Assembly (NCBI RefSeq): GCF_000208745.1
Contig: NC_030855.1
Location: 11,352,561 to 11,416,560 of the forward strand
Direction of reading: 5' to 3'
Source: Theobroma cacao
Taxonomy: Eukaryota; Streptophyta; Magnoliopsida; Malvales; Malvaceae
Length of the DNA stretch: 64,000 nt
Shown piece after piece: positions 1 to 64,000 of this stretch. The position numbers were made by a program, and so were the translations under genes. The notes under the pieces are model-generated. The model was given only the letters and a program-made list of their open reading frames with translations. It searched no databases and was not told the DNA's origin. Position 1 is the stretch's first letter. Each line of letters opens with the position of its first letter.

Positions 1-700
1 TTGAATTTCTTGGTTAAAATGAAATCACCTTTTAAAAGAATTCAAATTTGATCTTCAAGGGGATATTTTAAATCTTTCTCAAAATATCGGTCCCCACATC
101 ACGTTAAAACTCTCTTTTCGTAAAATGTTCATTGTAAATATTTGCATGATATTTTGTATCAAAATAGCATGGTGAATATGTAATAAATTTCATGAATGCA
201 CACCACACAAACAATAAGGCACAATTTTTTTTTGATGTAAATCTTTTTGAAAAGCTTGTTTCTCGATTTAAAACACTTTATGTCTAATATATATATATTT
301 CAAATGATTTCTAAAAATAATTTACACCCACAATTCCTTAAAATTCTATCAACGCATGCTTTCCATAAATTTTGCACTTCACGTAAAATATACGTACATG
401 TATATATATACGAAATTTTTAAAATTGACACCCCCTACTCATCTCATAATAGTGGGATATTACTTCACTATTGATTCGTACGCGTATATAATTATTCCTA
501 TTTGTCGATCACATACTTCGTTCGACACGCCTCCACGACAAACTTTCCTAGCAACAATTTAAGCTCAGTATACTTAATCACACATTTGTATGAGTAGCAA
601 CTTAATTAAAAATTCCTTAAGCAACTTGCATATTTTTCATCCAAAATATGCACAATATTAAATTACCCATAAACATTAAAATATAACATTAACTTACTAT

Positions 701-876
701 TGGGTCTTTTTCATTTCTTTATGACCTTTGGGCCTTTTTCATTCCTTTATGACCTTTGGGCCTTCTCCATGGGCTTCTCCATTTTTCCTATTTGGGCTAA
801 GCCCATTTATTTTTTATTTCATATTGGGCCATGCCCATTTATTTTTTATTGGGTCATGCCCATTTATTTTCTATTT
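701..876. repeat. Short tandem repeats, two related units
   Basis: Two near-identical 28-bp units (tgggcctttttcattccttt plus atgacctt) at 701-756 are followed by about three looser units built on 'gcccatttattttttat' alternating with 'attgggccatg'. This is minisatellite-like expansion inside the family C element. Confidence 0.7.
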
Positions 877-1074
877 CTTTTTCTTTCTTTTTCTCTCTTC
901 CATGTTTCTTTTCTTTTCTTTTTTTTTCTTTCCAGCCCGTCACTCCCTTCACCACTGTGGCTTCCTCTCTTCACCATCGTGGCTTCCTCTCTTCCTTTCC
1001 TCTTAAAATCGATCACCAAAAGCCTCATTTTCTTACCCTTTCTGCTGCCATTTTCTGCTTTAAAATTAGTAAAT

Positions 1075-1330
1075 TTTTAGCTCAAATTTCTAGCAACAAA
1101 ACTTCTCAATTTTGGTAGCACAAAGCTGTACAATTTTCCTGCACAAACTACCAGCAAATAGCTCTAATTTTTCTGCACAAATTGGTAGCAAACAGCTCAA
1201 ATTTTTCTGCACAAATTGGTAGCAAATAGCTCAAATTTTCAACAACCAAAGTTGTCCTTCAATGGCAGCAAAAACCTCCAAAAATTTCCAGCAGCAAATT
1301 CACACAATTTTAGTAGCAAAAACCTTGAAT
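1075..1330. repeat. Degenerate minisatellite, about 34-bp unit
   Basis: Repeats of a unit containing 'ctgcacaaattggtagcaaa' and 'cagctcaaatttt'. Two adjacent copies around 1170-1240 are almost identical; flanking copies (gtagcacaaagctg, accagcaaatagctc, ggcagcaaaaacctcc) are degenerate. No coding potential. Confidence 0.65.
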
Positions 1331-3034
1331 TTTCAGCACCAAAATCAGCCATAAAAACCTCAAAAATTCCAGCAATTAACCTAAAAAAAATCAGCTTTCT
1401 TACCTCATAATTTTCAGCTTTTTTCTTCCTCTAAAAATTACAGCAAAAAGCTCTCTTTTCCTCCCTCAAAGTGCAGTAAAACCGTGCCAAGAAAAGAGCA
1501 AAATTTTCATTCCTTTTCTCTTCCTTTCCCACGATTTTTCTTTCCTTTTTCCTTTCTTTTCTTTTGCTCAGCTTTTGGTTCTATCTTCCTCTTCATAATC
1601 GACTTCTCTCTTCTATCTCTTTTTTTCTTTCCTTTATTCTTTTGTTCAGCCGGCCCCACCTTACATTTCTACATTCTTCTCTTTTGTTTCCTTTGTTTTT
1701 TCTTTTATCTTTATTCCTTTGATTTTTGTATGGCCAGCCATTCACCTTAGGACTCTTTGGTTTGACTTTTCAACATCTTTTCTTCATTCCCATCCAAACC
1801 ACATCATTCCCATCCCTTTTATTTCCTTATTGTTTTATTATTTATTTATTTTATTCTCTCCAAATAATGCAATTTACATGTAATTCCTCAACTTCATTTT
1901 ATTTGATACACCTCTCTCAAATTTTTCATATTTTAAAATTAATTCTTTCGACACGTGTAAAAAAAATTCTAATTTCCTTCTATCTTCCTTTTCTTACACG
2001 TGTATAATCAAAATATCGAGATCGCATTTCAACATGGTGTCACCATAATATTTAAATATTTACTTACCCGCGTTAACTCTATTTAATAAAATCACGCTGA
2101 CACAATTTATCGTCGTTTTCCTTCAAAATTCTTCTTTACTTTTTCTCCCCCACTGAAATTAGTCATATTCCATTTTTCATGACTAATTTCGACAACATAT
2201 AAAATATTAATATTTTAATATTAATTTTATTAAATAAAATATTATTTTATTTCAAAAATTTTCACTTGCCTTCTTTGGTTCCGAAACACATCATTACATC
2301 TTGGTTTACTTTCGAATCATCCTTTAGCTTACTAATTCCTCTCCAACGAAAATATTATTATTTAATTGTTGTTTCTACACGCGCGAAGCATTTTATTCTT
2401 GAACGTTCCTTTCATCCTTTGTCGCTCTTTAGCACGCTAGTTTGCATCAAATGATCATTCGTTTGATCAATAAGGTCTTATTTGTGTCCAACGAGGGTGC
2501 GGGGTATTACAATAGCTAGTGATGAGACTTGGGAATGTTTTGTAGTTGAGGTTGTTTATTCATTTTAAAGTGATTAGGATGGTACAAATAATAGCCATTT
2601 AATAGTAGTTAGAAACTAGTTAGGAATGACTAGTAGAACCTAATTTAGAAAATAGCTTTGGAATAGTAATAATGCCAAGTTGGGTTGATGGTGATGTTGT
2701 TGTGTGTGATAGGTTCCAACGAAACCCTACACCTTCATTCGGAACATTAGTCAAAGCTAGAGCCCACCAAAACATCAATAAAGATTGGTGAGTGAACTTA
2801 CATTTCAAAATTTCTTTGAGAAATGTAATTTATTTGAATGAACATTTGAATGATTTTATCCAACTTTTCTTTAAAAATGTGTGCCAGGGAGCAAGCCCTT
2901 GATAAAATGTTTTAATGCTGTGAAAAATGTGAAATGTGTAAAAAGATGAATCCATGTGCTTTTATATTATGTTGGTAGGTATATATATGAGTGTATGTTT
3001 TGTATTGATGAATAATGTTGTGTGATGATGTTGA

Positions 3035-3140
3035 AGTGTGCGAGTAGGGAGTGCACACATGATGATGATAGAGTGTGCGAGTAGGGAGTGCACACATGAT
3101 GATGTTGAAGTATGCAAGTAGGGAGTGCACACATGATGAT
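3035..3140. repeat. Minisatellite of LTR copy 1 (three units)
   Basis: Three copies of a unit of about 40 bp containing 'gtagggagtgcacacatgat'. The same position in the other family-B LTRs carries diverged units (14820-14940, 34240-34345, 44830-45010, 50120-50310). Confidence 0.8.
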
Positions 3141-3199
3141 GATATTGCATTGAGTTGAGTGTGGTGGGATGATATGCATGATGATGTATGTATATACAA

Positions 3200-3329
3200 A
3201 TATATATATATATATATATATATGTGTTATAGAAAGTCTATGAAAATTATTATGATTGTGTTGTNTATATATATATATATATATATATGTGTTATAGAAA
3301 GTCTATGAAAATTATTATGATTGTGTTGT
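3200..3329. repeat. Exact duplication around a single N (likely assembly join)
   Basis: A run of TA repeats plus 'gtgttatagaaagtctatga' and the following 'aaattattatgattgtgttgt' occurs at 3201-3264 and again, without visible difference, at 3266-3329, separated by one N at 3265. The other family-B LTRs have the block once. This looks like a contig junction at a TA microsatellite, not biology. Confidence 0.75.
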
Positions 3330-4438
3330 GTGTTGGCATTGTTAATTGCTCCCAAATTGCTTTCCATTTCAACAAGAAAATGGCTTTTGATGTAACAAGA
3401 CCCATTTCACTTAAAATACTCAATTTCTTGCTGCAGCGAGATTCATTTTCACTGCAGTGAGAAACTCTAGAGTTTTGGGGGTTACACTGGCCTAATTCTC
3501 GCTGCAGTGAGCATAAATCTCGCTGCAGCGAGAAACTCTCGGGTTCTAGTGTAGTGCTTTCATTTCGATGAAGATTTTGACCACATTACCTTTCGAACTG
3601 GGAAACATGGTAAACATAAAAGTTGTATTCCTACCTTTTAGGTTTTTAATGTTTCAAAAATCAGGTCAATTGGACTTTTGTAGTGGAAGATATGCTAGAA
3701 AAACTAAAACACATGCAAATTAACACTGTTTCTCGCTACAGCGAGAAACTTGCTGCCATGCTTGCTACCTAGCTTGATTTTGACATATTTTGTACCCATT
3801 TAACTTCATGGATTGATCATGGGTTTTTACAACACTATGAGGTTATTAATCAAAGTTTGAAAAGAGGGTTTTTGAGTAAGAAATTAAATCAATTGCATTG
3901 TTTTTGAAACAAATGCATCATGATTCCCAAATTCTTCCTATCGATCGCTTGTTCCCTTCTTATGTTCACTCACTGAGTTTAAACTCACCTTTTTCAAATT
4001 CATGTTTTCAGATCAAGAGGTAGCCGGTAACTAGGTCGAGGTGTTCTTGTAGATTCGTATCCTTGGTAGGTATCTTGGCATTTCGTAGCCGCACCTTCAC
4101 CTTGGTCACTTCGTTGGAAGCCCAAAGTCATTTTTGTTGTAAATACGTACCTGTGGTGTAAAGTACTATGATGTATACCTTAGACCATATATGTACATTT
4201 TGATTGGTAAAGCTACCATGAGTGGCAATAGTTAATGTTATTTTGGGATAATATAAATGCAGTTTTGATTGTCATAATTTACTATTAAAGTACTTAAAAG
4301 GTTGAGATTATGAAATGTAAATGTAAGAATAGTTGACGGGATAATGAGTACGATTATATAAATAGGCTTGCTTAGGCTTAGTGGGCTACATCCATTAGGC
4401 CCATGTGTTAGTGATGGCCCAAAAATTGGGTCGTGACA

Positions 4439-4949
4439 ACCCGTAAATGCACTCCACTGTTCCTTCAAAACATTAATTATCAAGCTGCCAAAATGATTCA
4501 CACATTATATCTCTAAAGATTTAACCAACCGGGAGCTTAAAATACAAAAATCCTTACCTTTCCTTTCTTGAATCACAAATCCAAGCTTTTTTTCTTCGTT
4601 TCTCTCTTTTTCTTTCTCCTTTCTTTCTTTCCTTTCTCCTTTCTTCCAACTGATCTCATCTATTTTCTTTCCAAGAGTATGGTTTTCCTTGCAAAACAAA
4701 GCCATTTTTCTTTTCAAATGCATGGTGGCAAGGTGAAATGGCGTGGGAGCATGAAGGAGAAGAAGAAAATATCTGTTGGGTGAAGATAAGAACCGACCAT
4801 GGGATAAGGATTGCAAAATTTGGCATATGAGTTTGCTAAGTTCTGTAGTAGAGGTGAGGCACATTTTGAAGAACGGCTTGGTTCAAGTTCACAAGACCTA
4901 GAGTACTTACCTCAGTGTGAGTATCAAAGAGTGGCTATTGAGGTTAACT
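4439..4949. other. Unassigned non-coding stretch with polypyrimidine tract
   Basis: Between the family-B LTR end and the first recognisable gypsy gag codons. It holds a CT-rich tract (about 4584-4650, repeated tttctttc/cctttc) but no LTR ends, PBS or protein similarity that I can support. It may be the 5' leader of the gypsy element that follows. Confidence 0.4.
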
Positions 4950-5960
4950 AAATGGATTTCATGAAACTTAAGCCTCCGTTATATATTGGATCAAATGCGA
5001 AAGAAGATCCGTAGGATTTTTGGAAGATATGGAATGCAAATGTTTTGCATTGAGATGCTCCACTAATCAATCAGTTGCATTGGTGGATTTAGATTAAAAG
5101 ATGTGGCTCGAATGTTGTTTGTATCCCTCAAGAGAAATAGATCATCTAGTTTAGCCTTGATGACTTAGGAAGAATTTGTGCAAGCCTTTTTGTATTGCTT
5201 CTTACCAAAGAGCATTAGAGACGTAAAGGCACAGGAGTTTGAGACATTGGTTAAGACCCTAAAGATGTCGGTGATAGAGTATGAAGTTTGATTCACCCAA
5301 TTGTCCCATTATGCTCCATATTTGCTCCTAATTGAAGTGAAAAAGGTCATGAGATTTGTTAGAGGATTGATTGAGCATTTATATAGAGTTCTTGCCACCT
5401 AGAGCTTTACTTCTTACTCTACAATGGGGGATGCAACCAGATTGATTAAGATAAGGAAAAAGAAAACTAGGATGGAAAGAAACAAGGGTCAAAGAGCTCA
5501 AACATAAAGCCAATAGGGCTATAGAGATTCTAGTGCGACCAAAAGTCCAGTATCTATATGCCATTAAAGCCGTGAGGGAACCACTCTGACACACAGGCCA
5601 TAAAGAAATAGTGACTTGTTTAGCCCACATAATAGGCGAGAGCAGCCCAGCGGAGCATTTAACTTAGGCCTCGGACAGAGGAGGTGTTTTGTGTAACTAT
5701 TATGGGAAAGCACACGGTGGACCATGCCACAAAGCAGCTAAATTATGCTTTGGGTGTTGTCCATCTAGACATTTGATGAGAGATTGCTTGAGGTAGAGGT
5801 AGGCAGTAGAAGTTTATTGTAGATATGTGTGATCAGTTGCCACTACCTCACCTAGAATGGCATCATCTGCAAGAAATGTTAGAGGTTATAAAGGTAAGGG
5901 AGTAACTTCATCATCTCGAGGTAAATCAGTACAGTTGGGTACTGAGAGAGAAGGTCAAGC
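4950..5960 (+). pseudogene. Ty3/gypsy gag remnant (Del/Tekay-like)
   Basis: Gag makes the nucleocapsid of the retrotransposon particle. Near 4950-5020 a broken frame reads DFMKLKPPLYIGSNAKEDP, matching the 'F..L.PP.F.G....DP' start of plant gypsy gag. At about 5689-5772 a knuckle-like region reads CNYYGKAHGGPCHKAA then CFGCCPSRHLMRDC, a CX2CX4HX4C zinc knuckle preceded by the HGG.C motif typical of Del-type gag. Many stops and frameshifts lie between these landmarks, so no product is expected. It continues directly into the pol remnant. Lineage is inferred from motifs only. Confidence 0.65.
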
Positions 5961-8173
5961 ATGGTGTTTGCTCTAACACCGTAAGACGCTTAGACTTTGA
6001 ATGTAGTAGTCAAAGGTACACTTTCTATTTGTGTTATCGAAGCATTAGTTTGTTTGATCCCGATCAACACATTCCTTTGTGTCCCCACACTTTGTGCCAA
6101 AGTTAGATAGATTCTATTGTAATATGGAAGAATCTTTGATTATGATTACTCCTTCAGAGGAAGTGTTTGTGAAGGAATATGTGTTCAAGTCTTTGTGGTT
6201 CATATTAAGGACAAAGACACCCTAGCAGACTTGGTATTGCTTTTGACCTTGGATTTTGATGTAATCTTGCAAATGGACTAATTAGCATTCGATTTGCTAA
6301 AGTGGATTACCATTATAAGTTTGTGAAATTTATGTTTTCGGGAGAACCTTCGTTTGTGATTTATGGGCATAGTAGTCCAATGTTTGCGAAAGTTATGTTA
6401 ATTATGGCTGCTAGAAGAATGCCAAGGAAAGAAGGCCAAGGATATCTAGTGATGACGGGAGACATTTTGATGGGCAAAGGATGTTTGGATTATGTATCGA
6501 TAGTAGGTGAGTATTCGGATGTGTTTCCAGATGAATTACTTAGATTACCTTTTAAGAGGGAGATTGGATTTTGTATTGATTTAGTTCTAGAGATGAGGCT
6601 AATATCTGTTCCTCCGTATTGAATGGCTCCAACTAAGTTAAGGGAACTTATGGAGTAATTAGAGGATTTGTTGAAGAAGGGCTTCATTAGCCTAAGTGTT
6701 TCACCTTGGGAAGTTTTGGTACTATTTGTGAAAAAGAAAGATGGTAGCCTTTGATTTTGTATCGACTATCGGTAACTCAATAAAGTGATGATAAAGAAAA
6801 AATATTCATTCTCAAGAATAGATGGTTTATTTGATCAATTGCAGGGTGCAGTGCATTTTTTTAATATAGACTTACACTCTGGGTATCATCAATTAAGAAT
6901 CTGGAAGAGTGATATACCCAAGATAGCGTTCCGCAAACATTATGGACATTACGAATTCTTAGTGATATCGTTTGGACTCACTACCACCCTAACAGCCTTC
7001 ATGGACTTAATGAACAGAGTTTTTTGGGCATATTTAGATAGATTTGTGGTCATATTTATAGACAACATATTGATTTTATTCTAAGAGCTCGGAAGAACAT
7101 GCGCAACACTTGAGAATCATGCTTTAGATGCTCAGAGATCATAGATTATATGCCAAGTTTTGAAATGTGAATTTTGGCTAAATAAAGTTAGTTTCTTGGG
7201 ATACATTGTGTTGAACAAGGGGTGCAAGTTGATCCCAGTAAGATAAAAGCTATGGAGAATTAACCAAGGCCAGCGTCTGTGACGAAAGTTAGAAGTTTTC
7301 TAGGATTAGTTGGATATTACAAACAATTAATACAAGACTGCTCCGAGATCGCATTCCTTTTGACAAGATTAACCTAGAAAGGAGTTAAATTTGATTGGTT
7401 TGATGCATGTGAGACAAGTTTTTTGAAGTTTAAAGCTTGTCTTACTTCTGCACCTGTATTAAGCTTACCATGTGAATAAAAAGGCTATACCATGTACTGT
7501 GATGTGTCATGGATTGGGTTAGGTTGGGTTGCATGTTAATACAACATGGGAGAGTTAGAGCATATGCGTCCTGACAACTTAAGTGACATGAACAGAACTA
7601 CCTTATGCACGATCTGGAGATGGTAGTGACCGTATTTGCCTTGAAAATTTGACAACATTATTTGTATGGTGAAACTTGTGAAATATATACTAATCATAAG
7701 AGTTTAAAGTATATATTTCTATAGAAAGATTTGAATTTAAAGCAGCATAAGTGGTTAGAGTTGTTGAAAGACTATGACTACACCATAATCTACCATCCCA
7801 GCAAAACGAATGTTGTGGCAGATGCTTTGAGCTGGAAATCGATGGGGAGTTTAACACATGTGATAGTGGAGAAACGAACCTTGGTGTAGAGTTTATATGA
7901 TCTTGGCAATATGGGTGATCACTTTGAGGTTAATGATTCAGACGCATTAGTGGCACATTTTAAAGTTCGACCAATGATTTTAGATCGATTTAAAGATGCC
8001 CAGGATCATGATGAATTCTTGGTGAAAATTTTTGGAGACAATAGTGAAAAGAAAGCTTATGACTTTGTTTACAGCACTAAAGGTTTACTTAGATATCGAT
8101 CACAAGTTTATGTGCCAAATTTGGATGGTTTAAGAAATGAGATATTAGAAGAGGCTCACAATCCTTGAGGGAT
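5961..8173 (+). pseudogene. Ty3/gypsy pol remnant: PR, RT, RNase H, start of IN
   Basis: Order of domains: protease end with a degraded 'FDVILGMDWLA'-type motif (FDVILQMD then stop, about 6255-6285); RT from about 6500 with [33 protein letters not shown] and catalytic box FIDN at 7055-7066; RNase H to about 7850, ending in NVVADALSWK; integrase N-terminal part 7911-8168 ending ILEEAHNP. The second aspartate of the RT box is Asn, so the enzyme would be dead even without the stops (for example 6620, 6656, 6752, 7082). The frame ends abruptly where family D joins at 8174; the rest of integrase is not found in the window. Confidence 0.85.
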
Positions 8174-10820
8174 TGTGACCAGCACATGGACTTAGACGAG
8201 TATGGCTTGTTAGGCCTAAGCAAGTTTCTCAATCTCAATAAATCATGAATAACATTTAAAGCATAAATAAATGTAAATATAAGCATCCATGCATAGGTGT
8301 AAGTACACGATTATGGACTTATCAACATAAAAGGTGTACACGCTTCATTCATAAAATATGTACCCAGTACATTTAACACCAAATCTGTAAAGAAACCACA
8401 GCTGCTCATATAGGCTTACAATCCATCATTCACAATATTCAGATAATCTCATGAAAATAATTCGCCATTTCAAGGCTTAACATTTAAGTATCAACATGTA
8501 TATAAAGAAACTAAAATACAAAAACCAACTTGTCAGCGAAACATGATACAACTTCTACGTTGCAAATGGTTGCTAGATCACCTACCAAAAGAGGAATGAA
8601 TCATGTCTCCGTAACACTGGTTGCTATCAAGAGTGCTATTATTGATCAACAACAAAAATATATGGGAAAAATAACATTTGAGTTATAAAGATTTTGTTAG
8701 TGGATACGGGAAGGGGACAAGCTAGGGGATAAAAGTATTTTGTAAACGTGCACTTGTAATCTCATGACATTCATAAACCATTTAATCATAAAGTTCAAGA
8801 AACATGGTATTTAAACCCGTTTTAAATGGCATTTCATGGAAACAAATTAACTTAGCCTTTAGAAACCTTTTTACCTTTGAAAAGCCTTTCAACAAGCCAA
8901 TACATACAATTCTGTAACTCATTTATCAATAGATTTGATGTAGAATGCTTCCTGTTGCATTTAGTCTGCTATCTATTAATAAATGTTCTACATGTATCGA
9001 TAGATAGCCTCTAAACTTTGTTTTTTGGACAAAATTCTACATTTTTGCCATTCCTTAAGTCCTTGGAACTATCTTTAGGGCTTAGTTTCATTTCCAAGCA
9101 CATTCTTAAGCCAATATAGAGTATAAATCATAAACAATACTCAAATGAACTTAACATGCAACATTCCTCAATAACATTCAATCATCATCATTCAAATAAA
9201 ATTTAACTCTTACATTGTGATGGTTTGATCCCCATAAACCTTGGGCCAACAATGTATAATCCACATTGCTCCTTAGGTTAACAATGTATAATCCCTATTG
9301 CACCTTGGGATTTTATGATGCATCATAGGATTGAAGTCGTCATGTACACCCCGTGAAAGTGGAATCAATCACAGTCAATGAATTTTTGTACTCATAATAT
9401 TTGATATGTGGAATGTTCTTCACATACTTACTCATCTCATATGGTATATGGAATTTACATCATGTACACATCTCATGGCATTCCTCGTGGCTACTCCATT
9501 TTCTGATGTGGTATGTAAAACATACTCTATATACATAATCTTGCGGCATTCATCATGTTTTCCCAATCATCTCATATAGTATATGGAATACACATCATGT
9601 AATCCATCACATGTTTCATGCCCTAACATAACTAGCATACACATCATAGCATTCATGCATTAATCATAAATCATATCTCGTACCCATAATAGTTCGAAGA
9701 CTAGAGTAATCAAATGGACTTCAAACATAAAGGTACTTGTCCCCCCTTGTTGAAAACTAATACATAATAGAATATTTATATACATAGTAGATTGAAAACA
9801 AATTTCAAAATATTTTTCTAACCCATAATTTATTTAAGTTCACAAGTATATGCAAAAATCCATATTCCATAAAATTCATGCCTTAACTTTTCTTATCAAA
9901 ATAGTTTTGAAAGTGTTGTATTCACTCACCTTGATCGAAGACTCAATCATAGCCTATCTCTAGTGATTTCCTCAGAGTTTTCAATCATTCTTATCACACA
10001 ATAATCATAGCAATTAACTACTAGCCTAATAACCTCGGAATAATCATTCTAAGAGCTTTAAAAAATTATTCACTTTTGACTAAGTCTATTTTCTCTCACT
10101 AAACCCATTCTAAAATTAGTATATCTTTTACCCTTACCTTGGATGAGTTTAGATGACTGTAACTTTAATCCTCCAATAGAATTTCTAGCCAAGAAACAAA
10201 ATTTCTAGAACTAAAAGACAAGCTTTTAAGGTTTTCAAAGCTTAAGAATTTCATTTTTATCCTTAAATCTTAAATCCAAGCTTAAAATCATTAAAATGAA
10301 TGATTTTTGCTCAAAAATGAGTTGAGAGGGTTTTAGAAGAGGCTTACCTTTCAAAATGTGATTGAGGGTTGAAAAACCTTGACAAATGTGGTATATTTAT
10401 AGTATGGGTTATGAACATACCTTTTACCTTTATTTTGTTTTCTAAAACCAATGTAATCTATCAATAGATCAGGCTTATCTATCGATAAATGAGGTATAAA
10501 CCCTGTTAAAAGTTCTTGGGTTTATAGATAGACAATCAATTGATAAATTATAAACATATATCAGTAGATGTTCATAAAAATGCATTTATGGGTTTCGTAA
10601 AGAACATCTATCGATATATAATCTCTAATAGCTAAAAATCAAGTCAAAACCTTGTCCAATTGGACTCCATTTCACACCAACCTTTATATATCATTTTAAA
10701 ACATTAAAACATGAAATTTTCTAAGTATAAAACTAAATTTCAAGTGTCTGAAATACAATTTAACTTACTCATCTAAGGATTTTTTAACTTGGCCATCCTA
10801 AATTTGGGTGTGATTTCACA
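8174..10820 (-). mobile_element. Family D gypsy 3' LTR
   Basis: Plus-strand edges are tgtgaccag (8174) and gatttcaca (10820), so on the minus strand it runs TGTGAAATC...GGTCACA, 2647 bp with TG/CA ends. On the minus strand it directly follows a purine tract and a gypsy integrase end, making it the 3' LTR. It carries several copies of a TCTATCGATAGA-like palindrome (for example 10478-10489 and 10607-10618). No coding capacity. It breaks the gypsy integrase at 8173; the matching target duplication is not visible because the other end is absent. Confidence 0.8.
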
Positions 10821-10831
10821 TTCTTCCCTTT
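10821..10831 (-). other. Polypurine tract of family D
   Basis: The minus strand reads aaagggaagaa immediately before the LTR start TGTGAAATC. This is the expected place and composition for the plus-strand primer of reverse transcription. Confidence 0.65.
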
Positions 10832-10989
10832 AAGAAAATTCATCCCTAAATATAACTAATGCACTAACCTTCATTGAATAAATGTGGGGATTGTGTTCAC
10901 ATGTTGTCCTCGGCTTCCTAAATGACCTCTTTACTTTTGTGGCTGTGCTATTGTACATTGACTAAGGCTACCTCTTTGGAGCATAACTT

Positions 10990-12534
10990 CTTCACTTACC
11001 TATCTAAATAGCTATTGACACCTCCTAAAAGCTTAAACAATCCTCTAGCTGCAAAGACTCATGTTGGATCACGTGAAAAGGATTCGGTTGGTACTTTTGT
11101 AGTATCAAAATGTGAAACCCAATATGAACACTAGCAAGATCCGATGAAAGTGCTGATTGATACGTTATCGTGTTAACCTTTTCCAGAATCTCAAATAGAC
11201 CATTGTACTTTGGGCTCAACTTCTCTTTCTTGCCAAAACTCATAATGCTTTTACTTGGAGAGACCCTCAAAAACACTTGGTCACTAACCTTAAACTCCAA
11301 CTCTCAATGTCTATGGTCAGCATATGACTTTGGTGACTACACATCGTCAACATCTTTCCCTAATCAAATGTATCTTGTCAATGGTTTCCTGAACTAGTTT
11401 CGGTCCAAGTAACTTTCACTCATCGACCTCAAACTAACATATGGGTGATCTACATCTCTGCCTATATAAAGCCTCATAATACGCTATCTGGATGCTAGAC
11501 TGAAAGCTATTATTATAGGTAAACTCAACCAATGGCAAGTGTTGGTTCCAAACAACTCCAAAATCTACAACACAAGCTCTCAACATATCCTCTAAGGTCT
11601 GAATAGTTTTCTCTAACTACCTATTTGTTTGTAGGTGGAAAGCAGTACTAAAATTTAACTTAGTCCCAAAAGGTTCTTGAACTTTTTCTCAAAATCGACT
11701 GGTAAATTGTGTGCCTCTATCCAACATTATAGTGACTAGAACTCCATGCAATTACACTATCTCATCTATGTATAACTTGGCGTACTGTGCCGTACTATAA
11801 GTGGTTCTCACTGGTGGAAACTATGTGGACCTGGTCAGCCTATCCATGATCACCCAAACAGAGTTGTACCTTTTAGTTGTATGGGGTAGTCCAGTCATAA
11901 AATCCATAGAGATATGCTCCTATATCCACTCGAGAACAGGTAAAGGCTACAATAATCTAGTAGGCCTCTAATGCTCTATCTTAACCTGTTCGCACTCTAG
12001 ACGCTTGACCACAAATTCATCCATATCCCTTTTAATGCCTTCCCACCATTACATTTCTCTCAAGTCATGGTAGATCTTAGTGGTGCTTGGATGGACAACA
12101 TATGCTACCACATGGGCCTCCTCTAGAATCTTTCACCTTAAATAATCAATATCTAGCACATAGACTTTGGATCTATATTTGAGTAGTTCATTAGTGCCTC
12201 TAGTGAAGAGTTGTCTTTTCCTCCCTTAAGGATTTTCTAAAACTCTTGTCACAAAGTCATCCTTTCCTTGGGCTTCCTTGATGCGATCCATCAATATTGG
12301 TCTCACTTGAAAATGGGATAATAATGCATCAGAATTAACAACTTCAAATCTAATGCCTATATTACGCAACTCGTGCATACACTACACCAATGATCACCTC
12401 TTAATTGAGATGTTGGCCAAACTCCCCATAGCCTTCTAACTCAAGGCATCTGCCACCTCATTAGCTTTGTCGAGATGGTACAATATCATGTAGTCATAGC
12501 TTTTAAGCAACTCCATCCACTAATGTTGCCTAAG
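10990..12534 (-). pseudogene. Family D Ty3/gypsy pol remnant (RNase H end to IN C-terminus)
   Basis: Read on the minus strand from 12534: the end of RNase H (MELLKSYDYMILYH, then NEVADALS and a stop where ADALSRK is usual, about 12440), then a heavily broken integrase, then an open C-terminal segment 11300-11025 with DQVFLRVSPSKSIMSFGKK and LSPKYNGLFEILEKV, the gypsy integrase C-terminal/chromodomain-side region of Del-type elements. Upstream PR and RT are missing: the frame stops at 12534 where the Athila LTR begins, and I did not find the continuation beyond it. Confidence 0.75.
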
Positions 12535-15500
12535 TGATAACTCTCTTATATATAGTTATTTTGACACATTTTGAGGGCTGAAGTAACTAATTCTTTGAGA
12601 TTTTAGGTTTGGATTTTAGTATTTTAGGTGTTTTTCTTAGTTAAGTTTGATTACATGTTGATCAGTCTAATTTAGGTTATTTTAAGTTAATTTTATGTTA
12701 ATTTGTTTTAAATTACTTTAAATATAGTTATTATTGACTTCTCTCATTACTTTTGTAGGAAATTTAATGAGAAAGGCTTACTTAATGAAAAATCGTGCAC
12801 GTATGTAAAGCCTTCATTCGTACATGCTGCAGTATTTGAAGGATAACTTGAGCTACAAAAGTTCAATTGATGTAATACTTGAGCCAATGGAAACTAAGGG
12901 ACAAAGCTACAACTTTCATGTTTATTACTTAGCCTAGTTTAGATCAGATTGAGGTGAAAATTGCTTTGGAAGTGACTTGATTGATGTAGTTTTTGCACAA
13001 ATCAGCAGATGGAATGAAGGCCTCTGTGCCAAGGTGCATCAAATCTCCCATAGTGCCACTGAAGACCAGAGCATCGTAGAGTTAAGGAAGTGGTGCCACA
13101 ACACCTTAATGCACCATACATTGGCTCCAGGCCACAATGTCGCAACGCTAAGGAGACCAAGGCCACGATGCCAACTATATTTCCAAAAAGAATAAAATCT
13201 TTACAGGATTTTGGAAATTAAGGCTTTTAGGGGCTATTTAAGGGGTCTTTTAAGAGGTTTTCAAAGGGAAAAAGGCAAACAACTATTCTGGAGAAAAGAC
13301 CCAAAAAACAAAGCAAGAAAGCAAGAGAATTTGAGGGAGAATTGAGATCAAAAGTGTGAGACCTTGACCCCTATTGACCCGTAACTAGCAGTAGACGCGA
13401 TAACACGAACTAGGGGTAATTTCATCATTTCTCTTGGTGAGCCCCTAAAAGTAGTTTTCTAATGTTATTAAGGTCCAAGTAGGCCTAAGGAATAGTTTGG
13501 GATAAAATATTCTGCATGCGAGAAAATAATAATAAAATAATAATATTTTTATCAAAGAAGAATTTGTGAGATAAAAAGTGATTTGGAAGTCAATTGAGTA
13601 ATAATAAGGTATTTTGGGTGCCAAGGAGACAAGAGGAGGCAAGAGGAAATTTTTAAAATAAAATAATATTTTATTAATAAAATAATATAAAAATATTAAT
13701 ATTTAATCAGTGTCAAAATTTTTCATGAAGAAGGAGTATATGGTCAATCTAAGTGGGGGAGAAGAAGAATGAGAGAATTTTGGAGAAAAATGACGTTAAT
13801 GGGGCCGCGTGTCTTTATTAAGTAAAGATAGCGTGGGCAAATAAATATTTTAAATATTATGGGGATACCTCGTTGGAGTACAACTTCATACTTTATTTGT
13901 ACATGTGTAGAAAAAGGTAATAGAAGGAAATTGGAGTTAAATGAGTGTTAGGAGGATTAAATTAAAATGGAAGGAAACAAAAAGGGTAAAACGGTCATTT
14001 TACATCTCGAGTTGAAATTTTTAAGTTTTCATGAACCTGAGTATTTCTAAATCCTTATGGACCTTGTCTCAGTCTTAAAGAAGTAAAACGATTGCATAAA
14101 AGTAATGGAAAAAAATGACATAGTTAAGGGCATTTTGGTAATTTTGCTAGAAAGGGATAAACTTAAGCCACAAAAATTTTTAAGTTTCTAGGATGTTCTT
14201 CAAATTTCCAGCACTTCTTCTTCTTCTCTTTCCTCTCCCACGTTCTCTCACCCCCCCATGGAAGCTTGCCTTGAATTTCCATATATTTCCTTGAGTTAAC
14301 CCCGTTTTTTTATGTTTTTGTGTACCCTTTTCCAAAGTTCTTTGTGCTCTTCTACTTTTTCACCATAAAAACCCTAAAAAACCTTTCCTTATTACACTTT
14401 CTCACTAGCTGGACGTTCTAGAGAGAGAAACTGAGATTTTCATGATAGTTTGAAAGCTTTTGGGAAAGAAATTCAATTACAAAGCTACCAAGGTCCCAAC
14501 GAGGCCCCACTGTTCCATTTGGATCATTAGTGGAGGTTGAAGTCGAGTAAAGATTCAACAAATACCGGTGAGTGAACTTGCATTTCAAAATTGTTTTGGG
14601 AGACATAATTGTATTGGTATGAAACATTGAATGATTTATTCCAACTTGTCTTTAAAAACATGTGCTTGGGAACAAGCCTTTGATAAAATATTTTGATGTT
14701 GTGAAAATGTGAAATGTGTAATAAGACGGACTTATGTGCTCCTATACTGTGTTAATATATATATATATATATATATGCGCATACAAATAATGTTGTGTAA
14801 TGATATTGACTCGGTTATGTGCGAGTAAGAGTGTGCATAAGCCGATGCTGACCCGGCTATGAGCGCGAGGAGTGCTCATAAGCCGATACTAACCCGGCTA
14901 TGTGTGAGTAAGAGTGCGCATAAGCCGATGCTGACCCAACCATGTGCTAGTGGGAGTTTATATGAGTTGATGATGATGGGAGGGTGTGTATGATGATGGA
15001 TATATATATATATATATACATATATAGATATGTGTGTTATAGAAAGTTCATGAGTATGGTATATGGAGTTGCACATGTGAATCTTGCATGTTGAACTTTG
15101 GGAATTGTTATGCATTTCATGTTGATTTTTTTTCATTTTAGCAGGATGGGTTTTTCTTGAAAGGAAGGAAACTTTTTCATGGTGCTCTGTTTCTCGCTGC
15201 AACGAGAATGAATCTCGCTGCAGTGAGAAACTCTTGGATTCAGAGGGGTAATGCTGGTCGAAATCTTGCTGCAGCGAGAATGCCTTTCCACTATAGCGAG
15301 GACCCGTTGTTTACTTGACTTGAATTGCACGAATGCTATTAAAGTTTTCACTCTTCAAATCCTTTGTTGAGCATGGACCCTTTTTATCAAGTGATTTACT
15401 CATTTGGGGTTTACATGAGGGGTTTTAATAAGAGCTAAATTAAATTGCATTGTTTTAAAGATAAATGCATCATGGTTTTCTTTAAACCTTCCTTATTGTT

Positions 15501-16755
15501 TGCTTGTTCCCTTCCTTGTTCACCCACTGGGTTTATACTCATCGTTTTCAACATCATGTTTTCAGATCAAGAGGCAACTGGTAACTAGGTTGAGGTGTCT
15601 TCGTATATTCCACCCTTGGTAGCTGTCTCGGCATTCAGTAGCTGTACATTCATCTGAGTTTCTTCGTTGGAAGTCGAGTACTTTTTGTTGTGTATAGACA
15701 AACTCCATGTAAATTATTAAGACATATGTTTAGATAATACATGTAACTTTGATTGGTAATGCCACTACGAGTTGGCAATGCTTAACATTATTTTGGTTCG
15801 AAATTTTGAAGTGTGACTTTAGTAATTCAGATGGAATAATGAGTAGGATAATATAGATAGGCTTGCTTGGGCTTAGTGGGCTATGTCCATTGAGCCCTTG
15901 CGCTGGTCACAGCCCGAGATTTGGGTTGTGACAAAAAGCTTCAACTATTAGTTTTTTCTCTATTTTTGTTTTTCTCTTATTTTCTTTAACATGGTTTAAT
16001 GGCTACTTTTCTTTGGACAATGTTTTTATTAGATATTATGAGCTAAATTATCTTTCTAGGATTATGGTGAATTTTAACATGTAATTTGAATATTTGTTTC
16101 TCCTTTATTTTCTATGAATGGGTATAGTTTTGCTTATTCAAATATGTTCTTAGTGCTTTTAATTGTCTAGCCAACAATTGAAAGATTTGTTAATCTAGAT
16201 GAGAGTCGATAGAGTAATTGTAGATTAGACTAAGATTTGAATAGTGTACGTTCACATCATTTAGGTGATTTGATTCACAATTAGGGTAGACATACGCCAA
16301 AATGCCATGCATAGCCAAATTAGAACACTAGCTTAATGAACCTTATTTAATTGATTGCTATAGACATATAGTGACCCAATTAAGTTTGGTCTTTGTACAG
16401 GCATCTTAACAAAGACTTGTGCATAGTTTAGATTCTAGGTTAGCAAAACCACCCATGAATGTAAGTAATAAGAGAAGTTGGTATTAGATTAAGTGTTAAA
16501 TGAACTCATAATCCTAAGTTTTAATCTACTACCTTTCTCTAGTATATTTTTAGTCTCCATTAATTAGTTTAGTTTTCTAACTAAATTTAGTTTTGATTGA
16601 TTGTTTACGAAATTAAGTTACTTAAATAAAATTGATCTGTCATAATTTTAGTACTTATTGAATGATTAGGAGTAAATCTTTGTGGGATATGATTCTAGAC
16701 TTACTATTTATATTACTTATTCAATGCGTATACTTGTGTGTACTAAATCGAAACA
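12535..16755 (+). mobile_element. Athila-type gypsy 5' LTR, interrupted by family B copy 2
   Basis: Starts TGATAACTCTCTTATATA and ends ...gaaaca before the PBS. It is homologous to 57916-59549, which starts TGATAAGTCTATTATATA. Removing the family-B LTR 13355-15933 and one 5-bp duplication leaves about 1637 bp against 1634 bp for the 3' LTR. Shared landmarks include the 'gagctacaaaagttcaat' and 'gctacaactttcatg' segments. The left flank ctaag (12530-12534) has no matching copy after 59549. Confidence 0.85.
13355..15933 (+). mobile_element. Family B solo LTR copy 2 (intron-less)
   Basis: TGTGAGACC...GGTTGTGACA, 2579 bp, flanked by a perfect 5-bp duplication aaaag (13350-13354 and 15934-15938). 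It interrupts the Athila 5' LTR. No internal retrotransposon domains, so it is a solo LTR. It differs from the other family-B copies in two ways: it lacks the GT-AG segment (junction at 14492/14493), and it has about 450 extra bases (about 13500-13960) similar to family C. It contains a three-unit minisatellite (14820-14940) and palindromes near 15190-15300. Confidence 0.88.
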
Positions 16756-16779
16756 AGTTTTTGACACCGTTGTCAGGGA
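16756..16779 (+). other. Athila primer-binding site, mutated
   Basis: After spacer agtttt, bases 16762-16779 read tgacaccgttgtcaggga. The expected plant gypsy PBS complementary to tRNA-Asp is tggcgccgttgccgggga. There are four differences and all are G-to-A or C-to-T, the pattern of methylated-cytosine decay. Confidence 0.8.
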
Positions 16780-16869
16780 TTTGTTTTCCTATTTAATTTG
16801 CTAATATTAAAATTCAACAGATTAGTCTTGTTGGAGGTTTTTTTCTTTGTTTTTTAGATTTAATCTATC

Positions 16870-18620
16870 ATTGTATAAGAAGAGCAAAAAGCTTGGAGAT
16901 TGTATATTCTGATCCAGAGATCGAGAGAACATTCTAAAGACTTTGATCAGAAAATCAATAAGTTGTTGCTCAAATTAAAACAATAGCTGGTCAACAGGGT
17001 GAGTAGTAAATACACGAGTGAGTAATGGAAGAGAATTGTTGTTTAAGAGATTATGCTATGCCTTTAGTACAAGGGATTCCCTCAAGCATTGGAAGGCCGA
17101 TGATTCAAGTCAACAATTTTGAGATTAAGCCGGCCTTAATCACCATGATCCAAACTTCAGTCTAGTTTGGGGGTCTTCCAAATGACTATCCAAATGCCCA
17201 CATCTCAAACTTCTTGGAGATTTGAGACTCTTTTAAACACAATGGAGTCACAAATGATGCAATTCGTTTGAGGTTTTTCTGTTTTTTGTTGAGGGACAAA
17301 GCTAAAGTGTGGTTAAATGTGCTCCTTACTAGATCCATCACAAAGTGGGATAACCTTTCTTAGAAGTTTCTTGCCAAGATTTTTCCTTTAGCTAAGACAG
17401 CAAAAATGAGGAATGATATCACATCATTCATGCAACTAGATTCTGAGTCATTGCAAGAGACTTGGGAATGATACAAGGATCTGGTTAGGTGTTTGCCCTC
17501 ATCACGGTCTTCCAAAGTGGCTTCAAGTGCAGACATTTTGCAATGGATTGAGTGGTCATGTTCGAACCATCATTGATGCTACCACATGAGGAGCTCTAAT
17601 GGAAAAATCAATTGATGAGGCATATGACCTACTGGAAGAGATGGCATCGAAAAACTACCAGTGGTCAGCAAAGCGATCAATGCATAGGATAGTAGCTGCA
17701 GTTCATGACATGGATGCCATTACTATGTTATCAGCATAGGTCATAGGTCTAACTAAGAAACTTGATTCTTTTGGTGCTAACTCAATTCAAAGTCCTTTTG
17801 TAGCTTGTGAATATTGTGAAGATGAACATGTAAGTAATCAATGTCCAAGCAGTCAAAGACAATTCAATTTGTGGGGAATAGACAATAAACAACCCTTACT
17901 CGAATAACTATAACTCTGGGTAGAGGAACCATCTAAAGTTCTCTTGAGGTAGCAATCAAGGATCATTTTTAGCTTTAAGGTCCAACGTGCCTCCTAGATT
18001 CCAATAGCAAGTAAGAGCTCTTATCCAAGATGAGAAATCATTTATGGAGGATTTACTGATGCAATACATGGCCAAGACTAATTCCATCATACATAGTTAG
18101 GTGGCCTCGATAAGGGACTTTGAGACCTAGGTTGGTTAACTTGCTAACTTATTAAACAATAGTGCTCAAGGGACCTTACCTAGTGATACAGAGACAAATC
18201 CAAGGAGGGAAGGTAAGGAACATGTCAAGACCATTGCGTTGAGAAATAATAAGGAAGTTGAAAGTAACCCAAAGCATGTTAACCAAAAAGTAAGACAATT
18301 GAGAGTGAGACATAGATTGCTAGTTCTAGTGAGCAACGTTAAGAGAAAGAAGCTAAGACAACTCCACCACGACCACCTTTTCCTTAGCGTTTCAAGAAAC
18401 AATAAGAAGAAATCCAATTTCAGAAATTTATGGAGGTGTTCAAAAGCTTCACAGCAACATCCCCTTTGGTGAGGCTTTAGAGCAAATGCCTTCATATGTA
18501 AACTTTCTAAAAGATATGTTGTCCAAGAAGAGGTGGTTGCGTGAATTTGAGACAGTGGCACTCACTAAGGAATACAATGCAATCATATAAAGTAAGCTTC
18601 CTCCAAAGCTTAAGCATCAT
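16870..18620 (+). pseudogene. Athila gag remnant
   Basis: Structural protein of an Athila-type Ty3/gypsy element. A broken frame includes PNAHISNFLEI, NGVTNDAIRLRFFCF, LLRDKAKVWLN and a CX2CX4HX4C knuckle, CEYCEDEHVSNQC, near 17806-17847. This is followed by the conserved gag C-terminal stretch SIRDFET.VGQLANLLNN and GTLPSDTE (about 18100-18200). At least five in-frame stops and some shifts are present (for example W codons replaced by TGA or TAG). A homologous but deleted gag lies at 59660-60560. No product expected. Confidence 0.8.
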
Positions 18621-21600
18621 AGCAGCTTACTATTCCTTGCACCATTGGCGCATTATTTTTCACTAAGGCTTTGAGTGATTTGGGGGTAAGTACTAATTTG
18701 ATGCCTTTGTCTTTCTACAACAAGTCGAGTTTGGGGAAGATTAAGCCCACTACTTGACTCTACAATTGGTAAATAAAACCTTCACATATCTAAGAGGTAT
18801 AGTGGAAGATGTGCTTGTAAAAGTGGATAAATTCATTTTCTCAGTGAATTTCAAAGTACTCGATATGGAGGAGGATAGAAAAGTTTTTATTATCCATGGG
18901 AGAGCTTACCTTACGAATGCAAGATCAAGAGGTAACATTTAACATTTTTATAGCTCTAAGGTTTACTAACCATCATGATGAGTGTTTTGTAGTTAGTGTG
19001 GTGGATAGGGTCATGAGTTAAGTTTTCAAAAAAAGTCATCCTATTGACCTACTTGAGGTGTCACTAGTTGTTGAGTCTAAGACAAGTAATGAGGCTATCA
19101 TAGAATGTGTGAATGTGTTAAATGCCCCATCCCATGTCTTGGGAACATAATTTGAATCATTGAATTTCTCTTCCTCTTCATTTTCACTAGTGAAGCCTTC
19201 TATTGATGAACCTTTTAAGTTGAAACTCAAACCATTTCTGAATCATCTAAGGTATGCAAATCTTAGTGACTTGTTTACTCTTCCTATTATTGTTTTGTCT
19301 AATCTTACTAAGAAGTAGAAACATAAGCTATTGAGAGTACTAACAAGGCACAAGAAGACATTAAGGTGGATAAAAATTGTAGACATAAAAGGGATAAGTT
19401 TTTCGATATGCATGCATAAAATTTTTTTAGAGGAAAATCATAGAGCCACTATTGAGCATAGGAGAATATTGAATACAATCATGAAAGAAGTGGTGAAGAA
19501 GGAGATCATCAAGCAGCTAGATGCAGGCATCAACTATCCTATTTTGAATAGTGCGTCGGTAAGTCTAGTGTAATGTGTACAAAAGAAAGGTGGGATGACG
19601 GTTGTTGCGAATGAAAACAATGAGCTTATTCCTATAAGGACAGTAATTGGATGGAGGGTTTGTATGGATTATTGGAGGCTCAACAAGGCCACAAGTAAAT
19701 ATCACTTTCCTTTACCATTTATTCATCAGATGTTGGATAGGCTAGTTGGAAAAGAGTACTATTGTTTCTTGGATGGGCATTCAGGATATAATGAGATTAG
19801 AATAGCTTTAGAGGATCAAGAAAAGAGAACCTTCACTTGCCCTTATGGCAATTTCACCTTTAGGAGGATGCCATTTGAACTTTGCAATGCTTTAGCCAGA
19901 TTCCAATGATGCATGGTAGCTGTTTTTTTAGGTATGGTAGAGAAAACACTAAAGGTATTTGTCGATGACTTCTTTACTTTTGGAAGTAATTTTGATGAAT
20001 GTTGACAAGGTTTTGAAAAAATATGGAGAAACAAACTTGGTGCTAAGTTGGGAAAAGTGCCATTTGATGGTACAAGAAGGCATTGTTCTTGGTACAAGGT
20101 TTCAAGCAAAGGATTAGAAGTGGACAAAGCAAAGATAGAGATAATCAAGAAGCTTCCACCACTAACCTCGTTAAAAAGTATTAGGAGTTTCCTTAGACAC
20201 GTTGGTTTTTATTGACGATTCATCAAGCATTCTTTTATAAAATTGTTAAACTTTTGTGTAACTTCTTAGAAAAAGATGTCTCATTTAAATTTGATGATGA
20301 ATGTCATGCTGCATTTATAGAATTGAAAAAGAAATTGACATTTGCACCTATTATTGTAGTTCTTGATTGATCACTCCAGTTTGAGCTTATGTGTGATTTT
20401 AGCAACTATGCTGTAGGTGTAGTGTTAGAAAAGAGAAAAGATAAATCTTTTCATTCTATATATTATGCTAGCAAAACCTTGACTGAAACTCAAATGCATT
20501 ATACTGCTATTGAAAAAGAATTATTTGTTGTTGTTTATGCATTTGACGAGTTTCATTCATACTTGGTAGGCATAAAAGTTATTGCTTATATTGACCACTC
20601 TACAATTAAGCATTTGATTGCTAAGAAAAATACCAAGCCAAGATTGATAAGGTGGATTTTGTTGCTACAAGAATTTAATCTAGAAATTAGAGACAGAAAA
20701 GGCTCAAAGAATTAAGTAGCAGACCATTTGTCAAGGTTGGAAAATGACAACCAAGGTAAACACTTAACTTTGATCAATGAAACCTTTCTAGATGAACAAT
20801 TACTATTTGTTGGTCTAAAGAGTTTACCATGGTATGCAGACTATGTCAATTATATTGTGAGTAAGCTTCTTCCTCTAAATTTAATTTTTATCAAAGAAAG
20901 AAATTATTTCATGATGTTAGATTTTATATGTGGGATGAACTTTTTTTTTAAGCAATGTGCTAACAGAATATTAGGAAAGTGGTGCATTTCGAAAGAAGAA
21001 GTTGAAAGCGTATTGAGACATTGTCATTGTTCAAAGTATGGGGGCCACTTTGAAAGAGATAGAATGATAGCCAAAGTTCTTCAGTTAGGTTAGTATTGGC
21101 CAACTCTTTTAAAGATGCTCACAATTTTTTTGTGCATTTTGATAGGTGTCAAAGAATGGGGAACATTTCAAAAAGACATGAGTTACCGCTCAATAGCATT
21201 CTTGAAATGGAGATTTTTGATGTCTAGGGAATTAATTTCATAGGACCAATTATTTTCTCCTTCAACAATCGCTACATCTTTGTGGCTGCTGACTCTGTGT
21301 TGAAGTGGGTGGAAGCCTCAACTTTGCTTACGAATGATGCTAACTTTGTCCTAAAATTTTTGAAGAAGAACATTTTTACAAGATTCGGGACACCAAGTTC
21401 CATAGTGAGCAATGAACGAGGCCACTTTTGTAATAAATATTTTACAGCTTTACTTACAAAGTATGGAGTGACACACAAGGTGGCCACAGGTTATCATGCT
21501 CAGACAAGTGCACAAGTGAAGTGTCAAATCACGAAATTAAGAGAATTTTAGAGAAAGTAGTATCTCCATCAAGGAAAGACTGGGCCAATAAACTTGATAA

Positions 21601-22061
21601 TGCACTATGGGCATATAAAATCACTTACAAAACTCTAATAGGTATGCCCTTATATCAATAGGTATTCGGGAAAACATGTCATATTCCAGTAGAATTGGAG
21701 CATAGTGCTTTTTAGGCCATCAAGAAGTTGAATTTTGACTTGGAAGCAATTGGTGAGAAACGGTTGTTTTAATTAAATGAGATGGATGAAGTTCTCTTGG
21801 ATGCTTATGAAAATGCCAAAATTTACAAAGAAAAAAAAGAAGAGATGGCATGATCAAAAGATTGTTGAGCATTACTTCAAGCTAGCTCAGCATGTGTTGC
21901 TGTTTAACTCACGCTTAAAGCTATTTCCAGGCAAGTTGAAATCAAGATGGTCAAGACCCTTTATTGTATTAAAGGTGTTTCCACATGGAGCAGTGGAAAT
22001 AATAGATGGGTTAACAATTGAAATGCTCAAGGTGAATGAGAAATGGTTGAAGTATTATTAG
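18621..22061 (+). pseudogene. Athila pol remnant: PR, RT, RNase H, IN
   Basis: Protease: SDLGVSTNLMPL (about 18673), matching the Athila 'LCDLGASINLMP' motif. RT: GWRVCMDYWRLNKAT and FLDGHSGYNEI, with catalytic box FVDD at 19958-19969. RNase H: about 20380-20760, with [17 protein letters not shown] and ending VADHLSRL. Integrase: N-terminal zinc region HCHCSKYGGHF (about 21016), core with FVAADSVLKWVEA, and SNERGHFCN where SDGG.HFCN is usual, so the second catalytic Asp is replaced. The segment that normally carries the catalytic Glu reads QTSAQVKC, also altered. C-terminus ends VNEKWLKYY at 22061. Several frameshifts. The element's sequence resumes at 55388 after the old copia nest. Confidence 0.88.
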
Positions 22062-22089
22062 GGAGGCGACATTGATCGTCAATGATCCT

Positions 22090-22094
22090 CTATC
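22090..22094. repeat. Target duplication ctatc, left copy (old copia)
   Basis: ctatc here and at 55383-55387, directly flanking the TG...CA ends of the old copia. Joining the flanks restores the usual Athila order: integrase end, then the 'cttcttgggaggcaacccaa' region. Confidence 0.9.
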
Positions 22095-23821
22095 TGCTAG
22101 GAATGGCATGATTAGAGCATCAACGTAGCAGAATAAAAAAAATTGAAATAAAATAAAAATCATGCCTCCTACCTTTGGATCACCTTAGTTGGTTAATGTA
22201 AAGTTAAGCACCACATAAAATAAAAAAAAATTTTACCTTTCCAAATGATATCGTAATCAAGTGGATTCCTTTTGGTGACAAAACATGAACACCTTTTGTG
22301 TGAAAGAATCCCAGCTACTCAATCGCTTGGCCTCTAATGATGCACACACGATTGCAACGGATCCTTCTCAAGGAGAGGGCTTTATGCCACGGGTTTGTGC
22401 TAGCAAGTGGACAATGATTTGTCCTGTTTTCTTCTTTGATTTCAAGCAAAGAATCAAAGGAGAAGTTTTCAAATGCAAATAAACCTCTCAAGAGTGACAG
22501 CACTCAAGAGAAAATCCCTTTTTTTTTCATTGTTTCCTTTTCCTTAAAAAAAAGAGTGGTTATAATGTGATATTTATATCTAGGTTTAACTTATTAAAAT
22601 TTGTAAAATAAGTCCTTAATATTATAACATTTATAATATTTAACAAGTATCTAATTAAACTCTTTAATTAGGTCCTTAGTAGTTAAAACCTAGAATTTGA
22701 TTTAAGGCTAACTTAAATCCTCACACTCTCAATTTAATCCAAATTGCAACCTTTGTGTGTGACCCATTAGGTTCCTAACATGTTGGCAATGGAATTGAAT
22801 TATAATATTATTAATTAATTAATTTAAATGAATGATATTCAATTTTAAATTAACTAATTCAATTCCATAGACCATGATTGGTATCTAGCAATACGTCACG
22901 GCCACCCAATTGTTAGGAGAGTTAAAGGATTTTTTGACAACCTTTCAGTGCATAGTTTTTTAGTGTAATTCATTCCTTCATCATATATCCCAAAGATGAT
23001 AAGAGCTTGGTACAGTGCCTACACTTATTGATCTCCATATTTGTTCTTGCAGTTAGATCATTAGCTTTATAGAGACTTATGAAACTCATTTCATAATCTC
23101 CTAATCACCTTGGCCAAGTATTTGATTAAGCTAATTTCAACCAAGAACTAATGAGATATTTCCCCTTGAATCACTTGGGGTGATGATTCCTATCTTGATC
23201 ACTCATTTGCCTCCATATGCTTCATACTATACTTAAAAACATCCTATTTTGGCATCCTTGATTAGGCACCCATAAGGATGAAATCAAAGCATAGTACTCC
23301 ACATACAAAACAACCTAGTGTCTGAAGTCTAAGGAGTAGTTACATAACTGACACATGAAAAGTATTGCATAGACACTTGAGTGAGGTACCAAATGCACTT
23401 CTCATGGTGGGTCATGTTCAGTGAAGTCACTCTCCCATGGTAAGCACCCACATGATAGTTCCAAGTATCTCTATACTTCAACCTATGAGAATGATTGCTT
23501 ACTTCACAAGTAAGAAACATAACATGTGCCAATCTTTGAGCATTATTGATGCCCTGTCTCAATAATACAATGATCAGGAACTTTTAAGAACAATGCTTTA
23601 ATGTATAAGGATCTCATAATTGTATCCCAATACAGTTCCTTTGCAAGGCATATATAATTCCATGGGCTTTATCTACATAAGTACAAAAAGTAATTGAATT
23701 ACAAACTTATTGATAAAGAACTACCTCAATGTTATTATGGATAACAAAATGTCATACATGAATATCTCAAAATTGCAATTCCCATACAACCACAGATTGA
23801 CTTGTAGGGCTTATACTAACA
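22095..23821 (-). mobile_element. Old Ty1/copia 3' LTR
   Basis: 1727 bp. On the minus strand it starts TGTTAGTATAAGCC and ends CCTAGCA. It is nearly collinear with the 5' LTR at 48006-55382 once two inserted solo LTRs are removed, which also gives the empty-site sequence for both (tatatcccaaagatgataag and cctatgagaatgattgct). Left flank is ctatc. Small reading frames in it are not supported as genes. Confidence 0.9.
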
Positions 23822-23836
23822 ATCTCTCACTAGCAC
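23822..23836 (-). other. Old copia polypurine tract
   Basis: The minus strand reads gtgctagtgagagat directly before the LTR start TGTTAG, equivalent to the 'tgggagat|tgttag' arrangement of many plant copia elements. It is short, and its function is inferred from position. Confidence 0.55.
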
Positions 23837-23964
23837 TAAAACCAATAGTCTATGTATCTAATACCAATGTTCTCAACATGACGATTATGCTTCTACTGGG
23901 ACAGTGCTTTAGTGAGAGGATCAACAATATTATCCTCAGTGGGTATACGTTCTATGCAAATGTC

Positions 23965-24732
23965 TCATTTTCCAATTATCTCCCGAATCACATGGTTATG
24001 CTGCAATACAAGTTTGGATTTCTGGTGAGACCTTGGTTCCTTTGCTTGTGCAATGGCTCCATTGTTATCACAATACAAAGGTATTATATCAACAATGCTA
24101 GGAACCACATCTAGTTTAGTAATGAACTTTTTAATCCAAACTGCCTCTTTCGTTGCCTCAAATGCAAAGTTATATTTAGCCTCGGTTGTAGAATCTACAA
24201 TAGTCTCTTGTTTGGAACTTTTCCAACTCACTGCACCTCCATTGAGTGTGAACACATATCCACTTTGTGACTTGCTATCATCTATTTCAATTTGAAAGCT
24301 TGCATCCATATAACCCCTAACTTGGAGTTCACCTCCTCCATAAACCAGAAATACATAGTTCTTTGTAAGTACTTCAAGATGTTTTTCACAACTATCTAGT
24401 GACTTTCACCAGGATTAGCTTGGTATCTACTCATGACACTTAGAGCAAAATATACATCTGGTCTAGTGCAAAGCATCGCATACATGATATATCATATTAC
24501 TGAAGCATATGGGATTTTATCCATGTGATCTCTCGATGCGTTACGACATAGGCAAGTGTCCCTTCTTGGACTCTATCATGCTAAACCTCTTTAGCACCTT
24601 GTCTATGTATGTGGATTAGGAAAGATCCAATAACCTTTTAGATCTATCTCTATAGATCTTTATTCCTAGAATGTAAGTTACTTCTCCCAAATCCTTCATG
24701 GAGAATTGTTTGGATAGCCAAATCTTTGTAGA
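23965..24732 (-). pseudogene. Old copia RNase H and RT C-terminal part
   Basis: The open segment 24309-23965 holds copia RNase H: SQSGYVFTLNGGAVSWKSSK, ETIVDSTTEAKY with the catalytic Glu, and LYCDNNGAIAQAKEP with the Asp, then HQKSKLVLQHNHVIREI. From 24310 to 24732 the RT C-terminal region (MYAMLCTRPDVYFALSV-like) is present but broken by stops. RNase H degrades the RNA strand during reverse transcription. Non-functional here because the polyprotein is interrupted. Confidence 0.85.
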
Positions 24733-25380
24733 TTACAGCAATGGTATATCATTTCCTATGAGCAATATGTCATCAACATATAACACTAGGAAAATTATGG
24801 CACTCCCATTAACCTTTTTATAGACACATGGTTCATCCTCATTTTTGATGAAGTCAAACCCTTTTACAGATTCATCAAAACAGATGTTCCAACTCCAATA
24901 AGCTTTCTTAAGTCCATAAATGGACTTTTGAAGCTTGCATACCTTATTAGCATTAGCATTGGATATAAAACCTTCAGGTTGTGTCATGTACACTTCCTCT
25001 CGCAAGTTTCCATTAAGGAATGTAGTTTTTACATCCATTTGCCATATTTCATAATCATGGTATGTAGCAATTGCAAGCAAAATCCTAATGGATTTAAGCA
25101 TAGCAGTTGGTGAAAAGGTTTCTTCAAAGTCAGTACCTTGTCTTTGTTTGTAACCTTTTGCTACCAGTCTAGCTTTAAAGGTTTGCACCTTACCATCTAC
25201 ATTGGTCTTTCTCTTAAAGACCCACTTGCACCCAATGGGTTTTATCCCTTCAGGTGGATCCATCAAAGTCCATACTTGGTTGGTATCCATGGCATCCATT
25301 TCAGATTTCATGGCTTATAGCCATTTCTCAAAATCGATGTCCAACATCGCCTCTTCATAAGTTGTAGGCTCATCATTTAT
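24733..25380 (-). pseudogene. Old copia reverse transcriptase
   Basis: The open stretch 25311-24733 covers most of the copia RT domain: GCKWVFKRKTNVDGKV, KARLVAKGYKQRQGTDFEET, IWQMDVKTTFLNGNL, EVYMTQPEGF, SIYGLKKAYWSW, and the catalytic box LYVDDILLIGND. The active-site YVDD is intact, but a stop separates it from the downstream part (24732) and upstream frames are broken. Plant copia RTs have QAPRSW where this has KAYWSW, a local change. Copies the element RNA into DNA in the cytoplasmic particle. Confidence 0.88.
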
Positions 25381-25580
25381 GGGCAATGCGTCCCTTTCCA
25401 AGAGAAATCCATATCTCTTTGGAGCATGACGTATTCTACTAGACCTTTTGAGTCATTGTGCCTCTTGAGATTGTGGTTGTACATCAAATGTCACAATTTC
25501 AGGCTCAAGTTCCAATGGAATGTTAATTTGTGGGTTTTGAACTTCTTCATGTACAACTTTACTCCTACTAGCCCTTTCAT

Positions 25581-26405
25581 TTAAGAACTCTTTCTTAAGG
25601 AAAGTTGCATACCTTGAGATAACACCTTTTGCTCAATGGGATTATAAAAGTAATATCCATGTGTTTCTTTAGGATATCCCACAAATTTACATTTATCTGA
25701 TCTTACTTCTAGCTTATCAGACATTGTATGCTTCACATAAGCAGTACATCCCCAAATCCTAGCATAAGACAAGTTAGGTCTTTTCCCACTCCATATCTCA
25801 TATGGTGTCTTATTAATTGATTTGGTAGGAACCTGATTTAGTATGCGAGCAACAGTTTCTAGGGCATTTCCCCAAAAAGATATAGAAAGATCTACACGAC
25901 TCATCATGGATCAAACCATGTCCAATAATGTTCGATTTCTTCTCTCAAACACCCCATTGTGCTGTGGAGTCCCTAGAGGAGTCCATTGTACGAGAATCCC
26001 ATTCTCTTTCAGAATATCCTGAAACTCTTAGCTAAGATATTCTCCTCCTCGATCAGATCTAAGAGTGAGAATACTCTTCCTAGTTTGTTTCTCAACCTCC
26101 GCTCTATATTCTTTGAACTTGTCAAAGGATTCAAATTTATATTTCATCAAATAGACATAACCATAGCGAGAATGGTCATCTGTGAAGGTGATGAAGTAGG
26201 AGTATCCTCCTCTAGCACTAGTATTCATAGGATCACATACATCCGAATGTACAAGTCCTAATAACACCCCAGCTCGTTCACTCTTCTTAGTGAAAGGTGA
26301 CTTGGTCATCTTACCAAGGAGACAACACTCACATGTTCCATAAGATTCATAATTAAGTGGATCGATGTAACCTTGTTTGTGTAACTTGGTTAAGCGAGTC
26401 TCATT
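25581..26405 (-). pseudogene. Old copia integrase
   Basis: The segment 26405-26028 holds the end of the zinc (GAG-pre-integrase) domain, CECCLLGKMTKSPF, then VHSDVCDPM with the first catalytic Asp, FITFTDDHSRYGYVYL, and LRSDRGGEYLS with the second. After a stop, the 25990-25581 region has NGVFERRNR with the catalytic Glu, then FWGNALETVARILNQVP, KTPYEIWSGKRPNLSY, and a C-terminal KCKFVGYPKETHGYYFYNP. The frame is cut at 26405 by the Sirevirus; the upstream half continues at 39148. An ATG at 26447 that seems to open the frame is Sirevirus LTR sequence, not the copia start. Confidence 0.87.
26401..26405. repeat. Target duplication tcatt, left copy (Sirevirus)
   Basis: tcatt at 26401-26405 and at 39148-39152 exactly flank the TGTTGG...CCAACA ends of the Sirevirus. 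Confidence 0.93.
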
Positions 26406-27478
26406 TGTTGGCTCCATTAGTTTTTGATGATAATAAAACATTCTCATTTATTTATGTCTAATACCTTTACTTAAGTGTGCAGGAAAATTAATATATGAAA
26501 TTAATTAATTAACTCTTCAAAGAGTATATCAAAAGAAAAAGAGGGATAAAAATAACAAGATGCAACTGTCTAACAAGGAGGAAGCTTATTGGTGAAACAA
26601 GGAAGAATGTTGTTTGACCAAGTTTCAAATTGAAAGAATGGTGGGCTGAAGAGTTTGAGAAATAGAATCAACTTAGTCGACCAAGTCAATCGATTAGCTG
26701 CTCTTTATCAGAATCTGCAACCTGAAACAGAACCAATTTAGTTGACCAAGTTAGTCGACTAAGAGCTTTCTGTCTACAATTTGAACCAGAGCACTACAAG
26801 ACAGATTAACGGCTAGAACTCATCCTCAACTGTTTCCAACGGACATAAAACTACCAAACTACCATCAGAATTGCATCTCCAAGTATAAAAGGGTCTCCAA
26901 TAATTAGAAACAAGCTTTTTAGAAGCCTTGAATGAGATTTGAGCAATAGAGAGTTGAAAAACCAGAAAATCTTCACTACACTTGTCTGCACTTAAACACC
27001 TACTCTTTGCATTTGTATTTTGCACTCAATCTTGAACCAATCAGATCAACTAGTGATCATAGGTACTTTCTTTTACTACTTTCCTTGTATTCTTAGAGTG
27101 AGAAAGTCACTCTAAGGGGTTGTTCAAGCTTGGGATAACTTGATTGTTGTAGGTTGTGGTTGAGCCTTGGAAAACCACTTTGGGTTTTAGTTTAGCCCAT
27201 GAAAAACTAGTGTCAAAGGTTTTTCCTGAGCCTTGAAAAGCCATTGTAAAGCTTGGTGAAAGCTTATGAATTTCACCGAATCTTAGTGGATTCGTTAGGA
27301 AAATCCTTGGTTGGATAATCAAGGTAGTGGATGTAGGTCTTGGACCGAACCACTCTAAATTGCTGTGCATCTTGTACTCTATTTTTATTTTCTTAAGTTA
27401 TGGAAATTAGTTTCCAATATTGTTAAAAGCCAAATTGTGCTATTCACCCCCCCTTTAGCACATTTTTAGGGACCAACA
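26406..27478 (+). mobile_element. Sirevirus 5' LTR
   Basis: 1073 bp, TGTTGGCTCC...GGGACCAACA, with 6-bp inverted ends TGTTGG/CCAACA. Paired with 38074-39147 (1074 bp). In the first 60 bases I count about three differences between the two, so the insertion is not recent. It contains GTCGAC-centred palindromes (perfect TTAGTCGACTAA at 26751-26762) and a TATA box at 26884. It sits in the old copia integrase. Confidence 0.93.
26884..26891 (+). promoter_or_regulatory. TATA box of Sirevirus 5' LTR
   Basis: tataaaag in the context ccaagTATAAAAGGGTCTCC, conserved at 38552-38559 in the 3' LTR. It lies about 480 bp into the LTR, downstream of the palindrome cluster. Marks the likely U3/R boundary. Confidence 0.75.
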
Positions 27479-27480
27479 AT

Positions 27481-27492
27481 TGGTATCAGAGC
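27481..27492 (+). other. Sirevirus primer-binding site (tRNA-Met)
   Basis: tggtatcagagc two bases after the LTR end. This is the standard Ty1/copia PBS complementary to the 3' end of initiator tRNA-Met, and it is unmutated. Confidence 0.93.
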
Positions 27493-27536
27493 AGGTTCCT
27501 TGTTATTAAGGCTTAACATCCTTTGGGAGGATCTAA

Positions 27537-29129
27537 ATGGGTCAACAAAAATCCATAATTGCTGAGGGACAATCAACAAACAGACCACCTCTGTTTGATG
27601 GCTCTAATTACCCTTATTGGAGCACAAGAATGTCAATCTATATTAGGGCTATAGACTATGAAATGTGGGACGTCATAACTGATGGACCTTTTATGCCCTC
27701 AACCGTGAATGTAGTGACAAATGAGTTGATGCCCAAGCCAAGATCTAAATGGACTAAGGCTAAAACTAAGAAAGTTCAACTAAATTTTAAGGCCATCAAC
27801 ACATTACATTATGCCTTGATCCCCACTGAATTTAACAAAGTCTCAAGCAGTACAACAGCTAAACAAGTGTGGGAGAAACTTAGAATAATCCATGAAGGGA
27901 CTTCTTAAGTCAAGGAGTCCAAAATTGCCCTCTTAACACATAATTATGAAATGTTCAAAATGGAGCCTGGTGAAGACATCACCAGCATGTTTGATAGATT
28001 TACAAACATCACAAATAAATTGAGTCAGCTAGGCAAGGCTATTCCTGAACATGAATTAGTAAAAAGACTGCTTAGGGGTTTACCAAAAAACTGGAAGCCT
28101 AAAGTGACTGCCATTAGAGAGGCTAAAGATCTAAACATCATCACACTTGATGAGATTTGTGGTTCTCTTCTTACTCATGAGCTGAAGCTTAAGGAAGAAG
28201 AAGAAGAAGACCGAAGGGAAGCAAAGGAAAAGAAAAAGAGTATTGCGCTTAAAGCCAACATCCTTGAAGAAGAGTTGGAAGAGCTTTCCTGTGGTGATGA
28301 TGAAGAATTAGCTCTGGTTGCAAGAAAATTCAGAAAGCTAATAAGTAGAAGAAACCAAAGGCTAGCTAGAAGAGGTTTCAGGAAAGACCAAGGTGCCTTA
28401 TGGAAAAACAGAAATAAAATTGACTCCAACAAAAAGGAGCTCATCTGCTACGAGTGCAAGAAACCTGGTCACTTCAAGTCCGAATGCCCATTGGAAAAAG
28501 ATGAAACTCCCAAGAAAAATAAGAAATCCAAGAAAGCAATGGTGGCTACTGCATGGTCGGATAGTGACACTTCAAGCTCTAAAGCTGAAGATGAAAAATC
28601 TGAGAAAAGAGCCAATATTTGTTTAATGGCACAAGATGATTAAACAGAGGTATCCTCATCCCCCTGCAATAATTCTTTTGATGACTTGCAAGATGAGTAT
28701 GAATGCCTTTATGATGATTTTGAAGAGCTTTTTTCAAAATACAAATCATTAAAGAAAAAGGCTACATTACTTGAAAATGATTTGGATCAAATTAAACAAG
28801 AGTTTACTTTTGTTTTTGAGCAAAGAAATATTTTGCAAATTGAGTTAGAACACTCAAAAACAGACTTCGAGGTTTTAAAACAAGAACTGGAAAACAAGTC
28901 TAAAGCTTTGCAAATAACTCTTGATGAAAACACAGCTCTTAAAAGTTTGAAAAATGAATTTCCAAAAAGAGATGTGTACAAAAAGAAAGATTCTGCTAAT
29001 ACATCACTAAGATGCTACATTTGTAGTAAAATTGGTCATTTATCACATGACTATTTTAAGAAAAGAAAAGTGCAGAAAATTAAGAAAATCTGGGTTCCTA
29101 AGGGATCCTTTGTTGCAACTAACACTTAA
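27537..29129 (+). pseudogene. gag: Sirevirus gag
   Basis: One frame from ATG 27537 runs with in-frame stops at 27906, 28641 and 29127. It begins MGQQKSIIAEGQ then RPPLFDGSNYPYWSTRMSIY, the SIRE-type gag start (FDG.NY.YW). Next come VKRLLRGLPKNWKPKVTAI, a charged E/K-rich segment, and a perfect CX2CX4HX4C knuckle CYECKKPGHFKSEC at 28446-28487. A coiled-coil-like region (28686-28970, rich in E/L/K) precedes a second knuckle, CYICSKIGHLSHDY, whose last Cys is Tyr. Two knuckles separated by a long helical region are typical of Sirevirus gag. Starts 45 bases after the PBS. The first two stops are defects; the third may be near the natural gag-pol boundary. Confidence 0.9.
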
Positions 29130-32100
29130 GGATCCATCAAAGTATGGGTACCTATAAAGAAAAATTGAAATTCTATTTTGTAGGTTGAGCTGGACTTAAA
29201 GGAGACATGTTCAAGAGCTCAACTCAAGAAGAAACAGCCTTGGTACATGGACAGTGGCTGTTCACGACACTTGATAGGACATGAAATGCTGTTTGCTGAG
29301 CTGGATAAGAGAAAGGGAGGAACCGTATCCTTTGGAGATGATTCAAAAGGAAGAATCCATGGTATAGGTACTGTTGGTAAGAATTCCCAAACTCAAATTA
29401 GTCATGTGTTATTGGTTAAAGTCTTAAAGCATAATTTACTAAGTATTAGTCAATTATGTGATAAAGGACTTAAAGTATGTTTTGATTCAACTAAGTGTGA
29501 AGTAATAGATATGAGTACAAATAAAATCTCATTTATAGGAAAAAGATTGAAAAATATGTATGTAGTTTTTCTTAAAGATCTTGAAGTAAATAGTGAAGTA
29601 TGTCTTGTTGCAAATGCTAAAAATGATAGTTGGCTATGGCATAGGAGATTAGGACATGTTAGCTTGCATACCATGTCAAAATTAATTAAGAAAAATCTTG
29701 TTACTAGACTGCCGGAGTTAAAATTTGAAAATTATAGAATATGTGATGCTTGCCAACTAGGAAAACAAGTTAAAACATCTTTCAAGTCTAAGAAGACTGT
29801 TTCAACATCTAGACCTCTTGAATTGCTTCATATTGATCTATTTGGTCCAATAAGCACAACTAGTTTAAGAGGAAAATCTTATGGCTTTGTAATAGTTGAT
29901 GACTATTCTAGATATACTTGGGTTTATTTTCTTGCTCATAAGAATGATGCTTTATCAGCCTTCTTAAGTCATTGTACGAAATTAGAAAATGAAAAAGGAC
30001 TAGCCATAGTTAGCATAAGGAGTGATCATGGAGGAGAATTTGAAAATGATGAGTTTGAAAAATTTTATAATGAAAACGGGTTGAAACACAATTTTTCTGC
30101 ACCTAGAACACCCCAGCAAAATGGAGTTGTAGAGAGGAAAAATCGAACCCCAAAAGAAATGGCTAGGACTATGCTATGTGAGAATAACCTACCTAAATAT
30201 CTTTGGCCTGAGGCAGTAAATACAACAGCTTATATTCTTAATAGAGTCTCAATAAGACCTTTGATTTCAAGGACTCCATATGAACTTTACAAAGGAAGGA
30301 AACCAAATATTTCTCACCTTAGGAGTTTTGGTTGCAAGTGCTTTGTATTGAACAATGGAAAACAACCCCTAGGGAAGTTTGATGCAAAGAGTGATGAAGC
30401 AATATTTTTAAGATATGCATTAAAGTCAAAGGCCTATAGAGTTTTTAACAAAAAGACCTTAACCGTTGAAGAATCAATTCATGTAGTTTTTGATGAGTCA
30501 AATCCTTTACAAAAAGAAGTTCATGATGATGTAGAAATCCTAGAAAAACAAATGGAGGAAATGAGTTTAGAAAAAAGCAAAAATAATGAAGAAAGCTCAC
30601 CTAGAAGAGAAAATGAAACTCCACCTCTAATAAATCTACAAAGAGCAGAAAATCTGCATGATGATCTACCAAGGAGTTGGAGATTTATAAGAGATCACCC
30701 ACAAGACCAAATAATAGGTGACATTTCACAAGGAGTTAAAACTGGGAAAGCAACTAGAGAAACTTATGAGTTTTCAGCTTTTATATCTCAAGTTGAACCT
30801 AAAAACTTTGAAGAAGCTGAAAAGGAGGAAAGTTGGATAATGGTCATGCAAGAAGAACTTGATCAATTCACAAGGAGTCGTGTATGGTCATTGGTACCTA
30901 GACCTTCAAATCACCCTATTGTTGGTACAAAATGGGTATTTAGAAATAAGGTAGATGAGCAAAGAAATGTAGTTAGAAATAAAGCTAGGCTAGTTGCAAA
31001 AGGATAAAACCTAGAGGAAGGAATATATTATGATGAAACCTTTGCTCCCGTTGATAGGATTGAAGCCGTAAGGTTGTTGCTAGCTCTTGCATGTTTCATG
31101 AATTTTAAATTGTTCTAAATGGATGTAAAAAGTGCATTCTTAAGTGGATTAATTCAAGAGGAAGTATATGTAGAACAACCACTTGGTTTTGAAGACTTTG
31201 AAAAATCTGATCATGTTTTCAAACTTCATAAAGCTTTGTATGGATTGAAACAAGCTCCTAGAGCTTGATATGAGAGGCTTTCAAAATTTATAGTTGAAAA
31301 AGGGTATGATAGAGGCAGCATCGATACTACATTGTTCATTAAGAGATATCTAAATGATTTAATTGTGCAAATATATGTGGATGACATTGTATTTGGTGCA
31401 ACTAATGAGGCTTTACGCAAGAACTTTGCTAAGGAAATGCAGGGTGAATTTGAGATGAGCATGATGGGAGAGTTGAGGTACTTCCTTGGTTTTCAAATTA
31501 AATAAAGTGAGGAAAGAATCTTCATCAACTAAGAAAGATACACTCAAGATATGCTCAAGAAATTCGATATGCTGAAACTGAAATCAATTTCCACACCAAT
31601 GAGTCCATCCACAAACTCGACTTAGATGAAAAAGGTAAGGATGTAGATCAAATGCTCTATAGAGATATGATCGGCTCTTTTCTCTATTTAACAGCAAGTA
31701 GACCAGATATTCAGTTTAGTGTGTGCTTGTGCGCTAGATTTCAGTCACAGCCTAAAGAAACACACCTAACAGCTGTTAAAAGAATTTTTAGATACCTCAT
31801 AGACATTCAAGGACTAGGAATATGGTATTCTAGAGACTCAACTCTTAGCTTAGTTGGATATTCAGATGCTGACTTTGCTGGCAGCAGAACTGACGAGAAA
31901 AGCACTAGTGGAACATGCCAATTTTTAGGAAGCATGCTTGTGTCTTGGTCCAGCAAGAAGCAAAATTCAGTAGCTTTGTCAATAGCCGAAGCAGAGTATG
32001 TATCACTAGGTAGCTGTTGTGCACAAATTCTTTAGATCAAGCAACAATTAAAAGACTATGGAATAACTATGCATAACGTACTAATATACTGTGATAACAC

Positions 32101-32323
32101 AAGTGCAATCAATATATCAAAAAACCCAGTGCAACACTCTAGGACAAAGCACATTGAAATTAAACACCATTTTATTAGAGACCATGTAGTGAAAAATGAT
32201 ATTAAAATAGAATTTGTGAACACTTTACATCAATTAGCAGACATTTTTACCAAACCTCTGAATAAAGATAGATTCTGTGAGATTAAAAGAAATTTAGGGA
32301 TGATTAGTATGAAGGAATTATAG
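29130..32323 (+). pseudogene. pol: Sirevirus pol: PR, IN, RT, RNase H
   Basis: The same frame as gag up to about 31600. The open stretch 29247-31007 (586 codons) includes protease WYMDSGCSRHLIG with the catalytic DSG, the zinc domain HRRLGHVSLHTMS...CDACQLGK, and the integrase triad in LLHIDLFGPI, SIRSDHGGEFEN and NGVVERKNR, all retained. RT follows with [34 protein letters not shown] and box YVDD at 31374-31385. Stops at 31005, 31116, 31266, 31503 and 31530, and a frameshift near 31610, break it. RNase H (31652-32323) has GYSDADFAGSRTDEKST, IAEAEYVSL, a stop at 32033, and LIYCDNTSAINI, ending with ADIFTKPLNKDRF. The best-preserved coding region in the window. Confidence 0.93.
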
Positions 32324-32717
32324 GAAAACCTTTGGCTCTCACATAAGAACAGAGTGCATTCAGTCGACTAAGGAAATCTTAGTCAACTAAAAGTGGTCTG
32401 ACAGCATTAAATAATAAGACTTAGTCAGTTTAGAGAAAGAGGAGTAAAATGAGGTAAAAATATTATCGGATGCAAAGAGAAAGAAGAAATACTGCCAAAG
32501 GTAAATAACCAAAATTTTAAAGGGAATTTTGAAATTATAAAGAATGAAAGTAGGGCGGCACTTAAGGGAAGGTGAACAATTTTTCTAAGAAATAACTGTT
32601 GACAACCTATCCTCTTCTCTCCCCTGAAACCCATTGCTCTAAAAACAAAACCCAAATTTTCCTGTTTGCCTCTGAAACTGACTCAAACCCTAACCATTAA
32701 AAATTTTTGGAATCAAA

Positions 32718-32997
32718 ATGGCAAGAACATCTCAGAGTAAAGAGATACCAGAAAAGAAGAAAGGGAAAAGGCCAATGGAAGAAGGAATAGGAATAGAAAG
32801 TCTAAAAAAGAAATGGAAAATCATGCCTGCTTTAGTGAAAGAAATATTAGAGAAATTAAGAGAAAAGAAGTACAAAATTGACAAAAAGAAAGATATAGAA
32901 TCCTCACTCCACAAAGGTATTAGTTCTTCTTCTTCGAAGTTCAGGAATAAGTTGCATGAATATAGGTTCAAAATTATTGAGCATGCACCAATCTCCT
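32718..32997 (+). pseudogene. Sirevirus post-pol ORF, 5' part (cut by family B copy 3)
   Basis: ATG 32718 opens a lysine-rich N-terminus (MARTSQSKEIPEKKKGKRPM) about 390 bp after pol. It continues to 32997, where family-B copy 3 enters. The same frame resumes right of the insertion at 35580. The Lys/Arg-rich start could be a nuclear-localisation type segment, though that is speculative. Extra ORFs in this place are a feature of some Sireviruses (often called env-like). I see no signal peptide or transmembrane helix in this part. Confidence 0.7.
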
Positions 32998-35574
32998 TGT
33001 CATGACCCAAATTTCGGGTCATGACCGACGCATGGGCCCAATGGACGTAGTCCACTAAGCCCAAGCAAGCCTATTAATCTGACGTGTTCATCATTCCATC
33101 ATAAACTACTAAGTCACATTTCATAACTTAGGATCAAAATAATATCAAACATTTGCCAACTCATACTGGCATACCAAACAAGTGTATATACACTATCTAC
33201 AACATGTATCTTAATAATTTACATTAGGTTTGTCTATACACAACAAAAGAATACTTGACTTTCAGCGGAGGGACTCGAACAAATGTATAGCTATTGAATA
33301 CCAAGACACCTACCAAAAGATGGATACAAGTCTACAAGGACTCCTCGTCCTAGTTACCTCGTGATCTGAAAACATGAAGTTGAAAACGGTGAGTATAAAC
33401 CCAGTGAGTGAACAAGGAAGGGAACAAGCAACAATAAGGGAGAATTTAAAATCATGATGCACTTGTTTCAAAACAATGCAATTTAGTTCCATTCATATTA
33501 ATAACCCCTCATCAAGCCCTTAAATGATTAATCATTTGAAAATCATGAACCCATACATAACGAACCATTTGAAGAATGAAAGCTTCAATGATACGCAAGC
33601 AAGTCAAATACGACAACGAATCTTCGCTGCAGCGGAAAGGTATTCTCGCTACAGCTACGTTGGGGTTTCTCAATTGGCCAAGGGTTTCTCACTAAACCTC
33701 ATTTTAAACTTAACTCATTTAGTCCTTAATGTCGAAAGTCCATGCTCAGATTTGGTAGCAAAGGAGTGAAAAATAGGGTAGCAATTAGACAAGATAGGAG
33801 ACAAAACAGAAAGTTTTTCACTGCAGCAAGATTGAATCATCTGCAGCGAAATTATAACTCAGAAACAAAAAGTTTCTTGCTACAGCGAGAATGAATTTCG
33901 CTGTAGCGAGAAGCTACAGTTTCATTCTCGCTGCAGCGAAAATGCATTCTTGCTGTAGCAAGTTTTCGATCAGTCTATCCCTCCAAACCTGAGAGTTTCT
34001 CGCTGTAGCGAAAATGATTCTCGCTGCAGCGAGAAATAAGGCACCAATGAAAAATTTACCTTTCTTCCCAAAGAAAAACCACCTTGCTGAAATGTCCAAA
34101 CCAACATGAAACGCATAACAATTTTCCACAGTTTCACATGCATTACAACCATATACCATTACTCATTAATTTCCTATATCACACATATTTACATATGTAT
34201 ACGCATAACCATCATCATTATCATCACCAGCTCATGCGCACTCCCTACTCGCACATGGCTGAGTCATCATCGGGTTATGCGCACTCCCTACTTGCACATA
34301 ACCGGGTCATCCTCGGCTTATGCGCACTCCCTACTCGCATATAGCCGAGTCAATGTCATTACACAACAATATATTCATATATATATATATATATCAACAT
34401 AATGTGGTAGTGCATGAATCAATAATAGTCACATGTCACAACATAAACCATTTCTCAAGAGCCTGTTCCCAAGGCACTCATTTTTAAGAAAAGTTGTATA
34501 AAATCATTCAAACACTTTGTACAAAACAGTCACATTCCCAAAATAGTTTTGATAGGCAGTCCACTCACCGGTATATTGTTGAGCCTTTAGCTGACTCTAA
34601 TTCCCCTAATGATCCAATTGGGATGATAGGGCTTCGTTAGAACCTAGAATCACATTAGCATCAGTAATAGGTCAATTCACATACTATAAACCTAAAGCTA
34701 TCTCTTAGCTAGCTTTCAATTGCCACTTTAAATGGCTATTTATGTTCACTATTTAAATCACTATAAAATGAATGAACATCCTCAATAATAAAATAGCTCT
34801 TAATCTAAATTACTACAATTATTCACAGCTAAAAATCAAGCTTGGTTCATTAGTCACCCTAGGGTTCCTTTGTAGTTGAATTCTCTTCCCATAGCTTCCA
34901 AACAAATGGGGTAATTCTCTTTTTCTCTCTCTAAGATGCCCAACTAGTGAGAGAAAGTATGGAAATAAGATTTTTCAAGGGTTTTAAGGAGAGAGAGTGA
35001 AAGAATACAAGAGTTCTAGTCATAAGGGCACAAAGGTATGAAAACTAGAGTTAGAGAGAGAAAATCATGCAAACTCTATATTAAGCTTCCATAGAGGTTG
35101 GAAGCAACGTGAAAGAGTAGAAGGAGGAAGAAGAAGGAGCTGTTGGAAAATGAGAGAAGAAGCTGCTGGAAGAAAGTATTTATAGCCAATCTTATCCATT
35201 CCACTTAAATTACCAAAATGCCCCTCCACCAATTAACTTACTCTCCTTTAACCCTTTATGAAATCTTTTTACTCTTTTAACATCGGGACAAGGTCCATAA
35301 TGGTCTAGACATACTCGAGTTCATGAAAACTTAAAATTTTAACCCGAGGTGAAAAATGACCATTTTGCCCCTACCGTGAAAATCATCAAAATTTTTGTTT
35401 CCTTTTCATTTTACCCCTAATTTCATCATCCATTTATGCCTTAGGCCTACTTAGGCCATAATATTGTTAAAAATCTTACTTTTATGGGCTTACTAAGGAA
35501 ATGACGAAATTACCCTTGATCAGGGATATCGCGTATACTTCCCTTTACGAGTCTATAAAGGTCAAGGTCTCACA
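32998..35574 (-). mobile_element. Family B solo LTR copy 3
   Basis: The plus strand reads tgtcatgaccc (32998) to ggtctcaca (35574), so on the minus strand TGTGAGACC...GGGTCATGACA, 2577 bp. Flanks are ctcct and ctctt, a 5-bp duplication with one transition. It lies within the Sirevirus post-pol ORF. It holds the intron-like segment on the minus strand (34857-34644), the densest palindrome set (33620-34040, perfect at 34019-34034), minisatellite units (34240-34345) and a minus-strand TATAAATA near 35190. Confidence 0.88.
33620..34040. repeat. Palindrome cluster in family B copy 3
   Basis: About ten copies of the CTCGCTGCAGCGAG palindrome in 420 bp with irregular spacing, most with one or two changes (for example ttcgctgtagcgagaa and ttcttgctacagcgag) and one perfect TCTCGCTGCAGCGAGA at 34019-34034. 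Spacers are unrelated and uneven, so this is neither a CRISPR nor a tandem satellite. Confidence 0.85.
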
Positions 35575-35579
35575 CTCTT

Positions 35580-37258
35580 GTTGCAAATTTATTGATTGGA
35601 AGAGTTTTGATGAAAATGTAGAATTCTAGACTAGTTTATCTGAGTACTTTGATGAATTGAAACTAAAAGGTTACAGCACCTTTAAGAATAGGTCTTTTAG
35701 TGCATGTCTGGTCAAAGAGTTCTATTCTGGGATTGCTTTGAAAGGAAAGGACTTAGTTGATTTTGATGATTATGTCGAAGATGGTTTAAATATATATTTG
35801 AATGGAAAAGAATTTGTTGTGACTGCTGAAGATTTAGGAAACCTACTAAAAATAGAATGTGAATAAGGTGAGTATGAGTTCCCTGAAAAATATGATCCAT
35901 CCTTATTGTCGGAGATCATCACCTGGAGAAAGGAAAAATACTCCTCAAAAAGCAATTCGGGTTTGATTTTTACCCCTCAGATTAGAATTTTACACTATTT
36001 TATAGCAATGAATATTCAGGGTAGAAGTGGAAGTCTTAGTTATATCAGCCTCCAAGACCTTTGGCTGATGGAACATGCCTTCAACGGGGTATATCTGAAT
36101 CTGGGAAGATATATGATTGAAAAAAATGAGAAGTGCCTGCAAACTTGACAAGGTTAATCTGTCGTATGGGAATGTCATTACATCCCTTGTGCAGAAGAAA
36201 GGAATATGGGCAAAGAGGTATGATATGGACTTGGTAAAAACAAGAGATCAAGCTATTTATTATCTGAGCTTGGTTAAAATGGGGTATATACTCGATGGGG
36301 AAAGGTTCATTAAGAACCCCAAGATTGGTCCAAGAAAAGAACACAACCTACTTGCTCAACTTGAAGGAACCTTTTCCAAATTCTCAAATGAAGTAATTTT
36401 CAACTTGCTCATGAGGATTGATGGAAAGCTGACTGACCAAGGAGAAAAGCTATAGAAAATTGAAGAGAGAATCACTGAGTTAGAAAACAAGCTGAAGGAG
36501 AAGGAAAGCATTCCATTTGAACTTGTGGCTGCAGACAACTCTACAACATTTAGCACTGCACCAGCACAACAAGGTGCTGAAGGTTCAGCTAAGTCAGTAG
36601 AAAAATCTGCTCCTCATGATGGAAATTATGGCATTCAAGCTGAAAGTTCTACCTACAAATCTGCTAGTCCTGTTCTGCAGACTGAAGACTCTCACCAAGG
36701 GGATGATCAGCCAGCCAAAACACCCTTTCTTGAACTTCAAAGCAAAAATGAATCAGAACAAAGGACTAAAGTGGTTGGTTTAGAAATAGAGGAACATTAG
36801 TCCTCTCCTCCAAATTCAGAGGAGGTTTTCATTATGGATGTCTTCCACCAAATGGTTAAGGAGGGACAAGTTGAAAAAGACACTGCCAGGACAGAAACTC
36901 AAAAAGATGGTAGAGATGCAGGAAAAGGAAAGAAACCTGCATCAGCTCCTAAAGTAAAGACAAAATTCGGGAAAGAAAAAGCCACTACAGCATTATCAAC
37001 TAAGGCAAAACCACCAACCAAGGGAAAGAAGACTATGGCCACCAAGACAGGTTTTCTCAAGAGAAGAAAGTCTTCCAGGTTGGTAGAGAAATCCAGACCA
37101 ATTTCATCCTCTTCTCTTCAGAGTCCAATCCCTGTCTCAAACAAGTCCTCACTAGAACATTCCCCTAGATAGTCATCATCTCTTTAAGAGCCCTCTCCTT
37201 TTGCTCTAAACCCTTTTTATGACACTGAATTCTCACCCTCTGACACATCAGATGAATA
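35580..37258 (+). pseudogene. Sirevirus post-pol ORF, 3' part
   Basis: Continues the frame opened at 32718. Segments: LVKEFYSGIALKGKDLVDFD (about 35710) and FVVTAEDLGNLLKIECE; then LTPQIRI-like FTPQIRILHYFIAMN, LQDLWLMEHAFNGVYLNLGR, and VNLSYGNVITSLVQKKGI. A coiled-coil-like stretch follows (ERITELENKLKEKES, about 36465-36510), then a low-complexity Ser/Thr/Lys-rich tail to about 37258. Stops near 35628, 35864, 36453 and 36798 and shifts near 36120 break it. The order resembles the 'putative plant transposon protein' domain that I recall from plant retroelement annotations. Its role is unknown; it is often called env-like only because of its position. Confidence 0.7.
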
Positions 37259-38058
37259 AGAGCCCCTTCCTTTGATGCTGACAAAAAGGGGGAGTAGAAT
37301 GGGTTTAGGAACCAGAGAATAAATTTAAAAAAAAATGTTAGGGTGGAGGAACCAAGAACCTAGGAAAGAAAAGAAAGCAGAATCAGGAGCAGAAACTTAG
37401 AAAAATAAGAGATAGGAAGCAAAGTTATCCAAGGGGAATTTTGAAATACCTTTTTATTAACTGCTATTTGTGCCATGGTGGCACTTGAACACTTAAGTTT
37501 AATTTTGTTGTTTATATAGTTGTGTGTGAAAAGTGAATGCTGAAATGTTTATGTTGTTTAACTGCTACAAATTGAAGTCTGCTGATATTTTGTTATCTTC
37601 GTATTTTTACTGTCATGAACAAAATCTACTGACGCTAAGCTGACATTGATTTACAAGCTGATAAATGATTTTCAATATGGCATTGAGAATAACTTCTGTT
37701 TATAAATAGATATAGATGTTGTGTATTGAATGTCAATTGAATTATGAAGGGAATAGATAAAATCTAATGACTATATGCTGTTGACAGAACTTTGCTGAAT
37801 TCCTTATGAAAAATCTGTCAACATTCATTACTGTAAATCATTCCCGATTTTTGCACATGTATATACACATATATAGTCTAAGTGTATAATGTCATTCTCT
37901 CTATATGACAAGAATAAAATCTGCTAGAATAAAGTAAGCAAAATATGCACACACTAAGGGGGAGCATATACTTAGGGGGAGCAATCCTCATTTTTTGCAG
38001 AAAACTAAAAAGACTGAAAAGACACTATGTTGTTAATCAAGGAATGTTTTGTCATCAT
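37259..38058 (+). other. Sirevirus 3' non-coding region with extra polypurine tracts
   Basis: No protein. Three purine tracts resembling the PPT occur upstream of the real one: AAAAAGGGGGAG (37283-37294), AAGGGGGAG (37956-37964) and AGGGGGAG (37974-37981). Multiple PPT-like tracts before the 3' LTR are a reported hallmark of Sireviruses. Confidence 0.75.
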
Positions 38059-38073
38059 AAAAAAAGGGGAGAT
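38059..38073 (+). other. Sirevirus polypurine tract
   Basis: aaaaaaaggggagat directly before the 3' LTR start TGTTGG. Confidence 0.9.
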
Positions 38074-39147
38074 TGTTGGCTCCATTAGTTTTTGATGATA
38101 ATAAAACGTTCCCATTTATTTGTGTCTAATACCTTTACTTAAGTGTGCAGGAAAATTAATATATTAAATTAATTAATTAACTCTTCAAAGAGTATAGCAA
38201 AAGAAAAAGAGAGATAAAAATAACAAGATGCAACTGTTAAACAAAGAGGAAGCTTATTGGTGAAACAAGGAAGAATGTTGGTTGACAAAGTTTCAAATTG
38301 GAGGAATGGCGAGCTGAAGAGTTTGAGAAACATAATTAACTTAGTCAACCAAGTTAGTGGACTAACTGCTCTATGTCAGAATCTACAACCTGAAACAAAA
38401 CCAACTTAGTCGACCAAGTCAGTCGACTAAGAGCTTTTTGTCTGCAATTTGAACCAAAGCACTACAAGACAGATTAACGGCTAGAACTTATCCTCAACTG
38501 TTTCCAACGGACATAAAATTGCTAAACTACCATCAGAATTGCATCTCCAAGTATAAAAGGGTCTTCCAACAATTAGAAACAAGTTTTTTAGAAGCCTTGA
38601 ATGAGATTTGAGCTATAGAGAGTTGAAAAACCAAAAAATCTTCACTGCACTTGTCTGCACTTAAATGCCTACTCTTTGTATTTGTATTTTGCACTTAATC
38701 TTGTACCAATCAAATCAACTAGTCATCATAGGTACTTTCTTTTACTACATTCCTTGTATTCTTAGAGTGAGGAAGTCACTCTAAGGGGTTGTTCAAGCTT
38801 GGAATAGCTTGATTGTTTTAGGTTGTGGTTGAGCCTTGGAAAACCACTTTAGGTTTTAGTTTAGCCCGTGAAAAACTAGTGTAAAAGGTTTGGCTGAGCC
38901 TTGAAAAGCCATTGTAAAACTTGGTGAAAGCTTGTGAATTTCACCGAATCTTAGTGGATTTGTTGGGAAAATCCTTGGTTGGATAATCAAGGTAGTGCAT
39001 ATAGGTCTTGGATCAAACCACTCTAAATTGTTGTGCATCTTGTACTCTGTTTTTATTTTCTTAAGTTCTGGAAATTAGTTTCCAATATTGTTAAGAGCCA
39101 AATTGTGTTATTCACCCCTCTTCTAGCACATATTATAGGGACCAACA
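38074..39147 (+). mobile_element. Sirevirus 3' LTR
   Basis: 1074 bp, TGTTGG...CCAACA, collinear with the 5' LTR. TATA box at 38552-38559. GTCGAC palindromes at about 38405-38430 (cttagtcgaccaag, agtcgactaag). Followed by target copy tcatt. Confidence 0.93.
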
Positions 39148-39827
39148 TCATTGATGTGTCCAAGCCTACAATGCTAGATGTAAGATAGTTTTAGATCATC
39201 TTTCTTTACTTTCTTGACCTCTATATTGAGTATGGGTCTCTTAGGATCAAGAATATAGAAACTGTTTGAATGTGTCCCTACACCATAATGCATATCTCTC
39301 TTCTAGAAAGAACAACAATTGGCCTTAATGCAAAATTCCATATCATCATATAATGCCAAGTATGACACAGATATAATATTTCGAGATATGAAAGGAACAT
39401 TGTAACAGTCTCTTAATTCCAAGATCAACCCGGAAGGTAACGGTATGGTAACTGTCCCCACAGTCGATGCAACAACCTTTGCTCCATTTCCTACTCTTAG
39501 GACCACTTCTCCCTTCGTTAATCTTCTATTCTTTTCCAACACCTTTATGTCATTACATAAGTGTGACCCACATCCAGTATCTAATACCCATGATGATGGA
39601 TCAATAGTAGACAGATTTACTTCAATCATATACATGGTCAAAGGTGAAACTTCTACAAGTTTCTCATTCTCTGACCTTGTCAAGAAGGCAAGGATATCTT
39701 CCTTAATGACATTTATTTTAAATAGATATTTAAGAACATTTCTCAACTTGATATACCAGTCCAAACATTTTGGCTCGAATTTCATGATGACATCAAGTAT
39801 GCCACGCAAAGTAATGTGTATTCGCAT
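39148..39827 (-). pseudogene. Old copia protease and GAG-pre-integrase part
   Basis: The minus-strand open stretch 39827-39303 contains WVLDTGCGSHLCNDI with the DTG catalytic triad of copia aspartic protease, RVGNGAKVVASTVGTVT and LRDCYNVPFISRNIISVS, the usual sequence after the protease site. Beyond a stop, 39302-39148 leads into the zinc/HHCC region, whose second half is at 26405 on the far side of the Sirevirus. The upstream gag end (EVSPLTMYMIEVNLS) is recognisable. Protease cuts the polyprotein during particle maturation. Confidence 0.85.
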
Positions 39828-40330
39828 TCTAACAACCTAGACATTTAAAAAACATTTATGAGTGATCGTGTATTATAATCAATTTAGATGAGATAGTAAA
39901 TCTTAAATTGATTGCTCCCACTATTTTCTTCAAGATGATAAGCCTCCATATCACCTCGAGAGATCTCTACAAGGATTCTTTTAGTGGGCTAGGATCCTTA
40001 TCCATTCTAATCATGACCTTGAGTGTGCTCAACAAGCCATGATAGCTGGATTAGGTAGGTAACTGAGCTTACCAAATGTATCTCTATACAACTCCTAGAT
40101 CAACTAGGTGACAACACATTGCCTAAACATATCATATATGTTTTACCTAGCCATTGCCTCTAGTTTCCAAGCATCCAAATTTTATGAAACTAGTTGAGTA
40201 AGACCCACCAAGAGCTCAAACATACTTGTGCAAAAGTGTGGCCTTAAATGTGCTCAACAAGCCTCTGATTAAAAGAGTAGCCAGGTTATCTTGCTATATG
40301 GTGGAAGGCAACTTAATCATATGTGGTATG
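39828..40330 (-). other. Old copia gag region, not resolvable
   Basis: Lies where gag should be but shows stops in every minus-strand frame and no zinc knuckle that I can support. Ends at the family-A insertion site. Confidence 0.4.
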
Positions 40331-43315
40331 TGTCAAGCCCAGCTCTACAATATGTTTATTATGCCATTCCTATATAAGAATGCATATTTGCTTACTTGGG
40401 TACCTCGAAAATCGTTAAAAGACGGTATTGTACCAAATGGTACAATTAAGTTGAATTAAGCCTCGAACTAGTCCAAATAGAGATTTTAAGATGAAATTGA
40501 GAATTTTAAAAGCCCAGAATGACTTAAAATGGTGATTCGGAGTTCGAGGATCGATTTGGAGTCAAATTGGAATTTTCATGACTTAGGGGTAAAATGGTCA
40601 TTTTGCCACCCGAGGTTAAAATTGGAATGTTGGAAGAAGTTTTTGATCAAGATTGACTATTTAGAACATAATTTGAGTTTGAGAAGTGAAAAATTTTAAT
40701 TTCGGTATTTTTTCTACCATAGGGGTAAAATAGTCATTTTGCCACCTCAAGGGCAAAATTGTAATTTTACACCACCCAACACTTGTCCAGCACATGAATT
40801 TTACCCAATATTATCATGGATAATTGAGAAAATTTAAGTGGTGGAGAGAGATTGCTTAATGGATAAGTATGACACATGGACTAATGGAATGGTGACATGT
40901 GTCAAATTCTTATCCATTTATTATTTTCCTTATAAATTAGCACAAAATCAGCTTATTTCTCTTCATATGGCCGGCCAAAGGAAGAACAAAGGAAGAAAAG
41001 AAGAACAAAAACCCTAGGTGGAATAATTCAAGGAAACAAGTGACAAAAGGTAAAGATTTTTCAATTCTAGCTTGTGATCTACCTTTCCTATGCATTCTTT
41101 TTCATTTTCCATGGTTGAGAATCAAGTTTGCATGAGGATACCCTTGCTGGCCGGACATGGAGGGAGGAGTTTTGATGCTTGATTTGGTTAGATTTCAATG
41201 TATTTTAGTGTTTTTAGTTAGTTAGGGTTGTGTAGCATGAAAAGCCAACAAGAAAAATTCATTTTCTCCCATCACCCATCATTGGCCGAATTCTCCATGT
41301 AGAATATTGATGATGATTTTGATTTTATTTCAAGTGATTTGGTTAGGAATTTGTGATTTATGGTATGAGAATCAAGTAGGAAAAATTATAGTGTTGATGC
41401 ACCCACCATGGCCGAATTTTCCAAGAGAAAATGTGAGGATGATTTTGCCATATTTCAAGTTATTTAATTTGTGTTTGATGATTTGGAGTATTGGGAGAAA
41501 AATGGAATTATGTAGAGTTAAATTAGACATATTGGCCAATTAATCGAGTGATAGATCGAATTAGGCCAATACCGTTTTATTTAGGTACACAATTGAATTT
41601 GTGTAGAACACTGTGTTTAGACGATAATCCAAAGAATTTGCATTCCATTTCATGCATTAGTATAGAGCCTGAATTGGTTTTACAACAATTTAGCACAAAT
41701 GTAGTAAATGGCTTATTGTGCATTATGTCTAGGTGGTGAGTATTCTGACAAAAGTAAAGACATAGTACCCGAGGATCAAGAATCGGAGTACTTGGAATTT
41801 GACTCCCGAAATAGTGAGTAACCTTATTATCGTCTTAATATCTAAAGTGATTTTATCCGATTTTGTGATTTTATGGAAAATGAGTTTAAATGGTAAATCT
41901 TAATGTTTTATAAGCAAAATGAGATTAAATGAAATGATTTTGTAAAATTGTCTTGAAATTGAAAGATGGTTTTGAAAATAGAGTAATTGGAGACTAATTA
42001 CTGTGTTATAAATCATGGTTTGAATTGAATGGCTTATGATAATATTTGCATGAATGGCTGAATTGGTATTTGTGTTGAAAATGTATGAACTGTTAATTTG
42101 CCTTGAGAGGCTGTAAAATAAAATAATTGCCATGTCATGCTATTACAAATTTTATTATATGGTGGGTTATAAATTAGTCGCTGCAGTGGACGGGTTCCGT
42201 GGACCAGCCTATTAGAGGGGCATGGTAACCCTATTATATTCATACCTCAGTATGAGAGGCGTGGTTGGATAACTCCTAAGGTTAAAACTTTAGAGTTCAC
42301 TTCACGCCAAACCACCACGTGAGGGTGAACTCAGCCAACACTAAGGAACGACTATGTTTTCAAAATAAAAACATGATTTATGCGTACATAACTTTTTAAT
42401 AGCCTTGGCAGACTCAATTGGGATAGCCCTCAGCCAAGGTATCCCTGATAACTGAGTATGAGAATGATTTTGGCACGAGCCAAAGTTTTAAGAAATTCAT
42501 AAGCCATGTTGATTACTCGATTTATATGAATTGATTTTATTTGGTTGAAACAAGTTGAAAGGTGATGAATTACAGTATGTTAAACTATTTTATCTGTCTC
42601 CATTTACTCAGCTTTAGATATTTTAGATGGTATTTGTTTACTCACTGGGATTATATAATCTCACCACCCTCTTTTCCACCCATTTCAAGCTCAAAATAAG
42701 TTGTAGATAGTTGATTTCATCGAGGCTACCATTGGATTTGCATCCTCCAAGCTGTAGGTTCACAGTCTTCCTTACTTTTGGTTATTAGGGGGCCCACTAG
42801 TTATTGTAAATTAAATTAAATATTCTTACTTATTGTATTACAGTATGTATGAATTTATTTTGCTTTTACGCTGCAAAAAAAAATTATTTACGTATAACTC
42901 TAAAAATATTGTTTTATAAGAAAATAGAATATTTTATTGAATATTTCTTTTATTTTTTTATTATATCCAAATAATCATAATTTCATTTTAAATGAAGGTT
43001 TTAGATGTTTAAACTTATTTTTGATTATGAATTATGTGTTTTGTACTCGCATACTACATTTTTAGCGGATTTCGAGATTTTTGAGGAAAAATGACCAAAA
43101 TGCCCATTTGAGAAAAAAATTGTTTTTCTATTGTTTTGATTTGGAAATAGTTTATAATCTCTCAAAACATAATTTTAGTAACTAATACTCACAGGGGAAG
43201 TGAGAAAAACTGATGTTAAGCCTTGCGAGGTTTCGATTGACATTTCGGGTAATGAATATCTATCGAGACGTTGCGGCTATTGTCACGGGTTCGATGGGAG
43301 TTTCAGGTCGTGACA
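40331..43315 (+). mobile_element. Family A solo LTR copy 1
   Basis: TGTCAAGCCC...GGTCGTGACA, 2985 bp, with inverted ends TGTCA/TGACA and a perfect 5-bp duplication gtatg (40326-40330 and 43316-43320). No coding region or PBS. It is the only gap-free copy of the family here and defines its length. Two motifs AAAATGGTCATTTT-like lie at about 40594 and 40728. Near the 3' end it shares the block 'tttactcactggg...ctcacc' with family B. Inserted in the old copia's gag/leader. The unusually long LTR suggests a Ty3/gypsy chromovirus of Tekay type, an inference. Confidence 0.9.
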
Positions 43316-43564
43316 GTATGTGACTCAATATTTACTGAGGGATTTTCTTATTTTTGACTTAGTTAAAGTCTCATCTTTGCATGCATAGTATATATTCATT
43401 CCATAAATAAATCTATCTCATGCATACTACTTTGGATGATTATGGACTTTATCTATACTAATTTCCTTGAGCCATCGAAGGAAATTAGCTTGGTCAAACC
43501 TAGGGGATAACATACAACATATTGTAATCTTCCTCCTTGTATCTTCATGGCGCCTTTAGGTTTT
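43316..43564 (-). other. Old copia leader/gag fragment
   Basis: About 250 bp of the old copia between two solo LTRs. No domain recognised. Confidence 0.5.
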
Positions 43565-46228
43565 TGTGAGACCTTGATCTTTATAGATTCGTAACTAGGT
43601 GTAGAAGCAATAACACGGGCCAGGGGTAAGTTTGTCATTTTCCTAGTGAGCCCCTAGAAGTAGACTTTCAAATATTATTAAGGCCTAAGTAGGCCTAAGG
43701 CATAGATGAATGATGAAAATAAGGGTAAAATGACTAAGGAAATAAAAATAATGATGATTTTCAAGGTAGAGGCAAAATGGTCATTTTTCATCTCGAGTCA
43801 AAATTTTTAAGTTTTTGTAAACCCGAGTATTTCTAGACTATTATGGACTTTATCTTAGTATCAAAAGAGTAAAAAGATTACACAAAGGATTAGAGGAGAA
43901 CAAGCTAACTTGATAAGGGCATTTTCGTAATTTAAGTGGAGTTGGATAAGCTTGAGCTATAAACATCATTCTTTCCAGCAGCTTCTTCAATTTCCAACAA
44001 CTTCTTCTTATTCTTCCTTCTATCTCATGTTTATTTCCCCCTCCATGGAAGCTTGTTATGAAACCTCCATAACCTCTATCAAGATAGCTCCAATTTTCAT
44101 ACTTTTGTGCACTTTTGCATAGAACCTTTGTGCTCTTTCACCCTTTCACTTTAAAACCCTTGAAAAAAATCTTACTTCCATACTTTCTCTCACTAGCTAG
44201 GTGTTCAAAGAGAGAAAGAGGGAGCTTCTATAATAGCTTGGAAGAATTTTGAAAAGGAATTTCATTACAATCCACCAAGGTGAGTGATGAATTAGGAGTG
44301 GTTTTAAGTTATTGATAATGGCTAGTAATTGAAGTTATGAGTTGTGTTATTACTGAAGTTATTTATCTATTTGTAGTGTTACTAAAGAAAAGAAACTAAA
44401 TAGCCAATCAAATGGTAATTAGAAGGTAGATAGGAAGGGCTATTGAAGCTTGATTTGGGAAATAGCTTTTGGAGCGATATTAATGTAAATTGGATTGGCT
44501 GTGATGTTTTTGTACGTGATAGGTTCCAATGAGGCCCCTCATCCCCAATTAGACCATTAGGGAAGCTAGAGTCGACTAAAGGTTCAACAAATACCTGTGA
44601 GTGAACTTGCATAAAAGAATGTTTTGGGATATACAAATGTATTTTTGATTGAATCCCTTAAAGCGTTTTATTGGTTCTTTCTTCAAAACTCACACGAGAA
44701 CAAGCCTTTATGAAAATGGTTTTATGTTATGAAATTGATAGTGTGATGAATCCATATGTTTCTGTATAATGTTGATATATATATATATATACTATGTTAT
44801 AAATGGTACCATTGTGTGACAAATGTAACCGTGCATGTGCGGGGTGAGTGTGCACCTGCCGTTGATGACAGTGGTGAGGGAGATGGATGGTGATATTGCC
44901 TGTGTGCACAATGTGGGGGGATGTACACGATGGCATTAACTGTGCACGATATAGGGGGATGCACGCGATGACTCTGGCTATGTGCACGATGTGGGGGGAT
45001 GCACATGAGCTGGGTGAGATGGGATGGTATACAAATTGATATATGGTTAGGTATATGAATATGCAATAGAAAGACCATGGTTGTAATATGTGATTGTATG
45101 GCATGATGAATCTTGAAAATTTCCCATTTACTTGCAAATTGATTTTATTACAGCATCAAATGGATGTTTAGTACAAAGGAGGTCCCTCATTATTTAGGTG
45201 CCCGGCTTCTCGCTGTAGCGAGAAACATTCTATTTTTGCTACCTGCTACTCGCTGCAGTGAGAAACTTTCTGTTTTACTGCCTGTAACTTGCTGCAGCGA
45301 GAAACTTTCTGTTTTGCTGCTTGAATCTTGCTGCAGCGAGAAACTTTCTATCCTGCATGCTACCTTGTTCGATTTTGCCATATTTTCCACTTCTTTAACA
45401 TCATGGTTGAGCATGGACTTCCAACATCAAGGAATTAATTAATTAAGTTTGAAATGAGGGGGCATGGTGAGAAACCCTCAGCTAGTTGACAATTTGAGCC
45501 AAATTTCGCTGCGAGAATTCCTTTCCGCTGCAGTGAGGACCCGTCGTTTTACTTGACTTAACTTGTTTGAATGCTATTAAAGTTTTCACTCTTCAAATCT
45601 TTTGTTGTGCATGGACCTTTTATCATCAAGTGACTAACTCACTAAGGGTTAATGAGGGGTTTTAATAAGAACTAAACTAAATTGCATTGTTTTTGAAAAT
45701 AAATGCATCATGATTTCTTTAAATTTTCCTTATTGTTTGCTTGTTCCCTTCCTTTGTTCACTCACTGGGTTTATACTCACCGTTTTCAACTTCATGTTTT
45801 CATATCAGGAGGTAGTCGGTAACTAGGTCCAGGTGTCTTCGTAAATTCGTATCCTTGGTAGGTATCTTAGCATTCGTAGCTGCACCTTCACCTTGGTCAC
45901 TCCGTTGGAACCTAGAGTCATTTTTGTTTGTAAATATGTACATGTGATGTAAAGTGCTAAGATGTATGCCTTAAACCATATATGTATATCTTGATTGGTA
46001 AAGCCACCATGAGTGGCAATGGTTAATGTTATTTTGGGCTAATATAAATGCAGTTTTTGATTGTTATAATTTACTATTAAAGTACTTAAGGGTTGAGATT
46101 ATGAGATGTAAATGTAAGAATAATTGGCGGGATGATGAACAGGAGTATATAAATAGGCTTGCTTGGGCTTAGTGGGCTACGTACATTGGGCCTATGGTCG
46201 GTCATGGCCCGAAAATTGGGTCGTGACA
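43565..46228 (+). mobile_element. Family B solo LTR copy 4
   Basis: TGTGAGACC...GGTCGTGACA, 2664 bp. Flanks gtttt and gtctt form a 5-bp duplication with one transition. It contains a full intron-like segment (44280-44522), TATAAACA near 43960, minisatellite units with gcacgatgtggggggatgca (about 44830-45010), TA repeats, and palindromes at 45205-45345 and 45505-45540. No protein. Confidence 0.88.
44280..44522 (+). other. Putative GT-AG intron in family B LTR (copy 4)
   Basis: Donor ACCAAG|GTGAGTG and acceptor TACGTGATAG|GTTCCAA bound 243 bp that copy 2 lacks exactly: its sequence reads ctaccaag|gtcccaacgagg at 14492/14493. The homologous segments are 34857-34644 on the minus strand (214 bp, copy 3), 49721-49819 (99 bp, copy 5) and 2512-2712 (3' part only, copy 1). 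Confidence 0.65.
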
Positions 46229-47992
46229 GTCTTCATCTTCGAATTGTAAAATAACTCCTAAACTAATCCTAATTCTACACTTATATGTAACTAATTACAT
46301 TTTAGTAAAGAAACCTTGTGGTACATCCGAGGGGAGTTAGGTGAGGAAATAATTTTACAATTCTAGAAAATCAAGAGAAAAGTAGGGTGCGCAAACCTTA
46401 TTTAATAAATAAATACCATGATAAAATTTAACCATACATCCACAATCATATTGGCCCTAGTCTATAATCATCCACATTTATCCATCCACATGAACATAAA
46501 ATTAAAACTATGTCTTATTCTAATTGTTAATCATATGAGGCATCCGAAATTAGTGTACAACTAATTTCGAGTTCATTTTTTTAGTTCCATGTATGGAAAC
46601 AGTTTTCCATATATGGAAAGTCTTTACTAATCAGTATTAGTAATATTATCCATTCCTAATCTCATTAGGATTAGAATTAAAATATTATTACAAATTAAAA
46701 CAATTTTAATTTGTAATCTTTAAACATTTTAAGTAACTTTTACTAATCCTTTTAAATTAAAGATTATGTGTCTTCAATTATCTAATCTCATTAGATAATT
46801 TAAATATAATATTTAAGACAACATTATCTTTAATTATATTTAGGTGTCTTATTCGAATTTCACTTCTTAAAAGAAGGAAATTAATTCATGATAGTTATCT
46901 TGTCCATATTTATCACACTCCCATATTTGTAGGAATCAAATTCCTAAATTTATGGATGTGATTAATTAAATCCTAATATCCTTATTTTAAAAAATCAAAT
47001 TTCCTAATTTAAATATATCAAATTTATCTTTCTGGAACTTTTCCATAAGATATTGTTTAGTAAATTAGAGTTTTTAATTGCACCATTTTAGGCTGCAAAT
47101 ATGGACACTAAAATCCCAAAAACCATGACTTTACAAAATTCTAGCAGCGGTGTACCAGTCATAGTTTTGTGGCTTGATGTGGCATCAAATCAGGGAATTT
47201 AATTCCCAAATTTTAACCATGGTCAGCTAACATATGGAACCTTTCCATATTAAAATTTCGTAATTTTTGGACTTGATGTAGCTGATCAAAACCCAAAAAA
47301 AACGCAGCCATGTATCTTGTACATAGCTGCAATTTTTGGGTTGCATATGTGGCATTATGATGGCATAAATCAAGGGATTAAATCCCTTGATTTTAGTGAT
47401 CTTTTCAGGCATCTTTTGAACATATTCAAACTTCATAATTTATCCAAAAAGGTACAACAAATGCATAATTTTAGGACTCTTTGAAGATGACTTTCTCAGC
47501 AAAATTGTGACCTAAAACTACTACTGGCAGCAATGGTTTCAACCATGATTTCACAGCCTTTCATTCACCATTTTCAGTTGGTAATTAATCATATTCAAAC
47601 AATTTCAATGCAGATTACTACCAAATTTTTTCAGAACTTTTGGAGGCTTTTAGACCCTTGTTAAAAACTGAAAATCAAACCATATGCAAATCTGGACAGA
47701 ATCGAATTCTATCACCAAACCACATCTTGTTTCTGATGAATTGTAATCCTTTTCTTGCCAAACTCATTTGTGCATCTCATGCACATTGTTTTTCAAAATT
47801 GAGACACTTAAACAAGATTAGTTGCTAAAAAAAATAAGTATTAAAAATCAAAACTCGAATATGTGATGAACTACTTTAAAACATAATCGAAATTTAACAC
47901 TTACTTGCTTTCTTCCAAATACCTCCCATCCAATCAGAATTGAAATTAAACAATAACAAGACATACCTTTGCATTAAAATGAGCCAAGGGAG
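46229..47992 (-). other. Old copia long 5' leader
   Basis: 1.76 kb between the PBS and the family-B insertion. AT-rich, with no gag motif visible in any minus-strand frame. Short frames (for example 47436-47227) have no recognisable domain. A long untranslated leader, or gag decayed beyond recognition. Confidence 0.5.
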
Positions 47993-48004
47993 GCTCTGAT
48001 ACCA
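47993..48004 (-). other. Old copia primer-binding site (tRNA-Met)
   Basis: Plus strand gctctgatacca, so the minus strand is TGGTATCAGAGC, one base after the LTR end CCTAGCA. Fixes the orientation of the 33-kb nest. Confidence 0.93.
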
Positions 48005-48913
48005 CTGCTAGGAACGACATGATTAGAGCATCAATGCAGCGAAATAAAAAAAATTGAAATAAAATAAAAACCATGCCTCCTACCTTTGGATCACCTTGGT
48101 TGTTTAATGCAAAGTTAAGCACCACATAAAATAAAAAAAAAAGCTTTACCTTTCCAAATGATATCGTAATCAAATGGATTCCTTTTGGTGACAAAATGTG
48201 AACCACTTTTGTGTGAAAGAATCTCAGCCACTCAATCGCTCGACCTTCAATGATGCACACACGATTGCCACGGATCCTTCTCAAGGAGAGAGCTTTATGC
48301 CACTGGCTTGTGCTAGCAAGTGGACAACGATTTGTCCTCTTTTCTTCTTTGATTTCCAGCAAAGAATCAAAGGAGAAATTTTCAAAAGAAAATAAATTTC
48401 TCAAGAGTGGCAGCACTCAAGAGAAAATCTTTTTTTTTTTGTTTCCTTATCCTTAAAAAAAAGAGTGGCTATAATGTGATATTTATATCTAGGTTTAACT
48501 TATTAAAACTTGAAAAATAAGTCCTTAATATTATAACAATTATAATATTTAACAAATACCTAATTAAACTCTTTTAATTAGGTCCTTAATAGTTAAAACC
48601 TAGAATTTGACTTAAGTTTAACTTAAATCCTTACACTTTCAATTTAATTCAAATTGCAACCTTTGTGTGTGACCCATTAGGTTCTTAACATGTTGGCAAT
48701 GGAATTGATTTGTAATATTATTAATTAATTAATTTAAATGAATCATATTCAATTTTAAACTAACTAATTCAATTCATTAGACCATGATTGGCATCTAGCA
48801 ATGCATCATGGCCACCCAATTGTTAGGAGAGTCAAAGGATTCTTTGACAACCTTTTAGTGTACAATTTTTCAGTGTAATTCATTCCCTCATCATATATCC
48901 CGAAGATGATAAA

Positions 48914-51578
48914 TGTAGTACCCCGTATTTTAATACAATGGCTAATAGAGTTTACGGATGCCAATTGAGGCTGATTATTAAGTTAAAAGGGTAATTCAGA
49001 AGTAAACTTGTGAAATCTCAGTCTCCATAGGCACATAACTAGAAGTAGACGTGATAATGCGACCAGGGGTAATTTCATAATTTCTCTTAGTAGGCTCCTA
49101 CGAGTGGGTTTTTTTTTTTTATGCGATTAAGGTCTAAATAGGCCTAAGGAATGAATAAATGATGTTTATGATGGTAAATAAATGAGAAAAATAAAAATAA
49201 TGATAATTTCAACTATAGGGGCAAAATGGTCATTTTGCCTCTCGGATCTAAAATTTTTTGTTTCGTGAACTCGAGTACTTTTAGACTATTAAGGACTTTG
49301 TTTCAGTGTCAAAAGAGCAAAAAGGTTGCACAAAGGATGGGAGGAAGACAAAGCCACCATGTTAATGGCATTTTGGTAATTTTGGTGGAAATTTGGATTA
49401 ACTTAAAGCATAAATATCTAAGCTTCAGCAGCTTTCCCTTCTTCTTCTTCCTCCCCTTTCACGTTCCTTTTATCCTCCATGGAAGCTTGCTTTGCAACTT
49501 CCATAATTTTCTCTCTCTAGCTCCACATTTCATGCTTTTGCCCACTCTTTCATACGATTTTTCATGCTCTTCCACTTTTACACCTTAAAACCTTCTAAAA
49601 GTCTTTGTTTAGCACTTTCTCTCACTAGTTGAAAGTTTTAGAGAGAGAAAGAGAGACTTGCCATAGTAGCTTGGAAGCTTTTGAAAAGGAATTCAACTAC
49701 AAAAAAAAAAAACCACCAAGGTGAGAAATGAGTAAGAATTTGATTTTAAGGTGTTAGAGATGGCTAGAAATTTGATTTATGAGCTGTTATATTTTTTATA
49801 GTTATATTGTGGGTGATAGGTTCCAACAAGGCCTCACATGTCCGTTTGAAGTAATAATTGAAGTTAGAGTCTATTAGAGGTTCAACAATCCCGATGAGTG
49901 AACTTGCATTTCAAAATTATTTGGGAATGTGAATGTATTTGCACAAAACCTTTAAATGATTTTATCCCATTTTTCTTAAAAATGGTACCTTGGGAACAAA
50001 TCCTTGATAAATTGTCTCTATGTGTGACATGTGGCTGTTATGGATTCTTGTACTACATTATGTTAATATATATATATATATGTTGTGCATTGATGGTTGA
50101 TATTGTGTGATAATGATAACCGTGTGTGTGCACGATGTGGGGGGATGAACATGCCAATGATGACGGTGGTGAGGGAGATAGATGATGATAATGCCCGTGT
50201 GCACAATGTGGGGGGATGTACACAATGGCATTGATTGTGCACGATGTGGGGGGATGCACACGATGACTCCAGCTATGTGCACGATGTGGGGGGATGCACA
50301 TGAATTGGGTGAGATGATGGTGGTATTGGTGTTTAATTATGTATATATGTATATATATATATGTTTGTGAAATAAAAGTTCATGAATATAGTATATGGTT
50401 GTAATGCATGTGAAAATTTGGCATGTTGAACTTTGGAAATTTTTGAGTATTTCATGTTGAAATTGGCATGATGAATCTTGAGAATGTCACATTTTCTTGC
50501 AAATTAAGTTTATTGCAGTACCGAGTGGATTTTTAGTGCAAAGGAGGTTTTTTTTACATTTAGGTGCCCTGCTTATCGCTGCAGCGAGAAACATTCTGTT
50601 TTGTCAACCAGAAACTCGCTGCAGCGAGAAACTCTCAAGTTCTGATGCAGTACCTTCACTTTGATGAAGATTTTGACTACTTTCTCGTCCGAAATGGGAA
50701 AAGTGGTAAACATAAAAGTTGTAGCCCTGCCTCTTATTTTTCTAATGGTTTAAAAATCAGGTCAATTGGACTTCGGTAGATGGAGATATGCTATAACACT
50801 GAAACACATGCAAACTGACACTGTTTCTCACTGCAGCGAGAAACTTTCTGTTTTGGCCATTTGAATCTCGCTGCAGCGAGAATGAATTTTGTTGCAGCGA
50901 GAAACTTGCTGACATGCTTGCTACCTTGCTTGATTTTGACCTACTTTTAACCCATTTAACTTCATGGATTGATCATGGGTTTGTGAAACACTATGAGGGT
51001 ATTAATCAAGGTTTGAAATGAGGGGTTTTTAGTAAGAAATTCAATCAAGTGCATTGTTTTTGAAACAAGTGCATCATGATTTCCAAATTCTTCTTATCGA
51101 TTGCTTGTTCCCTTCTTATGTTCACTCACTGAGTTTCGTACTCACTTTTTTAAAATTCATGTTTTCATATTTGGAGGCAGTTGGGACCTAGATTGAGTCG
51201 CACACATATGCTTGTCTTCTTTGTAGGTACTATGGCATCCCAGTAGCTGTATCTTCACCCAGAGTCACTCCACTGACGGTCTCGAGTCTATTACTTGTGA
51301 ACATGTATATGTAATGTAAACTACTAAGAGTCATGTTATAAATGAAATATGTATATGTTGGATTGATGATGACAGTACTTTGTTATAATATAAATATGAA
51401 TATTTAGTTGTTATAAAGTATTATTGGAACATTTACTTTTGAGAGTTACAGCACTTCATTTTAAAGATGATGGATGGGAATGATAATCGAAATTGCATAA
51501 AGAGGCTTGCTTGGGCTTAGTGGGCTATGCCCATTGGGCCTATGAGCCAGTCATGGCCCGAGAATTTGGGCTGTGACA
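48914..51578 (+). mobile_element. Family B solo LTR copy 5 (variant 5' end)
   Basis: TGTAGTACCCC...GGCTGTGACA, 2665 bp. Flanks ataaa and ataag, a 5-bp duplication with one mismatch; the uninterrupted sister sequence at about 22995 reads gatgataagagc, confirming the edges. Relative to other copies it has about 95 extra bases at its start (they begin at the equivalent of tgtgaaatctc, about 49009); its beginning TGTAGTACCCCG resembles family C's TGTAATACCCCG. It contains a shortened intron-like segment, a minisatellite (50120-50310), and palindromes at 50575-50905 (perfect at 50866-50881). Confidence 0.9.
50575..50905. repeat. Palindrome cluster in family B copy 5
   Basis: Six copies of CTCGCTGCAGCGAG or one-step variants (50577, 50611, 50828, 50866-50881 perfect, 50890), interleaved with unrelated sequence and partly with the phrase aaactttctgtttt that recurs also in copy 4. 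Confidence 0.85.
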
Positions 51579-52089
51579 ATAAGAGCTTGGTGCAGTGCCT
51601 ACTCTTATTGATCTCCATATTTGTTCTTGTAGTTAGATCATTAGCTTTATGGAGACTTATGAAACTCATTTCATAATCTCCTAATCACTTTGACCAAGGA
51701 TTTGATTAAGCTAATGTCAACCAAGAATTAATGAAATATTTCCCCTTGAATCACTTGGGGTGGTGATTCCTATCTTGACCACTCATTTGCCTTCATATGC
51801 TTCATACTATACTAAAAAACATCCTGTTTTGGCACCCTTGATTAGGCACCCTTGATTAGGCACCCATAAGGATGAAATCAAAGTACAGTATTCCACATAC
51901 AAAACAACCTGGTGTCTTAAGTCTAGGAAGTAGTTACACAATTGACACATGAGAAGTATTGCATAGACATTTGAGTGAGGTACCAAATGCACTTCTCATG
52001 GCGGGTCATGTTTAGTGAACTCGTTCTCCCATGGCAAACACCCACATGCTAGTTCTAAGTATCTCTATACTTCAACCTATGAGAACAAT

Positions 52090-55051
52090 TGTCACGACCC
52101 GGAACTATCCTTGAGTTCGTGACAACCGTTGCGATGTCCCAATAGGCACTCATCCCCCGAATACCATATCGAGACCTCGCAAGTCTTTCGTATCAGTTTC
52201 TTATCTCTCATGTGGTTAATCGTTGCCAAATGTCGTATTTTGCAGGCTTTTAAGCCTTTTTTCGATTTAAAATAGTGGAAAAATAAATTTCACTTCATAG
52301 GGGCATTTTGGTCATTTTTCGTAAAAAAATTCAAATTCGACCAAAATGTAGTACTTAAGCGAGAAATGCATATTTCGAAATCGAAATTAAATTTGAATGT
52401 CTAAAACGTGATTTAAAATGGAATTATAACCATTTAAATAAAATAAAAATATTCGACAAAATATTATATTTTCTTACAAATTAATATTTATAGAGTATTC
52501 TGAAAATGATTTTTAGTAGCGTAAAAGTTAAATATATTTATACAAACTATAATACGAAAAACCAAAGTATGAAATTTAATTTACAGTGCTACGTGAGCCC
52601 ACAAATGAACAAAAGTAGTAAAGATAGTAAACCTACAGTTTTTGAAGTAGTATGGCCAACTATAGTTCTCGACGATGTCTGCTATCTACAGGCTAACCCA
52701 ACCTGAAATGATGGGATAAAAAAAAGGGTGAGATTATAAACTCTCAGTGAGTAAACAAACACCATCTAAATAATCTAAAGGCAAGTAAAGGTAGACAATT
52801 AAAAATAATTCATTTCAGCAAATTTTTCACAACACGAATATTCATTTCAACCAAATAATCAATATGGCTCGTGAATTTCTCAAAACTTGACTCATGCCAA
52901 ATCCTGTACTCGGGGACACCTGGACCAGGGGTATCCAACTGAGTCCATCAAGGCTGTGAAAATTTTTATATAATCATAAAATTTATTTTTATTTTGAAAA
53001 AAAACAGTCGTTCCTTGGCATTGACTGAGTCTCACTTCACGTGGTGGTTAACGTGAAGTGCACTCAAAAAGCCCACCTCAGGAGATACCCTACGCGCCTC
53101 TATGATCGAGGTGAGAATATAAAGGAGTTTACCATGCCCCTCTAATAGGTTGGTCCATGGAACCCCGCCACTGCAGTAGCTAATCTTTAATCCACCAATT
53201 GATCAAATCTCAATGGCATAGCATGGTAATTACATTACTAACCAATTTATCAAGGCAAAACAGACAGTTCATATTTTTCAACACAAGTATAAATTCAGCC
53301 AATCATGCCAATTTATCACAAGCCATTTAATTCAATTCATAATTTACAATAAATCACATGGTTTCCAATTACTCAAATTTTCAAATCCAACATTCTATTT
53401 TCAAATCAATTTATAAAAAATTCAATTTATTTTATAATTCCATTTATTTTATAAATTCATATTTTTCTCATAAAACAAGAAATTCATCATTTAAAATAAT
53501 TTTCACAAATCACAAAATTGAATAAAAACTACTCTAGATAATTCAGACGATAATAGGTTTACTCACAGGTTTCAAAAGTTCAGATTTCGGGTGTACTCAG
53601 CTTAGTGATCCCCAGGCGTAATTTCCTTGCCTTTGTCGNNNNNNNNNNNNNNNNNNNNNNNNNNNNNNNNNNNNNNNNNNNNNNNNNNNNNNNNNNNNNN
53701 NNNNNNNNNNNNNNNNNNNNNNNNNNNNNNNNNNNNNNNNNNNNNNNNNNNNNNNNNNNNNNNNNNNNNNNNNNNNNNNNNNNNNNNNNNNNNNNNNNNN
53801 NNNNNNNNNNNNNNNNNNNNNNNNNNNNNNNNNNNNNNNNNNNNNNNNNNNNNNNNNNNNNNNNNNNNNNNNNNNNNNNNNNNNNNNNNNNNNNNNNNNN
53901 NNNNNNNNNNNNNNNNNNNNNNNNNNNNNNNNNNNNNNNNNNNNNNNNNNNNNNNNNNNNNNNNNNNNNNNNNCATATCAAAAACCATGATTTCATAATC
54001 AAATAACCTAAAATAACATCACATTCTTCCTCACCATTGACTTGAAAATTCAGCTAAGGCTAGGTAATGGGAAAAATGAATGTTTTTCTACATATTTTGT
54101 TTACTAACATGCTAAACTAACACTAAACACTAACATATATCAAAATCAAATCAATCCAACAATTTTCTCTCTCTAGACCCATATGACTAGCCATGAAATC
54201 ACCATGAAAACATGCAATTTAATCATGGAAAATAATGAGAAATGCTTGGGAATAAGAAAACTCAAGCTTAATAGAAAAAATCTTACCTTTTTCACTTAAT
54301 TTCCTTAAAAATTCACACTTTTTCTTTGATTTTCTCTCTCTAGGGTTTGGTTTTTATTTTCTCTCTCTTCTTGCTGGTTTGGCCGACCATGGGGTGGAAG
54401 ATGGGCTGGTTTTTGTGCCTTTTAAAAAGGAAAAAAAATAAATTAATAAAGGCATGACAGGTTGCATCATGTCATTGGCCTGTTTTTTTAAAATTTTGAC
54501 TTTTCATTTTAATTTTCCACCACACCTTTATTCCATCTTTATCCATTCCCACCATAATAATTAAATTCCACAAATTTGACAAGTGGTGGTGGTGCAAAAT
54601 TACCATTTTGCCCCCGGTATAGCAAAATTACCGTTTTGCCCTTATATTCCAAAAATACCGAGAATTGAAAATTTCTCACTCCTCAAACTCCAATCATGTT
54701 CTAAATAATCTAAATAATTAATCTTGATCAATTGTTACCAATTTTTTTTTTAAAATTCCCGTTTTGTCCTTAAATGACAAAATGACCGTTTTGTCCTTAA
54801 TTGGTCAATTATCCCAATGACTCCAAACTGGACCTCGAACTCCGAATCACTGTTTTGAGAAATCCTTGGACTGTGAAATTTGAAATTTCATCTTAAAATT
54901 CCTATTTTAATTAGTTCGAGGTATAAATCAACTTAGTTGTACTTTTAAGTAGAATACCGACTTTTACCTATTTTACCGAGATATTCTAGTACACAGGCAT
55001 GATGTGAACTATATGTATGACCTGACAGATAATTTAGGGCTGGGCTTGACA
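52090..55051 (-). mobile_element. Family A solo LTR copy 2
   Basis: On the plus strand tgtcacgaccc...gggcttgaca; on the minus strand TGTCAAGCCC...GGGTCGTGACA, 2962 bp including a 335-bp N gap. Flanks acaat and acgat (one mismatch); the empty site in the sister LTR (about 23490) reads gagaatgattgct. Sequence blocks align with copy 1 throughout. No protein. Confidence 0.9.
53639..53973. other. Assembly gap (335 N)
   Basis: Unknown bases inside family-A copy 2; apparent reading frames across it are artefacts. Confidence 0.99.
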
Positions 55052-55387
55052 ACGATTGCTTAATTCACAAGTAAAGAACATAACATGTGCCAATCTTTGA
55101 GCATTATTGATGCCCTGTCTCAATAATACAATGATCAGGAACTTTTAGGAATAATGCTTTAATGCATAATGACCTCATAATTGTATCCTAATACAATTCT
55201 TTTGCAAGTCATATATAATTCCATGGGCTTTATCTACATAAATACAAAAAGTAATTAAATTACAAACTTATGGATAAAGAACTACCTCAATGTTATTATG
55301 AATAACAAAATGTCATACATGAATATCTCAAAATTGCAATTCTCGTACAACCACAGATTGGCTTGTATGGCTTATACTAACACTATC

Positions 55388-56273
55388 CATCTTTCTAATC
55401 CCAAATGAGCTTACAAGAGAGTTCAATTAATCACTATAAAAGAACGCTTCTTGGGAGGCAACCCAATTTTTCCAAACTTGTTTCTTTTATTTTAATTTTA
55501 ATTAAAGTATTTGAAATTTTTTTTTTACTATCAATTGTTTTCCATTTTATGTTTTATTTCATGAGTCTAATTGTATTTCTATTTTGTTTTTACAAGCTTT
55601 AATATAATAAAATAAAATAATAATAATATTGAAATGACGTCGTAATGCTAAGAAGGTTAGTGCCATGTCACCACATGATGCCTTGTCCCATACAAAGACT
55701 CGGGGCTAGAGCGTCATGGTGCTCCTTCAAGCGTCTCTACTTTAAAAAGCCGCCGTTTTCATATTTTTCCATCCTTCCTCAACTTCTAGGTTTGCTTTCT
55801 CTTTCTACCTCCATATTTTACCCCTCTAGCTTCCACCCACTTAAAATCACACCCAAAACTCATAACTTTGACACTAAATTACTCCTTTGAAGTAAGCAAA
55901 TCTTCTACTACACATCAATATACCAATTGTTTATAGAAGATTCAAGTAAATAGATTGATTTTTGAATATTTTTCAAATTTGATAGATTTGGCTTTTGGAG
56001 AAGCACTTGCGATTTTTGATTAATGGGTTGGTGATTAACTAGAGACTGTAGTATTTGTGCTTGATTTTAATTGTTGCTACATTGAATATTTGAGAGATTG
56101 GTTACTAGATAGTGTGAATCGTGAAAAAAATTTTTGCACTTGAATAGTAATTGTGGGAGTGGAATTATTTATGCATTAGTGATTTTGGTGGCATTGTGGG
56201 TATTATTTTGAGAAGTTGCTGCATGTTTTGTTGCCATTTGAGTATAAATTGCAACACCTTTGTTGAGTGTTTA
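55388..56273 (+). other. Athila region between pol and post-pol ORF
   Basis: Resumes the Athila after the copia nest. It contains CTTGGGAGGCAACCCAA at 55450-55466, a segment I know from many Athila elements at this place, with arms TTGGG/CCCAA able to pair. The rest is non-coding, with poor short frames. Confidence 0.65.
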
Positions 56274-57325
56274 ATGACACCCAAGAAGCGAGCTCGAGGC
56301 AATGGCAGTGCCTCTCGTTTGATTGAAGTAAATTTGTTTCTACCAAGGTGGCCATAAGGCATATTTAATCCCTTGTGCATAAAGTCCCTATTCCAGAGCG
56401 AGGCATTGATCTTTATCACGCCCATTATGGTTCTGTTCATAGGCTTATTATTGAGTGGCAATGGGAGAAATTTTGTGAGCAACTTGAGGTAGTTGTGTTA
56501 CCTATTGTTTGAGAATTTTATGCCAAAGCTACTGAACATGAGAATGGGCAAGTTTTTGTTTGAGGATGTCAGGTACGCTTTGACAATCAGACAATTAATC
56601 AATTCTACAACTTACCAGATATTGAAAGTGATGAATATGGACAATTTTTGGCTAGCAATATTGTTTTGGATGGAGTTATTAGAGTGCTTTGTAATAAGGG
56701 TGTAGAGTGGAAAAGGAATAAAGGCGTACCAATGTCTTTTAAAGCCAATGACATGAAGAATGATCACAAGTTATGGTATCATTTTTTAGCGGTGTAATTA
56801 CTTCTTGTGAACCATGTGATGATGTGACAAGGGATAGAGTCATTTTATTGTATGCAATTGTTTTCTAAATGTTAATCAACATGGGTCAACATGTGTTCAA
56901 TAGCATTGCTTAAGTTGCTCGCTTGCCACGTTTTATCCTTTGGTATCCCTCATTGATTATGGCATTGTGCAAGAAAGTATGGGTGAGTTGGGATGAAAAT
57001 GAAGAAATATTGCATTTTAAAGTTCTTGTGGATGTAGACATTATGAACTAGTTTTATGCTTGGGAGTATTTGGCTATTGAAGGAAGTTCTTCATCAGCTC
57101 CACGCCATCCACAACTACAGAGGTACGCTTAGCATTTTTCCATGTCTTAGAGGATTGAAAGGCTTGAAATTCAAATGGATCATCATGCCACATATATGCA
57201 ATCCATTGAGCAAATGATATGAGCATATGCTAAATATGTTGGAATGGACATGATAGTTTTTCCTACTCTGCCAGATGATCCCATAGTGGACAGCTTGAAT
57301 GAAAATGATGAGGAGGATGATTAGT
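56274..57325 (+). pseudogene. Athila post-pol (env-position) ORF
   Basis: ATG at 56274 starts MTPKKRARGNGSAS. Later in a broken frame come LPIV, a stop, EFYAKATEHENGQVFV (about 56500), a stop, and then the well-preserved stretch QVRFDNQTINQFYNLP (about 56570-56620), SDEYGQFLASNIVLDG, GVEWKRNKGVPMSFKAND. Near 57150 a helical segment ERLEIQMDHHATYMQSIEQM precedes a short acidic tail (ENDEEDD). The two early stops are TGA at places where Arg (CGA) would fit, consistent with CpG decay. The architecture is that of the Athila 'putative plant transposon protein' ORF; its role is unknown. Confidence 0.75.
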
Positions 57326-57915
57326 AGAGACAGACTACAAGTCAGGGGATTATGCTTTTTCCTTACATTTCATAACATTGGGCACAAAATTTTATTTTCA
57401 GGTTTGGTGAGGGGGGGGGGGGGGAGGAATTTTCAATGTTTAAGCTTAGTTTTCTTTATGGTTTTAGTTCTTGAGTTAGTTAAGTTATTTATCATTTAAT
57501 TTTATGCATGTTTTAAGAACTTGAGCTAAATTTAATTGTGCTAATTTCTTTTAATTTACCTATCTAGTGACGAGAACCTAGTTATATTCTTATCTTGATT
57601 CTTTGAAACATGTGAATATTGTTTGATTATTACGTAAACTCTTATGCTAAGCTTCATTGTTTGGTTTAGATTTCTACAATAGGAGTAGCATGTCTTTTGC
57701 TTACATTTATTGTATATATTTAGAGAAGGTTTATGTGAATGTAAATTTTTGAATTAAGTATTGATTTCTAGAATTTGTTTGATTCTCTCTTTAAGCGAAA
57801 TCCTAGGCTATTCTTAGATAAGGAGATGATTTAAGCCATCTTTGGACTGATTGAGCCTTTTTAGCTAGCCTTTACATATTTTATCCTTAGTTTACCCCTT
57901 TGAACCTAATGCAAC
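57326..57915 (+). other. Athila 3' non-coding region with purine tract
   Basis: Contains ggtga, 14 G in a row (57411-57424) and aggaa, a possible PPT but about 490 bp before the LTR. The bases immediately before the LTR start (cctaatgcaac) are not purine-rich. No gene. Confidence 0.55.
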
Positions 57916-59549
57916 TGATAAGTCTATTATATAAAGTTATTTAGCTACATTACATTTTGGGATGTTAATGTAGCTAAGTCCTTATGTTTTGAGTGTATTT
58001 TAGTTGATTAGTTTAAAGCACATTAACTTAGTTCAATTCAAGTAATTCTAGTTCATTTTCATGTTGTAAGTCATATTTTAAGCCAACACTGATTTAGTTC
58101 TTGTGTTTGTAGGTTTTCAAATGCATAAATTTAAATGATGATGAACTATGTAATGGAGACTAAGTGCATATTTTCACTAAACCTATTGTGGTAATTCAGA
58201 CATAACTTGAGTTACAAAGATTCAATAAACGTGATTCTTAGACCATTTAAAAGGTGAGAAGTAGACCTACAACATTCATGCTTACCATTTTGCCCAAATC
58301 AGCCTTAAGGTAGGAGAAAATCATGTTGCAAGATGAGGCACTACAATAATTCTGCATCAAGGCAGCACAAAGAGCAACACCATGGCCTTGGCAGCGCCTA
58401 AGGGAGTAGCAATGCTCCCATACAAACTCTCAAGAGGCCAGTGCCACAACACCCAAGGAGGGTGATGCTGATTGAAAAGCCATGAAAAAAAATATGCAAG
58501 GTTGGAGCGCCGTGGTGCCCATGTAGCATGGCCGCAGCACTCTAACATGGATTAAGTGACTTCAACCAATTGGGAATTGAATTTTTAGGGCTTTTTGGAG
58601 GCTATAAATATGTAGTTTTTTGTAGTTGAAAGAAAGGATAGAGAGAGTGAATGAACGATAGCTTTTTAGAGAAAAGAAAAAGGCTTTCCAATAAAAGGAA
58701 TAAGAAGAAATTGAAGGCAACCGAAGATCGAGAATCAAAAGAGGCTATGTTATTCTTTTTAGTTTTCATTTCTTTCTTGTTATTTTCTGTAGAAATGATA
58801 TTTTCTTTTGAAATAATTATGTCTATTGTAGAAATGATGAGGAATTAAATTTGTTTTCTAGAATTATGGGTTATTTCATTATACAGTTTGAACATATGAT
58901 TTCTTTTTGCTTAGTGCTAATGGATAATGCATGGTTTATTCAGTTATGCACTTAATGCTTTTCATTGCTTGATTACCAGTTGAAATGTATTGGGTTTATA
59001 AATGGAACTCAACAGAGAGACTTTAGAATATACCATTGTTTAGAATAGCCTTGGTTCAATTCACTTCAAAGTTAAGTGATAGTTTCACCTTTAGCATAGA
59101 CATATACCTAAATACCATAGAAAGGTAAATTAGAACATAAATGTAATGAAATTTTTCTAATTAATTTTGCATAGACATGTGGAATTAGTTTGGATAGCTA
59201 TGTGTGCATGATCTCGACAAAGGCTTGTACATAATATGAATTCTAAGTGAGCCATGTATCCCATTGATCTAAGTTAAGGAGAATGACTAAATTCAAATGA
59301 AATATTGAGACATACCATAATCCTAGGTTTTGAATTACTATTTCTCTTAGTGAAATCCTATTTACTTTGTTTTAATAATCACTTTTATCTTAATTAATCA
59401 TTCAAATTAAAGTGCTTGGATAAGATAGATTTTGTTATAAATTTAGTACTTAGTAAGAATAGGTACAAATCTCTGAGAGAAACAATACTCGACTTACCTT
59501 TATATTACTTGTACGGTCATGTGCACATGTGTGTTTTAGACCGACAACA
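57916..59549 (+). mobile_element. Athila 3' LTR
   Basis: 1634 bp, TGATAAGTCT...CGACAACA, homologous to the 5' LTR. TATAAATA at 58603-58610. Unexpectedly it is followed at once by spacer agttttt and a PBS, so it also serves as a 5' LTR for the fragment to the right. Confidence 0.85.
58603..58610 (+). promoter_or_regulatory. TATA box of Athila LTR
   Basis: tataaata in the context ggaggcTATAAATATG. The 5' LTR has the decayed equivalent ggctatttaagg near 13225. Confidence 0.6.
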
Positions 59550-59555
59550 AGTTTT

Positions 59556-59573
59556 TGGTGCCATTGCTAGGGA
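59556..59573 (+). other. Second Athila primer-binding site, mutated
   Basis: tggtgccattgctaggga; four transitions from tggcgccgttgccgggga, different ones from those at 16762. Confidence 0.8.
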
Positions 59574-59659
59574 TTTGCCTTTCCTATTTATTTTGCTGAT
59601 ATTAAATTAAACAAAATTCTCTTAGTTCAAGTTTTTGTTTTTCTTTATTTTTTTAGATA

Positions 59660-60560
59660 CCTCCACACAATGGATGTTTTGATTGCTTTGACTACACAAG
59701 TGGTTGCTTTGTCCAAAAGGTTTGAAACTCTAGGAGTTCAAGCCGTTTAGAAACCATTTGTGACATGTGAGTTTTGTGAAAAAAGGCATTCAGGTAACCA
59801 TTGTTGGGAATAGGTTCAATCTATGTGAAATCTCAATTGGTTACAGAACAATCTGTTTGCCAACACTTGTAATTCTAAATGGTGGAATCATTCGAACTTT
59901 TCCTATAGTAACAATCAGAGATCTTTGTCAACTTCAAAGCCTAGTATGTTTATATGACTTTTATCTCAAGAAAGAGCTCCCATGATTAAGATAAAGCCAT
60001 CTGTGGAAGAGATGTTCATTCAATTCATGGCAAGGACTGATTCTCTCATTTATAATCAAGCAACTTCATTAAGAAACCTTGAAACTCAAGTGGATCAACT
60101 TGCAAAATCTATCAATGTTATGCCTTCAGGAACCTTGCCTAGTGAAATTGAAGCCAATCATAGGAGAAAAGGTAAGGAATCTTGTCTAGCAGTCACCCTT
60201 AAGAGTGGAAACGAGGTAACAAGTAGTAGCAAACAAATAGAAACTTAATTGAAGCTTGTTGAGAAAGTAACAATGGTTGAGAAATATGATAAACAAACTC
60301 AAAAGAAGGAAGCAAAGGGAAACTCACACTAGCACTACCCTTTCTTCAGTTTGAGATAATAGTTGCAAAGGCTAAAGTGCATGCTTAAGTTGATGCAGTC
60401 GAGTAAAAAGAGAAAAGAGTGTCTAATTTACTTAACTCAACCAAATATCTTTCCTCTACAAATACTATTATAGAGCAAAATCAGTTGATGTGGATGAAGA
60501 AAAGCCCATTCCACTACCTCTAGTGAAACAAGTGCCAAATTTGGAGTCAAAGCTATCGTT
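59660..60560 (+). pseudogene. Second, deleted Athila gag
   Basis: Begins with MDVLIALTTQVVALSKRFE, equivalent to about 17720 of the first gag, so about 850 bp of the gag 5' part is missing. A zinc-knuckle remnant CEFCEKRHSGNHCW lies near 59770, then the open piece 59982-60248 with SVEEMFIQFMARTDSLIY, LRNLETQVDQLAKSIN and GTLPSEIEANHRRKGKE, the conserved gag C-terminus. It fades out after SKLSFSHL at about 60575. No pol follows. Confidence 0.8.
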
Positions 60561-61801
60561 TTCGCATCTTACAACCAAGTAGTGGCATAAGGAGCATACT
60601 CTACTACCTTCCCTTCATAATTCACTTATTAATCTTTTTCCAGCCACGATAGTTTTTTTGGACTTATACATACATACAACACCCTTGTCTTTTTTGGCAT
60701 AGACCTTTTTCTCTCTTTGTGATGCAAAGGCAATGGTTGGGGAAGCGAAAGAATGAGAGACCATATGGGTGGTATGAAAGCCATAAGTAGAGGCATGGGT
60801 CTTTCTCTTGAAAATGCGAAGCCTATAGATGAGTTTATTTAAAATTGACTTCAAAAATCCAGGGTAGAAGGCTTGATGACAGGTAATAAGATTAAAAAGT
60901 GAAGAAAAGGGGAAAAAACTAGAGGCAGAGGCAGTTCCATTGACCAGAAACTGGGAGCAAAGGTAGAGGCAAGGGGAAGGATGGAATCCAAGAATCTTTT
61001 TGTTAGTGGGGTTGAATGTTCCAAAAACCAACAAACACAATTTATACAAAAAACGTTTTTTAGCCCATACTCCTAACAAGTTGTTGGGCTTTGATGTTTA
61101 CGTTATTATTATGAAAAGGAGAAAGGGTTTCTTTTTTTTATAAAAAGAGAGGTTAGTAAGAAGGGTTTGCTTACTGGCTCTCAGGGGTTATAATAGGTTT
61201 TGTTTTAAAGTATTCCTTTTCATTAGCCACGCGAGGTTAAACCTTGACTAAATGGAAAAGAGAAGGGACAAGTGGCTCTGATAGCACATAGAAGGCTATT
61301 TTTAGTAGCACTGAAAAACTAGTTGCCACTCACTGTCTCTATATCTCCTTCCTTTTTTCTTGATCTGCCTGAAAAAAAGATATATTATATATATAGTATT
61401 CCCTTTAACAATTTTGTACTATATCTATCCAACTTACGAGTTTACCTTAGCTCTTGTGCTTTGGGGAAAAATAAAAAAAAAGTGTCTAAAAAAAGAAGTC
61501 GAGGTTCTTCACTTCACATGACATTGTTACACTCAAGTTTCACCAACTTCGCGTCAGGTTCACTTTAGTGAAATCTTGTTAAAGCAAACCAACAATTGAT
61601 TGATCCTTAGGATAGTAGCAAAAGGAACCTTTTAGCTAACTGGGTCAATTCAAACTCAGAACATATTCCATGGAATTAAGAATCCAGCGTAATTGGTTTT
61701 CTCTAGTGACTCTTTTTCCTATTTTTTTTTAAGATAGCCTTACTCTGTCTACCTATTACAAAGTAAGCTTGACTCTCGTGAGCAGGTTCACCAGCTTTTA
61801 G
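60561..61801. other. Unidentified sequence between Athila fragment and family A LTR
   Basis: No retrotransposon motif. On the minus strand a 154-codon open frame (61079-60615) has no recognisable domain. Texture differs from the neighbours (purine-rich stretches, fewer TA runs), and phrases such as aagcttgactctcgtgagca give a mitochondrial impression, but I cannot confirm an organellar origin. Confidence 0.35.
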
Positions 61802-64000
61802 TGTCAAGCCTAACTCTATAAAATATTTTCCATGTCATTCATGTGCTTGATAATATATTTGCATACTTGGAAAGCCTCAAAAAATCGTTAAAAGTCGGTA
61901 GTGAACCTAGTGGTACAATTAAACTGAATTAAGTCTTGAACTAGTCCAAATAGAGATTTTAAGATAAAATTGAGAATTTTAAAAACCCAAAATGACTTAA
62001 TATGGTGATTCGGAGTTCGAGGATTAATTTGGAGTCAAATGGGAATTTTCATGACTTAGGGGTAAAATGGTCATTTTGCCACCCAAGGGCAAAATTGGAA
62101 TTTTACACCACTCAACACTTGTCATGCCTAAGGATTTCATCCATTAACATTTTATATTATGAATAATTGAGATATTTTATGTGGTGGTGAAAGAAAGCTA
62201 AGTTGTTAAGTGTTAAACATGGACCAATGGAATGGTGACAAGTGGCAAGCTTTCATTTCTTTGTAATTTACATTAAAAATCAGCACATGACTCTCCCATT
62301 TCACTCCCATATGTTCGGCCTCACCAAGGAAAAGAGGAAAGAAAGAAAGAACAAAACCCTAGTTAGAAAAATTCAAGGGAAAATTAGTGGATTTCAAGGA
62401 ATTAAGCAAGTAAAGATAAAATTTCTTGATTTTAGCTTGTGATCTACCTTTCNNNNNNNNNNNNNNNNNNNNNNNNNNNNNNNNNNNNNNNNNNNNNNNN
62501 NNNNNNNNNNNNNNNNNNNNNNNNNNNNNNNNNNNNNNNNNNNNNNNNNNNNNNNNNNNNNNNNNNNNNNNNNNNNNNNNNNNNNNNNNNNNNNNNNNNN
62601 NNNNNNNNNNNNNNNNNNNNNNNNNNNNNNNNNNNNNNNNNNNNNNNNNNNNNNNNNNNNNNNNNNNNNNNNNNNNNNNNNNNNNNNNNNNNNNNNNNNN
62701 NNNNNNNNNNNNNNNNNNNNNNNNNNNNNNNNNNNNNNNNNNNNNNNNNNNNNNNNNNNNNNNNNNNNNNNNNNNNNNNNNNNNNNNNNNNNNNNNNNNN
62801 NNNNNNNNNNNNNNNNNNNNNNNNNNNNNNNNNNNNNNNNNNNNNNNNNNNNNNNNNNNNNNNNNNNNNNNNNNNNNNNNNNNNNNNNNNNNNNNNNNNN
62901 NNNNNNNNNNNNNNNNNNNNNNNNNNNNNNNNNNNNNNNNNNNNNNNNNNNNNNNNNNNNNNNNNNNNNNNNNNNNNNNNNNNNNNNNNNNNNNNNNNNN
63001 NNNNNNNNNNNNNNNNNNNNNNNNNNNNNNNNNNNNNNNNNNNNNNNNNNNNNNNNNNNNNNNNNNNNNNNNNNNNNNNNNNNNNNNNNNNNNNNNNNNN
63101 NNNNNNNNNNNNNNNNNNNNNNNNNNNNNNNNNNNNNNNNNNNNNNNNNNNNNNNNNNNNNNNNNNNNNNNNNNNNNNNNNNNNNNNNNNNNNNNNNNNN
63201 NNNNNNNNNNNNNNNNNNNNNNNNNNNNNNNNNNNNNNNNNNNNNNNNNNNNNNNNNNNNNNNNNNNNNNNNNNNNNNNNNNNNNNNNNNNNNNNNNNNN
63301 NNNNNNNNNNNNNNNNNNNNNNNNNNNNNNNNNNNNNNNNNNNNNNNNNNNNNNNNNNNNNNNNNNNNNNNNNNNNNNNNNNNNNNNNNNNNNNNNNNNN
63401 NNNNNNNNNNNNNNNNNNNNNNNNNNNNNNNNNNNNNNNNNAATTGAATGGCTTATGGTGATATTGGCATGAATGGCTAAATTGGAAATTGTTTTGAAAT
63501 TGTATGAACTGTTTGTTTTGCCTTAACAGGCTGGGTAGTAATATAATTGCCATGTCATGCTGTCGAAATTTTTATTGATTTTGTGGGATATTGATTAGTC
63601 ACTGCAGTGGTGGGTTTCCATGGACCAGCTTATTAGAGAGGGGCATGGTAAACCCGATTATATTTTACTTCGGTACGAGAGGTGCGGAGGGTATCTCCTG
63701 AGGTAAAGCTTTAGGGTTCACTACACGCTAAACCACCACGTGAGGGTGAACTTAGCCAATGCCAAGGATCAACTATGCTTTTAAACGTAAAAAATGTGTT
63801 TTATACGTATATAAACTTTTCTTTAACAGCCTTGGCGGACTCGGTTGGATGCCTTGACCAAGGTATCTCCAAGAATGAGTTTTGGCACGAGCTAAATTTT
63901 TAAGAAATTCATAAGCTATGTTGATTATTTGAGTGAAATGAATTTATTTTGTTTAGTTGAAATGAGTTTGAAATGTTATGAATCATAGTACGATGAACTA
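61802..64000 (+). mobile_element. Family A LTR copy 3, runs off the window
   Basis: Starts TGTCAAGCCTAACTC after flank tttag and follows copy 1 block by block (61900-62452 with 40400-41087; 63442-64000 with 42023 onward). Contains a 989-bp N gap where copy 1 has 935 bp. The right end is outside the window, so solo status is unknown. Confidence 0.85.
62453..63441. other. Assembly gap (989 N)
   Basis: Unknown bases inside family-A copy 3; reading frames drawn across it are artefacts. Confidence 0.99.

Follow-up and report, generated by a model that had tools for sequence, protein, structure and literature searches.

Two probable spliceosomal introns inside the LTR of a cacao Ty3/gypsy retrotransposon, absent to the base from some of its copies

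The window analyzed here is a stretch of 64,000 nucleotides of the Theobroma cacao genome (contig NC_030855.1, positions 11,352,561 to 11,416,560), and within these 64 kb five copies of a repeat of about 2.6 kb, termed family B, were found. The copies, together with the putative exons and introns of their transcript, are as follows, numbered from the first base of the window.

2538..4438, + strand: copy 1 (c1), an LTR with its 5' part missing, from repeat comparison within the window
2538..2712, + strand: 3' part of intron 1 in c1, with acceptor GATAG
13355..15933, + strand: copy 2 (c2), a solo LTR with TGTGAGACC...TGTGACA ends and a perfect 5-bp target duplication, AAAAG
14205..14492, + strand: predicted exon 1 of the LTR transcript in c2, its 5' end an uncertain estimate
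14492..14493, + strand: junction in c2 from which intron 1 is absent, ACCAAG/GTCCC
14493..14567, + strand: predicted exon 2 in c2, 75 bp, from length comparison across 45 copies
14568..15565, + strand: predicted intron 2, kept in c2, 998 bp, CCG/GTGAGTGAAC...TTTTCAG/ATCAAGAGG, delimited by its losses in L045, L049, L056, L065, and L066
15566..15933, + strand: predicted exon 3 in c2 through the LTR end, its start taken from the L049, L065, and L066 junctions
32998..35574, - strand: copy 3 (c3), an LTR with TG...CA ends
34644..34857, - strand: intron 1 of c3, 214 bp, with a decayed donor
43565..46228, + strand: copy 4 (c4), an LTR with TG...CA ends
44280..44522, + strand: intron 1 of c4, 243 bp, AAG/GTGAGT...GATAG/GTTCC
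48914..51578, + strand: copy 5 (c5), an LTR with TG...CA ends
49721..49819, + strand: intron 1 of c5, 99 bp, internally deleted

Besides their TG...CA ends, c2 to c5 each have a target duplication, which is perfect in c2 and matches at four of five bases in c3, c4, and c5. A primer binding site was found after the LTR end at none of the five window copies; hence, c2 to c5 are solo LTRs and c1 is a fragment of one. The c5 copy sits inside a different repeat, of which an undisrupted copy occurs at 22999-23002. TATA-like boxes were present in c3, c4, and c5, and composition segmentation placed the beginning of a CT-rich leader near 14198, with no steps at the splice sites. From these boxes and the leader, transcription probably begins about 290 bp upstream of the exon 1 donor, and the start of exon 1 in c2 was set about 30 bp past the position that the TATA-like box has in the other copies. 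Exon 1 contains, at about 14258 and at the equivalent places of c3 to c5, a short conserved start, ATGGAAGCTT; it is an upstream ATG and may open a leader frame. In the U3 of c2, about 480 bp (13496-13975) are absent from c3 to c5 and match 1965-2374 in inverted orientation (about 75%). Upstream lengths suggest that the c2 subfamily has this stretch, as a subfamily-specific segment or an old insertion. A separate Ty1/copia element, with an initiator-Met-like primer site, gag, integrase, and the start of RT, occupies 27481-32032.

Family B consists of the LTRs of a Ty3/gypsy retrotransposon. Adjoining pieces carry gypsy-type coding sequence for gag, protease, RT, and RNase H: the Pfam domains Retrotrans_gag, RVP_2, and RVT_1 were found at locus L039, and Retrotrans_gag, Asp_protease_2, RVT_1, and RT_RNaseH at L040. 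Perfect target duplications were found in c2 and also at L003 (ACATA), L017 (CTCTT), L021 (TAGAT), L022 (AGTGG), and L016 (ATGGG), those at other places being imperfect or not found. A TTGGTATCAGAGC-like site, which we take to match initiator-Met primer binding, follows the LTR end in seven of the 32 examined places with a located LTR end, namely the intronless L004, L010, L027, L028, and L034 and the intron-bearing L011 and L023. The LTR length alone would presumably suggest the Tekay/Del chromovirus clade. No match was found in Rfam, nor in pattern searches of viral contigs and genome contigs. Candidate LTR pairs, assigned by position, strand, and primer site, agreed in intron state in five of five cases: L010/L002, L004/L009, L028/L033, and L034/L044 are intronless, and L011/L040 is intron-bearing. 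The members of L028/L033 are each other's best match, and the pairing of L010/L002 and L004/L009 rests on position, strand, and primer site. L044, itself an intronless LTR, also contains an inverted stretch (L044:1916-4881) that appears from its first bases to be an LTR of the same kind and lies 19 bp before the exon 1/exon 2 junction.

The segment here called intron 1 had been noticed in a sequence-only reading of the window. Remeasurement returned the lengths given there for c3, c4, and c5 as well as the acceptor half retained in c1 (175 bp plus the acceptor), and c2 was indeed joined exactly at 14492/14493, where it reads ACAAAGCTACCAAG/GTCCCAACGAGGCC. When 169 pairs of donor and acceptor offsets (-6 to +6 on each side) were compared between c2 and each intron-bearing copy, the pair 0,0 was the best against c4 (19 of 24 bases) and against c5 (20 of 24); against c3, with its decayed donor CTAGG/GTGACT, the offsets -1/0 and -2/0 scored above 0,0 (16 vs 13). 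Possible deletion products of 60-400 bp were then scored for a splice pair, and with assumed splice-site frequencies, an equally good pair occurred in three of 543,740 products for c4, 13 of 520,578 for c5, and 68 of 522,578 for c3. When the products were restricted to those with 4 bp or more of microhomology, the corresponding figures were one of 3,185, four of 3,220, and two of 2,901. The c2 gap also scored the highest among 80 gaps of at least 20 bp between repeats of the window (15.3 vs 10.0 for the next) in a ranking over both strands with a slack of 3 bp on either side. Without slack, the aligner misplaced the c2 gap by 1-2 bases, and exact GT-AG edges were found at none of the 80 gaps. 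The top donor score alone was not above the shuffled null (P 0.145-0.83). The sequence-only reading, which expected a random deletion to strike both splice sites to the base only rarely, had overlooked an AGGT at both edges of intron 1 in c4 and c5, from which a microhomology deletion would yield the identical product. The window data alone favored splicing without settling the question.

The 324.9 Mb assembly was searched with a 261-bp query across the junction. Among the best 40 scored loci of 3,414 candidates, 26 were contiguous through the junction and 14 were split there, with about 240 bp between pieces of 90-99% identity, counts that are no loss frequencies since queries bearing the intronless junction favor intronless copies. 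In 38 stretches examined, 41 places were read, of which 24 had zero bases between exon 1 and exon 2 and 16 had 214-244 bp, starting with GTGAGT in 15 of the 16. Only one of the 25 places lacking intron 1 (L037) was inexact, with 13 bases left. A search for the pattern ACCAAGGTYCYAACRA returned 88 exact matches genome-wide, compared with two for the reversed control; 20 sites spread along this list, none examined earlier, all proved to be family LTRs by their exon sequence. The pattern ACCAAG-N(0-30)-GTYCYAACRARRCC had 79 matches (control 1), 78 of them exact and the remaining one overlapping an exact site. No leftover of 1-30 bases beside ACCAAG was found at the 78 loci genome-wide, in a one-sided test that detects leftover bases where the end of exon 1 and the start of exon 2 are intact, and not losses into the exons. 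Scattered edges, which the sequence-only reading had named as the mark of simple deletion, were hardly present in intronless copies, as 78 of 78 loci were exact, plus 24 of 25 in the other sample. Irregular deletions do exist in this region, as seen in L037 and L059. Where intron 1 is kept, its donor was GTGAGT in 16 of 19 copies and its acceptor ATAG in 15 of 20. Additionally, both of its edges were seen in L067 and L069, and in L068 no acceptor was found by the script.

Downstream of exon 2, a second putative intron of about 1 kb was recognized, CCG/GTGAGT...TTTTCAG/ATCAAG. Exon 2 was 75 bp long in 36 of 45 copies, 74 bp in three, 76 bp in three, and unread in three, and donor 2 was GTGAGT in 38 of the 45. 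All of these first 45 copies, read by eye, ran from exon 2 into intron 2 sequence, and an early view that intron 2 is always retained was dropped once joins of exon 2 to exon 3 were found. Of the 20 examined sites from the list of 88, 16 keep donor 2, L059 has the irregular deletion, and L045, L049, and L056 lack intron 2, with exon 2 joined directly to the sequence found elsewhere after TTTTCA(G). A search with L049 as the query gave, among the best 40 scored loci of 2,091, three that were contiguous over both junctions, 18 that ended near the exon 2/intron 2 border (query 172-186), and 19 intron-keeping loci that ended at the exon 1/intron 1 border (query 111), the last with 94-95% identity in exon 1. 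Two more doubly intronless loci, L065 and L066, read AATACCG/ATCAAGAGG, and the exact loss of intron 2 at the predicted junction was thus observed at five examined loci, with the end of exon 2 uncertain by one base in L045. An earlier placement of the intron 2 acceptor just upstream of the CTCGCTGCAGCGAG repeats (15144/15145) was ruled out by the junctions of L049, L065, and L066; the acceptor in use is TTTTCAG/ATC, at 15565/15566 in c2. In the 27 measurable copies, intron 2 was 700-1,363 bp long, its acceptor was TTTCAG in 11 and altered in the remainder, and its edges shared 0-1 base in 23 and 2-3 bases in four. Variable numbers of CTCGCTGCAGCGAGAA near-palindromes were observed in intron 2 (15190-15300 in c2, and likewise in c1, c3, c4, and c5), and upstream of them are tandem arrays with units of 37-43 bp whose copy number differs between LTRs.

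Intron 1 sequences were homologous across distant subfamilies, for example between L011 and L031 (73% over 243 bp, E 8e-33), a similarity that points to a single origin of the intron. Phylogenies were built from the sequence upstream of the junction (24 vs 19 rows, after L010 and L037 were dropped) and downstream of it (23 vs 17 rows, after L010, L037, and the long branches L012, L016, and L031m were dropped). A single intronless clade was rejected by the AU test on both sides (p 1.7e-43 upstream, 4.9e-4 downstream). The upstream tree needed seven changes of state and the downstream tree six, and quick trees of all 45 rows needed six and six, of which strongly supported branches force two and three; all trees, including those of the five window copies, are unrooted, and gain and loss are inseparable by the trees alone. 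The positions of L003-L009 differed between the upstream and downstream trees, which indicates that the LTRs recombine and makes the count of independent losses uncertain and possibly inflated. Clades consisting entirely of intronless copies were also present, and intronless LTRs have therefore multiplied. The best matches of c2 were the intron-bearing L015 (94.8% upstream, 97.2% downstream) and L017 (96.0% and 95.6%), and its nearest relatives, with flank identities of 94-98%, keep intron 1 except for a duplicate of its own locus. This duplicate, L001 (G000:C1:8494465-8500725), includes the right flank and is 96.9% identical over 3,020 bp, with masked bases in the stretch. It is a segmental duplication or an uncollapsed haplotype and no independent loss event. 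The best match of L002 was L015, and the second best was c2.

The exact edges genome-wide, the scattering of intronless copies over more than one clade, and the exact loss of intron 2 argue strongly that the LTR transcript has two spliceosomal introns, that reverse transcription has repeatedly used partly or fully spliced RNA as its template, and that some intronless lineages have multiplied, a reading we consider very probable from the genomic sequence. Past its promoter, the LTR would consist of three exons, the second of about 75 bp and the third extending to the LTR end, separated by intron 1, of 178-244 bp when complete, and intron 2, of 0.7-1.4 kb. RNA begun in the 5' LTR would sometimes be spliced, and when such RNA served as the template, the minus-strand strong-stop DNA would copy the leader in its spliced form. 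The resulting insertion would carry two LTRs that lack either intron 1 alone or both introns, exact to the base. Such a loss would have occurred several times over, with some intronless lineages continuing to multiply, and c2 would be one intronless descendant that retained intron 2. The earlier proposal of an intron in the transcribed region of the LTR, with c2 descending from reverse-transcribed spliced RNA, accordingly gains support from the genome-wide exactness; its outline changes in that two introns rather than one appear to be present, the loss is not unique to c2, and intronless clades have multiplied. Introns persist in many copies, including the 19 loci that match exon 1 at 94-95%, and this persistence suggests that unspliced RNA usually, though not invariably, serves as the template.

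Three other explanations of the exact junction were weighed. Intron 1 could have been retro-spliced only once or twice long ago, with recombination of packaged RNA or gene conversion later spreading the junction among lineages. The disagreement of the two trees around the junction for L003-L009 is in keeping with such spread, as is the mosaic look of c1, whose 3' end is nearest to c4 and whose sequence farther upstream is nearest to c5. However, within 250 bp of the junction both flanks of c2 and of L002 match those of intron-bearing relatives, so that spread would need two crossovers in short tracts, and the loss of intron 2 is an additional event; we regard this explanation as unlikely, although it is the strongest of the three. 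A deletion mediated by the AGGT microhomology, with splicing uninvolved, could account for any single loss of intron 1, since its edges share 4 bases in 15 of the 19 intron-bearing copies, c4 and c5 among them, and several other deletions in these LTRs likewise end at short repeats. As a general account it is very improbable: no leftover junctions were found at the 78 loci, the intronless copies are not one clade and yet have the identical edge, and it is largely refuted by intron 2, where edges sharing 0-1 base in most copies fail to explain an exact loss at five loci. An ancestral intronless state, with the segment gained later by insertion, can hardly be credited, for although unrooted trees alone cannot tell gain from loss, the intron sequences of distant subfamilies are homologous and at the same place, and both trees show intron-bearing copies interspersed with intronless ones, so that the same insertion would be needed several times.

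In HTLV-1, BLV, and foamy viruses, a splice donor lies in the R region of the LTR, much as donors lie inside the LTR here, but the acceptors are outside the LTR and, unlike in the cacao element, no intron is contained in it. In the literature searched, which covered LTR introns, related splicing, and LTR sequence strings and lay mostly outside subscription journals, no report of a natural intron contained within an LTR was found.

According to a 2025 review, plant LTR elements are generally without introns, with Ogre and EVADE as notable exceptions (PMC12786077). Ogre (Ty3/gypsy, Tat lineage; pea and Medicago) is likewise a plant LTR retrotransposon, and its intron is spliced from a subset of transcripts; that intron lies between the gag-pro and RT-RH-INT frames (PMC6317226), whereas both cacao introns are wholly inside the LTR, and neither is at an Ogre-like position between gag-pro and RT. 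The shGAG RNA of EVADE and Ty1/copia is spliced, as proposed here, but the splice removes the protease region of the internal domain (PMC12786077). The delta-Tas provirus of foamy virus, which is found in vivo too, is a DNA copy of viral RNA without the spliced-out stretch, which in that case lies in the tas gene of an animal retrovirus and not in the LTR (PMC3814592). In the 1985 assay of Ty (TyH3), the absence of an intron from new copies showed an RNA intermediate; that intron was put in by the experimenters, whereas the cacao introns are natural and would record the process over evolutionary time (PMC12786077). Transcripts of LTRs and solo LTRs of the ta-TRIM of Echinococcus are spliced in part, either internally to the element or from a solo LTR to adjacent sequence, unlike introns that are contained in the LTR and lost on copying (PMC4558846). 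In rice MIKKI, a solo LTR that had inserted into the element gave rise to an intron, spliced from that LTR into its host (PMC5599236), and the construct of PMC5542766 is an engineered vector.

If spliced RNA is the template, an LTR intron should be lost in a single cycle of retrotransposition. The genome may hence serve as a natural assay of intron loss in which, with two introns that differ in fate, the choice of template in plant LTR elements is testable from DNA alone, and it offers a genome-only route to LTR introns in other species. A tentative further proposal, which we think possible though rather doubtful, is that the two introns sort RNA by fate, unspliced RNA being the genome for packaging and reverse transcription and spliced RNA the messenger. 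If this were true, the retention of introns over many rounds of copying would mean that spliced templates are strongly selected or sorted against, any intronless lineage would be an escape from this sorting, and the LTR introns would record which RNA was copied in each round. As a caution, length classes of LTRs may reflect splicing. Kept introns with a single splice-site change were observed in L014 (acceptor GATAA), L019 (donor TTGAGT), and L021 (acceptor GACAG), copies suited to the question of whether an intron is preserved by a broken splice site.
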